From NCBI GenBank assembly GCA_017860615.1, contig JAGDMU010000013.1, positions 1 through 64,000 on the forward strand: a stretch of 64,000 nt of DNA. Reading direction: 5' to 3'. Below are positions 1 through 64,000 of the stretch, in pieces (the first letter of the stretch is position 1; the number at the start of each line of letters is the position of its first letter). Position numbers and translations under genes: made by a program. The notes under the pieces were generated by a model. That model saw only the letters and a list, made by a program, of their open reading frames with translations, was not told where the DNA came from and did not search any database. This stretch comes from Pseudomonadota bacterium. GTDB lineage: Bacteria > Campylobacterota > Campylobacteria > Campylobacterales > Sulfurospirillaceae.

Positions 1-54
1 TACAAGCGTAATGGTTCTGTTGATCTTAACAACCTTCAGACGATGAAAGGGTAA
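1..54 (+). CDS. nuoK: NADH-quinone oxidoreductase subunit K, C-terminal end (partial)
   Basis: The window opens inside a reading frame that ends at a TAA at 52-54; the last residues read YKRNGSVDLNNLQTMKG. A C-terminal tail of this kind, four bases before nuoL, is what is expected for NuoK, the small three-helix membrane subunit of complex I. Only 17 codons are visible, so the assignment rests on position in the conserved nuoK-L-M-N order rather than on the residues themselves. Confidence 0.75.
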   Translation, partial: YKRNGSVDLNNLQTMKG

Positions 55-58
55 GTCA

Positions 59-1915
59 ATGGAAAAATATCTTTACACAGCACTTTTTGCACCTTTAGTC
101 AGCTCTTTATTTGTTGCGCTTTTTGCAGCACGCCCTAAGATGCTTTTCACAGGTATCGTTGCCTCTATGCTCATTGCGATTTCAATGATTGCGTCATTTA
201 TTTTATTGATTGATGTGAATACGTATGGTCCTTTACATGTAACGATGATGGACTGGATCGCAGCAGGCAATTTGGAAATTCCTTTTGGCTTTGTGGTCGA
301 TGAAGTCTCTGTTATTATGATGGTTACGGTCACACTGGTTTCAACGATTGTTCATATCTATTCTATCGGCTATATGGATCATGATAAAAGCTTTAACCGC
401 TTCTTCTCTTACCTCTCAGCGTTTGTTTTTTCCATGATGATTTTAGTGATGAGCGATAACTTTGTAGGTCTTTTTATTGGATGGGAAGGCGTAGGGCTTT
501 GTTCATGGTTGCTTATTGGCTTTTGGTATCATAAGCACTCTGCTTCGTGGGCAGCCAATGAAGCATTTATTATGAATAGAATCGCCGACCTTGGTATGTT
601 GATGGGACTTTTCTTAATCTACTGGAATGTTGGCTCATTCCAATATGACGATGTGTTTGCAAGCGTTAAATCAATGGATGTGACGTTGCTTGCAACCATT
701 GGTATGTTTTTATTTATCGGCGCGATGGGTAAATCAGCACAATTTCCACTACATACATGGCTAGCAGATGCTATGGAAGGTCCAACGCCTGTTTCAGCGC
801 TCATTCATGCAGCAACCATGGTAACTGCAGGTGTTTATTTGGTTATTCGTTGTGGAGAGCTTTATAGCTTGATTCCAGAAGTAGGGTTTGCTATCGCCTC
901 TCTTGGGGCTTTTGTAGCCGTATTTGCTGCTTCGATGGCACTGGTCAATAACGATCTTAAACGCATTATCGCCTATTCAACCCTTTCACAACTGGGTTAT
1001 ATGTTTGTAGCCGCAGGTCTTGGTGCTTACTGGATAGCACTCTTCCACTTAATGACACACGCTTTCTTTAAATCACTCCTCTTCTTGGGTGCGGGTAACG
1101 TTATGCACGCGATGCACGATGAACTGAACATCAAAAAGATGGGTGGATTGTATGGTTCGATGAAAGCCACCGCTATTTTGATGAGTGTTGCATCGGTAGC
1201 ATTAGCTGGAATTTACCCGTTTGCAGGTTTCTTCTCCAAAGATAAAATCTTAGAAGTTGCCTTTAATGAAGGTGCTTATTTCTTATGGTTTGCCCTTTTC
1301 ATCGGTGCTGGTTTGACTGCATTTTATAGCTTCCGTTTAGTCATGCTCGTTTTCTTTGGCGAGAAAGAGTATGTGAAGTATGGTTTGCATCCGCATGAGG
1401 CACAACCATTTGTAATTTATGCACTGCTCCCATTAGGACTTTTAGCCATCGTTGCAGGATTTTTGGAGCATACGTTTGAAGGCTTTGTCACCCGTCTTTT
1501 GGCGCAGTATGAAATTCACATTGCCCATGGAACTGAAGTATTACTCATTGCAGGAACACTAGGAATTGCAGTAAGCGGTATCGCTTTTGCCGTTTACATG
1601 TACAGACGTGGCGGTTTCCCAAAATCATTGGAAGAGCGTGCGGTTTATAAGTTACTGAGTAATCAATACTACATTCCAAAGCTTTATGAACTTTATATTA
1701 TGCGTCCATTTAGTGCTTTAGCAACGTTTGCATGGTTGAAAATTGATACGAAAATCGTTGACTTTACTGTGGATTTGATTGCAAAAACAGTGTATTCAAC
1801 AGGGCAAAGTGCCAGAAAGATGCAAAGTGGAAATCTCTCTGATATGCTCAGATGGATGGTTGTAGGTATGATTGTTTTACTTGCACTTGCAATTTTTTAT
1901 AGACCAATGGTGTAG
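59..1915 (+). CDS. nuoL: NADH-quinone oxidoreductase subunit L
   Basis: Largest antiporter-like membrane subunit of respiratory complex I, which pumps protons across the inner membrane. At 618 residues it has the usual family length. The family core is visible: FIGWEGVGLCSWLLIGFW near residue 140, then GKSAQFPLHTWLADAMEGPTPVSALIHAATM near 225-255 with the conserved lysine and histidines, and DLKRIIAYSTLSQLGYM near 300. The C-terminal part carries the lateral helix region and a last membrane segment. The ATG lies four bases after the nuoK stop, so it is translated as part of the nuo operon. The protein looks complete, in contrast to nuoM next to it. Confidence 0.97.
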   Translation: MEKYLYTALFAPLVSSLFVALFAARPKMLFTGIVASMLIAISMIASFILLIDVNTYGPLHVTMMDWIAAGNLEIPFGFVVDEVSVIMMVTVTLVSTIVHIYSIGYMDHDKSFNRFFSYLSAFVFSMMILVMSDNFVGLFIGWEGVGLCSWLLIGFWYHKHSASWAANEAFIMNRIADLGMLMGLFLIYWNVGSFQYDDVFASVKSMDVTLLATIGMFLFIGAMGKSAQFPLHTWLADAMEGPTPVSALIHAATMVTAGVYLVIRCGELYSLIPEVGFAIASLGAFVAVFAASMALVNNDLKRIIAYSTLSQLGYMFVAAGLGAYWIALFHLMTHAFFKSLLFLGAGNVMHAMHDELNIKKMGGLYGSMKATAILMSVASVALAGIYPFAGFFSKDKILEVAFNEGAYFLWFALFIGAGLTAFYSFRLVMLVFFGEKEYVKYGLHPHEAQPFVIYALLPLGLLAIVAGFLEHTFEGFVTRLLAQYEIHIAHGTEVLLIAGTLGIAVSGIAFAVYMYRRGGFPKSLEERAVYKLLSNQYYIPKLYELYIMRPFSALATFAWLKIDTKIVDFTVDLIAKTVYSTGQSARKMQSGNLSDMLRWMVVGMIVLLALAIFYRPMV

Positions 1916-1925
1916 GGAGTAGGGC

Positions 1926-3377
1926 ATGGAACATATTTTATCACTTCTTGTATTTTTTCCAGCGATGGCAGGACTCTTAGGCTTTTTGGTCACAAAAGAG
2001 AGTATTAGAGCGTATGGCATCAGTGTGAGTGCAATTGAGTTTTTTCTCTCTCTTGTATTATGGATCGGATTTGATGGTTCAAACGCAGGGTATCAGTTTG
2101 TAGAGTATTATCCTTTTATCCCAAGTTATGGTATGAGTTATTACCTTGGCGTGGATGGTATTTCTCTTTTCTTGGTTATTTTATCGACGTTTATTACGAT
2201 GATTGCATTTATTGCACTTAGCATTAAAAATGAGATTAAAAATTTGATTATTTCGGTTCTTTTCTTAGAAATGACAATGGTAGGTGTTTTCTTAATTCTT
2301 GATGTTATCTGGTTTTATGCCTTTTGGGAGCTCTCCTTAGTACCGATGCTTTACATCATTGGTGCATGGGGAAGTGCAAATCGTATGTATGCATCGATCA
2401 AGTTTTTCCTCTACACGTTTGCAGGATCGGTACTCATGTTAGTGGGTATCTTGTATATGGGCTTTTTATACCATGAAGCAACAGGTATTTGGAGTTTTGC
2501 ATTGCCAGATTGGTATTTGTTGCAAATTCCATTTGGGTTGCCTTATGCGCATGGTCAAGCACCAACGATTGGTTCAATCATTCTTGCTGCAGTTCTTCTA
2601 AAAATGGGAAGTTATGGTTTTGTGCGTTTTTCACTTCCTCTTTTTCCTGATGCCTCAGTCTATTTTCTTATTCCTGTAGCAACTATTTGTATCATCATGG
2701 TGATCTACGCAGCGATGATTGCTTACGCACAAGAAGACATGAAACAAGTCATTGCTTATAGTTCAATCTCGCATATGGGTATCGTTGTTTTAGGAACCTT
2801 TGCAATGAATGCTGAAGGTATTACGGGTTCAATTTTTCTGATGCTCAGTCACGGAATCGTAAGTGGCGCTCTGTTTATGTTAGTGGGTGTTATCTACGAT
2901 CGTCGCCATACAAAGATGATGAAGGACTTTGGAGGATTGGCTTCAGTGATGCCAAATTTTGCAACGATTTACGGCATCATGTTAATGGCTTCTGTTGGAC
3001 TTCCATTGACGATAGGATTTGTAGGGGAATTTTTATCTCTTGTTGGTTTTTACCGTATTAATTGGATTATGGCACTTCTTGCTGGAACAGGTATTATCTT
3101 AGGTGCTGTTTACATGTTAGTGCTTTATAAAAAATCATTTTTTGGTGCCATTGTTCATGAAGAAAATAAAACACTTCAAGATTTGAATGCTAAAGAACTT
3201 ACAGCACTTATTCCTCTTGTAGCACTGGTTGTTATGTTAGGAGTCTACCCAAAACCCGTTCTCAGTGCCATTGATATGAGCGTTCAAAAAATGCTTGTTT
3301 TGATGGAACAAAAAGCGGTTGATCAAAGTACAAAAGATCTTATTATTAAAGCCAATACCATAGGAGGAACACACTAA
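1926..3377 (+). CDS. nuoM: NADH-quinone oxidoreductase subunit M with an internal in-frame gap
   Basis: Antiporter-like proton-pumping membrane subunit of complex I. The conserved glutamate helix (FYAFWELSLVPMLYIIGAWG, near residue 140), the second lysine helix (ILAAVLLKMGSYGFVRFSLPLFP) and the DMKQVIAYSSISHMG loop are all present. At codons 202-206 (2529-2543) the sequence goes straight from LLQIPF to GLPYAHGQAPT. In every NuoM I know, about 30 residues lie between these points, including the membrane segment with the pumping lysine (K234 in E. coli, in an AFAVKMP-type motif) and the H-x-W of HxWLP. Their absence makes the protein 483 residues and presumably inactive. The gap keeps the frame, so gene callers will not notice it. 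ATG starts 10 bases after nuoL; the stop overlaps the nuoN start (TAATG). Confidence 0.93.
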   Translation: MEHILSLLVFFPAMAGLLGFLVTKESIRAYGISVSAIEFFLSLVLWIGFDGSNAGYQFVEYYPFIPSYGMSYYLGVDGISLFLVILSTFITMIAFIALSIKNEIKNLIISVLFLEMTMVGVFLILDVIWFYAFWELSLVPMLYIIGAWGSANRMYASIKFFLYTFAGSVLMLVGILYMGFLYHEATGIWSFALPDWYLLQIPFGLPYAHGQAPTIGSIILAAVLLKMGSYGFVRFSLPLFPDASVYFLIPVATICIIMVIYAAMIAYAQEDMKQVIAYSSISHMGIVVLGTFAMNAEGITGSIFLMLSHGIVSGALFMLVGVIYDRRHTKMMKDFGGLASVMPNFATIYGIMLMASVGLPLTIGFVGEFLSLVGFYRINWIMALLAGTGIILGAVYMLVLYKKSFFGAIVHEENKTLQDLNAKELTALIPLVALVVMLGVYPKPVLSAIDMSVQKMLVLMEQKAVDQSTKDLIIKANTIGGTH

Positions 3378-4864
3378 TGTTAGAGCCTATTTCGATTGAT
3401 GTCGCAAGTCTCAATCTACCAGCCCTCCTTCCTATGGCGATTTTAAGCGTAGGAGCATTGGCCGTTATTTGTGCTGATTTGGCAGTTAAAGGACTGAATC
3501 GTAGTTTTTTAACGATGATTACGGTACTTTTTATTATCTTAGATTTTGGTGCTGTTATTGGTTATAACGGACCATCACGTGGCTTTTTTGATGTTCTTTT
3601 AGTGGATGGTATTGCTATTATTGCGCAAGTGATTATTTTAGTCGCCTCTGCTTTCTTTTTACCTCTTTCCTTGAGCCATCGTCACTTTAGAGAATTTAAG
3701 ATGGCAGAGTTTTATGCGCTCTTTATGTTTATGATTGTTGGTTTCCAGTTTATGGTTGTCAGTGACAATCTCATCATGATTTTTATTGGTTTAGAAACAT
3801 CAAGCCTTGCCCTTTATACGCTTATTGCAATGCACAATCGTGCTAAAGCATTTGAAGCAGCGATCAAATACTTTACTATGGGTGCATTGGCTGCTGGATT
3901 TTACGGAATGTCAGCACTTATTTTTTATGCACTTACAGGAAGTGTTGAAATTTCACAAATCGAAAAAGTTCTGATGCAACGCCACTTTGAGCCACTCTTA
4001 GGGGTTCTTACTGCGACGGTGTTTATGTTGGGTGCCCTTGGCTTTAAACTCTCTTTGGTGCCATCGCATACATGGACTCCTGATGTGTATGAAGGAAGTT
4101 CAGCACCTCTTGCTGGTTATATGTCTGTTGTCCCAAAAATTGCAGGCTTTGTGGTTGCAATGCGCCTATTTGAGATGTTGGTTTTTTCAGGTGTGGTTTG
4201 GTTAGAACATATCTTATATGTAGCGGTTGTTCTTACGATGACATTAGCCAACTTAACCGCATTGGTTCAAGAAGATGTCAAACGAATGTTAGCCTTTAGC
4301 TCCATCTCACATGCTGGATTTATGATGGCAGCAATTCTCATTGGAACAACGCAAGCTAACACAGCCCTTTTCCTTTACTGGACACTCTTTATGTTTACCA
4401 ACTTAGGTGCATTTACAATGCTTTGGATTGTCCGACACCGAAAAAATCTTTGGGATGAGCGCTACCAGCATCCGTATACAAAGTTTTCAGGACTTGTAAA
4501 AATTATGCCAACCACGGCAACCATTATGGGTATTTTTATGTTTGCACTTGCAGGTATGCCACCATTTTCAGTATTTTGGGGTAAGCTCTATTTGATTAGT
4601 GCTGCGATTAACAGCGAGTTTATTTTTCTAGCAGTCATTATTGCATTTAACAGTGCGATTGCTGTTTATTATTACATGAAATTGGTCATTTATATGTTCT
4701 TAAAAGACCCTGTTACCGCAGATGCGAGATTGTATGCAACGAATGCGTCAACTCCTCTTAAAGTTATTGTAGGATTTGCTGCAATTATCACGATGTTTGC
4801 CATCGTATTTGTAGAGCCTTTATTAACGATTATTACAAAATACGTAACGGCTAGCGGTTTTTAA
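3377..4864 (+). CDS. nuoN: NADH-quinone oxidoreductase subunit N
   Basis: Third antiporter-like membrane subunit of complex I, 495 residues, which is normal. Visible family segments are MIFIGLETSSLALYTLIAM near 135 (helix with the conserved glutamate), FKLSLVPSHTWTPDVYEGSSAPL near 225 (helix with lysine followed by HxWxPDVYEG), and DVKRMLAFSSISHAGFM near 300. The start codon overlaps the nuoM stop, indicating translational coupling. A strong terminator hairpin follows at once, so nuoN ends the nuo operon. Confidence 0.97.
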   Translation: MLEPISIDVASLNLPALLPMAILSVGALAVICADLAVKGLNRSFLTMITVLFIILDFGAVIGYNGPSRGFFDVLLVDGIAIIAQVIILVASAFFLPLSLSHRHFREFKMAEFYALFMFMIVGFQFMVVSDNLIMIFIGLETSSLALYTLIAMHNRAKAFEAAIKYFTMGALAAGFYGMSALIFYALTGSVEISQIEKVLMQRHFEPLLGVLTATVFMLGALGFKLSLVPSHTWTPDVYEGSSAPLAGYMSVVPKIAGFVVAMRLFEMLVFSGVVWLEHILYVAVVLTMTLANLTALVQEDVKRMLAFSSISHAGFMMAAILIGTTQANTALFLYWTLFMFTNLGAFTMLWIVRHRKNLWDERYQHPYTKFSGLVKIMPTTATIMGIFMFALAGMPPFSVFWGKLYLISAAINSEFIFLAVIIAFNSAIAVYYYMKLVIYMFLKDPVTADARLYATNASTPLKVIVGFAAIITMFAIVFVEPLLTIITKYVTASGF

Positions 4865-4890
4865 ATAAGGGGTGAAAAGCCCCTTATTTT
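4863..4890 (+). terminator. Rho-independent terminator of the nuo operon
   Basis: A ten-base stem AAATAAGGGG (4863-4872) pairs perfectly with CCCCTTATTT (4880-4889) across a seven-base loop, with T residues at the end. The left arm begins inside the nuoN stop codon region. It separates the nuo operon from pflA. Confidence 0.9.
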
Positions 4891-4892
4891 GC

Positions 4893-4898
4893 TATAAT
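4893..4898 (+). promoter_or_regulatory. -10 box (TATAAT) of pflA, possibly giving a leaderless transcript
   Basis: A perfect TATAAT, preceded by GC, sits only six bases before the ATG at 4905. Normal spacing would place the transcription start at or within a base or two of that ATG. There is no purine-rich ribosome-binding site between terminator and ATG, which agrees with a leaderless mRNA. The start site itself is inferred. Confidence 0.6.
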
Positions 4899-4904
4899 GC
4901 ACGT

Positions 4905-7307
4905 ATGAAATCTATTTTAATCTTCCTTTTAGCATCGGTACAACTCCTTGCACTGGAGATTGTTTTAAACAGTGGTAAAGAGAGCAAAGTTAATTATGCG
5001 ATCTTACATGTGATGGATGCCAAACCCTTCTTATGCCAAACTATCCCTGATGCCCTTGATAAAAAACACTATATTTGCAAAATCGACCGACCGATTAATA
5101 AACCTATAGAATCTAAAAAAATGAAGCTAGCTGAGCTCGATTTTTACGAAAAAGAGGGCGTTTTTTATGTTACCATTGATCCAAAAGTGGACTCCAAACT
5201 GATTCCAGTTGAAGAGAGCCTCTTTTTGAACAGTGAGATTTTAACAAAACCTAAAGAGAAGCTTTATAGTCACTGGACAATTCTACTCCAAGAAAAACCT
5301 CTTTATGAAGAGAATAGCGTACGGGATGGGCTTGATTTTCCTGTTGATTTTCCAAAATATCAAAAGCCCTATATTGGAGCGCTTGATCTTAATGGTGCAC
5401 CTATTTCATATGCACAAAGTAAAGATATTCAGCTCTATTTGGATGTTAAACAAGCGTACGAAAACGGTTATTACGATAGCGTTGTTAAGGATGTTAAGCG
5501 TATTCTTACACTCTTCCCAAATTCAATTTTTAGAAGTGAACTTGAGCTTTATCAGATGCGCGCAATGGATAAGATTCTCAGTGCCAAAGGTGAAGATAAA
5601 ACGGATAATTTAGCCTTTAATGACAATGATATTGTAAATGTTGGTAAACGATGGACCAAAGAGTTTGCAAGTGATGAAAATATCCCTGAAGTTTTAATGC
5701 TGATGACCAAATCATACATCAAAATAGGCTCAAAGTCAGACGCAAATTATTTCATTGATATTTTGGTGAGTGAACATCCTGATAGCCTTTTTACCAAAAG
5801 AGCCATTTTGCTTTATGCCGATAATCTTTTCCTCAAAAAAGAGAAAGATAAAGCGATGAAGCTCTATTTAGATGTTCTTTACAGTGCACAAGATTTGGAC
5901 ATTGCCTCAGAAGCAGCGATTCGTTTGAGTGATCATCAAATGGACGCTGGCAAAATGAAAGAGGCTAAGGAGTATTTACTCAAAGTTCTGAATGTAAACG
6001 CGCAATTTCTTTTGAAAGATAAAGAGGCAAGTTATAAACTTGCACGTCGATTGTTTGAGCATCGCCTGTACGATGTTGCTGCTAAAATTACCGATTTACT
6101 TCTAGAAAACACTCCTAAAAAAGCAGATAATCGCGAGCTATTGCTTAAAGAGAGTGGCGACTGGCATGCCAAAGCTAATGAAGTGGAAGCTGCTCACACT
6201 CGCTATCAAGAATATTTAGCGGATTATAAAAACAGTGGCGAATATGTTCAAGAGGTTAATGAGAGTTTGGATGAACTCTTCTTTAAACGAAGTGAGAACA
6301 ATGAGACAAAACTTGCCAATTATTATGATAAATTGATTGAAAAATATAGCAATGAAATTGGACAAAAAGCCTTACTTGAAAAAGCAAAACTCTTTTTAAA
6401 ACAGCAACGCTATGAAGAGGTTCTTGGTCTTCAAAAAGAGCTTGGAAAATTACCTGATCGTTTTGAAATTAAACCTGAAGAGCTTATTTATGAGGCTGCA
6501 AAAGCACTAGCGCTGCAAAATCTTCAAAAAGATGAATGCCAAAATGTTGTTAGTATGATTGAAGAGTATAAACTTCACATAGATGAACCAGAGCATGAAG
6601 AAAAACTGTTTAAATGCTTTATGCGTGTTTCAAGGTATGAGCGAGCACAAGAGATTTCAAGTGGACATCTTAAAGACAGTTCGTTAGAAAGTCGCTATAA
6701 ATGGGCACAAAAAGAGGTACAAGCGCTTTTTATGATGGGAAAATATAAAGAAGCACTTGCCTTTAAAGAAGATCTCAAAACTCTTTCATTTTCACTCAGA
6801 GAAAAAATTGGACTAGAGACGATTCGCGATCTTTTCTTTTCGTTGGTCAAACTTAAGAACCTTGAAGGTGCTGCATCACTTTGTGAAAGTATTAAAATTT
6901 TGTATCCTGATGAATCGACTAATTTAGATATTTATTATGAAATTGTCAAGATGGCAGGAGATGCTAAAAATGATCTCTTACTCGTGACATACGCACAAGC
7001 AACTATAGAGATGCAAACGAAGTTTAAATCCACTGCACTAACACCTGTGGTTGAGTTTAGCTACATTGATGCTTTGAAGCGCTTAGGGCGTGATGAGGAA
7101 GCTTTACGTATTGCAGAATCTCTCTTACCACTTAGTTTAGGAAACAGAGATAAAATACGACTTTACTATCAAGCAGGAGAACTCAGTCTCAAACTCAAAG
7201 AGAGTGTAAAAGCCAAAGAGTATTTTACACAATGTATCGCTATTAACGATAACAGTTCATGGAAAAGCATTTGCCAACAAAATCTTGATTTATTGATTGC
7301 ACAATAA
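4905..7307 (+). CDS. pflA: PflA-like TPR protein of the flagellar motor
   Basis: An 800-residue protein with an N-terminal signal peptide (MKSILIFLLASVQLLA, cleavage expected around residue 16-18), a beta-rich N-terminal region, and from about residue 190 a long helical series of tetratricopeptide-type repeats. Gene order nuoN-pflA matches Campylobacter jejuni, where PflA (about 788 residues) is a periplasmic component of the flagellar motor disk needed for motility. A GTG at 4872 in the same frame lies inside the terminator stem and would put eleven residues ahead of the signal peptide, so the ATG at 4905 is chosen. Function is inferred from synteny, length and architecture. Confidence 0.8.
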   Translation: MKSILIFLLASVQLLALEIVLNSGKESKVNYAILHVMDAKPFLCQTIPDALDKKHYICKIDRPINKPIESKKMKLAELDFYEKEGVFYVTIDPKVDSKLIPVEESLFLNSEILTKPKEKLYSHWTILLQEKPLYEENSVRDGLDFPVDFPKYQKPYIGALDLNGAPISYAQSKDIQLYLDVKQAYENGYYDSVVKDVKRILTLFPNSIFRSELELYQMRAMDKILSAKGEDKTDNLAFNDNDIVNVGKRWTKEFASDENIPEVLMLMTKSYIKIGSKSDANYFIDILVSEHPDSLFTKRAILLYADNLFLKKEKDKAMKLYLDVLYSAQDLDIASEAAIRLSDHQMDAGKMKEAKEYLLKVLNVNAQFLLKDKEASYKLARRLFEHRLYDVAAKITDLLLENTPKKADNRELLLKESGDWHAKANEVEAAHTRYQEYLADYKNSGEYVQEVNESLDELFFKRSENNETKLANYYDKLIEKYSNEIGQKALLEKAKLFLKQQRYEEVLGLQKELGKLPDRFEIKPEELIYEAAKALALQNLQKDECQNVVSMIEEYKLHIDEPEHEEKLFKCFMRVSRYERAQEISSGHLKDSSLESRYKWAQKEVQALFMMGKYKEALAFKEDLKTLSFSLREKIGLETIRDLFFSLVKLKNLEGAASLCESIKILYPDESTNLDIYYEIVKMAGDAKNDLLLVTYAQATIEMQTKFKSTALTPVVEFSYIDALKRLGRDEEALRIAESLLPLSLGNRDKIRLYYQAGELSLKLKESVKAKEYFTQCIAINDNSSWKSICQQNLDLLIAQ

Positions 7308-7319
7308 ATCAAAAAAGTT

Positions 7320-8738
7320 TTAAAAAAGGATTGATTTAATCTCGCTAAATGCATCCATCGAGTATCTTCCACCCATTCTTCCAAGTCCTGATTGTTTCAT
7401 GCCACCAAAGGGTGGATTTTTAGCTTTTGAGCTACTTGTGTTGATCAAAACCCTTCCACTTCGTATCTGTTTTGCAAATTTAAGTGCTTTGGTTTCATCA
7501 TTTGAGAAGACATACGCCGAGAGTCCAAACATAGTATTGTTTGCCATCATGAGGGCATCTTGCTCATTTTCATAGGGTAAAACACAAAGTACAGGTCCAA
7601 AAATCTCTTCTTGCACAATTTTTAAATTTTGATCATGGCAGATAAAAATTGTTGGTTTAACAAAATAGCCTTTCTCAAATCCTTCAGCTTTTCCTAGTCC
7701 TCCACAGAGAAGTTTTGCACCCTCTTCGATACCGCTTTCGATGTAAGATTGCACCGTATCAAATTGCTTATGATTGATCATTGGCCCTAGTTGGGTCTCT
7801 TCATTTTTGGGATCGCCAATTTTTAGTGTGTTGACATATTCAAGCAGTAACTGTTCTACTTCTTCAAGTCTATTTTGAGGGACTAAAAGCCTGCTACCTG
7901 CATGACATGCTTGTCCACTATTGCTATAAGCACTATTGAAAATATGAGGAATAGCGTGTTGAAGATCAGCATCTTCTAAAAGGATAGTTGGGGATTTCCC
8001 ACCCAGTTCCAATGTCATTCGTTTAATGGTTTTGGAGCAGTTTTCAAAAATTTTTTTACCCGTTCGTGTACTTCCTATGAAGGAGATAGCATTAATAAGA
8101 GGATGTTTGGTTAGGATTTCACCGACACGCTCTCCCGTGCCATGCACGATGTTGATAACCCCTTTAGGAACATTGGCTTTATGCAAACACTCTAAAAAAG
8201 CCTGTGTTTCAAGTGCGTTGAATTCACTAGGTTTAATAACAAGTGTGCAACCAAGCGCTATAGCTGGAGCAATGTTTCCGCATAGATGAGCAAGGTTGGC
8301 ATTCCAAGGAATAATCACGCCAATAACGCCCACCCCCTCTTTTACTGTCATGGAGTAGTCATCTTTCTTGACAAAGTCATATGTTTTAAGCTCTTCCTTT
8401 ATAGCCAAAAAAAGATTAATAGCGTTTTGAGTTCGCCTTGTTGTGGTCTTAATGGTTGCTCCAAATTCTAAAACAGCTAAATCAATCAGTCTTTTTTCAT
8501 TTTTAAGAAGTTCATCATGAATGCGTTGTAAAATCTCCATCCTCTCTTCAATCGATGTGTGTGAAAATGATTCAAAAGTCTTTGCTGCACAAAGAATTGC
8601 TTCATCCATTTCATCGGGATTACTCAAATAAATTTGAGCAATTTCTTCTTCTGTTGTAGGATTTTTTAGTGTGATACTTTCATAAGAATCAATTTTTTTA
8701 AATTCCCCATTAATGTAGTTTTGATCGATTATTTTCAT
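7320..8738 (-). CDS. NAD(P)-dependent aldehyde dehydrogenase family protein
   Basis: A 472-residue member of the aldehyde dehydrogenase superfamily, oxidising an aldehyde to the acid with NAD(P). Visible motifs are the cofactor site VIIPWNANLAHL near 140, the lysine of VIKPSEFNALE, the FIGSTRTGKKI loop near 220, the glutamate of LELGGKSP near 245, the catalytic cysteine in NSGQACHAGSRL near 280, and EEIFGPVL near 375. The substrate cannot be read from the sequence. It lies tail to tail with pflA and 17 bases downstream of miaA on the same strand, so both are probably co-transcribed although functionally unrelated. Confidence 0.9.
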   Translation of the reverse strand: MKIIDQNYINGEFKKIDSYESITLKNPTTEEEIAQIYLSNPDEMDEAILCAAKTFESFSHTSIEERMEILQRIHDELLKNEKRLIDLAVLEFGATIKTTTRRTQNAINLFLAIKEELKTYDFVKKDDYSMTVKEGVGVIGVIIPWNANLAHLCGNIAPAIALGCTLVIKPSEFNALETQAFLECLHKANVPKGVINIVHGTGERVGEILTKHPLINAISFIGSTRTGKKIFENCSKTIKRMTLELGGKSPTILLEDADLQHAIPHIFNSAYSNSGQACHAGSRLLVPQNRLEEVEQLLLEYVNTLKIGDPKNEETQLGPMINHKQFDTVQSYIESGIEEGAKLLCGGLGKAEGFEKGYFVKPTIFICHDQNLKIVQEEIFGPVLCVLPYENEQDALMMANNTMFGLSAYVFSNDETKALKFAKQIRSGRVLINTSSSKAKNPPFGGMKQSGLGRMGGRYSMDAFSEIKSILF

Positions 8739-8755
8739 CTATTTTACCTGTTTCA

Positions 8756-9652
8756 TTATGATTTGAAATACGCTGCAATAGCGTCAAAGAGTGATATGAC
8801 ATCGCCTTTGGTGTGTGGTGGAAATTGTGAGGTGTTAAAGGTACGTTGACGCTTCGCCAAATGGATGGTATTAAACGTTATGCGTTCTTCAAGCCCTTGC
8901 AGTTTAAATTTTCCATCAAAATAGTCTAATACTTCTTTAATGCCAATGGCTTTCATACACTGAGGTGCTCTGGTATAGCGTTTTTCTAAGCTAAAAACTT
9001 CATCAATAAGTCCTGATTGTATCATCATTTGTGTACGCAGCGTAATTTTTTGTGCCAAGACCTCTTTGGGGATGTCAATTTCAAATAAGGCAACATCTTT
9101 GATGATAGGCTCTTGTTTAGCGTGTGTGAGATAGCGGGATGGTGTTTCATGAGTCGTTAAAAAGATTTCCAACCACTTCTCGATGCGGTAACGATCGCTT
9201 GGTGCAATTTTATTTGCATACAGAGGGTCATGTTCTTGGATCAATGCGTAGGAAGCTTCAAGATTGAGCAGATGTTTTTCGATGATTTCTTTGACATCTA
9301 AAGCTATTTCAGGTTTGGTACTGAGCCCTTCCATCATTGCTTTGAGATAAAATCCAGTTCCTCCAACGATGATAAGATGTTTTCCCTCATGCAAAGATGC
9401 TTGGTAAGCTTCTTTATAAAGATCGAAAAACATTGTGACATCGAAATGTTCGCTAGGGGAGAGGACATCCATCCCAAAATGGTGAATACCTTCTCTCTCA
9501 ACAAGACTCGGTTTTGCTGAAGCAATGTCAATCTCTTTGTAAATACTGAGGGAATCCAGCGATAAAATATGAGCATTATACTTTTCAGCTAATTTAATCG
9601 ATAGTGCCGTTTTCCCAGAAGCGGTAGATCCTAAAATGGCGATTGTTTTCAA
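8756..9652 (-). CDS. miaA: tRNA dimethylallyltransferase
   Basis: Transfers the dimethylallyl group to A37 of tRNAs that read codons starting with U. The 298-residue protein begins MKTIAILGSTASGKTALSIKLA with the P-loop, followed by LSLDSLSIYKEIDIASAKPS, the VGGTGFYLKAMMEGL motif near 97, and KAIGIKEVLDYFDG near 235. Length and order of motifs are normal. The gene is divergent from mqnP across 133 bases. Confidence 0.96.
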   Translation of the reverse strand: MKTIAILGSTASGKTALSIKLAEKYNAHILSLDSLSIYKEIDIASAKPSLVEREGIHHFGMDVLSPSEHFDVTMFFDLYKEAYQASLHEGKHLIIVGGTGFYLKAMMEGLSTKPEIALDVKEIIEKHLLNLEASYALIQEHDPLYANKIAPSDRYRIEKWLEIFLTTHETPSRYLTHAKQEPIIKDVALFEIDIPKEVLAQKITLRTQMMIQSGLIDEVFSLEKRYTRAPQCMKAIGIKEVLDYFDGKFKLQGLEERITFNTIHLAKRQRTFNTSQFPPHTKGDVISLFDAIAAYFKS

Positions 9653-9785
9653 TTGATTTTCTCTTACATGTCAGTCTAAGCACAACTTGTACTTTTGCGC
9701 CTTTTAGCGGTGCTGTGCGTGCAATTATAACACTTTTAAAGGGTTTTGTTGTAAAATCAATCCATCTAAAACGTAAAGGTTAGTA

Positions 9786-10655
9786 TTGCAACAACTCTGG
9801 CTAAAACTCAAAGATATTAGTGATTTGATCGTCTTTAAACATTCCGTTTTCGCACTCCCCTTTATTTTTGTAGCGATGATTGTCTCTTCCAAGGCACAGA
9901 GTGATACAATGTGGTTTGGATCTAAACTTTTAATTTTAGGTCTTTTAGCAGCGGTGAGTGCACGTAACTTTGCGATGGCATTTAACCGTTACGCAGATCG
10001 TGATATTGATAAATACAATCCAAGAACGGCTAATCGCCCAAGTGTTGATGGCAGAATCGGTGCAACCAATATGCAACTTTTTATAGCCTTTAATGCCCTT
10101 GTTTTTATCGTTGTTGCCTATATGATTAATGATCTTGCTTTTTATCTGAGTGTGCCTATTTTAATTATTTTGGGCGGTTATTCGCTTTTTAAACGTTTTT
10201 CTCCTTACGCACATTTGGTGCTTGGTGTTTCATTGGGACTGGCTCCTATAGCGGGTGTGGTTGCAGTGCAAGAGTCCATTCCAATGTGGGCAGTGCTTCT
10301 TTCTATCGGCGTTATGTATTGGGTTGCAGGGTTTGATTTACTCTATTCACTTCAAGATATGGAGTACGATAAAGCCAATGGGCTCTTTTCCATTCCTTCT
10401 CGTTTTGGTCAAGATGCAACATTTTTCATTTCGCGCCTTTTTCATGCACAAACCATTCTTTTTTGGTTACTCTTTGTGATCAGTGCAAAACTAGGCTTTT
10501 TTGCGTATGTTGGTGTTTTCGTTGCAGCGGTAGTACTCTTTTTTGAGCATCGCATTGTACTGAAAGATTTTTCTAAAATTGATCGTGCTTTCTTTACGCT
10601 CAATGGCTACTTAGGTGTTATCTTTTTTGCACTCATTTTTTTAGATAGGATATAA
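9786..10655 (+). CDS. mqnP: UbiA-family prenyltransferase, probably MqnP of menaquinone synthesis
   Basis: Integral membrane prenyltransferase of 289 residues. The two Asp-rich motifs of UbiA enzymes are visible: NRYADRDIDKYNPRTANRP near 75 and YSLQDMEYDK near 185. Campylobacterota make menaquinone by the futalosine route, where MqnP attaches the polyprenyl tail to 1,4-dihydroxy-6-naphthoate; this is the likely role, though the UbiA family is broad. The frame starts with TTG at 9786, preceded by AAAGGTTAG (weak ribosome-binding site). The next gene starts four bases after the stop. Confidence 0.85.
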   Translation: MQQLWLKLKDISDLIVFKHSVFALPFIFVAMIVSSKAQSDTMWFGSKLLILGLLAAVSARNFAMAFNRYADRDIDKYNPRTANRPSVDGRIGATNMQLFIAFNALVFIVVAYMINDLAFYLSVPILIILGGYSLFKRFSPYAHLVLGVSLGLAPIAGVVAVQESIPMWAVLLSIGVMYWVAGFDLLYSLQDMEYDKANGLFSIPSRFGQDATFFISRLFHAQTILFWLLFVISAKLGFFAYVGVFVAAVVLFFEHRIVLKDFSKIDRAFFTLNGYLGVIFFALIFLDRI

Positions 10656-10659
10656 GAAA

Positions 10660-11190
10660 ATGGAAGAGATCCGTTTAGTTCCTGCTTTTTTAAAGGTGGC
10701 TTACGAGCCAAGTAGCTTAGAAAATACAACGTTTGTTCAAGAATACTATGCACTCTTACAGCTTAATGATGATCCTTTAGGACTTTGGCTAAAGTCCTCA
10801 AAAATTCGCAAAGAGTCAGAAGAGAGCGATCAAGTTCTTTTAACGCTTATGATTGAATTGCATCGAAAAATCGACAAATTAACCCATTTAGTGACGAGTG
10901 ATCAGCCTTTATATTTGACTTTAGCTTTGCAAGGTACGGTGAAAGCAATCGGGCATGGCTATCTTGAGTTTGACAGTAATGTCCTTATACCTAAAGAGAG
11001 TTATTATGCGCGCATTGATATGCCCACATTCCCAAGACGTCAGATGCCAATCTTTTTTGAAGCTATTAGTGAAAGTATTGGAAAAATAGTGATGATGCAT
11101 GAAGATGATGAAAAAGATTGGAGTACCTATATGGTTGCTTGCGAGCGTGTGATGATACGCCAAATGAAAGGAAATCAAAGTGAGTATTGA
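10660..11190 (+). CDS. Conserved hypothetical protein, possibly a degenerate PilZ-like fold
   Basis: A soluble 176-residue protein with no signal peptide or membrane segment. The N-terminal half is helical; the C-terminal half (from LYLTLALQGTVKAIGHGYLEFDSNVLIPKE onward) reads like a beta barrel with the rhythm of a PilZ domain. The RxxxR and [DN]xSxxG motifs that bind cyclic di-GMP are not visible. It follows mqnP by four bases and overlaps the next gene, so the three form an operon. I do not recognise a function; the PilZ resemblance is only a suggestion. Confidence 0.7.
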   Translation: MEEIRLVPAFLKVAYEPSSLENTTFVQEYYALLQLNDDPLGLWLKSSKIRKESEESDQVLLTLMIELHRKIDKLTHLVTSDQPLYLTLALQGTVKAIGHGYLEFDSNVLIPKESYYARIDMPTFPRRQMPIFFEAISESIGKIVMMHEDDEKDWSTYMVACERVMIRQMKGNQSEY

Positions 11191-11695
11191 GACACTAGCA
11201 TTTATTGCATTAGCAGCCCTTGTGGTTATCATCTTTTTGATGGTCTATATTCGCGATGTTGAGGTCAACAAAAAACTGCTGATTTATGAGAAAAGTATAG
11301 AAGAGCTCAATTACCAAAATCATGTGCTCAATAAAACATTGAATGAACTCTCAACGGTTACAAAAGAGCCAGTATTAGATCCTAAAGCCCTTGAGAACAA
11401 AATATTAGGGCATGTGAAAGAGGAGATCCATCAAAGTGTTTTTCCACTTATTGGTTCACTGAAAGATGTTGAAAAAATTATGCAGAATTTTCGTGATGAG
11501 CAGAGTTCTCGCATTGATCGTTTGGAAAGCCGTACCAAAGAGATGAGTTTTGCCTCATCTTCGCCTTCAAGTTCGAATGAAAAAGTCATTGTTTCTCAAT
11601 ATGCTAAAGGTAAAAGTGAAGCGGAGATTGCCAAAGATTTGCGGATTGGCATCGGTGAAGTGGATTTAGTATTAAAGCTGGCTAACCTAAAATAA
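11180..11695 (+). CDS. Membrane-anchored coiled-coil protein with a C-terminal helix-turn-helix-like tail
   Basis: The 171-residue protein starts with one membrane helix (TLAFIALAALVVIIFLMVYI), continues with a charged coiled coil to about residue 125, has a serine-rich linker, and ends in QYAKGKSEAEIAKDLRIGIGEVDLVLKLA, which looks like a helix-turn-helix of the kind found at the C-terminus of DUF6115 proteins. The GTG start at 11180 overlaps the upstream gene by 11 bases and keeps the membrane helix at the very N-terminus. It ends in a strong terminator. Its role is unknown. Confidence 0.75.
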   Translation: MSIETLAFIALAALVVIIFLMVYIRDVEVNKKLLIYEKSIEELNYQNHVLNKTLNELSTVTKEPVLDPKALENKILGHVKEEIHQSVFPLIGSLKDVEKIMQNFRDEQSSRIDRLESRTKEMSFASSSPSSSNEKVIVSQYAKGKSEAEIAKDLRIGIGEVDLVLKLANLK

Positions 11696-11714
11696 AGTAT
11701 CGTCTCAAAAAGAC

Positions 11715-11747
11715 AAACGGGTTTATTCCTAAACCCGTTTAGAATTT
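11715..11747. terminator. Bidirectional Rho-independent terminator
   Basis: The stem AAACGGGTTTA (11715-11725) pairs perfectly with TAAACCCGTTT (11730-11740) over a TTCC loop and is followed by a run of T. It serves the plus-strand mqnP operon and, read the other way, abuts the stop of the minus-strand chemoreceptor. Confidence 0.92.
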
Positions 11748-11748
11748 T

Positions 11749-13197
11749 TTATTTCCTCTTAGCGCGACACTCGGAAGCAGATTCTTGAATCATAGAGTCA
11801 AGAAGACTGAAGAGGTTTGTGCTGGCATTTTCCATCTTTTTAAAGTTTGTAATAAAGAGTGAAAGCGTATCGGAATTATAACCATTCTGCATTTGCTGTA
11901 CATTTTCGAGCACACATTGGTGTACTGTCTTATGCGGTTCTGCCAACAATGCGTAAGACTTTGTAGCACTAAAGCGTTGTTGGGTTGTAGGATCTTGATA
12001 CCATTTACCGAGTCTGCAATTTTCATGATCACCAAACTTCGCATCAATTTTTTCATTCAGCACAGCAGAGTATGCATTGGTTTTATAGACGATATGATCA
12101 ATTTTTGCAAGAATAGTAAAGATTTTGTTTTCAAGTTTATAGGAGATATCAGCCGTATCATTTGCATCTTTGTTAAATGCACGAAGCGCATCTTCAAAAT
12201 GAACCACATTTTCACCGCTGGTATTCGCAATAACACTGATACGATCAGAATTAGAATGAATGCCATTGGTCTCTTGTTGCAAGGTTTGAATGGTCATGGC
12301 AATCTCTTGCGTTGCTTTTTGGGTACGTTCAGCTAATTTTCTTACTTCATCTGCCACAACTGCAAACCCACGCCCATGTTCACCCGCACGTGCTGCTTCA
12401 ATGGCAGCATTGAGTGCCAATAGATTGGTTTGATCGGCAATATCTTTAATAAGATTGACCACAGAAGAGATTTCAGAGGTACGCTCACTCAGTGACGTAA
12501 TGGCTTCATTGGTACTATTCAGAAGCTCTAATAACTCTTGAATACCCGAAGAAAGAGCAATAACCGTCTCTAAGCTTTCATTGGATTTCTCTGCTGTCAT
12601 ATTGGAAACTTCTGTGATTTGTGACATCTCTTGAATACTGTTGGAAAGATCTTGTTGGATGCTAAGGACTCCATTGTTACCATTCCCAAGATCGGAGAAT
12701 GCAGAAGAGAGCATCCCTCGAGCTTTGCCTTTTTGTCCTTCTGAAATACCTTTAACACCTTCTGAGAGATAACGTGCATTAATGGCAAAGAGTCCTCGAA
12801 AACCTTCATTAAAAATATTGCGATAGGTTTTACCTTGACTCGCTGATTCAATAGAGGTTTTTGTCTCTCTCATAAGCGCCTCCATCTGATCTAAAAGATC
12901 ATTGATGGCATAGGCTACTTCACCCATAGGTTGTTGTGCATTAACATTAACAATGCGAGGCTCTAAATTACCTTTAGCGGCTTCTTTAACAACGTTGAGT
13001 ACTTTTTCATAGATTTCACTATCACACTGCATCGTTTTACGGCTTCCAAAAAAAGAACCAACGGCAACACCTAAGAGGATTCCTGATGTGGTTAGATTTT
13101 CAGTGTAGCCTGTAAAGTAGCTTCCAACAGCAATCAAAAGCAGGAGTGAAAAAAGAACTATTTTATAATCGTTGCAATGTGTTAGAAAGTTCTTCAT
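11749..13197 (-). CDS. Methyl-accepting chemotaxis protein with C-terminal CZB domain (CetA-like signalling partner)
   Basis: A 482-residue chemoreceptor. Two hydrophobic segments near residues 11-30 and 34-48 are separated by only a few residues, so there is no periplasmic ligand domain. The cytoplasmic signalling hairpin is intact, with [44 protein letters not shown] near 250-295. After it comes a zinc-binding CZB-type domain with the [11 protein letters not shown] motif near 388. The gene overlaps the upstream PAS gene by 35 bases in another frame. A receptor without a sensing domain beside a PAS protein matches the CetA/CetB split energy-taxis sensor of Campylobacter; as far as I recall CetA has no CZB domain. 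Confidence 0.88.
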
Positions 13198-13675
13198 AAC
13201 TGATTCCTTTTTGATTTAATACATCGATAAGATAAGCGTGTGAAGCTTCCATCCCACCTGTTTTTTCGAGTTCTAAAAGTTTTGCGTAAAGAGGTTGAAT
13301 AATCTCTAGTGCTTTAGGATTGGCTTTACGTCTTACAGAGTAATAACCGATGATTTTACCTGATTGATCCGTTGAAGCCGTAACATTGGCATATACCCAG
13401 TAGTAGCCACCGTCAAAACTCAAATTTTTAACATAAGCAAAGATCTCTTCTTTGTTTTTAACTTTATCCCATAAAAGTTTAAAGACGATGCGTGGCATAT
13501 CGGGATGTCTGATGATATTATGCGGTTTACCAAGTATTTCTTGTTCGCTCGCACCTACGATTTTGATGAAAGGTTCATTGCAGTAAGTAATTTTCCCATG
13601 CGTATCGGTTTTAGAAACCAAAAATGCGTCAGCACTTACACTGTGTTCCTTGTTATTAGGGATAGGCTTTTGCAT
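13163..13675 (-). CDS. Aer/CetB-like PAS sensor protein
   Basis: A soluble 170-residue single-PAS protein. The signature [49 protein letters not shown] followed by [10 protein letters not shown] matches the FAD-binding PAS domains of Aer and CetB, which report redox state. It is translated just ahead of, and overlaps, the chemoreceptor gene, so it is probably the sensing half of a two-protein receptor. FAD binding is inferred from the family. Confidence 0.85.
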
Positions 13676-13739
13676 TCCTAATACTCCTTATAAAGAAAAA
13701 ATGTCACACATTCTAGCTCAATCCTTTTTAGAAATAGCT

Positions 13740-13763
13740 TGAAAGTTCTGATAACCACTTTCA
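13740..13763. promoter_or_regulatory. Inverted repeat in the PAS/moaA divergent region
   Basis: TGAAAGT (13740-13746) and ACTTTCA (13757-13763) form a perfect seven-base inverted repeat with a ten-base spacer, about 25 bases before the moaA -10 box. It could be an operator; no regulator can be named. Confidence 0.3.
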
Positions 13764-13788
13764 GCAATCTATATTGATGATATTTATG

Positions 13789-13794
13789 TATAAT
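13789..13794 (+). promoter_or_regulatory. -10 box of moaA
   Basis: TATAAT preceded by TG (extended -10 form), 29 bases before the moaA ATG. A ribosome-binding site AGAGGAAAA stands just before that ATG. Confidence 0.6.
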
Positions 13795-13823
13795 ACCTTT
13801 CGCATTAAATCAAGAGGAAAAAC

Positions 13824-14792
13824 ATGTTGGTTGATGGATTTGGAAGAAACGTCACATATCTTAGGGTTTCAGTGACCGAACGATGTAATTTTAGATGTCA
13901 GTATTGTATGCCTGAAAAGCCCTTTTCATGGGTTCCTAAAGAGAATCTACTGAGCTTTGAAGAGCTATTTTTATTTGTTAAAGTCGCGATTGATGAAGGA
14001 ATCACAAAGATTCGAATTACAGGGGGAGAGCCTCTTCTTAGAACCGACTTAGATAAATTTATTGCCATGATCAATAACCATAAAAGTGGGTTGGATTTGG
14101 CACTAACCACCAATGGCTTTTTACTGAAAGATGCTGCGCAAAAACTTAAAAATGCTGGACTTCAAAGAGTCAACATTTCCCTTGATAGTCTAAAACCTGA
14201 TGTTGCAGGAAAAATGGCGCAAAAAGATGTTTTATACAAAGTGCAAGCAGGTATTGAAGAAGCACTGCGTGTTGGACTGAAAGTAAAAATAAATATGGTA
14301 CCTATCAAAGGTATCAATGATATGGAAGTTTTAGATGTCTTGGAGTATGCCAAAGAGCGTGGCATGTCCATACGCTTTATTGAGTATATGGAAAATACCC
14401 ATGCGAAAGAGCAGCTCAAAGGCTTAAGTGGACAAGAAGTACAAGATAAAATTGCTCAAAAATACCATTTTAAAGAGATAGGTCGTGTAGGACCTAGCCC
14501 TGCACACCTCTTTGAGTTTGATGATGGCTACATTTTCGGTATTATCGATCCACACAAGCATGATTTTTGTGAAGATTGCAATCGTATTCGTCTCACAGCT
14601 GAGGGTATGCTTATTCCATGCCTTTATTTCGATGAAGCCATGAGCATTAAAGATGCTGTTCATAATGGGGATGTTGCGAAAGCTGCTGAAATTTTAAAAG
14701 AAGTCTTGCACAATAAGCCTGAAAAAAACAAGTGGAGCGACGATGATCAAAATGAGACGTCCAATCGCGCTTTTTACGAAACAGGTGGGTGA
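13824..14792 (+). CDS. moaA: GTP 3',8-cyclase (molybdopterin synthesis)
   Basis: Radical SAM enzyme that turns GTP into 3',8-cyclo-GTP, the first step of molybdenum cofactor synthesis. The N-terminal cluster motif CNFRCQYC (near 22-29), ITGGEPLLR near 67, the C-terminal second cluster [19 protein letters not shown] near 252, and the conserved terminal Gly-Gly are all present. At 322 residues it is complete. Its 3' end overlaps by 19 bases, tail to tail, with a molybdopterin moeA-like gene, which fits a shared pathway. Confidence 0.96.
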
Positions 14793-15928
14793 GTAAAGTA
14801 GAAGAAGGGGATTTCTTCTCCCTCTTCGATCACCTCTTTATCTTCAACCAGTGTATAGCCATTACATTGGCTGAGTATATTAAGCCTTCCTGCCTCATAA
14901 TAAGGGGCATTTACAAAACTTCTCCCATCACTGTATCCAGGAATGGCACTCATACAATTATCTTTGCATGTAATGCGTTTTTGATTGATACAGGTAATAA
15001 AATCAGGAATAATGCAACGCCGATGTTGCAGTTGCCTCAAAAGAGGAACACCTAACATCTCAAAACCTAACATACACCCAAGAGGGAGTCCTGGAAGATG
15101 CAAAATAGGTTTGTTCTCAAATAAGGTAAGTGAAGTTGGTTTTGCGGGCGCAATGCGGACATGATGAAAAAGGGGTACTAGCGTTTTCGTTTCTAACAGA
15201 TGGCGCATAGCGTCATGGCGACTGAGCGCACCTGTCGTTATCACACAGTCTGCTTTTTGTATTAATAAGTTTAAGAGTGTTAAGATCTTCGCTTCATTCT
15301 CTTCACAAATAACAATTTCACCTACTTTCCCTCCTAACTCAACAACACGTGCGGCTAAACTCATAGCGTTAGAGTTATGAATTTCACCCGATGCGAGTTG
15401 GCTACCAATGCTTAAAATGCTGATAACTGGCTTTTGAACCGTTTTGACTCTGCTGATACCTTGCGCAGAGAGGGCTGTTATCTTTTGTGCACTGATTCGC
15501 TCAAATTTTTTAAGCAGTAATTCACCTTGTGTAATATCTTCGCCCTCTTTTTTGATGTGTTGAGCTTGGGTTACATGTAAAGGAATTTTGATACGATCTT
15601 CGTGTTCCAATAGAACATCTTCTTCTGCGATGATAGTATCGGCGCCTTCAGGAATGCTCTCACCTGTGGAAAGTCTTACGCCATAGCCTAAAGGAATAGG
15701 CATAGGATAGGGAGGATTGAGGAGTGTATAAAGAGTTGTATTAGGATCATATGCAATCCCGTAACCCTCTTTAAGGCTCATAGGATGCTTAGGAAGAGCA
15801 AACTTTGCAAAAACATCACTACTTGCAATGCGGTTGATAGCTTTTAAAAGGGGTAATGTTTGTTTTGTATGTAAAGGTTCGATATATGTTTGAATGATTT
15901 TCAGTGCTTCTTGGTACGAAATAGGCAT
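14774..15928 (-). CDS. moeA: MoeA-family molybdopterin molybdenumtransferase, motif-degenerate
   Basis: A 384-residue protein with the MoeA domain order (N-terminal domain, beta insert with [20 protein letters not shown], MogA-like domain, C-terminal domain). MoeA normally inserts molybdate into adenylylated molybdopterin. Several normally invariant motifs are altered: DGYA reads EGYG near 55, STGDEL reads SIGSQL, GGVSxGxxD reads GALSRHDAM, and KPGKP reads APAKP. The enzyme may be inactive, specialised, or a divergent paralogue. It converges with and overlaps moaA. Confidence 0.8.
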
Positions 15929-16008
15929 GGTTTAACCTTATGATTTATGGGTAATATTATACTAAAATAGGTACAATCTAAGATTATTTTTGTGAAGGAT
16001 TTTTCATC

Positions 16009-16419
16009 ATGGAAGAGCTAATACGTCTATCGAGTCAATTACACTTAGTGTTTATTATTCTCCTTATTATATTAATTGCCTTTAATCTTTATCTTCTTAA
16101 AAGCGACAAAACATTTCTAAAACTTTCAAAAAGATTGGAACTGATCGCCCCTCAATACTACATTGTACTCTCAGCCATCTTTTTTACAGGTATTATTGTT
16201 ATGGCAGTACGTCAATTTGCATTCTCATTTTCCGTTTGGGTGATGATTGTGGTTTGGATAGCTATCGTCGCTTTTGGTATCAGAGGGCATAAAATGTATA
16301 AAAAAATTGAGCGAACAGAAGTATCTCAAAGCGCTTATAAACGTTATGCAATCAAAAAATACACGCTTGATTTTATAGCACTTATTGCAACAAGTGCACT
16401 TTTTTATCTGGTGCATTAA
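16009..16419 (+). CDS. Hypothetical four-helix inner-membrane protein
   Basis: A 136-residue protein with four hydrophobic segments, near residues 12-30, 50-66, 72-90 and 115-134, and a basic loop between the third and fourth. It has no recognisable motif. The downstream rsmE ATG starts one base after its stop, so both are probably co-transcribed. Function unknown. Confidence 0.75.
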   Translation: MEELIRLSSQLHLVFIILLIILIAFNLYLLKSDKTFLKLSKRLELIAPQYYIVLSAIFFTGIIVMAVRQFAFSFSVWVMIVVWIAIVAFGIRGHKMYKKIERTEVSQSAYKRYAIKKYTLDFIALIATSALFYLVH

Positions 16420-16420
16420 G

Positions 16421-17089
16421 ATGCAGTTTGTTTATCATCCTGATGCTGGTGTACAAACACTCCATGTCGATACTCGAGAGTATGAACATATTTTTAAAGT
16501 GCGTCGTATTAGCACAAGTGATGTGCTTCTCTGGCGAAATCTTGAAGATGCATATATCTATGAGTATAAAATTGTACAGATTGGCAAGAAAGAGGCAGAG
16601 CTTGAACTTATTTCTCAAAAAGAATTTTCTCTACTTCCTTCAAAAGTTTTTCATGTAGGTTGGAGCGTCATAGACCCAAAAATTATTGAAAAAACACTTC
16701 CGATGCTCAATGAGTTAGGTGTTTCAAAAATAAGTTTCGTTTATGCAGACTTCTCACAAAAGAATCATAAACTTGATATGGAACGTATTAAACGTATTTT
16801 AATTAACTCTTCTCAGCAGTGTGGGCGAAGTTTTCTTATGCAAATAGAAGTACTTCTTTCTGTTAAAAGTTATATAGAAGCATATCCGAAAAGTTTTGTC
16901 TTGGATTTTGCTGATGTAAAATTAGATATGAGCGAAGAGATCACATCTCTTTTAATTGGGCCAGAAGGTGGCTTTAGTCAAAAAGAGCGAACATTGCTTC
17001 AAAATCAGCCCATTGTTGGACTGACATGCAACACAATTTTACGAAGTGAAACGGCTGTTGTGGCTACTGCTTCTAAAATATTGGCTTGA
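16421..17089 (+). CDS. rsmE: 16S rRNA (uracil-1498-N3)-methyltransferase
   Basis: SPOUT-fold methyltransferase that modifies U1498 of 16S rRNA with S-adenosylmethionine. The knot motifs LIGPEGGFSQKE near 180 and TILRSETAVVATASKIL at the C-terminus are visible. The ATG at 16421 gives 222 residues and the family's usual N-terminus (QFVYH...); an in-frame upstream start at 16385 lies in the preceding gene and is rejected. First gene of a block conserved with Campylobacter jejuni. Confidence 0.92.
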   Translation: MQFVYHPDAGVQTLHVDTREYEHIFKVRRISTSDVLLWRNLEDAYIYEYKIVQIGKKEAELELISQKEFSLLPSKVFHVGWSVIDPKIIEKTLPMLNELGVSKISFVYADFSQKNHKLDMERIKRILINSSQQCGRSFLMQIEVLLSVKSYIEAYPKSFVLDFADVKLDMSEEITSLLIGPEGGFSQKERTLLQNQPIVGLTCNTILRSETAVVATASKILA

Positions 17090-17113
17090 CTTGAAATAAT
17101 GAATCTTTTGTGC

Positions 17114-17119
17114 TATAAT
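17114..17119 (+). promoter_or_regulatory. -10 box of rpmE
   Basis: TGC followed by TATAAT, about 67 bases before the rpmE ATG. It gives a leader of roughly 60 bases that contains a hairpin. Confidence 0.65.
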
Positions 17120-17127
17120 TTGCACCC

Positions 17128-17146
17128 TTTGGCAAGACGTGCCAAA
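17128..17146 (+). promoter_or_regulatory. Hairpin in the rpmE leader
   Basis: TTTGGCA (17128-17134) and TGCCAAA (17140-17146) form a perfect seven-base stem with loop AGACG near the expected 5' end of the rpmE mRNA. L31 genes in other bacterial groups carry autoregulatory leaders; whether this is one is inference. Confidence 0.45.
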
Positions 17147-17186
17147 TAATAGATTTTATTTTTATGAATAATTAAGGAAAAACATT

Positions 17187-17387
17187 ATGAAAAAAGATAT
17201 TCATCCTGAATATGTACCATGCGTTGTAACTTGTGCATGTGGAAATAGTTTTGAAACTATGTCCAACAAAGCTGAGTTAAGAATTGATATTTGCAGTTCA
17301 TGCCATCCGTTCTTCACGGGCAGTGAGAAGATCGTGGATGCTGCGGGTAGAGTTGAGAAATTTAAGAAAAAATATAGCTTAAAATAG
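17187..17387 (+). CDS. rpmE: 50S ribosomal protein L31
   Basis: A 66-residue L31 of the zinc-binding type, with cysteines at 16, 18, 36 and 39 (CAC and CSSC) and the family tail [10 protein letters not shown]. Start ATG has a good site AAGGAAAAA. It is followed after 12 bases by rsmI. Confidence 0.96.
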
Positions 17388-17399
17388 TTCTTAAAACCA

Positions 17400-18212
17400 T
17401 TGATCTATTTTATTCCTACCCCTATAGGAAACTTAGATGACATCTCAGTTAGAAGCCTTAAACTTCTAACTGAGTGTAAAACTCTTTTCTGCGAAGACAC
17501 CCGAATCACTAAAAAACTTCTTTCTCTTCTCTCTCAAAGACATAACATTGAATTTCAGATTAAAAATTTTATTTCCATGCATTCGCACAACGAAAATGCC
17601 GTTTTATCAAGTATCGATAAAACAGTTTTTGAAGAGACTGTCGGGTATCTGAGTGATGCTGGAATGCCAGGAATTAGTGACCCAGGAAGCGCATTGGTAC
17701 GTTTTTGCCAAGAAAATATGCTACCTTACGAAATCCTCCCAGGTGCAAATGCGGCACTATTGGCTTATGTCACAAGCGGTATTGAAACGCATCAATTTTT
17801 ATTCTATGGTTTTTTATCGCATAAAGGAATGGATCGCCAAAACGAGCTTTTTGAAGTGTTAAACTCTCCGTTTGCCGTCATTCTCTATGAATCTCCTCAT
17901 CGTATTGAAAAATTGATTGAAGAGTTAGCCGAGTTTGCGCCAGAACGTAAAATATTTGCAATTAAAGAAGCGACTAAACGGTATGAAAAACGCTTTTCAG
18001 GAACTTCGGTAGAAGTTCAACACTCTTTTAAAACAGCTAATCTTAAAGGCGAATGGGTTCTTGTGATTACTCCAGAAATGCATCAAGGTGGCGAAGCCAT
18101 TACCAAAGAAGATTTAATCGGACTTGATCTTCCTCCAAAACAAAAAGCCAAACTTCTCTCCAAACTTACAGGCGAGAGCATCAAAGAGTGGTATACCAAA
18201 CTTCAAAATTAA
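17400..18212 (+). CDS. rsmI: 16S rRNA (cytidine-1402-2'-O)-methyltransferase
   Basis: Ribose-methylates C1402 in the ribosomal decoding centre. The tetrapyrrole-methylase fold is evident from PIGNLDDISVRSL at the N-terminus, EDTRITKKLL near 31, YLSDAGMPGISDPGSALV near 83, LPGANAAL near 117 and ILYESPHRIEKL near 162. The start is TTG at 17400, which gives the standard N-terminus; no better in-frame ATG exists. 270 residues. Confidence 0.94.
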   Translation: MIYFIPTPIGNLDDISVRSLKLLTECKTLFCEDTRITKKLLSLLSQRHNIEFQIKNFISMHSHNENAVLSSIDKTVFEETVGYLSDAGMPGISDPGSALVRFCQENMLPYEILPGANAALLAYVTSGIETHQFLFYGFLSHKGMDRQNELFEVLNSPFAVILYESPHRIEKLIEELAEFAPERKIFAIKEATKRYEKRFSGTSVEVQHSFKTANLKGEWVLVITPEMHQGGEAITKEDLIGLDLPPKQKAKLLSKLTGESIKEWYTKLQN

Positions 18213-18303
18213 TGTCCCTATTTTGTTACATCTAAGAGCCTAAAAAGAACGTTTTACAGAGAAGCTAGTATTATTTTAAGCCAGTTTGGATACAATAATT
18301 GCC

Positions 18304-18987
18304 ATGATAATCTATGGAAAACAACTCTTTTTACATCTGTTAAATCACTATCCTTCGAGGATTGAGACGGTATTTTTACCTAAAAAATGTGATCCTAAAC
18401 TCTTCTCGCAGATTGCGCGTGCTACACAAAAAATCTGTACAATTGATGAGCGAAAAGCACAAGCCCTCTGTCATGGTGGAAATCATCAAGGCTTTATTGC
18501 TGAGATTAAGGATCTTGAGCTCACTCCATTCAATGAGATTAAGCATGGCTCTTTTTTGGTGATTTTGGATGAAGTAACGGATGTGGGAAATATTGGTGCC
18601 ATTGTTCGAAGTGCCTATGCTTTTGGAGCGGATGGCTTGATTTTAAGTGGCATGAAAACGTGTAATCTTGAAGCCATTCTACGTACCAGTAGTGCGGCAG
18701 CATTTGAATTGCCGATTGCACTATGCCCTTCAACACGTGATATGCTCAATGAGCTTAAGCAAATTGGATTTACACTTTACGGCGCAGATATGGGTGGAGT
18801 GGACGTCAAAGAGGTTACATTTGCACCCAAGCGTGTTTTGATTATGGGAAGTGAAGGCAAAGGATTGTCCCCTAAAGTAAAAGAGCGATTGGATACAATC
18901 GTATCGATTAAGATGGCAAGAGCATTTGACTCTTTAAACGTGAGTGCTGCTGCTGCGGTACTTTGTGATAGGATTGCCAATGGATAA
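18304..18987 (+). CDS. rlmB: 23S rRNA 2'-O-ribose methyltransferase, TrmH/RlmB family
   Basis: SPOUT methyltransferase of 227 residues, most likely acting on G2251 of 23S rRNA. The three knot motifs are clear: DEVTDVGNIGAIVRSA near 88, MGSEGKGLSP near 179, and SLNVSAAAAVLCDRI at the C-terminus. The ATG at 18304 gives the family-typical start MIIYGKQ; a TTG upstream at 18286 adds six residues and is less likely. It overlaps the next gene by eight bases. Confidence 0.9.
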   Translation: MIIYGKQLFLHLLNHYPSRIETVFLPKKCDPKLFSQIARATQKICTIDERKAQALCHGGNHQGFIAEIKDLELTPFNEIKHGSFLVILDEVTDVGNIGAIVRSAYAFGADGLILSGMKTCNLEAILRTSSAAAFELPIALCPSTRDMLNELKQIGFTLYGADMGGVDVKEVTFAPKRVLIMGSEGKGLSPKVKERLDTIVSIKMARAFDSLNVSAAAAVLCDRIANG

Positions 18988-19903
18988 TGATATCAGGGTA
19001 TTGGAAAAGATTGGTTTGCAAGAGGTTTGTAAAAGAACCCACATCGAAGTAAAACAACTAGAGTACATGATCAACAATCAGTATGACAAACTCAATAAAA
19101 TCAATACACTTGGTTTTATTAAGATCCTTTCACGTGAGTATAAGCTTGATTTGACCGATTGGCTTGAAGGATTTCATGACTATTGGGCTGAGCATAAGGC
19201 TGAAGAAGATTCAAGTAAAGAAAAAATATTTATTCGCGCTAAAAGCGATCGTCCCTATAAAAAAGCAGCATGGCTCTTTCTACTAATTTTTTTAATAGCA
19301 GGTGTCTTTGGTCTATTTTCTATTTTTAAAATTGAGATTGATTTTGATGTTATGAGCCTTTTGGATAAAGCTAAAATTGAGACAAACCAAACCAGTGCAT
19401 TCCAAAGTGCTCCTGTTGTTCAAGAAGCTGCGACTTCACTTGGTGTTAAAGTCGAAGAACGTGTTATCGAGACAAACAGTAGCAATAGCACAGTGCAGGC
19501 AGTGGTCGTGAGTATTGACGAAAATCTGACACGTAAAACAGAGGCAAACGATACGAATGCAACCAATATACCTCTTTCCATGTTGCCAGAATCCAACACA
19601 ACATTACTGAACACTGTACCAAAAAATAACGCGATAATTGCACCTATACGACGTATTTGGATAGGGATCGTTAATTTAGAAACATTTGCTCGTAAAGAGA
19701 GCTCAAACGATCAAAATATCACAATTGATCTAAACAAACGTCAAATTATCAAAACAGGCAATGGGTTTTTTAAACTCTCTTATGATGGTAGCATTGAAGA
19801 TTTTACAGAGCAAGGATCGACGCGCTTTTTAGTGGAAAATGGAACAATGAAAAAGATATCTGAAGAGAAATTTATAGAGCTCAATCGAGGCAAAAACTGG
19901 TGA
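18980..19903 (+). CDS. RodZ-like bitopic membrane protein (HTH, one membrane helix, periplasmic domain)
   Basis: A 307-residue protein with an N-terminal helical domain resembling the HTH of RodZ (LEKIGLQEVCKRTHIEVKQLEYMINNQ), a basic stretch, one membrane helix near 95-113 (AAWLFLLIFLIAGVFGLFSI), an Asn/Thr-rich linker, and a C-terminal beta domain (RRIWIGIVNLETFARKES...RFLVENG). RodZ links MreB to the cell wall machinery with this architecture. In C. jejuni, as I recall, the homologue next to rlmB is annotated only as a membrane protein. The RodZ assignment is inference from architecture. The start overlaps rlmB; the stop overlaps the next start. Confidence 0.75.
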   Translation: MDNDIRVLEKIGLQEVCKRTHIEVKQLEYMINNQYDKLNKINTLGFIKILSREYKLDLTDWLEGFHDYWAEHKAEEDSSKEKIFIRAKSDRPYKKAAWLFLLIFLIAGVFGLFSIFKIEIDFDVMSLLDKAKIETNQTSAFQSAPVVQEAATSLGVKVEERVIETNSSNSTVQAVVVSIDENLTRKTEANDTNATNIPLSMLPESNTTLLNTVPKNNAIIAPIRRIWIGIVNLETFARKESSNDQNITIDLNKRQIIKTGNGFFKLSYDGSIEDFTEQGSTRFLVENGTMKKISEEKFIELNRGKNW

Positions 19904-20715
19904 AAAAGCTACTTCTGATTTTAACCCTTTCACTCTCTTTATTTGGTGCACAATCACTTCAAGAGAAGATTAGAAGTTTTGTAGGACCCACAAAATATGA
20001 AACGCAAAAAAATTTGCTACAAGTCCTTTTCGCACAAAGTAGCAACTTTACGAAACCCAATGGGGAAGTCGATAGCGTTAAAGTGATTTCTGTGCTCAAA
20101 AAAAATGGATTACTTCAACTTTTGTATGATAAACCCGTACAATTACGTTTAGCATTTCGTACGCAACAAGATCCGTTAATCTTTTTGAAAATTGTGAATG
20201 AATCTCTAGAAGCCATGGGCTATAACTACTTTTTAACCAACAATGCATTACGCGATAGTGCAGGCTTCGTGTGGGAAATTTACCTTCAAACAGAGCATAT
20301 CGTTGATCCTGAAGCCTTCGCGAATGCCCTTGTGGCTAGAGGATGCACTATAACGAATATCGTAAAAAATGAAGACCATTACTGGTTTTATGACATTGAT
20401 TCAAGTAACGCTTATTTAGGCGCTAAGAGGGTAGAAAGTGGTATTACAACACCACTGGGTAAACCTTTAAAACCTTATTGGATTGATGTGAAAAACTTAA
20501 AAGAAATTACAGTAACGGTTCATTCGGGTGATCGTTGGTTTCCTGATGTTGTATTCTTTGATGAGAATTTGCATCTACTAAGTGATGTCAAATCTGAAGA
20601 ATCAACAAGAACTCTGAAGCTAAAAGTTCCTAGTAATGCTACTTATCTCAAAATTAGCGATGCTTTCATGCTTGAGAATATAAAACATGGATTATCTTTA
20701 CATGTAAAAGAGTAA
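19900..20715 (+). CDS. Periplasmic protein of unknown function
   Basis: A 271-residue protein with a signal peptide (VKKLLLILTLSLSLFGA read with Met at the GTG start, cleavage near residue 17). The rest is soluble and mixed alpha/beta, with a C-terminal beta region (YWIDVKNLKEITVTVHSGDRWFPDVVFFDE). GTG at 19900 overlaps the TGA of the RodZ-like gene, so translation is coupled. The same pair sits between rlmB and the aminotransferase in C. jejuni as I recall, so the two products probably act together in the envelope. Function unknown. Confidence 0.8.
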   Translation: MKKLLLILTLSLSLFGAQSLQEKIRSFVGPTKYETQKNLLQVLFAQSSNFTKPNGEVDSVKVISVLKKNGLLQLLYDKPVQLRLAFRTQQDPLIFLKIVNESLEAMGYNYFLTNNALRDSAGFVWEIYLQTEHIVDPEAFANALVARGCTITNIVKNEDHYWFYDIDSSNAYLGAKRVESGITTPLGKPLKPYWIDVKNLKEITVTVHSGDRWFPDVVFFDENLHLLSDVKSEESTRTLKLKVPSNATYLKISDAFMLENIKHGLSLHVKE

Positions 20716-20728
20716 TAGGAGAATAAAG

Positions 20729-21940
20729 ATGTTTGATGAGATTAGATTTAATACAATTGATAGATTACCAGGGTATGTTTTTGCCCAAATTAATGAATTA
20801 AAACTTGCAGCACGTCACGCGGGTGATGATATTATAGACTTTTCAATGGGAAATCCTGATGGAAGAACGCCTCAGCATATTATTGATAAATTAGTAGAAT
20901 CTGCACAAAAAGATGGCACTCATGGCTATTCGGTGAGTAAAGGTATTTACAAGCTTCGTTTAGCAATCTGTAATTGGTATGCTCGTAAATACGGTGTTAC
21001 TTTAGATCCAAATACAGAAGCAGTTGCAACCCTTGGTAGTAAAGAGGGTTTTGTGCATTTAGCACAAGCGATTATGAATCCAGGCGATGTAGCGGTTGTT
21101 CCAGATCCTGCTTACCCCATTCATGCGTATGCGTTTATGATCGCAGGGGGCAATGTTCACAAATTTGGACTTGACTATAACGAAAAATATGAATTGGATA
21201 AAGAGCAATTTTTTATCAAACTCAAAAAAGTATTTAAAGAATCAGCTCCAAAACCAAAATTTGTTGTGGTTAACTTTCCGCATAATCCAACCTGTGTTAC
21301 AACCGATGTCTCTTTTTATGAAGAGCTAGTAGCCTATGCTAAAGAAGAGCGTTTTTATATCATTAGCGATATTGCCTATGCTGATCTCTCTTTTGATGGT
21401 TACGAGACACCTTCTATTTTTCAAGTTGAGGGCGCTAAAGATGTAGCGGTTGAGTGTTATACACTCTCTAAAAGTTACAATATGGCAGGTTGGCGTGTTG
21501 GATTTGTGGTGGGTAATAAAAAACTTGTTGGAGCGCTCCAAAAAATCAAATCTTGGTTTGATTATGGTATGTTCACTCCAATTCAAGTAGCTTCAACTGT
21601 AGCGCTCGATGGTCCACAAGAGTGTGTGGATGAAATTCGTGCCACGTACAAAAAGCGTCGTGATGTATTGGTTGAGAGTTTTAACAATGCAGGTTGGCCA
21701 ATGGAAAAACCACAATCAACCATGTTTGTATGGGCAAAAATTCCTAAAGTTGCAGAGCATTTAGGAAGTATGGAGTTTGCTAAACAGCTCTTGAAAGAGG
21801 CTAAAATCGCAGTGAGTCCAGGTGTTGGTTTTGGCGAGAGTGGCGAAGGTTATGTACGAATTGCTTTGATTGAAAATGAAAATAGAATACGTCAAGCCGC
21901 ACGTAACATTAAGAAGTATTTGAAGAGTTTAGAAGGTTAG
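20729..21940 (+). CDS. PLP-dependent class I/II aminotransferase
   Basis: A 403-residue aspartate/alanine-type aminotransferase. The PLP-lysine motif TLSKSYNMAGWRVGFVVGN near 235 and the NFPHNPTC motif near 175 are clear, as is the C-terminal GYVRIALIENENRIRQA with the carboxylate-binding arginine. The substrate is uncertain. It stands directly before hom (three bases apart) and upstream of dapB, suggesting aspartate-family amino-acid metabolism. Confidence 0.9.
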   Translation: MFDEIRFNTIDRLPGYVFAQINELKLAARHAGDDIIDFSMGNPDGRTPQHIIDKLVESAQKDGTHGYSVSKGIYKLRLAICNWYARKYGVTLDPNTEAVATLGSKEGFVHLAQAIMNPGDVAVVPDPAYPIHAYAFMIAGGNVHKFGLDYNEKYELDKEQFFIKLKKVFKESAPKPKFVVVNFPHNPTCVTTDVSFYEELVAYAKEERFYIISDIAYADLSFDGYETPSIFQVEGAKDVAVECYTLSKSYNMAGWRVGFVVGNKKLVGALQKIKSWFDYGMFTPIQVASTVALDGPQECVDEIRATYKKRRDVLVESFNNAGWPMEKPQSTMFVWAKIPKVAEHLGSMEFAKQLLKEAKIAVSPGVGFGESGEGYVRIALIENENRIRQAARNIKKYLKSLEG

Positions 21941-21943
21941 GGA

Positions 21944-23215
21944 ATGATCAAAGTAGGAATTATTGGTGTAGGAACTGTTGGTAGCCATGTTGTTAAAATT
22001 TTACAAGAGAATGAAGATATTATCACAGCGCGCAGTGGCAAAAAAATTGTTCCTATTATCGGTGTTGTAAAAGATACGACAAAAAAGAGGGATGTGAACA
22101 TCCCTCTAAGTAGTGATGTGAATGATGTTTTAGAAAACCCCGAAATTGATGTTGTTGTTGAATTGATGGGTGGTGTGGATGAAGCCTATAAAATTGTAAC
22201 CCGCGCGCTTAAAAATAAAAAAGCCGTGGTAACAGCTAATAAAGCACTCTTAGCCTACCACCGTTATGAATTACGTGATCTTGCAGGTTCAACACCGATT
22301 GGTTATGAAGCCAGTGTGGCTGGAGGAATTCCTATCATCAAAGCGCTTCGTGAAGGACTCAGTGCCAATCATATTGACGCGATTAAAGGTATCATGAACG
22401 GTACCTGTAATTTTATTTTAACAAAGATGATGAATGAAAAAGCAGAATTTGCAGATGTCCTTAAAGAAGCACAAGCTTTAGGTTATGCAGAAGCTGATCC
22501 AACGTTTGATGTCGGCGGATTCGATGCTGCACATAAGTTACTTATATTAGCGAGTATTGCTTATGGTATCGATGTGAAACCTGAAGAAATTCTCATTGAG
22601 GGCATTGAGCATATCAATAGTGAAGATATCTATTTTGCCAAAGAATTTGGCTACAACATTAAGCTCCTTACTATTGCTAAAAAAAGTGGCGACCAAGTCG
22701 AGCTTCGTGTACATCCTGCATTGGTTCCAATCAAGCAAATGATTGCTAAAGTTGATGGCGTTATGAATGGCATTAGCGTAATTGGAGATCGCGTGGGTGA
22801 GACAATGTATTATGGACCTGGAGCTGGAGGAAGTGCCACCGCAAGTGCTGTTGTTTCAGATCTTATTGACATTGCCCGACATACGCAAAATTCACCAATG
22901 CTTGGATTTATCAAACCGCTTGAAAAAAGTGGTTTAACACTGATGAATAGAGATGATATTTGCACACAGTATTATATTCGCTTCACTGTTGCAGATAAAA
23001 TTGGAGTTTTGTCTAAAATCTCAGAAATTTTGGGAAAACATTCTATTTCGATTAGCAGTTTTTTACAAAAACAAGATGCGAAGCGAGAAGAGAGCGCTGT
23101 ATTGCTCTTTTCAACGCATACCTGTAAAGAGAGCAATATTCAAAAGGCACTGCAAGAACTAAGCGAACTTGAGTTCGTAGAACTTAAACCTGCGATGATA
23201 CGTATCGAGGCATAA
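21944..23215 (+). CDS. hom: Homoserine dehydrogenase
   Basis: Reduces aspartate semialdehyde to homoserine for threonine and methionine. The NAD(P) fold GIIGVGTVGSHV is at the N-terminus, the substrate domain contains GIMNGTCNFILTKM near 148 and AEADPTFDVGGFDAAHK near 185, and a C-terminal ACT domain (YYIRFTVADKIGVLSKISEILG) gives likely allosteric control by threonine. 423 residues, normal. The stop overlaps the yraN start. Confidence 0.96.
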   Translation: MIKVGIIGVGTVGSHVVKILQENEDIITARSGKKIVPIIGVVKDTTKKRDVNIPLSSDVNDVLENPEIDVVVELMGGVDEAYKIVTRALKNKKAVVTANKALLAYHRYELRDLAGSTPIGYEASVAGGIPIIKALREGLSANHIDAIKGIMNGTCNFILTKMMNEKAEFADVLKEAQALGYAEADPTFDVGGFDAAHKLLILASIAYGIDVKPEEILIEGIEHINSEDIYFAKEFGYNIKLLTIAKKSGDQVELRVHPALVPIKQMIAKVDGVMNGISVIGDRVGETMYYGPGAGGSATASAVVSDLIDIARHTQNSPMLGFIKPLEKSGLTLMNRDDICTQYYIRFTVADKIGVLSKISEILGKHSISISSFLQKQDAKREESAVLLFSTHTCKESNIQKALQELSELEFVELKPAMIRIEA

Positions 23216-23541
23216 TGAGTATACAAGAGGGGAAAGAGGCTGAAGAAAAAGCCTCTTCCTATCTTAAAAAAGAGGGATATACGATTCTTACCCGTAACTT
23301 CCATTCTAAGTTTGGAGAGATAGATATCATTGCTCAAAAAGAGAACATTCTACACTTTTGTGAAGTGAAATTTTCACAAAAATACGATCCTATTAGCCGC
23401 ATAACTCCTTCAAAAATGAATAAAATCATCAAAACAATCAACTATTATTTACTGACACATGGTAGCACATATGATTATCAAATTGACGCCATTTTAGTAA
23501 CGCCAAAAAATATAGAAATAATAAAAAATATTAGTTACTAA
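23215..23541 (+). CDS. yraN: YraN/UPF0102 family endonuclease-like protein
   Basis: A 108-residue protein with the PD-(D/E)xK nuclease-like core GEIDIIAQKENILHFCEVKFS near 38-58, typical of UPF0102. The family is conserved and may act on branched DNA, but its role is not settled. Start ATG overlaps the hom stop (TAATG). Confidence 0.88.
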   Translation: MSIQEGKEAEEKASSYLKKEGYTILTRNFHSKFGEIDIIAQKENILHFCEVKFSQKYDPISRITPSKMNKIIKTINYYLLTHGSTYDYQIDAILVTPKNIEIIKNISY

Positions 23542-23585
23542 AAAAATAACTTTATGTGCTATGGTAATTTTAAAGTTAGAGTGAG

Positions 23586-23591
23586 TATAAT
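23586..23591 (+). promoter_or_regulatory. -10 box of trxA
   Basis: TATAAT 36 bases before the trxA ATG, in an AT-rich gap after yraN. A ribosome-binding site TAGGGGAAAA precedes the ATG. Confidence 0.6.
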
Positions 23592-23626
23592 TGACCATCT
23601 ATAAAATAACGATTTAGGGGAAAAAA

Positions 23627-23944
23627 ATGGGAAAATATTTAGAGTTAAATGCATCAAATTTTGATAGTACTGTAGCTGAAGGCGTAGCATTAGTAGACTT
23701 TTGGGCACCTTGGTGTGGACCTTGTCGTATGATCGCTCCAGTGATTGACGAATTAGCAGGTGATTTTGATGGCAAAGCAAAAATTTGTAAAGTCAATACT
23801 GATGAAGAGCAAGATGTTGCTATTAAATATGGCATTAGGTCAATCCCAACAATCCTTTTCTTTAAAAATGGTGAATTGGTCGATCAAATGATCGGTGCAT
23901 CATCTAAACAAGTTTTAGCTGACAAAATTAATTCACTTCTTTAA
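23627..23944 (+). CDS. trxA: Thioredoxin
   Basis: Classical 105-residue cytoplasmic thioredoxin with the active site WCGPC at residues 29-33, the buried Asp in LVDFWAPWC, and the cis-proline loop RSIPTILFF. It reduces protein disulfides and is itself reduced by TrxB, encoded next. Confidence 0.98.
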   Translation: MGKYLELNASNFDSTVAEGVALVDFWAPWCGPCRMIAPVIDELAGDFDGKAKICKVNTDEEQDVAIKYGIRSIPTILFFKNGELVDQMIGASSKQVLADKINSLL

Positions 23945-23955
23945 TCAAAATTTCG

Positions 23956-24030
23956 CAAGGGAGTCGTTAGACTTCCTTGACTACAGTACCTCTTTTGGGC
24001 TATGAACATGGTCTGTGCATAACAGCATGT
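23956..24030 (+). promoter_or_regulatory. Two hairpins in the trxA-trxB gap
   Basis: First hairpin: CAAGGGAGTC (23956-23965) pairs with GACTTCCTTG (23970-23979) over a GTTA loop, ten pairs with one G-T. Second: ACATG+CTGT (24006-24016) pairs with ACAG+CATGT (24022-24030), with a two-base bulge. The first may end the trxA transcript but lacks a T run. The 120-base gap otherwise shows only the trxB ribosome-binding site (AAGGAAAA). Confidence 0.45.
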
Positions 24031-24064
24031 GATTTGTCAGTCTAAAAAAAGATAAGGAAAAATC

Positions 24065-24997
24065 ATGTTAGATCTAGCAATTATTGGTGGTGGTCCAGCA
24101 GGGCTAAGTGCTGGATTGTATGCAACACGTGGCGGTTTGAAAAACGTAGTGATGTTTGAAAAAGGTCTTCCCGGTGGACAGATTACCAGCAGTAGTGAGA
24201 TAGAAAATTATCCTGGCAGCGCAGAGATACTCAGTGGTTTAGATTTTATGGCGCCTTGGTCAGAACAGTGTATGCGCTTCGGTCTCAAACATGCGATGGA
24301 AGAAGTGACACGAATCTCTAAAAACCCTGATGGTACATTTCAAATTGCTTTAGCAGGTGGTAAAAGTGAGCAGGCGAAAAGTGTGATTGTTTGCACAGGT
24401 AGTACTCCTAAAAAAGCTAATTTTGAAGGCGAATCAGAGTTTTTTGGTAAAGGTGTTAGTACCTGCGCAACGTGTGATGGATTTTTTTATAAAAACAAAG
24501 AGGTCGTAGCATTGGGTGGTGGTGACACCGCTTTAGAAGAAGCACTTTATCTTTCACATATCTGTTCAAAAGTTTATTTAGTTCACAGACGTGATACTTT
24601 TAGAGCAAGCCCAAGTACAATAGAAAAAGTTAAAAATAATCCTAAAATTGAACTTATTTTAAATGTGACAGTAAAAAAAGCCTATGGTGACAAAATGGGT
24701 CTCAATGGTATTATTGTTGTAGATGCCGCAGGCAAAGAGAGAGATATAGCCGTTCCTGGTGTTTTTGTCTTTGTCGGTATGAATGTAAACAATGCTATTT
24801 TACAACAAGAAGATGGAAGCTTTTTATGTGATATGGATGAAAATGGCAATGTTGTTGTTGATCTCAGTATGCATACTTCCGTTAAAGGTCTTTTTGCCGC
24901 AGGTGATTTAAGAATTAAAGCTTCAAAGCAAGTAGTATGCGCAGCAGGCGATGGTGCAACTGCTGGTATCCAAGCATTAGAATATGTGAACCATTAA
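24065..24997 (+). CDS. trxB: Thioredoxin reductase
   Basis: FAD/NADPH enzyme that reduces thioredoxin. The FAD site [16 protein letters not shown] is N-terminal, the redox CATC is at 134-137, the NADPH site [15 protein letters not shown] follows, and the second FAD motif GLFAAGDLR is near 278. 310 residues, complete. Confidence 0.97.
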
Positions 24998-25015
24998 GAA
25001 GAAGGAAAATTTAGA

Positions 25016-25783
25016 ATGATACACGTTGGAATTCACGGCTCGACTGGGAGAGTAGGTAGATTACTCATTGATAATCTTCTTAAAGATAAAGAGGCAAAAC
25101 CGTATGTTTTGCATGCAATTGAAGATTTCGGATTTATGCCTCCAAAAGATACAACGATTACGGATGACGTTGGTGCCCTTTTACAAAAAAGTGATGTTGT
25201 TATTGATTTTACTATTTCGATGGGAACAGAAGCACTCCTAGAACATGCCCTTAAACATCCAACACCTTTAGTTATTGGAACAACAGGTTTAAATGAACAT
25301 CAACAAAATCTTTTAAAAGAAGCTGCAACGAATATGCCGATTCTTTACTCTACTAACATGTCTTTGGGTGTTGCCGTACTTAATCGTTTGGTAGAGCTTG
25401 CCTCTAAAAGCCTCAGTGATTTTGATATAGAGATTGTGGAACAACACCATCGCTTTAAAAAAGATGCGCCTAGTGGTACCGCATTAACACTTGGAGAACA
25501 TGCGGCTCGTGGACGTGGGCTCAATTTGGACGATGTACGTGTTAGCGGTCGTAACGGCCTAATTGGTGAACGTAGTAAAGATGAAATCGCTATTATGGCA
25601 CTTCGTGGTGGTGACATCGTAGGACGTCATACCGTAGGATTTTACAATGATGGCGAATTTATCGAAATGAACCATACAGCAACCAGTCGTGATACCTTTG
25701 CCAAAGGGGCTATTAAAGCCGCAAAGTGGATCATCAATCAACCTAATGGTCTTTATACAATTAGTGACTGTTTAGGTCTTTAA
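25016..25783 (+). CDS. dapB: 4-hydroxy-tetrahydrodipicolinate reductase
   Basis: Second dedicated step of diaminopimelate and lysine synthesis. The nucleotide motif GIHGSTGRVGRLL is at the N-terminus, and the signature EQHHRFKKDAPSGTAL is near 140-155. At 255 residues it is normal for the group. It lies 18 bases after trxB and 19 before purF, in a tight run. Confidence 0.96.
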   Translation: MIHVGIHGSTGRVGRLLIDNLLKDKEAKPYVLHAIEDFGFMPPKDTTITDDVGALLQKSDVVIDFTISMGTEALLEHALKHPTPLVIGTTGLNEHQQNLLKEAATNMPILYSTNMSLGVAVLNRLVELASKSLSDFDIEIVEQHHRFKKDAPSGTALTLGEHAARGRGLNLDDVRVSGRNGLIGERSKDEIAIMALRGGDIVGRHTVGFYNDGEFIEMNHTATSRDTFAKGAIKAAKWIINQPNGLYTISDCLGL

Positions 25784-25802
25784 AAAAAGGTGATATGAAT
25801 TT

Positions 25803-27140
25803 ATGTGTGCGATTGTTGGTGTATTTGATGTAAAACATGCTTCTAAAATAGCCTATTATGCTCTGTTTGCGATGCAACATCGTGGACAAGAGGCAACAGG
25901 TATCAGTGCCAGTGATGGCAAGAAAATCCGAACGCTTAAAGACAATGGTTTAGTAACTGAAGTCTTTAATGAGGAAAAACTCGCCTTTTTACATGGTGAC
26001 ATGGCAATAGGGCATAACCGTTATTCTACAGCAGGTAGTGATTCTGTAAGAGATGCGCAGCCCGTTGCTGCTAGTTATAAACTGGGTGATATTTCTGTTG
26101 TTCACAATGGAAATTTGATTAATAAACATGAAGTTCGAAGCAAATTGGTTGAACAAGGTGCAATATTCCAGTCTTCCATGGATACTGAAAATATTATTCA
26201 TTTAATCGCACGCTCTCAGCAAGGTAAACTTAAAGATCGTATCATTGAAGCACTCAATGTCATTAAAGGTGCCTATTGTCTTTTAATTCAAAGCAGATCT
26301 AAAATGTTTGCCGTTCGTGATCGTTATGGTGTTCGACCTTTATCTATTGGTAAAATGAAAGACGGTGGGTATATTGTTGCAAGTGAGACCTGTGCGCTTG
26401 ATTTGGTTGATGCAGAATTTGTAAGAGATGTAAGACCTGGTGAGATGGTTATCTTTCAACATGGTAAAGAAGAGTTTGAAAGCATCCAACTTTTTGAGCC
26501 TGATCCACATATTTGTGCCTTTGAATTTATCTATTTTGCACGTCCTGATAGTGTCATTGAAGGTAAAAATGTTTATGCTGTTCGCAAAAAAATGGGTATG
26601 AAGCTCGCAGAATTGGCTCCCGTAGAAGCAGATTTTGTTATACCTGTACCAGATAGCGGTGTCAGTGCAGCTCTTGGATACGCACAAGCGAGTGGTATTC
26701 CTTTTGAGATGGCCATTGTACGAAACCATTACGTTGGAAGAACGTTTATCGAACCTACGCAAGCGGTACGTGATCTTAAAGTAAAACTTAAACTCTCTCC
26801 TATTCATAAAATTTTAGAGGGTAAAAAAATTGTTGTGATCGATGACAGTATTGTGAGAGGCACAACCTCACGACAGATTGTTAAAATGCTTAAACGTGCT
26901 GGTGCAGCTGAAGTGCATATGCGTATTGCTGCTCCAACGATTGAACATCCTTGCTTATATGGTATTGACACCCCGAGCTATAAAGAGCTTATCAGTGCCA
27001 ATAAAAATGTCGAAGAAGTCAGAGAGTATATTGAAGCAGATTCACTTGCCTTTTTAAGTATTGAAGCGCTTAAAGAGAGTATTGGCAATGATATGAAGTA
27101 TTCACTGGTCAGTTTTGATGGAAATTATTTTATTAAATAA
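25803..27140 (+). CDS. purF: Amidophosphoribosyltransferase
   Basis: First committed step of purine synthesis, from PRPP and glutamine. Cysteine 2 becomes the N-terminal nucleophile after removal of Met; the glutaminase part has GHNRYSTAGS near 75 and VVHNGNL near 100. The phosphoribosyltransferase part has the PRPP loop VVIDDSIVRGTTS near 347. 445 residues, complete. The stop overlaps the next start. Confidence 0.97.
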   Translation: MCAIVGVFDVKHASKIAYYALFAMQHRGQEATGISASDGKKIRTLKDNGLVTEVFNEEKLAFLHGDMAIGHNRYSTAGSDSVRDAQPVAASYKLGDISVVHNGNLINKHEVRSKLVEQGAIFQSSMDTENIIHLIARSQQGKLKDRIIEALNVIKGAYCLLIQSRSKMFAVRDRYGVRPLSIGKMKDGGYIVASETCALDLVDAEFVRDVRPGEMVIFQHGKEEFESIQLFEPDPHICAFEFIYFARPDSVIEGKNVYAVRKKMGMKLAELAPVEADFVIPVPDSGVSAALGYAQASGIPFEMAIVRNHYVGRTFIEPTQAVRDLKVKLKLSPIHKILEGKKIVVIDDSIVRGTTSRQIVKMLKRAGAAEVHMRIAAPTIEHPCLYGIDTPSYKELISANKNVEEVREYIEADSLAFLSIEALKESIGNDMKYSLVSFDGNYFIK

Positions 27141-28093
27141 TGCGCGAAATTTTAACCGCAGGGCGGTATTTTAGGAGTAAATTTGGGGAAAATGTTTACA
27201 AAATCCCCATTTCTATCTCTGGTTTTACCTGCCCAAATATTGATGGAACTGTTGCTCGTGGTGGCTGTGTTTTCTGTGAAAATGAATCATTTAGCCCCAA
27301 TTTAGAGCATAATCAACCCAAGCGATTTTTTTTAAATCCTACTTCTGAAAATCCTTATTTAGAGTTTCAACTTCTTCAGTTAGAGGCGCAATACAAAAAA
27401 ACGAAAACCGTACTTTCTAAAAAATTTGGTGCGAAAAAATTTATTATCTATTTTCAATCTTTTACCAATACATACGCACCTTTAGATACGCTCAAAGCGC
27501 TTTATACGAAAGCTTTAAGTTTTGAAGGAGTTGTTGGACTTAGCATTGGAACGCGTACCGATAGCATCACAGAAGAGGTTATTGCCTATTTGGCTGAGCT
27601 TTCCAAAAAATATGAAATATGGGTAGAGTATGGTGTACAGTCTTCTTCAGATGAGACACTTAAAAGAATTAATCGTGGTCATGATAGTGCCAATATTGAA
27701 AAGTACATCGCTTTAACACATCAGTATGGACTCAAGATGTGTGCCCATGTTATTTTTGGACTCCCTGGTGAGACGCCTGAAATGGCACTTGAAAGTGTTA
27801 AATTTGCACTAAAATTAGGGGTGCACTCTTTCAAATTTCATCCATTGTATGTTGTCAAACGAACAGCACTAGCCAATGATTTTAAAAGAGGGGAATTTAT
27901 GCCCATCACTGAAGCGTGCTACATTCAAACTCTGATCGAGGCAATTAAACTTATGCCAGAAGATGTGATGTTACAACGTGTGAGTGCAGGCATTGAAGAT
28001 GATACGCTACTTTCTCCTTCATGGTGCTATACAAAGCATCAGCAGATGTTTAACATCCGTGCTGCGCTTAAAAAAGAGGGACTGATTTATTAG
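27140..28093 (+). CDS. YhcC-type radical SAM protein (TIGR01212 family)
   Basis: A 317-residue radical SAM protein. Cysteines occur in FTCPNIDGTVARGGCVFC near 30-48, followed by YFQSFTNTYAPL near 108, SIGTRTDSI near 138, and the HVIFGLPGETPEMAL segment near 205. The C-terminal SWCYTKHQQMFNIRAAL is typical of the YhcC family, whose substrate is not established to my knowledge. Start overlaps the purF stop. Confidence 0.85.
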   Translation: MREILTAGRYFRSKFGENVYKIPISISGFTCPNIDGTVARGGCVFCENESFSPNLEHNQPKRFFLNPTSENPYLEFQLLQLEAQYKKTKTVLSKKFGAKKFIIYFQSFTNTYAPLDTLKALYTKALSFEGVVGLSIGTRTDSITEEVIAYLAELSKKYEIWVEYGVQSSSDETLKRINRGHDSANIEKYIALTHQYGLKMCAHVIFGLPGETPEMALESVKFALKLGVHSFKFHPLYVVKRTALANDFKRGEFMPITEACYIQTLIEAIKLMPEDVMLQRVSAGIEDDTLLSPSWCYTKHQQMFNIRAALKKEGLIY

Positions 28094-28632
28094 TGGCAAT
28101 AAAGCTCATACCGTGTATAAGGCTTTGCATAAGAGGGTGGATAGCGCATAAAGATCGTAAAGTTGCGCATTTCTCCTGTATATAAATTTTCTGCAATCAC
28201 AAACTCTTTTGTGGTTTCAATCGTAGCACTTTTTTCGCCCCAGTTGAAAATATTATCTAGTGCTGATTTTGGGACAAATATGGCAGAATCCGTACCAATT
28301 TTCTCCAAAGAGTCATTGGCTATTTTAACTTCTAAAATACATTGCCCTATTTTAAAATTGCCAATATTGCGGATTTGTCCTGAAATAGAAAATGACTCGT
28401 TAATTAAAACTTTTTTCTGCACAATATTTTCGAGTCGAGCAACTTTTGTGTACTTATCAAGACCATAAATAGCAAAAGTTGCAAATACGATCATAATAAA
28501 AAGTGTAGCGAGAATAGGTGGGAATAGGGAACTTTTACCATCATGATTGCGAATAGTCAAAGCTACAATCAAAGCAAAAATTAGAACAATAACAATAATA
28601 GCAAACCAATGGAGTATTGTAAAATAGGTCAA
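28090..28632 (-). CDS. DUF2393-like membrane protein (second of a tandem pair)
   Basis: The TTG at 28632 is chosen as start because an AAAGGAG ribosome-binding site (28643-28638) stands just before it and it follows the stop of the neighbouring gene; the longer frame from 28707 would overlap that gene. The 180-residue product has two membrane helices (near 7-28 and 36-55) and a C-terminal soluble beta domain (FSISGQIRNIGNFKIGQCILEVKI...). Its layout matches the gene upstream, so the two are probably tandem paralogues. Function unknown. Confidence 0.75.
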   Translation of the reverse strand: MTYFTILHWFAIIVIVLIFALIVALTIRNHDGKSSLFPPILATLFIMIVFATFAIYGLDKYTKVARLENIVQKKVLINESFSISGQIRNIGNFKIGQCILEVKIANDSLEKIGTDSAIFVPKSALDNIFNWGEKSATIETTKEFVIAENLYTGEMRNFTIFMRYPPSYAKPYTRYELYCH

Positions 28633-28642
28633 TACGGCTCCT

Positions 28643-29179
28643 TTAGTAGCATTCTGCTTTGAGTGATGCATTGACATCACCACTATAGGTAAAATCATCA
28701 AAGACACTTTGAAATTCCAAAGTACCTTCTTTAGAGAGATTTTGTTTTACAAATATCGACTGATTTGTAATTGGTTTTAGGGTATTAATCAGGGCTTTGA
28801 GTCCTTGTACATCAGTTTGCTTGAAAATAAATGTATGAATTAAACAGAGTGTGAAATCTTTGTTAGAATGGTTGTAAATCGTACCTTCAACGATTAAAGA
28901 ATCAGAAAAGGTTAATTTTTTGACCATACTCACTTCTGTTGTGGTATATCTTAGTGTTTCACCTAGTTTCATTTTGATGAAAAAAGGTGAAACAATCAAC
29001 ATGATAAGTGCTAGTATAATCAGTAGAAGTGATGCTACGGAAGAGCGTTTAGCAATTAAACTTGCTAATATAATAAGTATTAAAAAGGTGAAAATTAGCC
29101 AAAAAAATGCCAAATAATCATAAAGACCAAAATGTTTTAGATAGGTCAGTAGTGATAATTTGAGTGCATCAATGCTCAT
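28643..29179 (-). CDS. DUF2393-like membrane protein (first of a tandem pair)
   Basis: A 178-residue protein with two membrane helices (near 23-43 and 49-67) followed by a soluble beta-rich domain starting [25 protein letters not shown]. This matches my memory of DUF2393 proteins of Campylobacterota. Its start overlaps the 3' end of hisIE by 11 bases, so it is co-transcribed with hisIE. Function unknown. Confidence 0.78.
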
Positions 29180-29852
29180 TGCGGCTATTTTTCTCCTCTA
29201 TTCCACTGAGTCCAAAGCGTCTTTCAAGCTCTTTAGAAATAAGTGATGGATGAATATTTTTAGCTCCTAATGCAACAAGGGCATGGAACATAAGATCGGC
29301 TGCTTCATAAACAATCTCTTTGCTATCATTGTCTTTACAGGCAAAGCAGAACTCACCTGCTTCTTCCACAACTTTTTTTAAGATACTGTTATCGCCTTTT
29401 TGAAGCAATGATGCCACATAAGAGCTTTTTGGATCAGCTTTTTTGCGCTCTTGAATAATATGATAAATTTTATCACTGATGGAATAAGCTGCGATTTCTT
29501 GTGCAGGTGCTTTAGGTGTTTCTTCAACATCTATACGGTTAAAAAAGCAAGAAGGGCGTCCTGTATGACATGCAACACCTTCTTGCTCTACTTTAAGCAG
29601 TAGTGTATCGCTATCGCAATCCAAATAAGCTTCTTTAACATGTTGTAAGTGACCACTGGTCTCACCCTTTTTCCAGAGGCTTTGGCGGCTTCTGGAATAG
29701 TAGTGAGCAAGTCCTGTTTGCAATGTCAAAGCGAGTGCTTCTTGGTTCATGTAGGCAAGCATCAGCACTTCACCGCTATTGATATCCTGTGCAATAACAG
29801 GTAGAAGCGGTGAAGCATTCCAGTCAATGGAATTTAAAAGTGTTGAACTCAT
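29169..29852 (-). CDS. hisIE: Bifunctional phosphoribosyl-AMP cyclohydrolase / phosphoribosyl-ATP pyrophosphatase
   Basis: Two histidine-synthesis activities in one 227-residue chain. The N-terminal cyclohydrolase shows [20 protein letters not shown] near 47 and the zinc-site segment [23 protein letters not shown]. The C-terminal pyrophosphatase shows [13 protein letters not shown] near 160 and [14 protein letters not shown]. The start overlaps the stop of the SPFH gene by four bases (ATGA). Confidence 0.96.
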
Positions 29853-30946
29853 TTGGCAATACTAACTGCTTTTTGGCTATCTTTGGTGTCAACCCAAATG
29901 TTAGGAACTGCTCCACCAGGTGTTAGGAAAATCTTAGCATCTTTGTTTTCTTTAAGTGCTTCGTTAAACTTGCCTTGAACCTCGATCTGGCGAAGTGTCA
30001 AAAGTGGTGAAGAGATACTATCGCTGATTTTTTTATTGGCATAGGCATCAGCATCTGCTTCAATTTTAATCGCATTCGCTTGACCCTGTGCATTAATCTC
30101 TCTAGCTTTAGCTTGACCTTCTGCTTCAGCCGCACGTTTTAAAGCTTGTTGGTTTGCTATTTCAACTTCATAACGTGTTCGCTCGACTTCTTGTTTCGCT
30201 ACTTGAACACGCTCAATTTGCTCTTTAATTTTAACAGGTAACACAATTTCACGAAGTTGCATGGTTAAGAGTTCAACAGGTTGACCTGGTTGTGCATCAA
30301 TGGCTTTACGAATGCCTTCTTCAATGTTAACCGCAATTTCATTACGTTTTTGAGGAAGTTCTTCTGCGTTAAATTTACCAATAACGGCACGTGTGACATC
30401 ACGAACGACGGGGTTGATGATTTTATCTTCCCATGACATACCCCATGTTGCTATGGTTTGTGGTGCTGTGGTTGGTTCAAGTTTGTACTGAACGGTGAGT
30501 TCAATCGAAACAGGAAGACCTCTTGCATCAAGGACGGAGATAGCAGCATTGCGTTTAATGCCTGAGCCTCTTTGCATCACTTCACCCAAATCTTCGGTGG
30601 AAGAGTAGTTCATAATGCGTACTTTCGTATCGACAATGAAAACTTGTTGAATAAAAGGAATAAAAAGGTGAAAACCTGGTTCCATCGGTGTGGATTCAAA
30701 TTTACCTGTGGTCGCTTTGATACCCATCTCACCAGAGTTAATAATCACAAAAGGCTTTGCCACAACAGCAATCACGACGATTGCAATGAGCACATAAATG
30801 ATTCCTGCTTTTTTACCAAGGTTTTTCATAAATTCAGGAGGTTCCATATTGAAAGGGGTGCGATTGTCATTGTCGCCTCCACCATTATTGTTTCCATTTC
30901 CTCCACCATTTTTCTTTTTAAAATAATCGTTTAAATCTGCTGGCAT
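29849..30946 (-). CDS. SPFH/band 7 family membrane protein (prohibitin/HflK-like)
   Basis: A 365-residue protein. ATG at 30946 is preceded by AAGGAA and is preferred over an upstream in-frame start at 30988. The N-terminus has a Gly/Asn-rich low-complexity stretch (residues 12-29), one membrane helix near 49-68, then the SPFH domain and a long Ala/Glu/Gln-rich coiled coil ([20 protein letters not shown]...). Such proteins form oligomeric cages on the membrane that organise lipids or control proteases. No hflC partner is adjacent. As I recall, an SPFH gene also neighbours ilvE in C. jejuni. Confidence 0.88.
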
Positions 30947-30973
30947 AATATTCCTTTGGTTCAATTTTAAAAT

Positions 30974-31048
30974 ACGGTTTTCAAGCAAAGCTCAAAAACT
31001 CACACTTGCGCCACTAGGCTCTAAAGCTTGCCTCTTTCGAGGTAGAAA
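30974..31048 (-). repeat. Copy A of a structured dispersed repeat, between ilvE and the SPFH gene
   Basis: Read on the minus strand, this 75-base segment begins two bases after the ilvE stop and matches the lpxB-greA gap (49780-49852) over its whole length, about three quarters identical by eye. A 14-base identical core, GAGGCAAGCTTTAG, and the end AAAACCGT are shared. It forms a small hairpin CCTC-GAAA-GAGG and a second nine-pair hairpin TTTTTGAGC-TTT-GCTTGAAAA with two G-U pairs. In copy B the second stem is TTTTAGGC-TTT-GCCTAAAA, so both sides changed together. Confidence 0.75.
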
Positions 31049-31049
31049 T

Positions 31050-31964
31050 TTAGATATAGGTTAAGAGATGTTTATATTTTGGGTTGCGTCCATAAACAAC
31101 ATCAAAGTATGCGTCTTGAAGTTGTTTGGTTATAGGTCCTCGTTTACCATCGCCGATGATGTAATTGTCAATATCTTTGATAGGTGTTACTTCTGCTGCT
31201 GTACCTGTAAAGAAAGACTCATCTGCAATATAAGCCTCATCACGTGTGATACGTCTGCGCTCGATAGGAATACCCGCTTCACGTGCAAGATCTAAAACGG
31301 TTGCTTGCGTGATACTCTCAAGTGATGTGTCATTTGGAGGGGTAATTAAAACGCCATTTCTCACGATAAAGAAACACTCGCCACTGCCTTCTGCAATAAA
31401 ACCATCATCATCGAGAAGTAACGCTTCTTCATAGCCTGCTTCAAGTGCTTCGTATTTTGCCATTTGTGAGTTAAGGTAGTTTGCAGCAGCTTTGGCTTTA
31501 CCCATAGTGGAACATACAGGGTTTCTCGTAAATGAAGAGATTTTAACGCGAATGCCGTTTTCTAAACCTTCATCACCGAGGTAACTACCCCACTGCCATG
31601 CCGCAATCGCTGTATTGACGGGTGCTTTAACGTGGTTCAGTCCCATAATGCCGTATCCTAGATAGATAAGAGGTCTAATGTAAACGTTTGATGTAAAGTT
31701 ATTTGATTTGAGTACTTCAATGTGCGCAGCTTCAAGTTCTTCAAGTGAATAGGTTGGTTTAATCCGTGTAATTTTGGCAGAATTGAGTAAGCGTTTGGTG
31801 TGCTCTCTCAGTTTGAAAATTGCCAAACCATTCTCAGTCATATAGGCACGAGTTCCTTCAAAAACACCATTGCCATAGTGAAGTGTATGGGTCAAAATAT
31901 GTATTTTTGCATCATCCCATGCAACGAGTTTGCCGTCCATCCAAATGTATTTTGCTTTATCCAT
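31050..31964 (-). CDS. ilvE: Branched-chain amino-acid aminotransferase
   Basis: Fold-type IV PLP enzyme of 304 residues that makes valine, leucine and isoleucine from their keto acids. It shows THTLHYGNGVFEGTRAY near 25, the PLP-lysine region GKAKAAANYLNSQ near 155, and LLDDDGFIAEGSGECFFIV near 185. The ATG is preceded by AAGGTAG. Promoter expected in the 120-base gap shared with the divergent aldehyde dehydrogenase. Confidence 0.95.
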   Translation of the reverse strand: MDKAKYIWMDGKLVAWDDAKIHILTHTLHYGNGVFEGTRAYMTENGLAIFKLREHTKRLLNSAKITRIKPTYSLEELEAAHIEVLKSNNFTSNVYIRPLIYLGYGIMGLNHVKAPVNTAIAAWQWGSYLGDEGLENGIRVKISSFTRNPVCSTMGKAKAAANYLNSQMAKYEALEAGYEEALLLDDDGFIAEGSGECFFIVRNGVLITPPNDTSLESITQATVLDLAREAGIPIERRRITRDEAYIADESFFTGTAAEVTPIKDIDNYIIGDGKRGPITKQLQDAYFDVVYGRNPKYKHLLTYI

Positions 31965-32052
31965 TGTTCTACCTTCTTAAAAGTCGTTTTCTAAAGAGAT
32001 ACTATGTTAGCCAAAAATTAATTAAAGATAGTTTTAGTATGAAAAGTTGCGT

Positions 32053-32058
32053 TATAAT
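32053..32058 (+). promoter_or_regulatory. -10 box of the aldehyde dehydrogenase gene
   Basis: TATAAT 26 bases before the ATG at 32085, in the divergent gap with ilvE; the spacer holds a weak ribosome-binding site ACAAGGTGA. Confidence 0.55.
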
Positions 32059-32084
32059 TGAGTGACAAAAAACAAGGTGAACGC

Positions 32085-33503
32085 ATGAAAGCAAAGCTAT
32101 ATTACGGTTCTATAGTTAAAGATAAAGAAGAGCAAAAAGAGGTACGCTCACCTTATGATGGGCGCATGGTTTCAACGTTTAGTGTCAGTAATGAACAGGA
32201 TGCACACGAGATACTCAAGATAGCGCGGCAAGCAGCGTTACAGGCAAAACTGATTCCTATGCACCAGCGTGTCAATTGGCTTTTGGATGTAGCACAAAAA
32301 TTAGAAAATGAACGTGAAAAAATGGCACATATTATTACTGATGAAGTGGGTAAACCGATCGCTTTTTCACGCGTTGAGGTTGATCGTTGCATTGAAACCA
32401 TCAAACTCTCTGCTAATGCTATGTTCCATATAAACGGTGAAACATTTGATACCACGGCAATGCCCAGTGGTAAAAAGAGTTTGGCGTTTTACAAACGTGA
32501 GCCCGTGGGAGTTGTGCTTGCGATTACCCCGTTTAATTTTCCACTCAATCTTGTTGCTCATAAAATTGCTCCCGCTTTAGTTGCAGGTAATGCTGTCATC
32601 TTAAAGCCCACGTCACAAGCGCCACGTACGGCGTATGAACTCGTCAAACTCTTCATTGAAAGTCCGTATGCACCTAAAGATGCGCTCAGTCTCATTTACA
32701 GTGGCGAAGGAGTCAATGAAACACTGATCACCAGTGATATTCCCCGTGTGATTAGTTTTACAGGCAGTGTAGGTGTTGGTCGCGAGATTATGCAAAAAGC
32801 AGGCATTAAAAAAGTCGCGTTGGAGCTGGGTGGCAATGCTGCAACGTACATTGATGCCTCTGCAAATTTAACCCTTGCATCCAAACGATGTGCTGTGGGA
32901 GCATTTATCAATTCAGGGCAAGTGTGTATCTCTTTACAGCGCATTTATGTGCATGAGGCTATATATGACTCTTTTGCCAAAATGCTTGTTGAAGAGACAA
33001 ACATATTACATGTTGGCTCACCCTATGATGACCAAACGTTTATTGGACCAATGATCAATGACGTAGCGGTAGAGAAGGCTAAGCGGTGGGTTCAAAATGC
33101 TATCAATGAAGGTGCAAAGCCTTTGTGTGGTGCTAAATCAAAAGATTTGATGTTTGAGCCAACCATTATGGCAGATGTCACTGAGCAGATGCAAATTGTG
33201 TGCGAAGAGGTCTTTGCACCGATTGTTTCACTGATAAAAGTCAATAGCTACGAAGAGGCAAGAGGGAAGATGAATGCTTCAGCGTATGGGCTTCAATACT
33301 CCATTTTTTGCAATGACCTTGCCATGGCACAAAGAGCCATTGACGAGCTTGAAGCGGGTGGTATTGTCATCAACGATATCCCTACATTACGGTTTGACTT
33401 GCAGCCTTATGGTGGCATCAAACAAAGTGGCATTGGCAAAGAAGGTCCCTATTTTGCTCTTATGGATGACTATACACAGATAAAATCTGTGGTAATATGC
33501 TAA
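32085..33503 (+). CDS. Aldehyde dehydrogenase, lactaldehyde/phosphonoacetaldehyde dehydrogenase-like
   Basis: A 472-residue aldehyde dehydrogenase with VVLAITPFNFPLNLVAHKIAPAL near 140, the ILKPTSQAP lysine, SFTGSVGVGREI near 222, the LELGGNA glutamate near 245, and the catalytic cysteine in NSGQVCISLQRI near 280. The GQVCIS form resembles lactaldehyde and phosphonoacetaldehyde dehydrogenases more than the other aldehyde dehydrogenase at 7.3 kb. The substrate remains a guess. ATG at 32085 is preferred over a TTG at 32058, which overlaps the -10 box. Confidence 0.88.
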   Translation: MKAKLYYGSIVKDKEEQKEVRSPYDGRMVSTFSVSNEQDAHEILKIARQAALQAKLIPMHQRVNWLLDVAQKLENEREKMAHIITDEVGKPIAFSRVEVDRCIETIKLSANAMFHINGETFDTTAMPSGKKSLAFYKREPVGVVLAITPFNFPLNLVAHKIAPALVAGNAVILKPTSQAPRTAYELVKLFIESPYAPKDALSLIYSGEGVNETLITSDIPRVISFTGSVGVGREIMQKAGIKKVALELGGNAATYIDASANLTLASKRCAVGAFINSGQVCISLQRIYVHEAIYDSFAKMLVEETNILHVGSPYDDQTFIGPMINDVAVEKAKRWVQNAINEGAKPLCGAKSKDLMFEPTIMADVTEQMQIVCEEVFAPIVSLIKVNSYEEARGKMNASAYGLQYSIFCNDLAMAQRAIDELEAGGIVINDIPTLRFDLQPYGGIKQSGIGKEGPYFALMDDYTQIKSVVIC

Positions 33504-33528
33504 AAAATATAAAAATAAGGAAATAATG

Positions 33529-33993
33529 ATGTTAAAAATAGGCGATCAAGCTCCAGCGCTTAGTCTTCCAAATCAAGATAATGTAGAAATTTCACTGAGA
33601 GATCTTGAGGGAAAATGGATTGTGCTTTACTTTTACCCAAAAGATAGTACCCCTGGTTGTACCACTGAAGCATGTGATTTTACAGCAGCGCTTCCAAGTT
33701 TTGAGGGCTTAAATGCTGTTGTTTTAGGTGTTAGCCCTGACAGTACAACATCGCATCAAAAATTTATCGCAAAGCAAAAGCTTGAGATTACGCTGCTTTC
33801 AGATGTGAGTACGGAAGTGGCACAAAGCTATGGTGTTTGGCAACTCAAAAAGTTCTGTGGCAAAGAGTATATGGGTATTGTTCGCTCAACATTCTTGATT
33901 GATCCAAGCGGAAAAATTGCTAAACTTTGGTCAAACGTAAAAGTCAAAGACCATGCAAGTGAAGTTAAAAAGGCATTAGAAGCACTTCAATAG
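33529..33993 (+). CDS. bcp: Thioredoxin-dependent thiol peroxidase (peroxiredoxin Q/BCP)
   Basis: Reduces hydrogen and organic peroxides with thioredoxin. The motif YFYPKDSTPGCTTEACDFTA near 40-60 carries the peroxidatic cysteine and the resolving cysteine five residues later. Two adjacent ATGs exist (33526, 33529); the AAGGAA at 33517-33522 is better spaced for the second, giving 154 residues starting MLKIGDQAP. Confidence 0.95.
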   Translation: MLKIGDQAPALSLPNQDNVEISLRDLEGKWIVLYFYPKDSTPGCTTEACDFTAALPSFEGLNAVVLGVSPDSTTSHQKFIAKQKLEITLLSDVSTEVAQSYGVWQLKKFCGKEYMGIVRSTFLIDPSGKIAKLWSNVKVKDHASEVKKALEALQ

Positions 33994-34003
33994 AAGTGCT
34001 TCT
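33978..34003. terminator. Terminator between bcp and the DUF748 gene
   Basis: AGAAGCACTTC (33978-33988) pairs perfectly with GAAGTGCTTCT (33993-34003) over AATA. The hairpin includes the bcp stop codon, is followed by a moderately T-rich stretch, and lies just before the stop of the converging DUF748 gene, so it could serve both strands. Confidence 0.8.
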
Positions 34004-34009
34004 TTGGGT

Positions 34010-36904
34010 TTAATTGCTCACCGAAATAGCGCAACCTACCCACTGTTCACGAATGGCATCACTGGCTTGAGGTTCATTTTTGATCACTCTTTGCGGTGCC
34101 ATTTTGTGTTTTGTTATGAGGTTTTGAATGATGGTATCTGCGCGTTTTAGGGCTAAAGCTTGAAGTGCTTCGGGTGCGATGGTGACACTTTCAGCAATTT
34201 TAGCGATTAAATTATCGTTGATGGCTCCAGTATCCAGTTTTTCTTCTTTATACGTTTTGATAAGCTTGCTATACACATCATCAGAGTACTTTTGGATAAA
34301 GAGTTTTTTGATGGCTTTTCCATAACTATCATCCTCTTTGCCTTTTTTAGGAATCATCGCTTCAATCTGTGCTGTCACATTTTGCTCTTGTAGCGCTTTG
34401 GTATCAAGGGCTTCATTGAAGCTTGGTGTGATGAGTAATTTAAGCTCATTTCGTTTTTCCAAAATCTGCTTATACTGTTCCATTTTTTCTTCTTCTGAGT
34501 CGATGAGGGCATATTCACCTGCTGCAAAATCAACACTTTTAAGATTTTCAGTCTCGATGCCCAACATTGAGCCTAAGAGTTTAAAGGGAGAGGTAACAAT
34601 ACTTCCAATTAAATTTCCAATAGCACGCCACACGATGCTTCCATAGCGAAATTCAGGGTCATTAAGATCGCCACTCACAGGTAGATCAATATCAATTTGA
34701 CCTTTTGAGTCTTTCAAAATGGCAATAGCAAGACCCAGAGGTAGATTGGTGGCTTCTTCACTCTCGATCTTATCTCCAAGGGTTAAGGAGTCAAGGTTGA
34801 TTTTATTATCACCTTCCATCAACCCTTTTGTAATCTTGTAATTAAGATCCATTGAGAGTTTTCCCTCTTTGATAGCGTATCCTACAAATTTGCCAGAGTA
34901 GGGTGTTAGTTTAGACATATTGATGTTTTTAAATAAGATTTTCACGTTAGCACGGTTTTTAAAATCAAATGGCAATACCGAGCCATCTATTTTAGCATAG
35001 CCGTATTTATCGACTTTTCCTTCAAGCTTAAGGATAGAGGGTTTGGTGCTTTTGGTATTGAGTGTTGAGATAGAGCCATTCAGGCGATCTGCAAACGTAG
35101 CAAAAGGAAGGAGTAATGAAGCATCTTGAAAATGCGTAGTACCTCGTTTAAGGGCGATATTGCCAATATAAAGAGACATTTCATCCTGTGTGCTTGGTGC
35201 TTTTTTTGTTTTGGAAGGCGTTTTGGGTGGCGGTGTTGATGATGTTTTTAAAAGATTTGAAAAATTGGTTGTTCCATCTTTTTTGATATCAAGATTGATA
35301 TAAGGTTTATCCAGCATGATATTTTGGATACTCAGTGTTGCAGGTGTTAGTGTGTAGGAAAGATTAGCAACATTAAGCGTCTCCCATGCGACAAGGGATT
35401 TTTTGGATTTATCTGCGAGCGAAAATTTTGAAATGGTTGCATCACCTTCAATTTTGAACGTTATTGGTTGAGCAAAAGAAGCTTTGAGTTTGGAATTGAG
35501 TGACAATGAACCATCTTGAATGAGCGTAGTTGTAAAAAGTGTAATGTAAGGTTGTGCTTTTTCTAACGAGAGTTTGCTGGCATTAATGACCATTTCAAGC
35601 GAAGTCGTTGCAGGAATAAACAGACCTTTTAAGTTTAAAGAAGCAGTGGTGTCTATCGTGCTATTAAAATCATAGCTAATGGGATTGTTCATGTCTTGCG
35701 TGATATTTTGAGCGGTTAACTTAAGTGGTGCAAAACGTGTGGGGGTACTTTTCACATTGTGATCTCGTACATCAATCGTTGCTGCATTTACCTCTAATGT
35801 TTTCAGCGCAAATTTCCATTCATTGGTAGTTCCTTGCGCAGATTCTTGTTTGGAGAGCGTTTGTGATTTTGGCTGTGTTGATACGCTTTTAGGGGTAAAA
35901 AGGCGTACCAAATTCAGTGCATAATCTTTTTCCAATGCCACATCCACAAAAGGTTTGTCAATAATAGCTTTTTCGATGCTGATATTTGAGGTTTGTAAAT
36001 CAAAATCAAGGGATTCAACTTTGAGAGAAGGAACGTCAATAATGGTTTTTTTCTCTGCATCAACAAAGCGAATGTTTTCCAACGAAGCGGTTGCTTTTTC
36101 TAAAGAGACCAGTGGTTTTTCTTTGCTCAGATCAATTAAGAAAGGAAGCCTGAGTGAAAGATTGCCTTCTGTTAGGTTCGCTGGAATATTCGATAAAGTG
36201 TATCTCCAAAAGTTTGAAAGTGGAAGATGGGTGATGTTAAGCTCGCCATAAAATTTGAGTGGTTCAAAGGAGGCACTGCTAGCAAGCGTTATTTTTTCTT
36301 CGTTTTGAAGTGCTATTTTAAGGGCATGAATGCTGAGGTCATCTTTATGAAAACTAAGATTGTTCACCGCATAATTCATAGGCCCAATTTCAAGTTTAAA
36401 GGGTTCACTTGGTCGCTCATCGGTAAAGTTGGTTTTGGCATTTTGGATCTCTACATGCTCAATCAAAAAAGGCATTACAAGGCTATCATCAGCAGTAGCG
36501 TTACTTTCAGATACACTACTTTTAGGGAAAAGGCTTAAGAGAGTAAGGCTTCCTTTAGGATCAATTTTAAGATCAACAAAGGGCTTTTCGATGAGTAACG
36601 ATTTGACAAAAAACTCTTTTTTAAACAGAAAAGAGGGCTCGTAGTTGACATAAAGGTGCTCTAACGTTGCCGCATTGTTTCCATCGGTATCATGGAGTGC
36701 AAAATTGTTGACATGTAATTCAAACGTAAAAGGGTTGAAAAGTACTTTTTCAATTGAAATTGAAAGATTAAGTTTCTCTTTTAGCAGTGTAGGCAGTTGC
36801 GTACGTGTCCACCATGGAAGAATTACAAAACCGCTTAAAGTATAGAGTAAGGGAAGAAAAATCACCCAAAACAACATATTTTTAAGACACTTTTTTAGCA
36901 TCAC
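34010..36904 (-). CDS. Large AsmA-like DUF748 envelope protein
   Basis: A 964-residue protein with one N-terminal membrane helix (residues 10-28), followed by long repetitive beta-strand segments with recurring blocks of the type LSIEKVLFNPFTFELHVNNFAL, and a charged C-terminal helical region. This is the architecture of DUF748/AsmA-like proteins, some of which form lipid-carrying bridges between inner and outer membrane. A Pro/Lys/Thr-rich linker sits near 555-575. It is a single-gene unit, convergent with bcp. Lipid transport is inferred from the superfamily. Confidence 0.82.
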   Translation of the reverse strand: MMLKKCLKNMLFWVIFLPLLYTLSGFVILPWWTRTQLPTLLKEKLNLSISIEKVLFNPFTFELHVNNFALHDTDGNNAATLEHLYVNYEPSFLFKKEFFVKSLLIEKPFVDLKIDPKGSLTLLSLFPKSSVSESNATADDSLVMPFLIEHVEIQNAKTNFTDERPSEPFKLEIGPMNYAVNNLSFHKDDLSIHALKIALQNEEKITLASSASFEPLKFYGELNITHLPLSNFWRYTLSNIPANLTEGNLSLRLPFLIDLSKEKPLVSLEKATASLENIRFVDAEKKTIIDVPSLKVESLDFDLQTSNISIEKAIIDKPFVDVALEKDYALNLVRLFTPKSVSTQPKSQTLSKQESAQGTTNEWKFALKTLEVNAATIDVRDHNVKSTPTRFAPLKLTAQNITQDMNNPISYDFNSTIDTTASLNLKGLFIPATTSLEMVINASKLSLEKAQPYITLFTTTLIQDGSLSLNSKLKASFAQPITFKIEGDATISKFSLADKSKKSLVAWETLNVANLSYTLTPATLSIQNIMLDKPYINLDIKKDGTTNFSNLLKTSSTPPPKTPSKTKKAPSTQDEMSLYIGNIALKRGTTHFQDASLLLPFATFADRLNGSISTLNTKSTKPSILKLEGKVDKYGYAKIDGSVLPFDFKNRANVKILFKNINMSKLTPYSGKFVGYAIKEGKLSMDLNYKITKGLMEGDNKINLDSLTLGDKIESEEATNLPLGLAIAILKDSKGQIDIDLPVSGDLNDPEFRYGSIVWRAIGNLIGSIVTSPFKLLGSMLGIETENLKSVDFAAGEYALIDSEEEKMEQYKQILEKRNELKLLITPSFNEALDTKALQEQNVTAQIEAMIPKKGKEDDSYGKAIKKLFIQKYSDDVYSKLIKTYKEEKLDTGAINDNLIAKIAESVTIAPEALQALALKRADTIIQNLITKHKMAPQRVIKNEPQASDAIREQWVGCAISVSN

Positions 36905-37045
36905 ACACTCCTTCTATAGGGCTAATTTATTATACAACAAAATGCAAAAGTTCTATTTAAAAACACTATTAGTTTTATAAGGGTAGTTTGGTTATATGTT
37001 ACCTATGTTATACTTTTGAGAAATTTATACTTTTAAAGAAATCCC

Positions 37046-38134
37046 ATGCTCGTTCATATTTGTTGCTCCGTTGACAGTCACTTTTTTTTGCAAAAACTAC
37101 AACACATGTACCCTCATGAAAAGCTTGTAGGCTTTTTTTACGACCCCAACATTCACCCTTTTAGTGAGCATGAACTTAGGCTCCTTGATGTCAAACGAAG
37201 TTGCGCAAAACTAGGCATTCCTTTACATGTAGGTGATTATAATTATGAAGGTTGGCTTGAAGCGGTTCGAGGCTTAGAAGGAGAACCCGAAAAAGGCAAA
37301 CGCTGTTCTGTCTGTTTTGATAACAGGTTAGAAGCCAGTGCTCAAAAAGCACGGGAGTTGGGTGAAAATGTGATAACAACGACGTTGCTAACAAGTCCCA
37401 AAAAATCACTCGAACAGTTAGAAAAAGCTCTGCGCTCTATTGCCGATCAGTACCATTTGGATATTGTCGCACCCGATTTTAGAAAAAATGGCGGTACACA
37501 AGAGCAGTTTGCACTTGCGAAAGAGGCAATGCTCTATCACCAAGATTACTGCGGGTGTATTTTTGCGCTTAGCGTACAAAGAGAGCAACAAAACAGGTGG
37601 GCAGATGAGCTGAGCACGCCATTAAAACCTCAAATAATGCCTTCTTCCATTGAAGAGCGAATAGAACTCTACACCAAGGTGATGGCATGTGAAGCCAAAG
37701 AGACTCCTTTTAAGTTGGTGCGTGAAAAGTTTTTAAACTACAGGCTACTTCGTGCATGGGTTAAAAATAGTCAAAAAGAGATCATTCCGAGTTATATTTT
37801 ATTCTATTCTGTATGTAAAAAAGAGTTTGTGAAAGCAAAAGTGGAGACTATAACCCAAGGAATAGGATTTTTGAACAAAGAAGAGGCACGTTTTATTTCC
37901 CTTGAAACGTTTAATGCTCTATCCAATACGCATTATGCTACTGTAAAAGAGCTTTTACAAAACCCTCCAACCATTGAGGTAGAAATGGCTGTTCGAAACA
38001 ACATTATGAAGTCTCCATTCGCCTCATTAACACCTCTTATTGTACTGGATGAGGTAAAATTGGAGTCGTATGAACTCTTCATTCAAAGTAAAACATACCA
38101 TGACATTAGAGAAAATTTAGTATTAATTAGCTAA
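37046..38134 (+). CDS. queH: Epoxyqueuosine reductase QueH with a long C-terminal extension
   Basis: QueH makes the final reduction in queuosine synthesis and was formerly DUF208. Diagnostic cysteines are visible: C6-C7 in MLVHICCSVD, C87 and C90 in KRCSVCF, and C169 and C171 in YCGC. The first 180 or so residues are a complete QueH. Another 180 residues follow that I do not recognise; most QueH proteins end near 200. The same long form occurs near fabZ in C. jejuni, as I recall. ATG is close to the AAAGAAA upstream. Confidence 0.88.
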   Translation: MLVHICCSVDSHFFLQKLQHMYPHEKLVGFFYDPNIHPFSEHELRLLDVKRSCAKLGIPLHVGDYNYEGWLEAVRGLEGEPEKGKRCSVCFDNRLEASAQKARELGENVITTTLLTSPKKSLEQLEKALRSIADQYHLDIVAPDFRKNGGTQEQFALAKEAMLYHQDYCGCIFALSVQREQQNRWADELSTPLKPQIMPSSIEERIELYTKVMACEAKETPFKLVREKFLNYRLLRAWVKNSQKEIIPSYILFYSVCKKEFVKAKVETITQGIGFLNKEEARFISLETFNALSNTHYATVKELLQNPPTIEVEMAVRNNIMKSPFASLTPLIVLDEVKLESYELFIQSKTYHDIRENLVLIS

Positions 38135-38165
38135 AATATTAGAATTTTGTTAGAAGGTTTCAAAG

Positions 38166-38615
38166 ATGTTAATTGATGTTGTAGAGATTCAAAAAATACT
38201 TCCCCATCGCTTTCCTTTTCTACTTGTTGATAGAATAACAGGGCTTGTTCCAGGTGAGTCTATCGAAGGGTTTAAAAATATTACGATTGGTGAGCAGATT
38301 TTTCAAGGACACTTTCCAGATCATCCAATTTACCCTGGCGTTATGATTATTGAGGGTATGGCCCAAGCAGGTGGCGTACTTGCGTTTAAAAGCATGGATG
38401 AAGAGAAGCAAGAAGATACGAAAGAAAAAGTAGTCTATTTTATGAGTATCGACAATGCTAAATTTAGAAGTCCTGTAAAACCAGGAGATCAGTTGGTTTA
38501 TAAACTGAGTGTGCTAAAACACAGAGGTAATATCTGGGTTTTAGATGCAAAAGCTTTTGTTGATGACAAATTGGTCGCAGAAGCCGAACTTAAAGCTATG
38601 ATCGTGGACAAATAA
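38166..38615 (+). CDS. fabZ: 3-hydroxyacyl-ACP dehydratase
   Basis: Hot-dog fold enzyme of fatty-acid elongation. Residues [13 protein letters not shown] near 14-26 and [23 protein letters not shown] near 50-72 hold the catalytic His and Glu. 149 residues. It sits one base before lpxA, so both fatty-acid and lipid A synthesis are co-expressed. Confidence 0.97.
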
Positions 38616-38616
38616 C

Positions 38617-39411
38617 ATGCCAAATATTCACCCAACCGCCATTGTTGAAGAGGGAGCGAGTTTAGCAGACGATGTAAAAATCGGCGCTTATGCGTTTGTA
38701 TCTAAAGATACCACACTCAAAAGTGGTGTTGAGGTGATGCAAGGAGCACAAATTTATGGAGTAACCAAAGTAGGGGAAGATACAAAGATTTGTCCTTATG
38801 CGGTTATTGGTATGCCTCCACAAGATACAGGTTATAAGCCTGAAGATGATGTGCATGTTGAGATAGGTCACAATGTGATGATCCGTGAATTTGTAACGAT
38901 TAACGCAGGAACTAAAAAAGGTGGCGGTGTTACGAGAATTGGCAATAACTGTTTTATTATGATCTATTGCCATATTGCGCATGATTGTCAAGTGGGCAAT
39001 AATGTCATTATGGCAAATAACGCGACCTTAGCAGGTCACGTTCACGTAGGCTCTTTTTCCGTGATTGGTGGTATGACACCAATTCATCAGTTTGTCCATA
39101 TTGGAGAAGGCGTGATGATTGGTGGAGCGAGTGCTGTGAGCCAAGATATTCCTGATTTTTGTTTAGCAGAGGGAAATCGTGCCGTTGTTCGAGGACTAAA
39201 TAGTGTTGGATTAAAGCGTCGTTTTGAAAGAGCTGATATTACGGCTATCCAAAGTGCGTATAAGTTGCTTTTTAGAAGTGAAAATCCTATCAAAGAGACA
39301 GCCGCTAAATTGTTAGAGAGTGAAACAAACGAGAAAGTATTGCAAATGTGCAATTTTATTATGGAATCCACACGAGGCATTCCATATGAGAGGAAAAATA
39401 ATGGTCAATAG
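38617..39411 (+). CDS. lpxA: UDP-N-acetylglucosamine acyltransferase
   Basis: First enzyme of lipid A synthesis. The left-handed beta helix is evident from hexapeptide repeats from residue 3 to about 185, with the catalytic His in [10 protein letters not shown] near 120 and the [10 protein letters not shown] motif near 195. 264 residues, complete. Its last 11 bases overlap clpX. Confidence 0.97.
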
Positions 39412-40633
39412 AGAGTGTAGTTTTTGTGGCACAAAAGAGAGTAGTGACACGAGGTTAATCGCAGGAGACGATGTTTTTATCTGCGAACATTGTGTTATCT
39501 CTGCCCATAAAATCTTTTTTGGAGAAATCCCAGAGCCTTCAGTGAGTAGCAGTGAAGAAGCTTTCGATCAAGAGCTTTTAGCTCCAAAAGAGTTAAAAAA
39601 AGTCCTCGATGATTTTGTCATCGGACAAGACCAAGCTAAAAAGATCTTTTCAGTCGGTGTGTATAATCACTATAAACGAATTTTCAAACAAAGTACTATT
39701 GCCGACGATACTGAAATTTCTAAATCAAACATTTTACTCATTGGACCAACAGGTAGCGGTAAAACATTGATGGCACAGACTTTGGCGCGCTTTTTAGATG
39801 TGCCTATTGCCATTTCGGATGCGACCAGCTTAACTGAAGCGGGTTATGTGGGGGAGGATGTTGAAAACATTCTTACCAAGCTTCTTCAATGCGCCAATGG
39901 TGATATTAAAAAAGCAGAACAGGGTATTGTTTTTATTGATGAGATCGATAAAATTGCTCGCATGAGTGAAAACCGCTCTATCACCAGAGATGTTTCAGGT
40001 GAAGGTGTTCAACAAGCACTGCTTAAAATCATTGAAGGAAGTGTGGTGAATATCCCACCAAAAGGTGGACGTAAACATCCTAATCAAGATTTTATTCAAA
40101 TCGATACAACCAACATCTTATTTGTATGTGCTGGCGCATTTGATGGTTTAGAAGAGATTATCAAGCGACGTATTGGTAAAAATGTACTTGGTTTCGAGCA
40201 AGAAAAACGTACCAAAAGCCAAGATGAAGGGCTTTTTGATTTGGTAGAGCCTGATGATTTAGTGCATTATGGTTTGATTCCAGAGCTTATCGGCCGTTTA
40301 CATGTAACAGCAAAACTCTCACCAATTACACAAGAAGATATGGTGCGTATTTTGACAGAGCCAAAAAATGCCATTTATAAACAGTATAAAAAACTCTTTG
40401 CGATTGATAATGTTGAGCTTTCTTTTGAGAAAGAAGCCCTTGATTCTGTAGCGGAACTTGCAATTAAGCGTAAAACAGGAGCACGTGGACTTAGAAGTAT
40501 CATGGAAGACATTATGGTCGACGTCATGTATGAACTTCCAGAATTAGATGGGTACGAAGTGATGATTACCAAGGATGTGGTTACAAAAGGCGAAAAACCG
40601 CTTTATATCAAAAAAGATAAAAAAAGTGCGTAA
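39401..40633 (+). CDS. clpX: ATP-dependent protease ATPase subunit ClpX
   Basis: Unfoldase that feeds substrates to ClpP. The 410-residue protein has the N-terminal zinc domain (C6, C9, C28, C31), Walker A GPTGSGKT near 115, Walker [11 protein letters not shown] near 177, the [16 protein letters not shown] sensor region, and the LIPELIGR arginine motif near 305. ATG at 39401 with GAGGAAAAA upstream gives the proper zinc-domain start; a longer frame from 39320 lies inside lpxA and is rejected. Confidence 0.97.
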
Positions 40634-40648
40634 AAAAGGATTAATGAA

Positions 40649-41683
40649 ATGATTTTGGACAAGATAATAGGATTTTTCTCAAGTGATATGAGTATCGACC
40701 TAGGAACTGCTAATACATTGGTATTGGTTAAAGGTAAAGGTATTATTATCAATGAGCCTTCCGTTGTCGCTGTACAACGCAACCGCTATGGTAAACAAAA
40801 TATCTTAGCAGTTGGTAAAGAGGCAAAAAACATGGTAGGTAAAACACCAGGTGATATTGAAGCGATCCGCCCAATGCGTGATGGTGTTATTGCCGATTTT
40901 GATATGACAGAAAAGATGATTCGTTACTTCATTGAAAAAGCACACCGAAGAAAAAGCTTTTTACGTCCACGTATTATCATCTGTGTACCGTATGGTTTGA
41001 CGCAAGTTGAGCGTAAAGCCGTACGTGAATCAGCCATGAGTGCAGGTGCACGTGAAGTTTTCTTGATCGAAGAGCCTATGGCAGCAGCGATTGGTGCAGG
41101 ACTTCCTGTACGTGAACCACAAGGAAGCTTGGTGGTTGATATCGGTGGTGGTACGACAGAGATTGGTGTTGTATCCCTAGGTGGTTTGGTTATCAGTAAA
41201 TCCATTCGTGTTGCGGGTGATAAGATTGATATGGCGATTGTGGATTATGTTAAGAAAAAATACAACCTATTGATCGGTGAGAGAACCGGCGAAGAGATTA
41301 AAATCGCTATTGGTACGGCTGTTCCTATGGATGAACCTATCTCTATGATGGTTAAAGGAAGGGATCAAGTGAGTGGCTTACTGAGTCGTATTGAACTCAC
41401 AAGTGAAGATGTTAGAGATGCGATTAAAGAGCCTTTGAAAGAGATTGCTGACGCACTTAAAGATGTCCTTGAAGTTATGCCTCCTGATCTTGCGGGTGAC
41501 ATTGTCGAAAACGGTATTGTTCTCACAGGTGGTGGAGCATTGATTCGTGGATTTGATAAATACCTCTCCGACATCGTTAAGTTACCTGTTTTTGTTGCGG
41601 ATGAGCCTTTGCTTGCTGTTGCAAAAGGTACAGGTAAAGCACTCGAAGAGATCGAACTTTTACAACAATTGTCGAATGAGTAA
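40649..41683 (+). CDS. mreB: Rod-shape determining actin homologue MreB
   Basis: Forms membrane-associated filaments that guide lateral wall synthesis. Phosphate 1 motif [18 protein letters not shown] near 14, phosphate 2 [13 protein letters not shown] near 163, and the adenosine motif [13 protein letters not shown] near 290 are intact. 344 residues. The stop overlaps the mreC start by eight bases. Confidence 0.98.
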
Positions 41684-42422
41684 AATTAAAATTATTATTT
41701 TGCTAAGCATCTTTGTGTTTGTATCGTTTCGGTACAGCACAGAGGCGAGGCATATCATAGGTGGCATCAATACTAAAATTCTTGCCTCCTATGTTGATAT
41801 GAAGATGCGTATTCAAGATAAAATTGATGAGCATCTCTCTCAACAAGAAGAGATTCAACGTTTACGTACAGAGAATCAAACATTACAAAAATCAGCCGTT
41901 CTTTCCATTGCGTTTGCCAGTAAGCTCAGTGATATGCTTAAAGAACACAATAGCACAGGGTATCACCCTAGTGTTACTATGGTTGAGTCGATTGGATATA
42001 CCAATCTTAATGATTATGGCAAAGTCTGGTTGAAGTTTGATGAGTTTAACCAAAGTAAGATTTACGGTTTATTGCAACAAGGGTATGCCGCAGGTATTGT
42101 TGTCTCAAATGATGGTCATCCTCAAGGCTTGCTTCTCAGTGATCCCAAAGCTATTTTTGCTGTTTATGTCGGTAACCAAAAGATGCAAGGTGTTGCCCAA
42201 GGCAATCGCAAAGAAGTGTTGGTGAAGTATATTTCTCAATGGCTCCAACCGCAAGTGGGTGATGAAGTCATTACAAGTGGACTCGATGGAATATTTTTTG
42301 AAGGTATTAAGGTAGGGGTTGTAACCGAAGTGATCGAAGAAGAATCTTCCAAAACGGTTGTTGTGAAGCCTTATTCTACATCTCACGTACCAGCTTATAT
42401 GCATGTCATTATGCAAAACTAG
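41676..42422 (+). CDS. mreC: Rod-shape determining protein MreC
   Basis: Inner-membrane partner of MreB in the elongasome. ATG at 41676 gives a 248-residue protein with a membrane helix ([15 protein letters not shown]), a coiled coil near 50-75 ([18 protein letters not shown]), and two beta barrels ending in the [25 protein letters not shown] motif. The longer upstream frame runs inside mreB and is rejected. Confidence 0.92.
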
Positions 42423-42427
42423 TCTTG

Positions 42428-42457
42428 AACCCAGAGCCTCCTAAGAGGTATTGGGTT
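42428..42457 (+). promoter_or_regulatory. Hairpin in the mreC-carB gap (possible carB leader)
   Basis: AACCCA...CCTC (42428-42440) pairs with GAGG...TGGGTT (42445-42457) over CTAA, with one mismatch and two G-U pairs in the middle. There is no T run after it, so it is not a standard terminator. It lies 30 bases before the carB ATG. Confidence 0.4.
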
Positions 42458-42486
42458 GAATACTACACGTAGATTAAAGGAAAGAG

Positions 42487-45400
42487 ATGCCAAAACGTCA
42501 AGATATTAAAACCATACTATTAATCGGATCAGGTCCTATTGTTATCGGACAGGCATGTGAGTTTGACTATTCAGGAACCCAAGCGGCAAAAACTTTGAAA
42601 GAGCTCGGATACAGAGTGGTACTTGTCAACTCCAATCCAGCAACCATTATGACAGACCCTGAATTTGCAGATCGCACGTATATTGAACCGATTACACCTG
42701 AAGTGATTGCACGTATTATTGAAAAAGAGGGCGTTGATGCCGTTCTTCCGACCATGGGTGGACAAACAGCCCTCAATGTTGCTATGACGATGCACGAACA
42801 AGGAATGCTAGAAGGCATTATCTTTTTAGGCGCCAACCCCGAAGCGATTAAAAAAGGTGAAGACAGACAAGCCTTTAAAGAGGCGATGATTAAAATTGGT
42901 ATGGATTTACCTATTAGTGCTTATGCCTATAATTTAGAAGAAGCGTATGCAGCAGCTGAGAAAATTGGTTTTCCTCTCATTATCCGTGCTTCTTACACCC
43001 TAGCAGGTGGTGGTAGTGGTGTTGCGTATAACATCGATGAATTTAAAGAACTTGCGATGGCTGGAATTGATGCCAGTCCTATTAATGAGATTTTGATTGA
43101 AGAGTCACTGCTTGGATGGAAAGAGTATGAGATGGAAGTTATCCGTGATCATGCCGATAACTGCATTATCGTCTGTTCTATCGAAAACTTTGACCCAATG
43201 GGTGTTCATACAGGGGATTCCATTACAATCGCTCCAGCACTGACTTTGACCGATAAAGAGTACCAACGTATGCGTAACGCTTCGTTTGCGATTCTTCGTG
43301 AAATTGGCGTGGATACAGGAGGAAGTAACGTTCAATTCTCAATCTGTCCAACAACAGGTAGAATGACAGTTATCGAAATGAACCCACGTGTTAGTCGTAG
43401 TTCTGCCCTTGCTTCTAAAGCGACAGGCTATCCTATCGCCAAAGTAGCGACTCTTTTAGCAGTTGGTTTTACACTGGATGAGATTAAAAACGACATCACA
43501 GGCACGGCGGCAAGTTTTGAGCCCGTTATTGACTACATCGTCACTAAAATTCCTCGTTTTACGTTTGAAAAATTCCCATTAGCAGATTCAACACTGACCA
43601 CTTCGATGAAAAGTGTGGGTGAAGTTATGGCGATTGGTCGTACTTTTAAAGAGTCTTTCCAAAAAGCACTCTGCTCACTTGAAACCAATTTAAGTGGATT
43701 TGAAAGCCTAAAAGTGGATGAAGATAAACTCAAAAATGAGATTCGAAGACCAAACTGCGATAGAGCGCTTTATGTGGGCGAAGCATTCCGTAGAGGTTAT
43801 AGTGTAGAAGATGTTTTTGCGCTCAGTAAAATTGATCCATGGTTTTTAAATCAAATTAAAGAGATTATTGATTTTGAGAAAAAGATTGATATGTTTATCC
43901 TAAATGATGAGAAACTCTTGCGTCAAGCTAAAACAATGGGCTTCTCTGACAAGATGATTGCGAAGCTTATCAACAAAGAAGACAATTTAGAGCTTACAAC
44001 CAATGATATTTACTTTGCACGTAACAAATTGAACATTGATTTTGAGTATAACGAAGTTGACACATGTGCAGCGGAATTTAAAGCGCTTACACCGTATCTT
44101 TACTCAACAACCAATGTGACCAAACTTCCTGCAACTGCAAAAGTTGACGATAAACAGAAAAAAGTGATGATCATCGGTGGTGGACCAAACAGAATTGGTC
44201 AAGGTATCGAGTTTGATTACTGTTGTGTACACGCAGCATACGCGCTAAATGACATGGGTGTTAAAACCATTATGTATAACTGTAATCCAGAAACTGTTTC
44301 GACCGACTATGACACCAGTGATATTCTGTATTTTGAACCGATTGATTTTGAACATGTCAGAAGCGTTGTTGAAAAAGAGCAACCAGATGGTATTATCGTT
44401 CATTTTGGTGGACAAACTCCACTTAAATTAGCGAAGCGTTTGACGGTTATCGGAGCAAAAATCATCGGTACAACAGCGCGCGTGATCGACATGGCGGAAG
44501 ATAGAGAGAAGTTTTCAAAATTTATTACAGAAAACAACATCAAACAGCCTAACAATGCAACTGCAACGAGTGAAGAAGAGGCGATTGAGAAAGCAAAAGA
44601 GATCGGTTATCCTGTTCTTGTTCGTCCAAGCTATGTTCTGGGTGGACGTGCAATGCGTATCGTTTACAATGAGAGTGAACTTAGAACGTATATGAATGAA
44701 GCGGTAAGCGTAAGCCATAACTCGCCAGTTCTTATCGATCAGTTCCTTGATCGTGCGATCGAAGTCGACGTTGATGCGATCTGTGATGGTAAAGAGGTGT
44801 ATATCGGTGGTATTATGCAACACATCGAAGAAGCGGGTATTCACAGTGGTGATAGCGCATGTTCATTGCCTTCTATCAGCCTCAGCGATGAGATTCTTAC
44901 CAAAATAGAATCCCAAACCAAACAAATTGCCCTTAACCTTGGCGTTGTTGGTTTGATGAATATTCAATATGCCATCTACCAAGACGATGTTTATATGATC
45001 GAAGTCAATCCACGTGCGAGTCGTACGGTTCCATTTGTGAGTAAAGCGACAGGTATGCCGATGGCGAAAATCGCAACACGTGTTATGTTCCAAGGAAACC
45101 TCAGAGAAGCGCTTGCTTTCTATGATAAATTTGACGTTGTTCGTGAGGGTAATGGCATTTTAAAACCTAAGAAATTTGACCACGTTGCGGTTAAAGAAGC
45201 GGTCTTCCCGTTCAACAAACTTCAAGGTGCAGACCTTATCTTAGGACCTGAGATGAAATCAACAGGCGAAGTTATGGGTATCAGTAAAAACTTCCCAGCG
45301 TCATTTGCTAAAAGTCAAATTGCTTCAGCGAACGTACTTCCAAAAAGTGGCTCGGTCTTTATCTCATTAGTGGATATCGACAAATCATTTGCGAAAGAGA

Positions 45401-45744
45401 TCGGGACAAAATTTGAAGCTTTAGGCTTTAAAGTCGTCGCAACAGGTGGCACACACAAAGCCCTTCAAGACGCAGGCGTGAATGCAGAGTTTGTGTATAA
45501 AATCTCTGAAGGCAGACCAAACATCGAAGATAAACTCAAAAATGGAGATATTGCTTTAGTGATTAACACCAGCGATGCCAAATCAAGCAAAGACGATGCG
45601 AAGAAAATTCGCCAAGCGGTGCTTCGCTTTAAAATCCCATACTTTACCACTGTTGCAGCAGCAGCAGCGGCGACTACAGCGATAGAATACATTCAAGACA
45701 AAAGTGCGCTTGAGCCACGTGCTTTACAAGACTATCTAAACTAA
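42487..45744 (+). CDS. carB: Carbamoyl-phosphate synthase large subunit
   Basis: Makes carbamoyl phosphate for pyrimidines and arginine. The 1085-residue protein has two ATP-grasp halves: the first with [17 protein letters not shown] near 14, [12 protein letters not shown], and [25 protein letters not shown] near 300; the second with [16 protein letters not shown] near 560 and [18 protein letters not shown] near 840. A C-terminal MGS-like allosteric domain (ATGGTHKAL) completes it. carA is not in the window. Ribosome-binding site AAAGGAAAGAG. Confidence 0.98.
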
Positions 45745-45749
45745 ATTCC

Positions 45750-46190
45750 ATGAACCCCGACCTTGTTTATCTAGCCCAAACAGAGACAACGGCGGGGTTC
45801 ATCTCCCAAAATGCAGATGCACTTTCTCGCATAAAAAACCGCCCTCAAGGTAAATCGTTTCTCATAAGCGTTGATTCACTCGCCACGCTTCGCTCTTTTA
45901 CCCGAGTTGCAAAAGCATATAAAAATCGTGTGAGAAGAGCCTCCAAAACAACCTTTGCCTACCAGTGCGGTCTAGCCATTCGCGTGGTTAAAGATGAAGC
46001 ACATTTACAGTTTTTGAAAAAGCTCAAATGGAGTTACTCAACTTCGTCCAATCCTAGTGGAAAGGGTTTTAATGAAGCATTTGCTGAGGAGAAAGCCGAT
46101 GTCATTGTTTATACTCAAAAAGGTTTTTTTGAAGATAAACCTTCATCCATTTATAAACTTGGAAAAGTAAAAATGAGGAAATTACGCTAA
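45750..46190 (+). CDS. Short Sua5/YciO/YrdC-like protein
   Basis: A 146-residue protein with the fold signals of the YrdC family: YLAQTETTAGFISQN at the N-terminus (the family's P-T-E-T-Y-G-like region) and YSTSSNPSGKGF near 95, which corresponds to the TSAN-SG motif. True YrdC/Sua5 threonylcarbamoyl-AMP synthases are usually 180 or more residues, so this is a short version whose activity is uncertain. It starts five bases after carB and overlaps the next gene (TAATG). Confidence 0.8.
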   Translation: MNPDLVYLAQTETTAGFISQNADALSRIKNRPQGKSFLISVDSLATLRSFTRVAKAYKNRVRRASKTTFAYQCGLAIRVVKDEAHLQFLKKLKWSYSTSSNPSGKGFNEAFAEEKADVIVYTQKGFFEDKPSSIYKLGKVKMRKLR

Positions 46191-46813
46191 TGAATCTCAA
46201 GAAACTTACAAATGCGGAAGAGTATTTTTTAGAGCTTTATCCTGAGGGGTTTAAAGATGTGGGGCTTTTGCCCATCATCAAAAGACACAATACCGCTAAA
46301 ATAGGCGAGCAAGTGCGTGAAATGTTTGCCAAAGAGAACTTCACACAGCCCGACATCATCTGCGAAAACTTCGCCAAAATTGTCTCAAAATCGACCCTTA
46401 TCTCACTCTTTGAAAAACCAAAAGTACGAGATATGGTCAAAGCGATGCGCATGGAGCGAAAAGATATGCTTAGCATTGGTCTGTATGAAATGCTGTATGG
46501 CGATCAAAAAGAGGGATTCGAGACGTTGGTAGAGGTACTCTCTTTTTATAGTTTGGCAAAATGGTCTATCGTAACGCTTATACCCTATTATTTTTACCGA
46601 GATAAAGAGTTTTTTATCAAGCCTACAACTACTAAAAATATTCTCTCTTTTTTTGAGATAGAAGGTTTAGTCTACAAGTCAAAACCGAGCTATGAATTTT
46701 ACAAAGCCTATAAAAAAGTTTTAGAAGGGATGAAAGTCAAAACCAGTCAAAAAATAAGCCATGATGATAATGCCGCATTTACAGGCTTTTTGATGATCGC
46801 GATGGAAGAGTAG
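46190..46813 (+). CDS. Conserved hypothetical protein
   Basis: A 207-residue, predominantly helical, soluble protein with many Lys, Phe and Tyr residues and no motif I recognise. A hydrophobic patch near 120-133 (YSLAKWSIVTLIPYYFY) may be buried rather than membrane-spanning. Start overlaps the stop of the Sua5-like gene, so translation is coupled. It ends the carB run; no clear terminator follows. Confidence 0.65.
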   Translation: MNLKKLTNAEEYFLELYPEGFKDVGLLPIIKRHNTAKIGEQVREMFAKENFTQPDIICENFAKIVSKSTLISLFEKPKVRDMVKAMRMERKDMLSIGLYEMLYGDQKEGFETLVEVLSFYSLAKWSIVTLIPYYFYRDKEFFIKPTTTKNILSFFEIEGLVYKSKPSYEFYKAYKKVLEGMKVKTSQKISHDDNAAFTGFLMIAMEE

Positions 46814-46860
46814 TTAATATTTTAATAAACAGATATTTTTAAGTGCATTTGAATCTTGAA

Positions 46861-47157
46861 TTATGAACCAATTGATCGAACCAAAAGTATTATAAAAAAT
46901 GAGGTGAGCTTAGAAAGTATTACTACCCAAATACTATCAACAAGGTTAGCATCAGTTACTTTCATTAACAAATAAATAAAAGTGCAAAGTCCAAGTATCC
47001 AACCAACTGTTGGTATCAAAGAAACAACTGAAACAATAAAAACTATCATTAAAATAGATTTGAGCTCGGCTTGCACAAATGCAAATTTTGTTGCAATGTA
47101 TATGCAAATAAATGTCATGAATATATCGAATATAAAAATTAAACTAGATTCTCCCAT
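46861..47157 (-). CDS. Small hypothetical membrane protein
   Basis: A 98-residue protein that is mostly hydrophobic, with about three membrane helices near 6-26, 34-63 and 76-95. A good AAGGAA ribosome-binding site stands nine bases before its ATG, supporting that it is real. The local sequence is more AT-rich than its neighbours. It follows tcdA by 33 bases on the same strand. Function unknown; recent arrival is possible but not shown. Confidence 0.6.
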   Translation of the reverse strand: MGESSLIFIFDIFMTFICIYIATKFAFVQAELKSILMIVFIVSVVSLIPTVGWILGLCTFIYLLMKVTDANLVDSIWVVILSKLTSFFIILLVRSIGS

Positions 47158-47190
47158 TTGTATTCCTTATAAATATTTTACATGTAAACC

Positions 47191-47835
47191 CTACATCTTC
47201 CCCGTAATCCTCCGAATCGCAAGCGAAGCAAGCGTCAAACCAAACGAAGCGGTGACACACATCAAACTCCCCATCTCTTTACAAATTGGTTTTTCATCCG
47301 AAAAGACGGTTAAAAATGTGCCTTGAAAACCTGTCTTTTTAAGCCCATCTCTAAAGCCCTTTGCCAGCATATCGCCATACGTGTCCCAAATGGGGGCATA
47401 GCGTATTTTAGTAGGGTCTATTTTTTTTGCCCCACCTGCAGAACTAAGCAGCTTTGCGTGGGCTTTGTGTGCCACAGCGATTTTAGCTTCCATGTCATCG
47501 ATGGCGTCAATGACGATGTCATAGGGTTCAAAGTCAAAGTTATCAACCCATTCAGGGGTTACTTTTGCTTCGATGGGCGTGACACCTTTGTAAAGGCTTG
47601 CCATGTGTAAGACTTTGACTTCGCCGACAGCTTCACTCCCTAGTTGCCTGTTTTGATTGGTGACATCGTAGCGGTCAAAATCAACGATGGTGATGTCACT
47701 GATGCCTGTGCGATACATGGCATCCAAACAGGGGCTCCCAACTCCGCCAATGCCCAAAAGAAGGACTTTTGCCTTTTGGAGTTTTTCAAAGTCTTCACCA
47801 AAAACGCGTCTTACGCGAGAGTATCGATCTTCCAT
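47191..47835 (-). CDS. tcdA: tRNA threonylcarbamoyladenosine dehydratase (TcdA/CsdL)
   Basis: E1-like ATP-dependent enzyme that cyclises t6A37 of tRNA to ct6A. The 214-residue protein has LLGIGGVGSPCLDAMYRTG near 27 (nucleotide site), the IVDFDRYDVTNQNRQ motif near 50, DAIDDMEAK near 110, and SSAGGAKKIDPTKIRY near 131, which distinguishes TcdA from MoeB/ThiF. Start is one base after the surE stop. Confidence 0.9.
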   Translation of the reverse strand: MEDRYSRVRRVFGEDFEKLQKAKVLLLGIGGVGSPCLDAMYRTGISDITIVDFDRYDVTNQNRQLGSEAVGEVKVLHMASLYKGVTPIEAKVTPEWVDNFDFEPYDIVIDAIDDMEAKIAVAHKAHAKLLSSAGGAKKIDPTKIRYAPIWDTYGDMLAKGFRDGLKKTGFQGTFLTVFSDEKPICKEMGSLMCVTASFGLTLASLAIRRITGKM

Positions 47836-48621
47836 TTATTTTATCCACTCTTTTAATGTTTCAAGTTCGTCGTGTGCGGTCATGTCGAGTTTGATAGGTG
47901 TGATAGAGATGTAGCCTTCATCGATAGCACTGAGGTCACAGTCGGCTTTTTCACTTTTCTTCCACTCGAGGGTATGCACTCCAAGCCAGTAGTACTCTTC
48001 CCCTCGTGGGTTGCGATGCAAATGTGCGTCGTTACCGTACATACGATGTCCTGCACGGGTAATTTTGTAGCCTTTGCATTCATCAGGGTTGAGTGGAGGA
48101 ATATTGACATTTAAAAAACGACGTTCACCAAGGGGGAATGTTCCTTCTAAAATGCGTTTAGCCAGATCATACACCGTTTGCTCTGCTAGATCATACCCGT
48201 GGGTGAGTTCGATGTTTTGAGGACCACCCGTATAGACTTGTGAAATGGCAATGGCAGGAACACCATGAAGGGCTGCTTCCATCGCCGCACTCGCTGTGCC
48301 ACTGTAGGTGATGTCTTCGCCTAAATTAGAGCCTTTGTTGATGCCACTAACCACTAAATCAGGCTTGCTATCGCCCTCAAATAGGGCATTGAGTGAAAGA
48401 TAAATACAATCGGTGGGTGTGCCATCATCGAGTTTGAAGAAATCGTCTTCAATCGCAACAAAACGAAGTGGGCGCGTGAGTGTCAAAGAGTGTCCGCAGG
48501 CAGATTTTTCAGAGGTAGGTGCTACAATAGTTACATGCCCTAAAGGGCGAAGTGCTCGAGCAAGGGCGTGAAGCCCCTTACTTTCAAAGCCATCATCATT
48601 GGTGATTAAAATACGTTTCAT
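47836..48621 (-). CDS. surE: 5'-nucleotidase SurE
   Basis: Metal-dependent nucleoside monophosphate phosphatase. ILITNDDGFESKGL at the N-terminus holds the metal-binding DD, VSGINKGSNLGEDITYSGTASAAMEA near 90 the rest of the site. 261 residues. Divergent from lpxB across 99 bases. Confidence 0.96.
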   Translation of the reverse strand: MKRILITNDDGFESKGLHALARALRPLGHVTIVAPTSEKSACGHSLTLTRPLRFVAIEDDFFKLDDGTPTDCIYLSLNALFEGDSKPDLVVSGINKGSNLGEDITYSGTASAAMEAALHGVPAIAISQVYTGGPQNIELTHGYDLAEQTVYDLAKRILEGTFPLGERRFLNVNIPPLNPDECKGYKITRAGHRMYGNDAHLHRNPRGEEYYWLGVHTLEWKKSEKADCDLSAIDEGYISITPIKLDMTAHDELETLKEWIK

Positions 48622-48720
48622 GGTAAGGTTGCCTACTTTTTAGTTTATTATATCGAAACACACTGACATTTTTAAGAGATTTTTATATAGACTTCGTTTA
48701 TTAACTTGTGAGGAAAATCA

Positions 48721-49752
48721 TTGAAATTACTTGTTTCCGCCCTAGAACCATCCGCCAATTTGCACTTAGAACCTATTTTAAATGCGCTAGAGCAGTGTGA
48801 AATTTATGGCATTTTTGATGAGCGTTTTGGAAAACCTTTGATGCCCAGTCGTGCTTTTTCGATTATGGGATTTTTAGATGCATTACCTAAAATTCGTAAA
48901 GCCAAAAAGGCAATTAAAATAATGGCACGGATGAGTTTTTTTGTCGATAAAGTTTTATTGATCGATTCTCCAGCGTTTAATATCCCCTTGGCAAAAGCGA
49001 TCAAGACCATTAACCCGAATGTTGAAATTGTCTATTATATCTTACCGCAAGTGTGGGCATGGAAACCAAAACGTGTAGCAAAAGTAGAAAAGTATTGCGA
49101 TGTATTGGCTTCTATACTACCTTTTGAGCAAAACTTTTATACTAAAGCAACCTATGTAGGACATCCACTTTTAGATGAGATACCTCTTTTTAAACTCAGA
49201 GCGGATGAAACGGGTGTGATAGCTTTTTTACCAGGAAGTCGCAAAAGTGAAATTAGAAGTCTTCTGCCGATTTACAAAGAGCTTGCTTCCAAGATAGAAG
49301 CTAAAGAAAAGCTTTTGGTTATCCCTTCACATTATAATTATCGTGAAATTGCGGAGATTTATGGCGATATACATGACTTTAAAATCTGTCGAGATACCTA
49401 TGAAGCGTTTGAAAAAAGTGAATTTGCCTTTGTCTGTTCAGGAACAGCCACGCTTGAAGCTGCACTTGTGGGAGTGCCTTTTGTACTGGCATATAAAGCA
49501 AAAGCGATTGATTATTGGATTGCAAGGCAGTTTGTGAAACTGAAACATGTAGGTCTTGCCAATCTTCTGTTTGATTTTGAAAAGATGGAGCCTTTGCATC
49601 AAGAGTTTTTACAAGAAGAAGTAACGGTTGATAATTTACTTCAAGCCTATGAAACGATGGATAAAGAGGCATTCTTTAACCATGCCAAAAAACTTCGCTC
49701 TTTGCTAGGACACGGTAGTCAAGAGGCAATGATAAGCATAATGAAGGTATAA
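48721..49752 (+). CDS. lpxB: Lipid-A-disaccharide synthase
   Basis: Glycosyltransferase that joins UDP-diacylglucosamine to lipid X. The family signals ALEPSANLHL, LIDSPAFNIPLAKAI near 80, YYILPQVWAWKPKR near 105, FLPGSRKSEIRSL near 167, and CSGTATLEAALVGVPFVLAYKAK near 240 are complete. 343 residues. The start is a TTG at 48721, with GAGGAAAA at a good distance; no in-frame ATG gives the family N-terminus. Confidence 0.94.
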   Translation: MKLLVSALEPSANLHLEPILNALEQCEIYGIFDERFGKPLMPSRAFSIMGFLDALPKIRKAKKAIKIMARMSFFVDKVLLIDSPAFNIPLAKAIKTINPNVEIVYYILPQVWAWKPKRVAKVEKYCDVLASILPFEQNFYTKATYVGHPLLDEIPLFKLRADETGVIAFLPGSRKSEIRSLLPIYKELASKIEAKEKLLVIPSHYNYREIAEIYGDIHDFKICRDTYEAFEKSEFAFVCSGTATLEAALVGVPFVLAYKAKAIDYWIARQFVKLKHVGLANLLFDFEKMEPLHQEFLQEEVTVDNLLQAYETMDKEAFFNHAKKLRSLLGHGSQEAMISIMKV

Positions 49753-49756
49753 TTGA

Positions 49757-49784
49757 AGTTCTTACTAAATTGTAAGAACTTTCT
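49757..49784 (+). terminator. Terminator-like hairpin after lpxB
   Basis: AGTTCTTAC (49757-49765) pairs perfectly with GTAAGAACT (49772-49780), loop TAAATT, followed by TTCT. The left arm can instead pair with TTAGTAAGAA at 49852-49861 (ten pairs), so two exclusive structures are possible. Confidence 0.55.
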
Positions 49785-49852
49785 GCCTCAAAGGAGGCAA
49801 GCTTTAGCGTCATAGCGGCTAGCGTAGGCTTTTAGGCTTTGCCTAAAACCGT
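49780..49852 (+). repeat. Copy B of a structured dispersed repeat, between lpxB and greA
   Basis: Matches 30974-31048 (minus strand). It contains TGCCTC-AAAG-GAGGCA (49784-49799) and TTTTAGGC-TTT-GCCTAAAA (49830-49848), both perfect stems. In both copies it lies downstream of one gene and upstream, in sense orientation, of the next. The flanking TTCTTACTAA (49759-49768) and TTAGTAAGAA (49852-49861) give this copy a ten-base outer inverted repeat that copy A lacks. Confidence 0.75.
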
Positions 49853-49890
49853 TAGTAAGAATTTAAAGATAGAAGAATAAGGAGATAACC

Positions 49891-50388
49891 ATGAGCAATC
49901 AAAAAGAACCAATGACCGAATATGGTTACAAAAAATTAACACATGAATTAAGCGATTTGAAAAAAAGACAACGTCCTGAAACGGTTATTGAACTTGATAT
50001 TGCGCGTAGTCATGGAGACTTGAAAGAAAATGCAGAATACCATGCTGCTAAAGAGCGTTTAGCGTTTATTGATGGGCGTATTGGAGAATTGAGCGATATC
50101 GTTTCACGTGCACACGTTATTGACCCTAGCTCTTACGAGCACGATAAAGTACGTTTCGGTTCAACTATTATGCTTGAAAATTTAGAAACAAATGAAGAGG
50201 TGACCTATACCATTGTAGGAAGTACCGAGAGCAATCCTGATCGTGGGCTTATCTCCTACTACTCACCGTTGTCAAAACAGCTGATGGGACATGGAGAAGG
50301 CGAAGAAGTGACCATAAAACTTCCATCAGGTTCACAAGCGTATGAGATACTAGAAGTCGCATACCATGAGATCAATTTCGAGGGATAA
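49891..50388 (+). CDS. greA: Transcription elongation factor GreA
   Basis: Rescues backtracked RNA polymerase. The coiled coil at the N-terminus (YGYKKLTHELSDLKKRQRPE...DLKENAEYHAAKERLAFIDGRIGELS) has the acidic tip residues, and the C-terminal FKBP-like domain ends at residue 165. Ribosome-binding site AAGGAG is clear. argC follows three bases after the stop. Confidence 0.97.
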   Translation: MSNQKEPMTEYGYKKLTHELSDLKKRQRPETVIELDIARSHGDLKENAEYHAAKERLAFIDGRIGELSDIVSRAHVIDPSSYEHDKVRFGSTIMLENLETNEEVTYTIVGSTESNPDRGLISYYSPLSKQLMGHGEGEEVTIKLPSGSQAYEILEVAYHEINFEG

Positions 50389-50391
50389 ATC

Positions 50392-51405
50392 ATGTCAAAA
50401 ATAGATGTAGCCATTATTGGCGCAAGCGGATATACAGGCTTAGAACTGATAAAAATTTTGATCAATCATCCGCATTTTAACATTACGTATATCGCAACCA
50501 CAGAAGGTGGTGTAAAAGCAACAGAGCTTCATCCAAGTTTAGCGAGTGTGTTTGAACAAGATGTTTTAAAAGCCGATGCAAACGAAGTAGCAAAATATGC
50601 CAAACTCGCTTTTTTAGCACTTCCTCACAAAGCAGCGATGGGTTTTACAAAAGAGCTTTTGGCTCTCAATGTCAAAGTCGTTGATCTCTCAGCGGATTAT
50701 CGTTTGGAACTTGAAGCATATGAAAAGCACTACTGTGAGCATGAAGATAAAGAAAATCTCAAAGAGGCTATTTATGGGCTTCCTGAGATTAACCGTAAAA
50801 AGATTCAAACAGCGCGTTTGATTGCAAATCCTGGATGTTACCCAACCGCTTCCATTTTAGGCATTTTGCCATTTTTGAGTTATCTCAATCATGAAGCGCC
50901 TATTTTTATCGATGCGAAAAGTGGTGTATCAGGGGCTGGTAAAAAACCAACTCAGACAGCGCATTTTGTGACCATCAATGAAAATATTTTTGCGTACAAT
51001 CCGCTGAAACACCGCCATGAGCCAGAAATCGCTGAAAAACTACGCCTTGTAAGTGGACACGCTTTTGAGGTCAATTTTGTGCCTCATTTACTCCCTGTCA
51101 GTCGTGGTATGTTAGTGAGTTCTTATTTGCAAACCAATGAAGTGATTGACGCCAAAGCCGTTCTTCAGTCTTTTTATAAAAACGAGCATTTTGTGCGTAT
51201 CCGCGAAGTGCCTGTGGACATCAAGTCAACGGCTGGGACAAACTTTTGCGATATTTTTGTGAGCCAAAAAGGTAAGTCTATTTTTGTCTCATCATCTATC
51301 GACAACCTGTTGCGTGGCGCATCTTCCCAAGCAGTGGTCAATGCCAACCTTATGTGTGGTTTTGAAGAAACCGCTGGAATTCCTGTTATTGCCTATGTCC
51401 CCTAA
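50392..51405 (+). CDS. argC: N-acetyl-gamma-glutamyl-phosphate reductase
   Basis: Third step of arginine synthesis. IIGASGYTGLELIKIL is the NADP site, ANPGCYPTASIL near 143 has the catalytic cysteine, and HRHEPEIAEKL near 205 the catalytic-histidine region. 337 residues, complete. It stands between greA and the phosphoesterase; this position differs from the greA neighbourhood I remember from C. jejuni. Confidence 0.95.
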   Translation: MSKIDVAIIGASGYTGLELIKILINHPHFNITYIATTEGGVKATELHPSLASVFEQDVLKADANEVAKYAKLAFLALPHKAAMGFTKELLALNVKVVDLSADYRLELEAYEKHYCEHEDKENLKEAIYGLPEINRKKIQTARLIANPGCYPTASILGILPFLSYLNHEAPIFIDAKSGVSGAGKKPTQTAHFVTINENIFAYNPLKHRHEPEIAEKLRLVSGHAFEVNFVPHLLPVSRGMLVSSYLQTNEVIDAKAVLQSFYKNEHFVRIREVPVDIKSTAGTNFCDIFVSQKGKSIFVSSSIDNLLRGASSQAVVNANLMCGFEETAGIPVIAYVP

Positions 51406-52129
51406 ACTGATTATCAAAGAGGGAGCCTTATTTATCGCTGATGCGCATGATAGCAGTGAGCGGGCTTTCTTCTTCGATTTTTTAGTTCATGTAAACCAAA
51501 ACCCTCCGCCTCAACTTTTCCTTATGGGCGATATGTTCGATCTTTTAGTTGGCAGTGTCCACTATGGAGTTCAAAAATACCAGTGTTACATTGACCTAAT
51601 TGAAGAGATTGGAAAAAAATGTGAAGTTTATTACTTCGAGGGCAATCACGACTTTAATCTCTCAAAACTTTTCAATCATATTGAGGTTATCGCCATAGAA
51701 GAACAACCTTTACTCTGTCAACTTCCCAGTGGAAAAAGCTGTCTTTTGTTGCATGGTGACAAATATGGAAGCTTTGTACACCGTTGTTATACGAGTATTA
51801 TCCGCAATACAAGTGTCCTCAAAGTATTGAATGGCTTAGATGTCCTACTGGATGGAGCTATTTCTAAAAAGATCCAAAATGATCAGTCTAAGAAAAGATT
51901 GTGTAAGCAAATAGAAAATTTTGCAACGCTAATGCAACACAAGCTACATTTTTACCCTAAAGTAGATGTTGTTGCAGAGGGGCATTACCATCAAAACGTT
52001 GATTTTATGGTATCTGGAGTGCATTATATAAATTTTTCATCTTTTGCGTGCAATCAAAGCTATTTTAGTGTACAATCCTCACCAGAGACAGAATTTGCGC
52101 AAAAGCAACTAAGGGGCTGCAATGGCTAA
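51395..52129 (+). CDS. LpxH-like metallophosphoesterase
   Basis: A 244-residue calcineurin-type phosphoesterase with the metal motifs IADAHD near 13, MGDMFDLL near 40, EGNHDFNLS near 78, LLHGDKYG near 114 and AEGHYHQN near 190. The resemblance is to UDP-2,3-diacylglucosamine hydrolases of lipid A synthesis, and lpxB lies nearby, but the substrate is inferred. ATG at 51395 overlaps argC by 11 bases; the longer frame from 51284 is rejected. Its stop overlaps the cheV start. Confidence 0.8.
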   Translation: MSPKLIIKEGALFIADAHDSSERAFFFDFLVHVNQNPPPQLFLMGDMFDLLVGSVHYGVQKYQCYIDLIEEIGKKCEVYYFEGNHDFNLSKLFNHIEVIAIEEQPLLCQLPSGKSCLLLHGDKYGSFVHRCYTSIIRNTSVLKVLNGLDVLLDGAISKKIQNDQSKKRLCKQIENFATLMQHKLHFYPKVDVVAEGHYHQNVDFMVSGVHYINFSSFACNQSYFSVQSSPETEFAQKQLRGCNG

Positions 52130-53004
52130 AGAAAGTATTTTAAAAGTAGGCTCCAATGAGATGGAGCTGGTGGACTTCCGTAATCATCAAAATTCCTAAT
52201 CTTACAGAACTTCCAGGTGTTCCTGATTACATCGAGGGAATTTTTGATCTTCGTGGTATCGTTATTCCTGTCGTTAATCTTGCGAAATGGATGAACATCA
52301 AGGAACCCGATGATGGATCGATTAAACCTCGTATTATCATTACTGAGTTTAGCGATATTCTCATTGGTTTTGTAGTACACGAAGCAAAACGCATTCGTCG
52401 TATCAGCTGGAAAGATATTGAACCAGCATCGTTTGTCGCGGGTATGGGATCACTGGATAAAAGTCAAATTACGGGTGTAACGCGTATTGAAAATGACGAT
52501 GTTCTTTTGATCTTAGATCTTGAGAGTGTGGTTCAAGCCCTTGGCATTTATCAACCTAAAATGGATATTAACGATGATCAGATTCTCAAAGTAGAAGGTA
52601 CTGCACTCATTTTAGATGACAGTATGACAGCGCGAAAACTTGTCAGCGATGCACTTAAAAAGATGGGAATGCGCGTGGTCGAGGCAAAAGACGGTATGGA
52701 AGGGTTGCAAAGACTCAATGAACTTTATGCGACTTACAGTGATCGTTTAACCGATGAAGTCAAAATTATTATCAGCGATGTCGAGATGCCTCAAATGGAT
52801 GGATTTCACTTTGCAGCCAATGTAAAAGAGGATGTAAGGTTTAAAAATATTCCGATCGTTTTTAACTCTTCCATTAGCGATCATTTTAGTGAGATCAGAG
52901 GCAAAGAGGCGGGCGGTGAAGCCTACTTAACGAAGTTTGATGCAGGAATTTTCTACAAAGAAGTTTCGAAAGTCATCAAATCACACGTGAAAACAGCACA
53001 ATAG
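52122..53004 (+). pseudogene. cheV: cheV (CheW-receiver coupling protein), interrupted near codon 20
   Basis: CheV couples receptors to CheA and carries a receiver domain. The frame from ATG 52122 gives MAKESILKVGSNEMELVDFR, then runs out of frame to a stop at 52197-52199. The correct frame resumes at about 52183 with IIKIPNLTELPGVPDYIEG and continues through the CheW-like domain and receiver (ALILDDSMT near 52613, IIISDVEMPQMDGF) to 53004. Other CheV proteins have about 25 residues between the two pieces (of the type ...YEGIYGINVAKVRE...), so a block of roughly 70-80 bases that is not a multiple of three is missing. Everything else is well preserved, so the damage is recent or an assembly fault. 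Confidence 0.88.
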
Positions 53005-53014
53005 GGGTAGAACG

Positions 53015-55340
53015 ATGGAAGATATTCAAGAAATTTTAGAAGATTTTTTGGTTGAAGCGTTCGAACTTATTGAACAACTTGATCAAAACTTAGTGGAGCT
53101 TTAACAGTATCTTTAGGGTAGCACATACGATTAAAGGATCATCATCCTTTTTAAACTTTGATGTTTTAACAGGCTTAACACACCATATGGAAGATGTCTT
53201 AAATAAAGCACGCCATGGTGATTTAAAACTAACACCTGAAGTTATGGATGTTGTCTTGGAGTCAATTGATCTTATGAAAAGTTTGCTCCATGCCATTAGA
53301 GACAATGGTAATGATACCTCTGTGGGTATAGATATTACCGATATTTGTCGTCGTTTAGACATCATTTCAAATGGTGAAACTGCAAAAAATATTGTAGTAG
53401 CCGAAGAAGTGGATGAATCACCCGTTCCTTCAGCTGAAGAAGATGACAATACGGATTATTCAAAACTCAGCGATAAAGAAGTGGAAGACGAAATTGAACG
53501 ACTTTTGAAAATGCGTAAAGAAGAAGATCGAAAACGTAGAGAAAGCAGTGGTTCTGCAAAAGCAGCAGCTGTTCCTACGCCATCGTTTGAGAGCTTGAAA
53601 GATAACCATGATAATGATGGGGATAGTGACGATGAAGCACCAAAAGTTGTAGAACCCGTAACAAGACGTAGTGTTGGAGGCGATACTTCCAATACAGCTC
53701 CTGCTAAAAAAGAGTCAGCAAGCACGATGGAACAAACCATTCGCGTTGAGGTTAAGAGACTTGACCACTTGATGAACCTTATTGGTGAGCTAGTTCTTGG
53801 TAAAAATAGATTGTTGAAAATCTACGATGACGTTGAAGAGCGTTATGAGGGCGAGAAATTCTTGGAAGAGCTTAACCAAGTGGTTTCATCCATTTCCCTT
53901 GTTACTACCGATCTTCAAATTGCGGTTATGAAAACCAGAATGCTCCCTATTGCGAAAGTCTTTAACAAATTCCCAAGAATGGTAAGAGATCTTTCTCGCG
54001 AACTTGGCAAGCAGATTGAACTTGAAATTTCAGGTGAAGAGACAGAGCTTGATAAGTCTATTGTTGAAGAGATTGGTGATCCTTTGGTTCACATTATTCG
54101 TAACTCATGCGACCATGGTATTGAAGATGGTGCAACAAGACGCGCGAATGGTAAACCCGAAACAGGACTTATCCAGCTTAAAGCATACAATGAAGGCAAT
54201 CATATTGTTATCGAGATTACCGATGATGGTAAAGGTCTTGATCCTGATTTACTTCGCACCAAAGCGATTGAAAAAGGGATGATTACGGAGCGTGAAGCGG
54301 ATGCCATGAGTGATAAAGAGGCATTTGCCCTTATCTTTAGACCATCATTATCGACTGCAAAAGTGGTGACTAACGTTTCAGGTCGTGGTGTGGGAATGGA
54401 CGTTGTTAAAACCAATATCGAAAAACTCAATGGTATCATTGATGTGGATAGCGAAGTAGGTCATGGTACCGTCATTAAACTCAAAATTCCTCTAACGTTA
54501 GCGATTATCCAAGCATTGTTAGTTGGAGCGCAAGAAGAGTACTACGCTATTCCATTGGCATCTGTTTTAGAAACCGTTCGCATACCTCTTGATGAGATTT
54601 ATACGATTGAAGGCAAAAACGTTCTGAGACTTCGTGATGAAGTACTTTCACTCGTGCGTCTTTCAGACATCTTTGGTGTCAAACAGGTCTATGAAGGCGG
54701 TGAACATACCTATGTTGTTGTCATCGGCCTTGCAGAGTCTAAATTAGGTGTTGTGGTCGATACGCTGGTTGGACAAGAAGAGATTGTTATTAAATCACTT
54801 GGTGATTACCTCCAAGGCATTGAAGGCATTGCAGGAGCGACCATCAGAGGTGATGGACGTGTAACGCTTATCGTTGATGTGGCTGCGCTTATGAATCTTG
54901 CTAAAGGCATTACGGTTGACATTCGTGCGAGTGCAGAAGCGGTTGTAAAAACGAAAACAGTCCCAAGTGACTATATTGTTTTAGCGGTTGATGATAGTGC
55001 GATGGATCGTAATATCATGAAAAAATCAATGGAACCTATTGGTGTGAAAGTACTCGAGGCAAGCAACGGCCAAGAAGCACTCAATATGCTTAAATCTGCA
55101 GAATACAGCATTGATGCTGTGCTCATCGACATTGAGATGCCAAGAATGGACGGTTACACACTAGCGGGTGAGATTCGTAAATACTCTAAGTATAAAAATC
55201 TTCCATTGATTGCGGTAACGTCACGTACCTCTAAGTCAGATAGACTCAGAGGCGTTGAATCAGGCATGAGTGAATACATCACCAAACCATACTCTCCAGA
55301 ATATCTTGAGAGCGTGGTTCGAAAAAATATAAAACTATAA
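53015..55340 (+). pseudogene. cheA: cheA (CheAY histidine kinase with receiver), interrupted near codon 29
   Basis: Central chemotaxis kinase. From ATG 53015 the frame reads MEDIQEILEDFLVEAFELIE... to VEL and stops at 53102-53104. The other frame picks up at 53100 with FNSIFRVAHTIKGSSSFLNF, the phosphorylated-histidine helix, and is open to 55340. About ten residues that normally link these two helices of the HPt domain are absent, shifting the frame. Downstream are the dimerisation helices (MNLIGELVLGKNRLL), kinase boxes HIIRNSCDHGIED, TDDGKGLD and GRGVGMDVVKTNIE, the CheW-like domain, and a C-terminal receiver (VDDSAMDRNIM, IDIEMPRMDGY, TKPYS) as is usual for Campylobacterota. Confidence 0.88.
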
Positions 55341-55353
55341 GTGGGGCAGAGCG

Positions 55354-55848
55354 ATGAACGATAAACTCAATCAAATTCTTCAAAAACAGCAACAACAAGT
55401 TGACGAGCCACACAAAAAAGAGGATGATATTATTCAGCTTGTTGGATTTATTATAGGGCAAGAAGAGTACGCAGTGCCAATTCTTAGCATCCAAGAGATT
55501 ATTAAACCAATTGAATACACAAGGGTTCCAAGCGTACCAGATTACATCTTGGGCGTCTTTAACCTAAGAGGAAGTGTTATTCCTTTGATTGATCTAAGAC
55601 GTAAGTTTAAGATGGATCCTGTGAAAGTGACAGAAGATACACGCTACATTGTGATGAAAGGGAAAGATAATACTGCTGGTTTTGTAATTGATCGTCTTAC
55701 AGAAGCCATTCGCATTAAAAGCAGTCGTATTGGACCGCCACCTGAAACAATTCATGCTGAAAAAGGGTTGGTGTATGGAATTGGTATGCGAGAAGAAAAC
55801 ATTTTGACTATTCTCAAAGTAGAGCAACTTTTAAAACGCGATTTCTAA
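55354..55848 (+). CDS. cheW: Chemotaxis coupling protein CheW
   Basis: Links receptors to CheA. A 164-residue protein with a Gln-rich N-terminal extension and a full CheW domain (LVGFIIGQEEYAVPILSIQEIIKP, VPDYILGVFNLRGSVIPLIDLRRKF, GFVIDRLTEAIRI). It is undamaged, unlike the two genes before it, and ends at a strong terminator. Confidence 0.96.
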   Translation: MNDKLNQILQKQQQQVDEPHKKEDDIIQLVGFIIGQEEYAVPILSIQEIIKPIEYTRVPSVPDYILGVFNLRGSVIPLIDLRRKFKMDPVKVTEDTRYIVMKGKDNTAGFVIDRLTEAIRIKSSRIGPPPETIHAEKGLVYGIGMREENILTILKVEQLLKRDF

Positions 55849-55857
55849 ATACGCTTT

Positions 55858-55886
55858 AAGTGCCAAACTTTTTTGGTTTGGCACTT
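55858..55886. terminator. Bidirectional terminator between cheW and metF
   Basis: AAGTGCCAAAC (55858-55868) pairs with GTTTGGCACTT (55876-55886) over a T-rich loop. It ends the che operon and, in reverse, the metF gene. Confidence 0.85.
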
Positions 55887-55900
55887 GATATATCAATACT

Positions 55901-56815
55901 CTAATACTTCAATAAATCTGCCACAAGCTCAAAGTTATTTGCACTCATCATATGAATTTTTGGATGTATTTTTTTTAGCTCTAAAAAGGCATTTAAAGAG
56001 AGTTCAAATCCTACTTTTTTCTCTTCTTCTTCACTGATTTTCTTAGCATGTGCAAGTTTATCCATCCAGAGAGCTGGGACATGAATACCTGGAACATGCG
56101 CGGCTAAAAATTGTGCTGTACGCAATTTTATAATAGGAAAAAATCCTAAAATAAGCTGTGTTTGACTCTGCTCTTTTCTGAGTTCTTTTTTAGCATCTTT
56201 CAAGAGTTCCAAAAGCATAGTGGCATTTTCAACACTGTAAACGGGTTGAGTGATAATACCTACAGCACCATGCTCAATCTTCGTCGCCATCTTTTTCATG
56301 AGGTTTTTAGGAGTATTGGCATGTGCATTACAGACCGCAAAGGGATAAATAGGCTTAGGCTGCGTTTTAAACGGTTTTCCTGAGTAGTCAATGCCTGCAT
56401 TAAAGCATTGGATAATATCTAAAAGAAGCGTACTGTTGCCTTCAAAAACACCTTTAACCGCAGGTTGGTCACTTGCACTCGCTGGATCTCCTGTAAGGCA
56501 TAAAATCGTTCGCAAATCATACTCATTAGCACCTAAAAGATCTGACTGCAAAGCAACTTTATTGCGGTCTCTCATGCTCATGGTTGCAATAACAGGTTTA
56601 TCAAATTTGGTTTGCAGTTTGAGTGCACCAAAAAGAGCATTGAATTTAAGACGAGCCAGTGGATTATCGGTTGTACTAAAGCCATCGACTTTAGCATTAA
56701 GTCCAAGCGTAGCTATTTTTTCAATGAGAGGCTCAAATGTTGGTTCATGCATTGGCGTGGTTTCGAGTGTTAAAAAGGTATCATGCTTGAGTTTTTCGAT
56801 AAAAGATTCGATCAT
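55901..56815 (-). CDS. Methylenetetrahydrofolate reductase family protein
   Basis: A 304-residue TIM-barrel flavoprotein-type sequence: TLETTPMHEPTFEPL near 16, ATMSMRDRNKVALQSDLLGANEYDLRTILCLTGDPAS near 78-112, and GAVGIITQPVYSVENA near 186. These match MetF-type reductases making 5-methyltetrahydrofolate for methionine synthesis. It diverges from standard MetF (for example the N-terminal PP-x motif reads TTPMHEP), so a related reductase is possible. Single gene on the opposite strand, breaking the che-serB run. Confidence 0.78.
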   Translation of the reverse strand: MIESFIEKLKHDTFLTLETTPMHEPTFEPLIEKIATLGLNAKVDGFSTTDNPLARLKFNALFGALKLQTKFDKPVIATMSMRDRNKVALQSDLLGANEYDLRTILCLTGDPASASDQPAVKGVFEGNSTLLLDIIQCFNAGIDYSGKPFKTQPKPIYPFAVCNAHANTPKNLMKKMATKIEHGAVGIITQPVYSVENATMLLELLKDAKKELRKEQSQTQLILGFFPIIKLRTAQFLAAHVPGIHVPALWMDKLAHAKKISEEEEKKVGFELSLNAFLELKKIHPKIHMMSANNFELVADLLKY

Positions 56816-56936
56816 TTTTTTTCCATAGAGTGAACTTTCTCGTATTATAACTTAAACGCATAAAAATATGTTAGTTCCTTCTTACAGACATTAAGAGCTA
56901 CAAAAGATTTAAAAGAGTTTTATTGCCTAAGCAAGA

Positions 56937-56967
56937 TATTGCTATAATGAGATTTTCAATAGCAATA
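56937..56967. promoter_or_regulatory. Inverted repeat around the serB -10 box
   Basis: TATTGCTAT (56937-56945) and ATAGCAATA (56959-56967) are a perfect nine-base inverted repeat with a 13-base spacer. A TATAAT (56943-56948) straddles the left arm. The right arm lies directly before the AAGGAG ribosome-binding site. It could be an operator or a leader hairpin that affects translation. Confidence 0.5.
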
Positions 56968-56980
56968 AGGAGCGGCTTAA

Positions 56981-57601
56981 ATGAAGTTGTGTGTATTTGA
57001 TTTTGACTCAACACTCATGGATGGTGAAACAATCGATTTTTTAGCAAAAGAACATGGGGTTGAAAAAGAAGTTTCAATGATCACTGAAGCTGCTATGCGT
57101 GGCGAGCTTGATTTTTTTGAGAGTTTGACAACACGTGTAGGACTTTTAAAAGGAATGAATGCCAGAAAGGCTGAAGAAATTTGCCACGAACTTCCTTTAA
57201 TGAAAGGTGCGTACGAGGCGATTGCAGGGTTGAAAGCCAATGGATATACCGTTGTTGTTTTCAGCGGTGGTTTTCGTATTGCAACGACACCCGCTAAAGC
57301 GATTCTAGGGTTTGATGCTGACTTTGCCAATGTTCTACACGCTAGAGATGGTCACTTAAGTGGTCTTGTGGGTGGCGATATGATGTTTGGTTTTTCCAAA
57401 GGTGATATGCTAAGACGTGTACAAAATCTTCTCAATGTCAGTTATGACAATACGATTGCCGTAGGTGATGGCGCGAATGACATCTCTATGTTTGAGTGCG
57501 CCGCTAAAAAAGTAGCATTTTGTGCAAAACCAATTTTGAAAAATGCGGCCAATGTTGTGATCGATGAGAAAGATATGCGTAATCTTCTCCAATTTATTTA
57601 A
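56981..57601 (+). CDS. serB: Phosphoserine phosphatase
   Basis: HAD-family enzyme, last step of serine synthesis. FDFDSTLMDGETID at residues 6-19 has the nucleophile Asp7 and acid Asp9; FSGGFRIAT near 91 and VGDGANDISMFECA near 160 complete the site. 206 residues without an N-terminal ACT domain. tal follows 12 bases later. Confidence 0.94.
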   Translation: MKLCVFDFDSTLMDGETIDFLAKEHGVEKEVSMITEAAMRGELDFFESLTTRVGLLKGMNARKAEEICHELPLMKGAYEAIAGLKANGYTVVVFSGGFRIATTPAKAILGFDADFANVLHARDGHLSGLVGGDMMFGFSKGDMLRRVQNLLNVSYDNTIAVGDGANDISMFECAAKKVAFCAKPILKNAANVVIDEKDMRNLLQFI

Positions 57602-57613
57602 AAGAGTGAACTG

Positions 57614-58612
57614 ATGTATAACAATGATTTAAAATTTTCATTATGGTGTGATTTTGTTGAACGTAGTTTTTTAGAAAGTGAGTTTGGTGAGTTAATTAAG
57701 AACAATGTTGTCAATGCGGCAACCAGTAACCCATCCATTTTTAAGTCAGCATTTTTAGGTTCATCTGCTTATGCAGAAGATAAAGCAAAGCTTCAAGGCA
57801 AATCAGCCAAAGAGATTTATGAAGCACTTGCTATTGGAGATATTCAATTAGCGGCAAAAAAGCTTTTACCTTCCTATGAAAAAGGAGATGATGGTTTTAT
57901 TAGCATTGAAGTTGATCCCTTTTTATGCGATGATGCTGAAGCGACTGTCGAAGAGGGAAAGCGATTGTTTAAAGCAATTGGCTATCCGAATGTCATGATC
58001 AAAGTGCCTGCAACGGAAGAGGGTTTTATCGCCATGGAAGCACTTTTAAGTGAAGGCATTAATGTCAATGCAACATTGATTTTTTCGGATACACAGACGA
58101 AAGGATGTTTGGAAGCGTTTGCAAAAGCGAATGAAACGTTAATTCAAAAAGGATTTAAAAAGCTTCCTCAAGCGGTGATTAGTATTTTTGTAAGTCGATT
58201 TGATCGAAAGCTTGACGAACAGCTAAAAAAAGTTGATTTTGTGACTTCCCGCGTAGGCATTATGAATGCAATGCGCGCTTATGCATTAATTCAAAATGCA
58301 CATTTGTCGAATGTTAGAGCACTTTTTGCCAGTACTGGGGTTAAAGGTGATGAACTTAGTCCTGATTATTACATTAAAGAGCTTTTGCTCGAAAATTCCA
58401 TCAATACCGCACCATTAGGAACGATTAAAGCCTTTATCGCTTCTTCAAAAGAGTGTAAGCCTATTGAGCTGAGATTAGATTGGATTGAAAACTTTTTTTA
58501 CTCACTCTCTGCTAATGGGGTTGATATGAAAGTGGTGTGTGATGAATTGATGGATGAAGGCTTGAGTGCTTTCAAAGAAGCTTTTGTTGAGATTTTAAAC
58601 GAACTCAAATAG
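57614..58612 (+). CDS. tal: Transaldolase
   Basis: Non-oxidative pentose phosphate enzyme. VNAATSNPSIFKSA near 30, the Schiff-base lysine in VMIKVPATEEG near 130, NVNATLIFS near 152 and ISIFVSRFDRKLD near 195 define the family. 332 residues. It follows serB, an order also known from C. jejuni. Confidence 0.96.
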   Translation: MYNNDLKFSLWCDFVERSFLESEFGELIKNNVVNAATSNPSIFKSAFLGSSAYAEDKAKLQGKSAKEIYEALAIGDIQLAAKKLLPSYEKGDDGFISIEVDPFLCDDAEATVEEGKRLFKAIGYPNVMIKVPATEEGFIAMEALLSEGINVNATLIFSDTQTKGCLEAFAKANETLIQKGFKKLPQAVISIFVSRFDRKLDEQLKKVDFVTSRVGIMNAMRAYALIQNAHLSNVRALFASTGVKGDELSPDYYIKELLLENSINTAPLGTIKAFIASSKECKPIELRLDWIENFFYSLSANGVDMKVVCDELMDEGLSAFKEAFVEILNELK

Positions 58613-58624
58613 CAAGGAAGTCTG

Positions 58625-59827
58625 ATGCAAAAAGAGACAGTCAATGTGAGCGAGCTTACTTTTGAGATGACAAAAAAGCTGAGGTTTTATCTCAGCAAAC
58701 TTGTTGAACATAAAGGAAGTGATTTACATGTAAAAACGGGAACGACTATTCGAGGGCGTATTAACGGTGAAATTGTTTCATTTTCAAAAGAGGTACTCTC
58801 CTATCCCGATGGTCTCACCCTTGCAAAAGAGCTTTTAAGAAGTCGATTCCCAGAACTTGTTGAAAAGAAAAATATTGACTTTACTTTCAAACTTAATGAC
58901 GAATATCGTTTCCGTGTGAATATGTTTTTTCAAGTCGATGGTGTTTCAGCGGTTTTTAGAACGATTCCAATGGTACTTCCAACGATTGAATCATTGCATT
59001 TACCTTCCATCATTAATTCACTGTGTGATCTTCCGCGTGGGCTTATCTTGGTCACAGGTCCAACAGGATGTGGTAAAACAACGACATTAGCTTCGATGAT
59101 TAATCGTATCAATAAAACGCAGAAAAAACATATTATCACCATTGAAGATCCTGTGGAATTCATCTATAAAGATGAGTCGTGTGTTGTCAATCAACGTGCT
59201 ATTGGTCAAGATGCTATCTCATTTTCGGATGCACTTCGAGCAGCACTTCGTGAAGACCCTGATGTTATTTTAGTGGGTGAGATGAGAGATCTTGAAACAA
59301 TAGAAACTGCGATGCATGCAGCTGAAACAGGACACTTGGTTCTTTCAACACTCCATACAGTGGATGCCAAAGAGACGGTTGGACGTATTATTGGCATGTT
59401 TCCTGGCAGTGAACAAAATCGTATTAAGATGTCTTTGGCTTCTGTTTTGCAAGGTGTTATTGCACAGCGTTTGGTTAAAACAGTGGATAATGGACGTACA
59501 GCTGCCGTTGAGATTTTGGTTAAAAACGCACGTATTGAGGCGCTGATTTTAGAAGGTCGTGAGGGAGAAATTCCTGATGCGATTAAAGAGGGTAAAGATG
59601 TTTATAAAACCCAAACGTTTGATCAAGCACTTCTAGCACTCTATGCCGAAGGTAGGATTTCGCGTGAAGCTGCTATTCAGACTTCTACCAGTCGCAATGA
59701 CATTACGATGGCACTCGATTTTTATGATGCGGATAAAAGTCAAAAAGAGACACGTAAAGAAGAGGCTCGTGTCAGTATCAAAGAGCTCAAAGAGATCGAT
59801 AAAGACATCCTTGGCTTAAAACAATAA
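58625..59827 (+). CDS. pilT: PilT/PilU-type pilus retraction ATPase
   Basis: Hexameric AAA-type ATPase of the secretion-ATPase family. It shows GSDLHVKTG near 32, Walker A LVTGPTGCGKTTTLA near 138, the Asp box TIEDPVEFIY, Walker B DVILVGEMRDLET near 216, the His box HLVLSTLHTVDA, and the AIRE-type motif as AIKE near 320. 400 residues. No other type IV pilus gene is in the window, so whether it retracts a pilus here is open. Confidence 0.9.
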   Translation: MQKETVNVSELTFEMTKKLRFYLSKLVEHKGSDLHVKTGTTIRGRINGEIVSFSKEVLSYPDGLTLAKELLRSRFPELVEKKNIDFTFKLNDEYRFRVNMFFQVDGVSAVFRTIPMVLPTIESLHLPSIINSLCDLPRGLILVTGPTGCGKTTTLASMINRINKTQKKHIITIEDPVEFIYKDESCVVNQRAIGQDAISFSDALRAALREDPDVILVGEMRDLETIETAMHAAETGHLVLSTLHTVDAKETVGRIIGMFPGSEQNRIKMSLASVLQGVIAQRLVKTVDNGRTAAVEILVKNARIEALILEGREGEIPDAIKEGKDVYKTQTFDQALLALYAEGRISREAAIQTSTSRNDITMALDFYDADKSQKETRKEEARVSIKELKEIDKDILGLKQ

Positions 59828-59858
59828 ACGCTTTATGCAGCTTTTAGGTTCAATTTTG

Positions 59859-59864
59859 TACAAT
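59859..59864 (+). promoter_or_regulatory. -10 box of rplY
   Basis: TG followed by TACAAT, 30 bases before the rplY ATG, with AAAGGAAAA as ribosome-binding site. Confidence 0.5.
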
Positions 59865-59893
59865 TATTCCCTTATTTTTTATAAAGGAAAACT

Positions 59894-60367
59894 ATGTTAG
59901 AAGGCATCATTAGAGATAGTATCGAAAAAAAAAACATCAATGCTGCATTTAAAGCAAACGAATTCATCAAAGCAGCAAAGAACAAAGAGACTCTTATTTT
60001 CCCAGTCAAAGTTGCTGGTAAAGAGTACAATGTTGTGATCCAAGATTACCAAAGAGATCCAGTAAATAGCAACCTTTTACATGTAGATTTACGTATTGCA
60101 CTTCCAGGTGTTTTATCTAAATATTTGGTTCCAGTTGTTCTTGAAGGTCTTCCAGTCGGTACAAAGAACAAAGGTGTTTTAATCCAATCTAAAAAACGTT
60201 TAGCAGTAAAATGTACAGCCGAAAACTTACCAAATAGCTTTGTTATTGATGTAAGTGGTCTTGATGTTGGTGATACTGTTTTGGTACGTGATATCCCAGT
60301 TTCAGAAAACGTAAAAATCATGGATGAGACACGTGTTTCTATTGCCGGAGTTATTAAAGCGAAGTAA
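59894..60367 (+). CDS. rplY: 50S ribosomal protein L25 (Ctc type) with an internal gap near the N-terminus
   Basis: General stress type L25 that binds 5S rRNA. The 157-residue frame begins [13 protein letters not shown] and then goes straight to [16 protein letters not shown]25 proteins of Campylobacterota are about 178 residues, with about 21 residues between these points (of the type [20 protein letters not shown]), which carry conserved 5S rRNA contacts. The lost block keeps the frame. The join falls in a run of ten A residues (59926-59935). The C-terminal beta domain ([20 protein letters not shown]...) is complete. Confidence 0.9.
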
Positions 60368-60374
60368 CGCTTAG

Positions 60375-60950
60375 ATGACACTCGTCGTAGGGCTTGGAAA
60401 TCCAGACTTACAATACAAAAATAATCGACATAATGTCGGTTTTATGGTCATCGATGCACTCATCGATGACCAATCTTCATGCGAAAAAATCACTAAAACC
60501 AATTTTAAAGGTGAACTTTTTAAAGTCCCTTCTATGTTACTGCTCAAACCAACGACGTATATGAATCTCTCTGGAGAGAGTGTTCGCGCGGTGGATGATT
60601 ATTTTAAACCTGATCAAATTATTGTGATTCATGATGATTTAGACCTCCCTTTTGGAACCTTACGTTTCAAAATAGGTGGTGGCCATGGTGGTCATAACGG
60701 ACTTCGCTCTATTGATGCACATATTGGTGCAGAATACATACGGGTTCGTATCGGTATTGGAAAACCAATCCATAAAAGTGATGTGGCTAAATATGTCCTT
60801 TCTGATTTTTCAGTATGCCAAAGAGAGCATTTACAAGAGATAATCAGCCATGTAAAAAAGAGTATCAAAGCGTTGCTCACGAACGAATTAAAAGAAGTTT
60901 CGCTACAATACTCCCTTAAACAAACATTGTGTGATGGGGATAAAGTATGA
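60375..60950 (+). CDS. pth: Peptidyl-tRNA hydrolase
   Basis: Recycles prematurely released peptidyl-tRNA. VVGLGNPDLQYKNNRHNVGFMVID holds the catalytic His, KPTTYMNLSGESV near 57, and IVIHDDLDLPFGTLRFKIGGGHGGHNGLRS near 82-110. 191 residues, complete. Its stop overlaps the lptG start. Confidence 0.97.
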   Translation: MTLVVGLGNPDLQYKNNRHNVGFMVIDALIDDQSSCEKITKTNFKGELFKVPSMLLLKPTTYMNLSGESVRAVDDYFKPDQIIVIHDDLDLPFGTLRFKIGGGHGGHNGLRSIDAHIGAEYIRVRIGIGKPIHKSDVAKYVLSDFSVCQREHLQEIISHVKKSIKALLTNELKEVSLQYSLKQTLCDGDKV

Positions 60951-61953
60951 AACTTTTTGAGAAATATATTGTTAAAAATTATCTCATCTGCTTACCAACT
61001 ATAATAATATTCCTGATTCTGCAAACTTGCAGATACTTTATGCCCTTTTTCAAGGAATGAATGCAGTCAATTACGTACTACCACTTTCCATTGTTTTCGG
61101 GATGGTGGTGACTTATTTTGGTATGATTAAATCCAATGAACTTATTTCGATGTATGCTTCAAGTATCAGTAAGCGAGCCCTCGTAAGACCCTTTTTTATT
61201 ACCTCTTTAGGTATTACACTTGTTTATATCGGACTTAACTTTACCGAGTTTGCTTATGCCTATGAGTACAGCTCAAACCTCAAAAAATACAACCGTATTT
61301 CAACCAGTTCAGAAGATCTTTTTTTAAAACACAACAATCAATATATCTATTTTAAGAAGCTTGATCCACTGAAACAAGTGGCATATGATGTCACTATTTT
61401 TGAGGTAGATAATGTAGATCTTACTAAAGTTATACGAGCTTCTGTAGCATCATTTATTCAAAATCACTGGATATTAGAGAAAGTAAGCATCATTCACAAA
61501 CCACGTATTACCTCCTTGGATGATGATGGCTACCATACAGAAAGTATTGATAAACTCCAAACCATGGAGAATTTTAAACCTAAGATTATGGACAATGTTT
61601 ATCAAAGTGAATATACGCTCTCCATCAGTGATGGAATTGATGCATTACGCTTCTTTGATGCGCAAGGTGTTAATACCAGTAAGATCAAAGCAACACTTTT
61701 TTATCAGCTCTTTTTTCCTTTTTTCGCGCCATTTTTGATTGTCATTTTGTACTATAAAGCACCTGCAATGGGGCGTTATTTTAATATGGCACTCATAGCT
61801 TCTTCGTTCGCTTTTATTACCCTTGTTGTATGGAGTGGGCTTTTCTTACTCAGTCGTTTGGCCGCTAATGGGGTTGTTTTTGCAGAAATTGCGATTTTAT
61901 TGCCGATCCTCTTTCTACTTTTTATTGCCGCGTATTTTTACTCCAAACACTAA
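60947..61953 (+). pseudogene. lptG: LptF/LptG-family LPS export permease, interrupted near codon 14
   Basis: LptF/G form the membrane part of the lipopolysaccharide exporter. ATG 60947 overlaps the pth stop and starts MKLFEKYIVKNYLI, the expected N-terminus; the frame then diverges and ends at 61058-61060. In another frame the protein resumes around 60990 with LLTNYNNIPDSANLQILYALFQGM and is intact to 61953, including the membrane helices and the periplasmic jellyroll. About 20 residues, the body of the first membrane helix, are missing between them. Loss of this gene would be lethal in most LPS-bearing bacteria, so an assembly fault is the simplest reading. The family's third-from-trxB-type order pth-permease-lysA is conserved in C. 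jejuni as I recall. Confidence 0.85.
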
Positions 61954-61992
61954 GTTAGCTCGCATTTAATCATTTTTTGTTGAACTTTTTGA

Positions 61993-61998
61993 TAGAAT
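61993..61998 (+). promoter_or_regulatory. Possible -10 box of lysA
   Basis: TAGAAT 34 bases before the lysA ATG, in the 78-base gap after lptG. One mismatch to the consensus, so only tentative. Confidence 0.35.
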
Positions 61999-62031
61999 AG
62001 AGGATTACTGTTATCTCTAATAAGGTTCAAA

Positions 62032-63237
62032 ATGGCGAAATTCCAAGCTTTAGCACAAAAATATGGTACTCCTTTATACGTTTACGATTTTGATACGATA
62101 TCCAACAAATTTTCCGCTCTTAAAGAGGTCTTTAAAGCACGCAAGTCGCTGATCTGTTTTGCTGTAAAATCAAACTCCAATCTCTCAATTTTAAAACATA
62201 TGGCGAGTTTGGGTGCTGGATGTGATTGTGTTTCTATCGGCGAAGTCAAGCGCGCGTTAGTCGCAGGGATTCCTAAGTATAAAATTATTTTCAGTGGTGT
62301 GGGTAAAAGGGATGATGAGATTGAAGAAGCACTTCAAAATGATATTTTGATGCTCAATCTTGAAAGCGAAGAAGAGATGAATCGTGTTGAGATGATCGCT
62401 CAAAGATTGGGAGTGATCGCACGTATTAGCATTCGCGTTAATCCAAACATCGATCCTAAAACTCATCCGTATATCTCAACAGGACTTCATGAAAATAAGT
62501 TTGGTGTTGATTTAGAGAGTGCAAAACGTATGTATATTCATGCTAAGAACAGTACTTCGCTTGATCCTGTGGGGATTCATTTTCATATTGGAAGTCAGAT
62601 TACTGAAGTTGAGCCATTTAAAGAAGCAGCACTCGTACTTTCTAACCTACTTCGCAATCTTAAAGCACTCAATATTGATATTAAGTTTTTTGACGTGGGT
62701 GGTGGTATCGGCATCCAGTACAAAGATGAAACCACAGTGGCTCTTTATGAGTATGCACAGTCTATTTTTGCAGCACTCACGGGTCTTGATGTAACACTTG
62801 TATGTGAGCCAGGTCGTTATTTAGTAGGTGACTGCGGTTACTTCTTAACAAAAGTACTTTACGAGAAACATAATGGCTTTAAGCGTTTTGTCATCGTTGA
62901 TGGGGCAATGAACGATCTGATTCGCCCAAGCCTTTACCACGCGTATCATGCTATTGAGGTAGAAGGTAAAGAGGGAAAAGAGACAACACTGTGCGATGTG
63001 GTTGGTCCTATTTGTGAGAGTGGTGATTTTTTTGCAAAAAATATTGAATTACCTGCATGCGAGCATGATGATCTTTTGGTTGTTAAAAGTGCTGGAGCCT
63101 ATGGGTTTACAATGAGTAGCAACTACAATACTCGTTCACGTGTGGCTGAAGTAGCGTTACAAAATGGTGAAGATCGTTTGATTCGCAGACGTGAGAGCTT
63201 TGAAGATGTGATTGCTTTGGAGAAAGAGTACGTATGA
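62032..63237 (+). CDS. lysA: Diaminopimelate decarboxylase
   Basis: Last step of lysine synthesis. PLP lysine K46 in CFAVKSNSN, HFHIGSQITE near 183, the phosphate-binding GGGIGIQ near 223, and CEPGRYLVGDCG near 260 are present, with the cysteine of GPICESGD near 327. 401 residues. The TGA stop overlaps the ATG of a very short frame before pheA. Confidence 0.97.
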   Translation: MAKFQALAQKYGTPLYVYDFDTISNKFSALKEVFKARKSLICFAVKSNSNLSILKHMASLGAGCDCVSIGEVKRALVAGIPKYKIIFSGVGKRDDEIEEALQNDILMLNLESEEEMNRVEMIAQRLGVIARISIRVNPNIDPKTHPYISTGLHENKFGVDLESAKRMYIHAKNSTSLDPVGIHFHIGSQITEVEPFKEAALVLSNLLRNLKALNIDIKFFDVGGGIGIQYKDETTVALYEYAQSIFAALTGLDVTLVCEPGRYLVGDCGYFLTKVLYEKHNGFKRFVIVDGAMNDLIRPSLYHAYHAIEVEGKEGKETTLCDVVGPICESGDFFAKNIELPACEHDDLLVVKSAGAYGFTMSSNYNTRSRVAEVALQNGEDRLIRRRESFEDVIALEKEYV

Positions 63238-63281
63238 GTTATGCAATTGTGCCTACCATCGGCCATATTAAAGGCGAATAA
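63234..63281 (+). pseudogene. Tiny ORF between lysA and pheA, possible remnant of a hydrolase gene
   Basis: A 16-codon frame, MSYAIVPTIGHIKGE plus stop, has operon-style junctions at both ends: ATGA with the lysA stop and TAATG with the pheA start. In C. jejuni a HAD-family hydrolase gene lies between lysA and pheA, as I recall. This looks like the first and last few codons of such a gene joined after loss of the middle. It could equally be a genuine tiny coupling ORF. Confidence 0.4.
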
Positions 63282-64000
63282 TGCAAGATAATATAGAACA
63301 CTATCGAAAAAAGATTGATCAGATTGATGATCAGATATTAAAACTGCTTAATGAACGTATGGAATTGGTCAAAGAGATTGGTCGGGCTAAGCAAACCACT
63401 GGAACGGCCATCTACCGTCCAGAGCGTGAAAAAGAGATTTTGGATCGCCTCAAAAGACTTAATAAAGGAGCTCTCAATAACCAAGCCATTGATGCTATCT
63501 TCTTAGAAGTCTTTGCCGTCAGTCGCAATCTTGAGTTTCCAGAGAAAATTGCTTTCATGGGACCAGAAGGAAGCTATACCCACCAAGCAGCGGAGAGTCG
63601 CTTTGGTGCTATGGGAAGTTATATTGAAGTCAGCTCCATTGAAGCCGTCTTCCACGTACTTGAAAATGGTGAAGCTAAATACGGTGTGGTTCCTGTCGAA
63701 AATAATACCGCAGGAGCTGTAGGTACAACGCTTGATTGTCTTGGTAAGTTTAGCTCAAAGATTGTGGCAGAACTTTATATGGACATTCACCACTCTTTTG
63801 CAAGCGTATGCGAAGATATTAAGAAGATCAAACGTATCTATTCACATCCGCAAGGGTACAATCAGTGTCGAAGATTTTTAGAAGAACATATGCTTTTAGG
63901 CGTAGAGTTTATCCCAACGAAATCAACGGCAGAAGCTGCAAAAAAAGCAAGTGAAGACCATGAATCGGCAGCAATTTGTTCTCATATTGCTGCTAAATTA
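63281..64000 (+). CDS. pheA: Bifunctional chorismate mutase / prephenate dehydratase (3' end beyond window)
   Basis: Phenylalanine synthesis. The N-terminal chorismate mutase helices (YRKKIDQIDDQILKLLNERMELVKEIGRAK) are followed by the prephenate dehydratase part (IAFMGPEGSYTHQAA near 94, VPVENNTAGAVG near 142, SHPQGYNQCRRFL near 188). All 240 codons to the window edge are open; the C-terminal ACT domain would lie outside. ATG overlaps the preceding TAA. Confidence 0.96.
   Translation, partial: MQDNIEHYRKKIDQIDDQILKLLNERMELVKEIGRAKQTTGTAIYRPEREKEILDRLKRLNKGALNNQAIDAIFLEVFAVSRNLEFPEKIAFMGPEGSYTHQAAESRFGAMGSYIEVSSIEAVFHVLENGEAKYGVVPVENNTAGAVGTTLDCLGKFSSKIVAELYMDIHHSFASVCEDIKKIKRIYSHPQGYNQCRRFLEEHMLLGVEFIPTKSTAEAAKKASEDHESAAICSHIAAKL

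Follow-up and report, generated by a model that had tools for sequence, protein, structure and literature searches.

Two structured repeats in the ilvE-SPFH and lpxB-greA gaps

The window, i.e. the whole 64-kb stretch of DNA analysed here, contains two copies of a small repeat element, both located in gaps between genes. Copy 1 lies directly after ilvE (stop at 31050) and before an SPFH gene, copy 2 directly after lpxB (stop at 49752) and before greA, both being in sense orientation to the downstream gene as given in a preliminary description of this DNA. We recovered both segments where this description had placed them, at 30974-31048 on the minus strand and at 49780-49852 on the plus strand. 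Their end-to-end match is real, although the hand count of 58 out of 76 columns has to be corrected to 53 identical columns over a 75-nt stretch in a MAFFT alignment, which also returned the identical core of 14 bases (GAGGCAAGCTTTAG). The covariance model R1, the seed of which comprises 41 diverse copies mostly from other genomes and includes neither window copy, detects copy 2 with 77.8 bits (E 1.3e-17; 49780-49857, plus) and copy 1 with 54.8 bits (E 6.6e-12; 30969-31048, minus), and reveals no third convincing copy within the window. The features are as follows:

30969..31048, minus strand: type A element, copy 1, partly decayed, in the ilvE-SPFH gap (R1)
31030..31043, minus strand: copy 1 hairpin H1, ACCTC-GAAA-GAGGC, first pair A.C (sequence, model alignment)
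31021..31029, minus strand: copy 1 conserved single-stranded motif AAGCTTTAG (sequence, R1)
31003..31020, minus strand: copy 1 H2 region, degenerate (R1)
30974..30999, minus strand: copy 1 H3 hairpin with closing CGT; GTAG before H3 degenerate, TGTGA (sequence, R1, folding)
49780..49857, plus strand: type A element, copy 2, intact, in the lpxB-greA gap (R1)
49757..49780, plus strand: H0 palindrome AGTTCTTACTAAATTGTAAGAACT, directly adjacent to copy 2 at its 5' border and part of the filled site (missing along with the element in empty sites)
49785..49798, plus strand: copy 2 hairpin H1, GCCTC-AAAG-GAGGC (sequence, R1)
49799..49807, plus strand: copy 2 conserved motif AAGCTTTAG (sequence)
49808..49821, plus strand: copy 2 H2 hairpin, its loop C pairing with G at 49822 in a pseudoknot-like, covarying manner (mutual information, pair counts)
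49822..49827, plus strand: copy 2 GCGTAG tag at the foot of H3 (sequence, tail matches)
49828..49852, plus strand: copy 2 H3 hairpin with closing CGT (sequence, R1)

The decay of copy 1 affects the first H1 pair and the RCGTAG motif, the latter reading GTGTGA. Folding of the single copies only mildly beats that of shuffled sequences (z -1.2 and -1.5), so that the evidence for structure comes from comparing copies and not from energy.

Anatomy and fold of type A elements

The conserved unit comprises about 80 nt and three hairpins in the order H1, WAGCUUYAG, H2 (including a pseudoknot pair that covaries), RCGTAG and H3, the consensus being T-TCTGCCTC-n4-GAGGC-WAGCTTYAG-YGCC-nnAGY-GGC-TA-RCG-TAG-H3-CGT-KYAAAA. 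The 5' border is sharp, near-complete conservation dropping to background within two bases, and none of the 19 nt upstream of it is conserved, so there is no conserved promoter. A T-run after H3 is absent, as are terminal inverted repeats, the 5' TTCTGCC and the 3' CGT(T/G)YAAA not being inverted repeats. CGTAG, located at the hairpin foot, is unpaired and nearly invariant in unselected copies of the window's genome (G000), and is present in both types of the element described below.

The arms of H1 hardly vary, changes in H2 are compensated, and H3, a stem of 9-10 bp, is nearly free in sequence and still paired. Across 41 diverse copies 97.8% of the cells are paired, double changes occur at 12 of the 20 pairs, and the covariation score reaches 0.563 compared to at most 0.179 in slid controls. 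The preliminary description had noticed that H3 of the two window copies differs on both sides and stays paired (GAGC/GCTT vs. AGGC/GCCT), which is correct, and had concluded selection on RNA structure. Across the family the stems do stay paired through double changes; as drawn from two copies this conclusion is weak, because the H3 stem can swap between copies as a block. Mutual information flags the H3 pairs and one additional pair, formed by the final base in the loop of H2 and the R of RCGTAG, which is C-G in 85 and T-A in 27 of 117 copies and is thus pseudoknot-like.

Within H3, G.T pairs outnumber A.C pairs by 155 to 41, and they do so in antisense copies (40:21) as well as in sense copies (63:10), showing that the folded strand is the element's own plus strand. 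The difference between both orientations (p 0.007) makes a secondary effect of transcription direction on the H3 pairs possible. Folding as single-stranded DNA accounts for the strand asymmetry as well as folding as RNA does.

Palindromes of the form TTCTTGCA-n-TGCAAGAA abut the 5' border in L016, L062, L069, L172, L175 and L177 and in the window (49757-49780), and some copies have GAGTTCTGCAAGAACTC after their 3' end; these sequences possibly represent a separate family of repeats or a target that is preferred. The palindrome TTTACATGTAAA is found just upstream of the Sulfurospirillum copies L044, L049, L051, L068, L091, L227 and L228 and also elsewhere in gaps. In antisense, an open frame (..LAAKALKLAS..; L074, L075) runs through the element, which can falsely lengthen predictions of neighbouring genes.

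Extent of the family

The two occurrences given in the preliminary description are far below the actual number, BLASTN finding 22-27 places in the window's genome. The further copies it had suggested to look for in related genomes are present, with 6-41 BLASTN matches per genome in 24 of 24 genomes of the genus. The distribution is patchy: R1 is matched in 72 of 397 Campylobacteria genomes, belonging to 10 of 68 genera and to five families including the window's own, and there is no match in 7 genomes that represent three sister genera within the same family. Scanning named genomes with a pattern yielded at least 115 stretches, and the matches listed with organism-naming titles are all from Campylobacterota, i.e. 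Sulfurospirillum, Sulfuricurvum, Sulfurimonas and related MAGs, the family thus extending beyond Sulfurospirillum. A plasmid collection gave zero matches, and the pattern scan of IMG/VR returned a single contig (IMGVR_UViG_3300042114_000139), the copy of which adjoins thiE-like and flagellin-like genes with an integrase-like gene about 2 kb away, for which reason it is probably host sequence bordering a prophage.

Tandem arrays differ between genomes, with three copies at 123-bp spacing in G004 (L351 1826-2149) and two in G005, and local copy number therefore changes; further arrays are found at L356 844-1109 (G394) and at L088. No recent burst of identical copies was seen.

In line with the preliminary description, which did not recognise a described RNA family, no Rfam 15 family was matched at gathering or relaxed thresholds. 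Searches of the open literature found no description in these genera, with the reservation that the H3 hairpin may have been sighted in part among the GTAG families in Figure 1 of PMC3733652, which include an epsilonproteobacterium (Sulfurovum). The family is apparently undescribed in these genera and new to Rfam.

Type B elements carry a different head

The R1 search of G006 and G007 gave a second cluster of weak matches of constant length, which represents type B with the sequence AAAGCACCAAAGGTGCGTGGGCnnTCTGCCGAAGAnAACCCAGTGTTAACGTAG-H3-CGTGTCAA. Its head consists of two hairpins, one formed by GCACC/GGTGC and the other having the constant loop GCCGA and compensating arms, double changes being present at 15 of 27 proposed pairs, and the pseudoknot-like pair covaries independently of type A (U-A 15, C-G 5). 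Since type B differs in its 5' part and keeps the series H2-pseudoknot-GTAG-H3, these modules form a common tail on alternative heads. There are 32 exact tail matches in G000 and none for the reversed control, and among the 30 classified matches each head is found on about half. Type B is present in 73 of 397 genomes, largely those containing type A; its loci include L426-L445 and L446-L475 (G000, e.g. C2:4268-4353), and there are about 20 copies per Sulfurospirillum genome.

Position and orientation relative to genes

The copies are extragenic and abut stop codons. Based on the gene context delivered by a crude ORF caller, 159 copies were classified as co-directional sense (67), co-directional antisense (50), convergent (33) or divergent (9); the split into sense and antisense shows no departure from 1:1 (p 0.14), and convergent gaps are preferred over divergent ones (p 0.0003). 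The 536 neighbour proteins are ordinary, diverse and unrelated. Sense orientation before a downstream gene holds for both window copies without being a rule, and the element is no leader RNA for SPFH or greA: a sense leader or riboswitch is rejected in view of about 43% of the co-directional copies being antisense, the many copies in convergent gaps and the unrelated neighbours, and it is also opposed by the lack of conservation upstream of the 5' border. The positions match the distribution published for GTAG REPs, which lie beside stop codons in co-directional or convergent gaps (PMC3733652), and not that of leader elements.

Gain, loss and exchange at orthologous sites

Comparing G004 with G005, four sites are filled in one genome and empty in the other. 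At the SPFH site, 21 comparable genomes show seven full copies, two remnants and 12 clean absences, orthologous copies being present in G001, G002, G004, G005, G009 and G014, and the pattern needs at least seven changes on the tree of the flanking DNA. As several species have common 3' flanks, this suggests either a single old insertion that was lost repeatedly or recombination. A loop inversion (GCAAAGC/GCTTTGC) distinguishes G009 from G002 at this site. The greA site is full only in G000 and G008, is a remnant in G010 and empty in most others; the H0 palindrome abutting the element belongs to some of the inserts. Losses may outnumber insertions, since filled and empty alleles are not cleanly polarised. 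The filled/empty comparisons, covering few sites with drifting flanks, gave no convincing or consistent target-site duplication. At one orthologous site (L373/L393; G004:300991, G005:279221) the whole H3 stem is swapped, the flanks differing by 2.3%, which points to conversion between copies, and differences between paralogues therefore do not always reflect point-by-point compensation.

Constraint after insertion

Where kept, the element diverges 2-4 times slower than adjacent intergenic DNA and third codon positions. For 19 sites of G004 and G005, excluding L373/L393, divergence is 1.1% in the element, 4.6% at codon position 3, 3.1% in the remaining gap sequence and 0.6% at codon positions 1+2, for 38 further orthologous pairs the values are 6.9% (element), 22.3% (codon position 3), 13.5% (intergenic) and 3.0% (codon positions 1+2), and for the 25 pairs not detected through an exact pattern 5.3, 19.2, 9.6 and 2.5% in the same order, these rates being lowered by ascertainment, which required a recognisable copy in either genome of a pair. 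Changes are free in the H1 loop (12.8%), the H1 arms, WAGCUUYAG and RCGTAG are held (3.8-4.7%), and both orientations are under constraint. Between orthologues H3 shows seven compensated doubles, 16 single changes keeping the pairing, 13 single changes breaking or making a pair and five other doubles. One pair (L227/L399) has 0 changes in 80 positions despite 37% divergence at codon position 3.

Search for a mobilising enzyme

G000 encodes a single Y1 transposase of about 252 aa (L026 3440-4290; G000:C26:72547-72873 region), the gene of which lies beside a gyrA-like gene and is flanked by GGGGTCAGGGCTAAACTTTT inverted repeats of the GGGGTCAGG type. PF01797 genes are present in 11 of 11 sampled genomes of the genus, mostly encoding about 252 aa. 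Of 31 PF01797 loci, few of them belonging to element-bearing genomes, none had an element copy at a distance of up to about 1.5 kb. Among the 238 genomes outside the genus a PF01797 match is present in 14 of 24 element-bearing vs. 44 of 214 element-free genomes, an association with p 1.8e-4 if phylogeny is ignored. We rejected the Y1 transposase as partner based on its own unrelated inverted repeats, no copy lying alongside and its absence from 10 of the 24 element-bearing genomes. An autonomous version between inverted pairs of copies was likewise rejected, only ordinary host genes and no transposase being located there; nor was a transposase recognised by eye among the recurrent families of the 536 neighbour proteins.

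Interpretation and alternatives

The observed family, its fold, modularity, position, presence or absence at orthologous sites and constraint after insertion are best explained by a model according to which these are REP-like, non-autonomous repeats whose plus strand folds, being spread by a putative trans-acting system and partly retained by selection; we assign this a probability of roughly 0.55. The unit would be the folded plus strand of the element of about 80 nt, composed of a 5' head, either H1 with WAGCUUYAG (type A) or two other hairpins (type B), and the common tail of H2, a 2-bp pseudoknot, RCGTAG and H3. A putative trans-acting enzyme would recognise this tail as single-stranded DNA and copy or move the element in either orientation into AT-rich gaps beside stop codons. 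In transcribed gaps the hairpins are probably either inert or of slight use as structure at mRNA ends or between them, and a sufficient number of copies may be useful for selection to hold them. We favour the REP-like reading because of the patchy spread, the positions resembling those of GTAG REPs, the GTAG at the hairpin foot, the filled and empty sites, the strand asymmetry, the common tail of two subfamilies largely found in the same genomes, and the constraint. Against it speaks that no transposase is linked to any copy examined, that 10 of the 24 element-bearing genomes outside the genus lack a PF01797 match, that the inverted repeats of the Y1 gene in G000 are unrelated, that a recent burst of identical copies is missing and that losses may outnumber insertions, and plain selfish DNA is opposed by conservation of whole copies being stronger than expected. 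That the elements constitute a new class of mobile elements, with two heads and a common folded tail served by one trans-acting system encoded away from the copies examined, and with copies domesticated at gene ends in many Campylobacterota, is a less likely, tentative extension of the REP-like reading.

An alternative that we consider rather unlikely sees the repeats as gene copies, the loci giving a functional RNA, either a trans-acting small RNA or a cis-acting mRNA element. This would account for paired stems with double changes, the pseudoknot-like covariation and the invariant single-stranded motif, for orthologous sites evolving slower than their flanks with a free H1 loop (12.8%) and motifs held at about 4.5%, and for the mild sense excess and the additional A.C pairs in antisense copies (p 0.007). 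It is at odds with the 43% antisense share (bias p 0.14) and the 33 convergent copies, the absence of a conserved promoter upstream of the border, the ordinary and diverse neighbours and the fact that close relatives often lack the site.

Dispersal by duplication of a double-stranded DNA site for a host protein, such as a nucleoid, replication or segregation factor, is improbable. Such a site could be dispersed in both orientations and carry short conserved motifs, but constraint tracks single-strand pairing with G.T exceeding A.C (155:41), the H3 stem is free in sequence if paired, unlike a sequence-specific double-stranded site, and the pair covariation largely refutes it. We judge RNA-mediated dispersal, in which a structured transcript is copied back by a reverse transcriptase, to be of similarly low probability: the RNA-like fold, pseudoknot, G.U preference and the lack of terminal inverted repeats and of a linked transposase would fit, but a poly-A or primer signature is missing. 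Chance resemblance or ordinary terminators, for which H3 as a stem-loop downstream of genes might be taken, are refuted by hundreds of copies, by 32 exact tails vs. 0 in the reversed control, by the missing T-run after H3 and by model E-values down to 1e-20.

Comparison with known systems

For Campylobacterota, this is a large family of structured repeats combining modular heads and a common tail, presence or absence between close species and constraint after insertion. With this combination one can test directly if REP-type repeats are selfish or retained because of a function in mRNA, and if a mobilising enzyme other than a linked RAYT exists. It also urges caution, as covariation among paralogues can arise by block exchange of stems.

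The element shares covarying stems with the structured RNAs of Rfam 15, none of which matches, and differs from MITEs in having neither terminal inverted repeats nor a consistent target-site duplication. Regarding TIRYTs, i.e. TIR-flanked Y1 transposases, the GGGGTCAGG repeats of the Y1 gene in G000 fit the GGGGWSAS motif given in PMC3733652; these repeats have nothing obvious in common with the element, and no copy lies beside the Y1 gene. Like BOX of Streptococcus pneumoniae, the element is small, modular and intergenic with predicted stem-loops, a low transposition rate and a patchy distribution between strains, whereas the sequences are unrelated and BOX is described with terminal inverted repeats and a proposed IS mobilisation (PMC3049150), the former being absent here. 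In contrast to REPs it occurs in tens and not hundreds of copies, in contrast to REPINs inverted pairs are not the rule, and in contrast to RAYT (TnpA_REP) systems no RAYT flanked by the element was found among the loci examined. TnpA_REP in these systems cleaves single-stranded REP DNA at CT or CA. GTAG REPs are 20-40 nt long with one palindrome, whereas the GTAG hairpin makes up only the 3' third of our element of about 80 nt, the longer conserved module of which contains H1, H2 and the pseudoknot-like pair. As in GTAG REPs, REPINs and BIMEs, however, the stem-loop has the GTAG at its foot, contains G.T pairs and varies in its stem with compensation (PMC8266576, PMC3116915, PMC3733652), and as in GTAG REPs the copies are extragenic and adjacent to stop codons, occur as singletons as well as in tandem clusters and show strand asymmetry.
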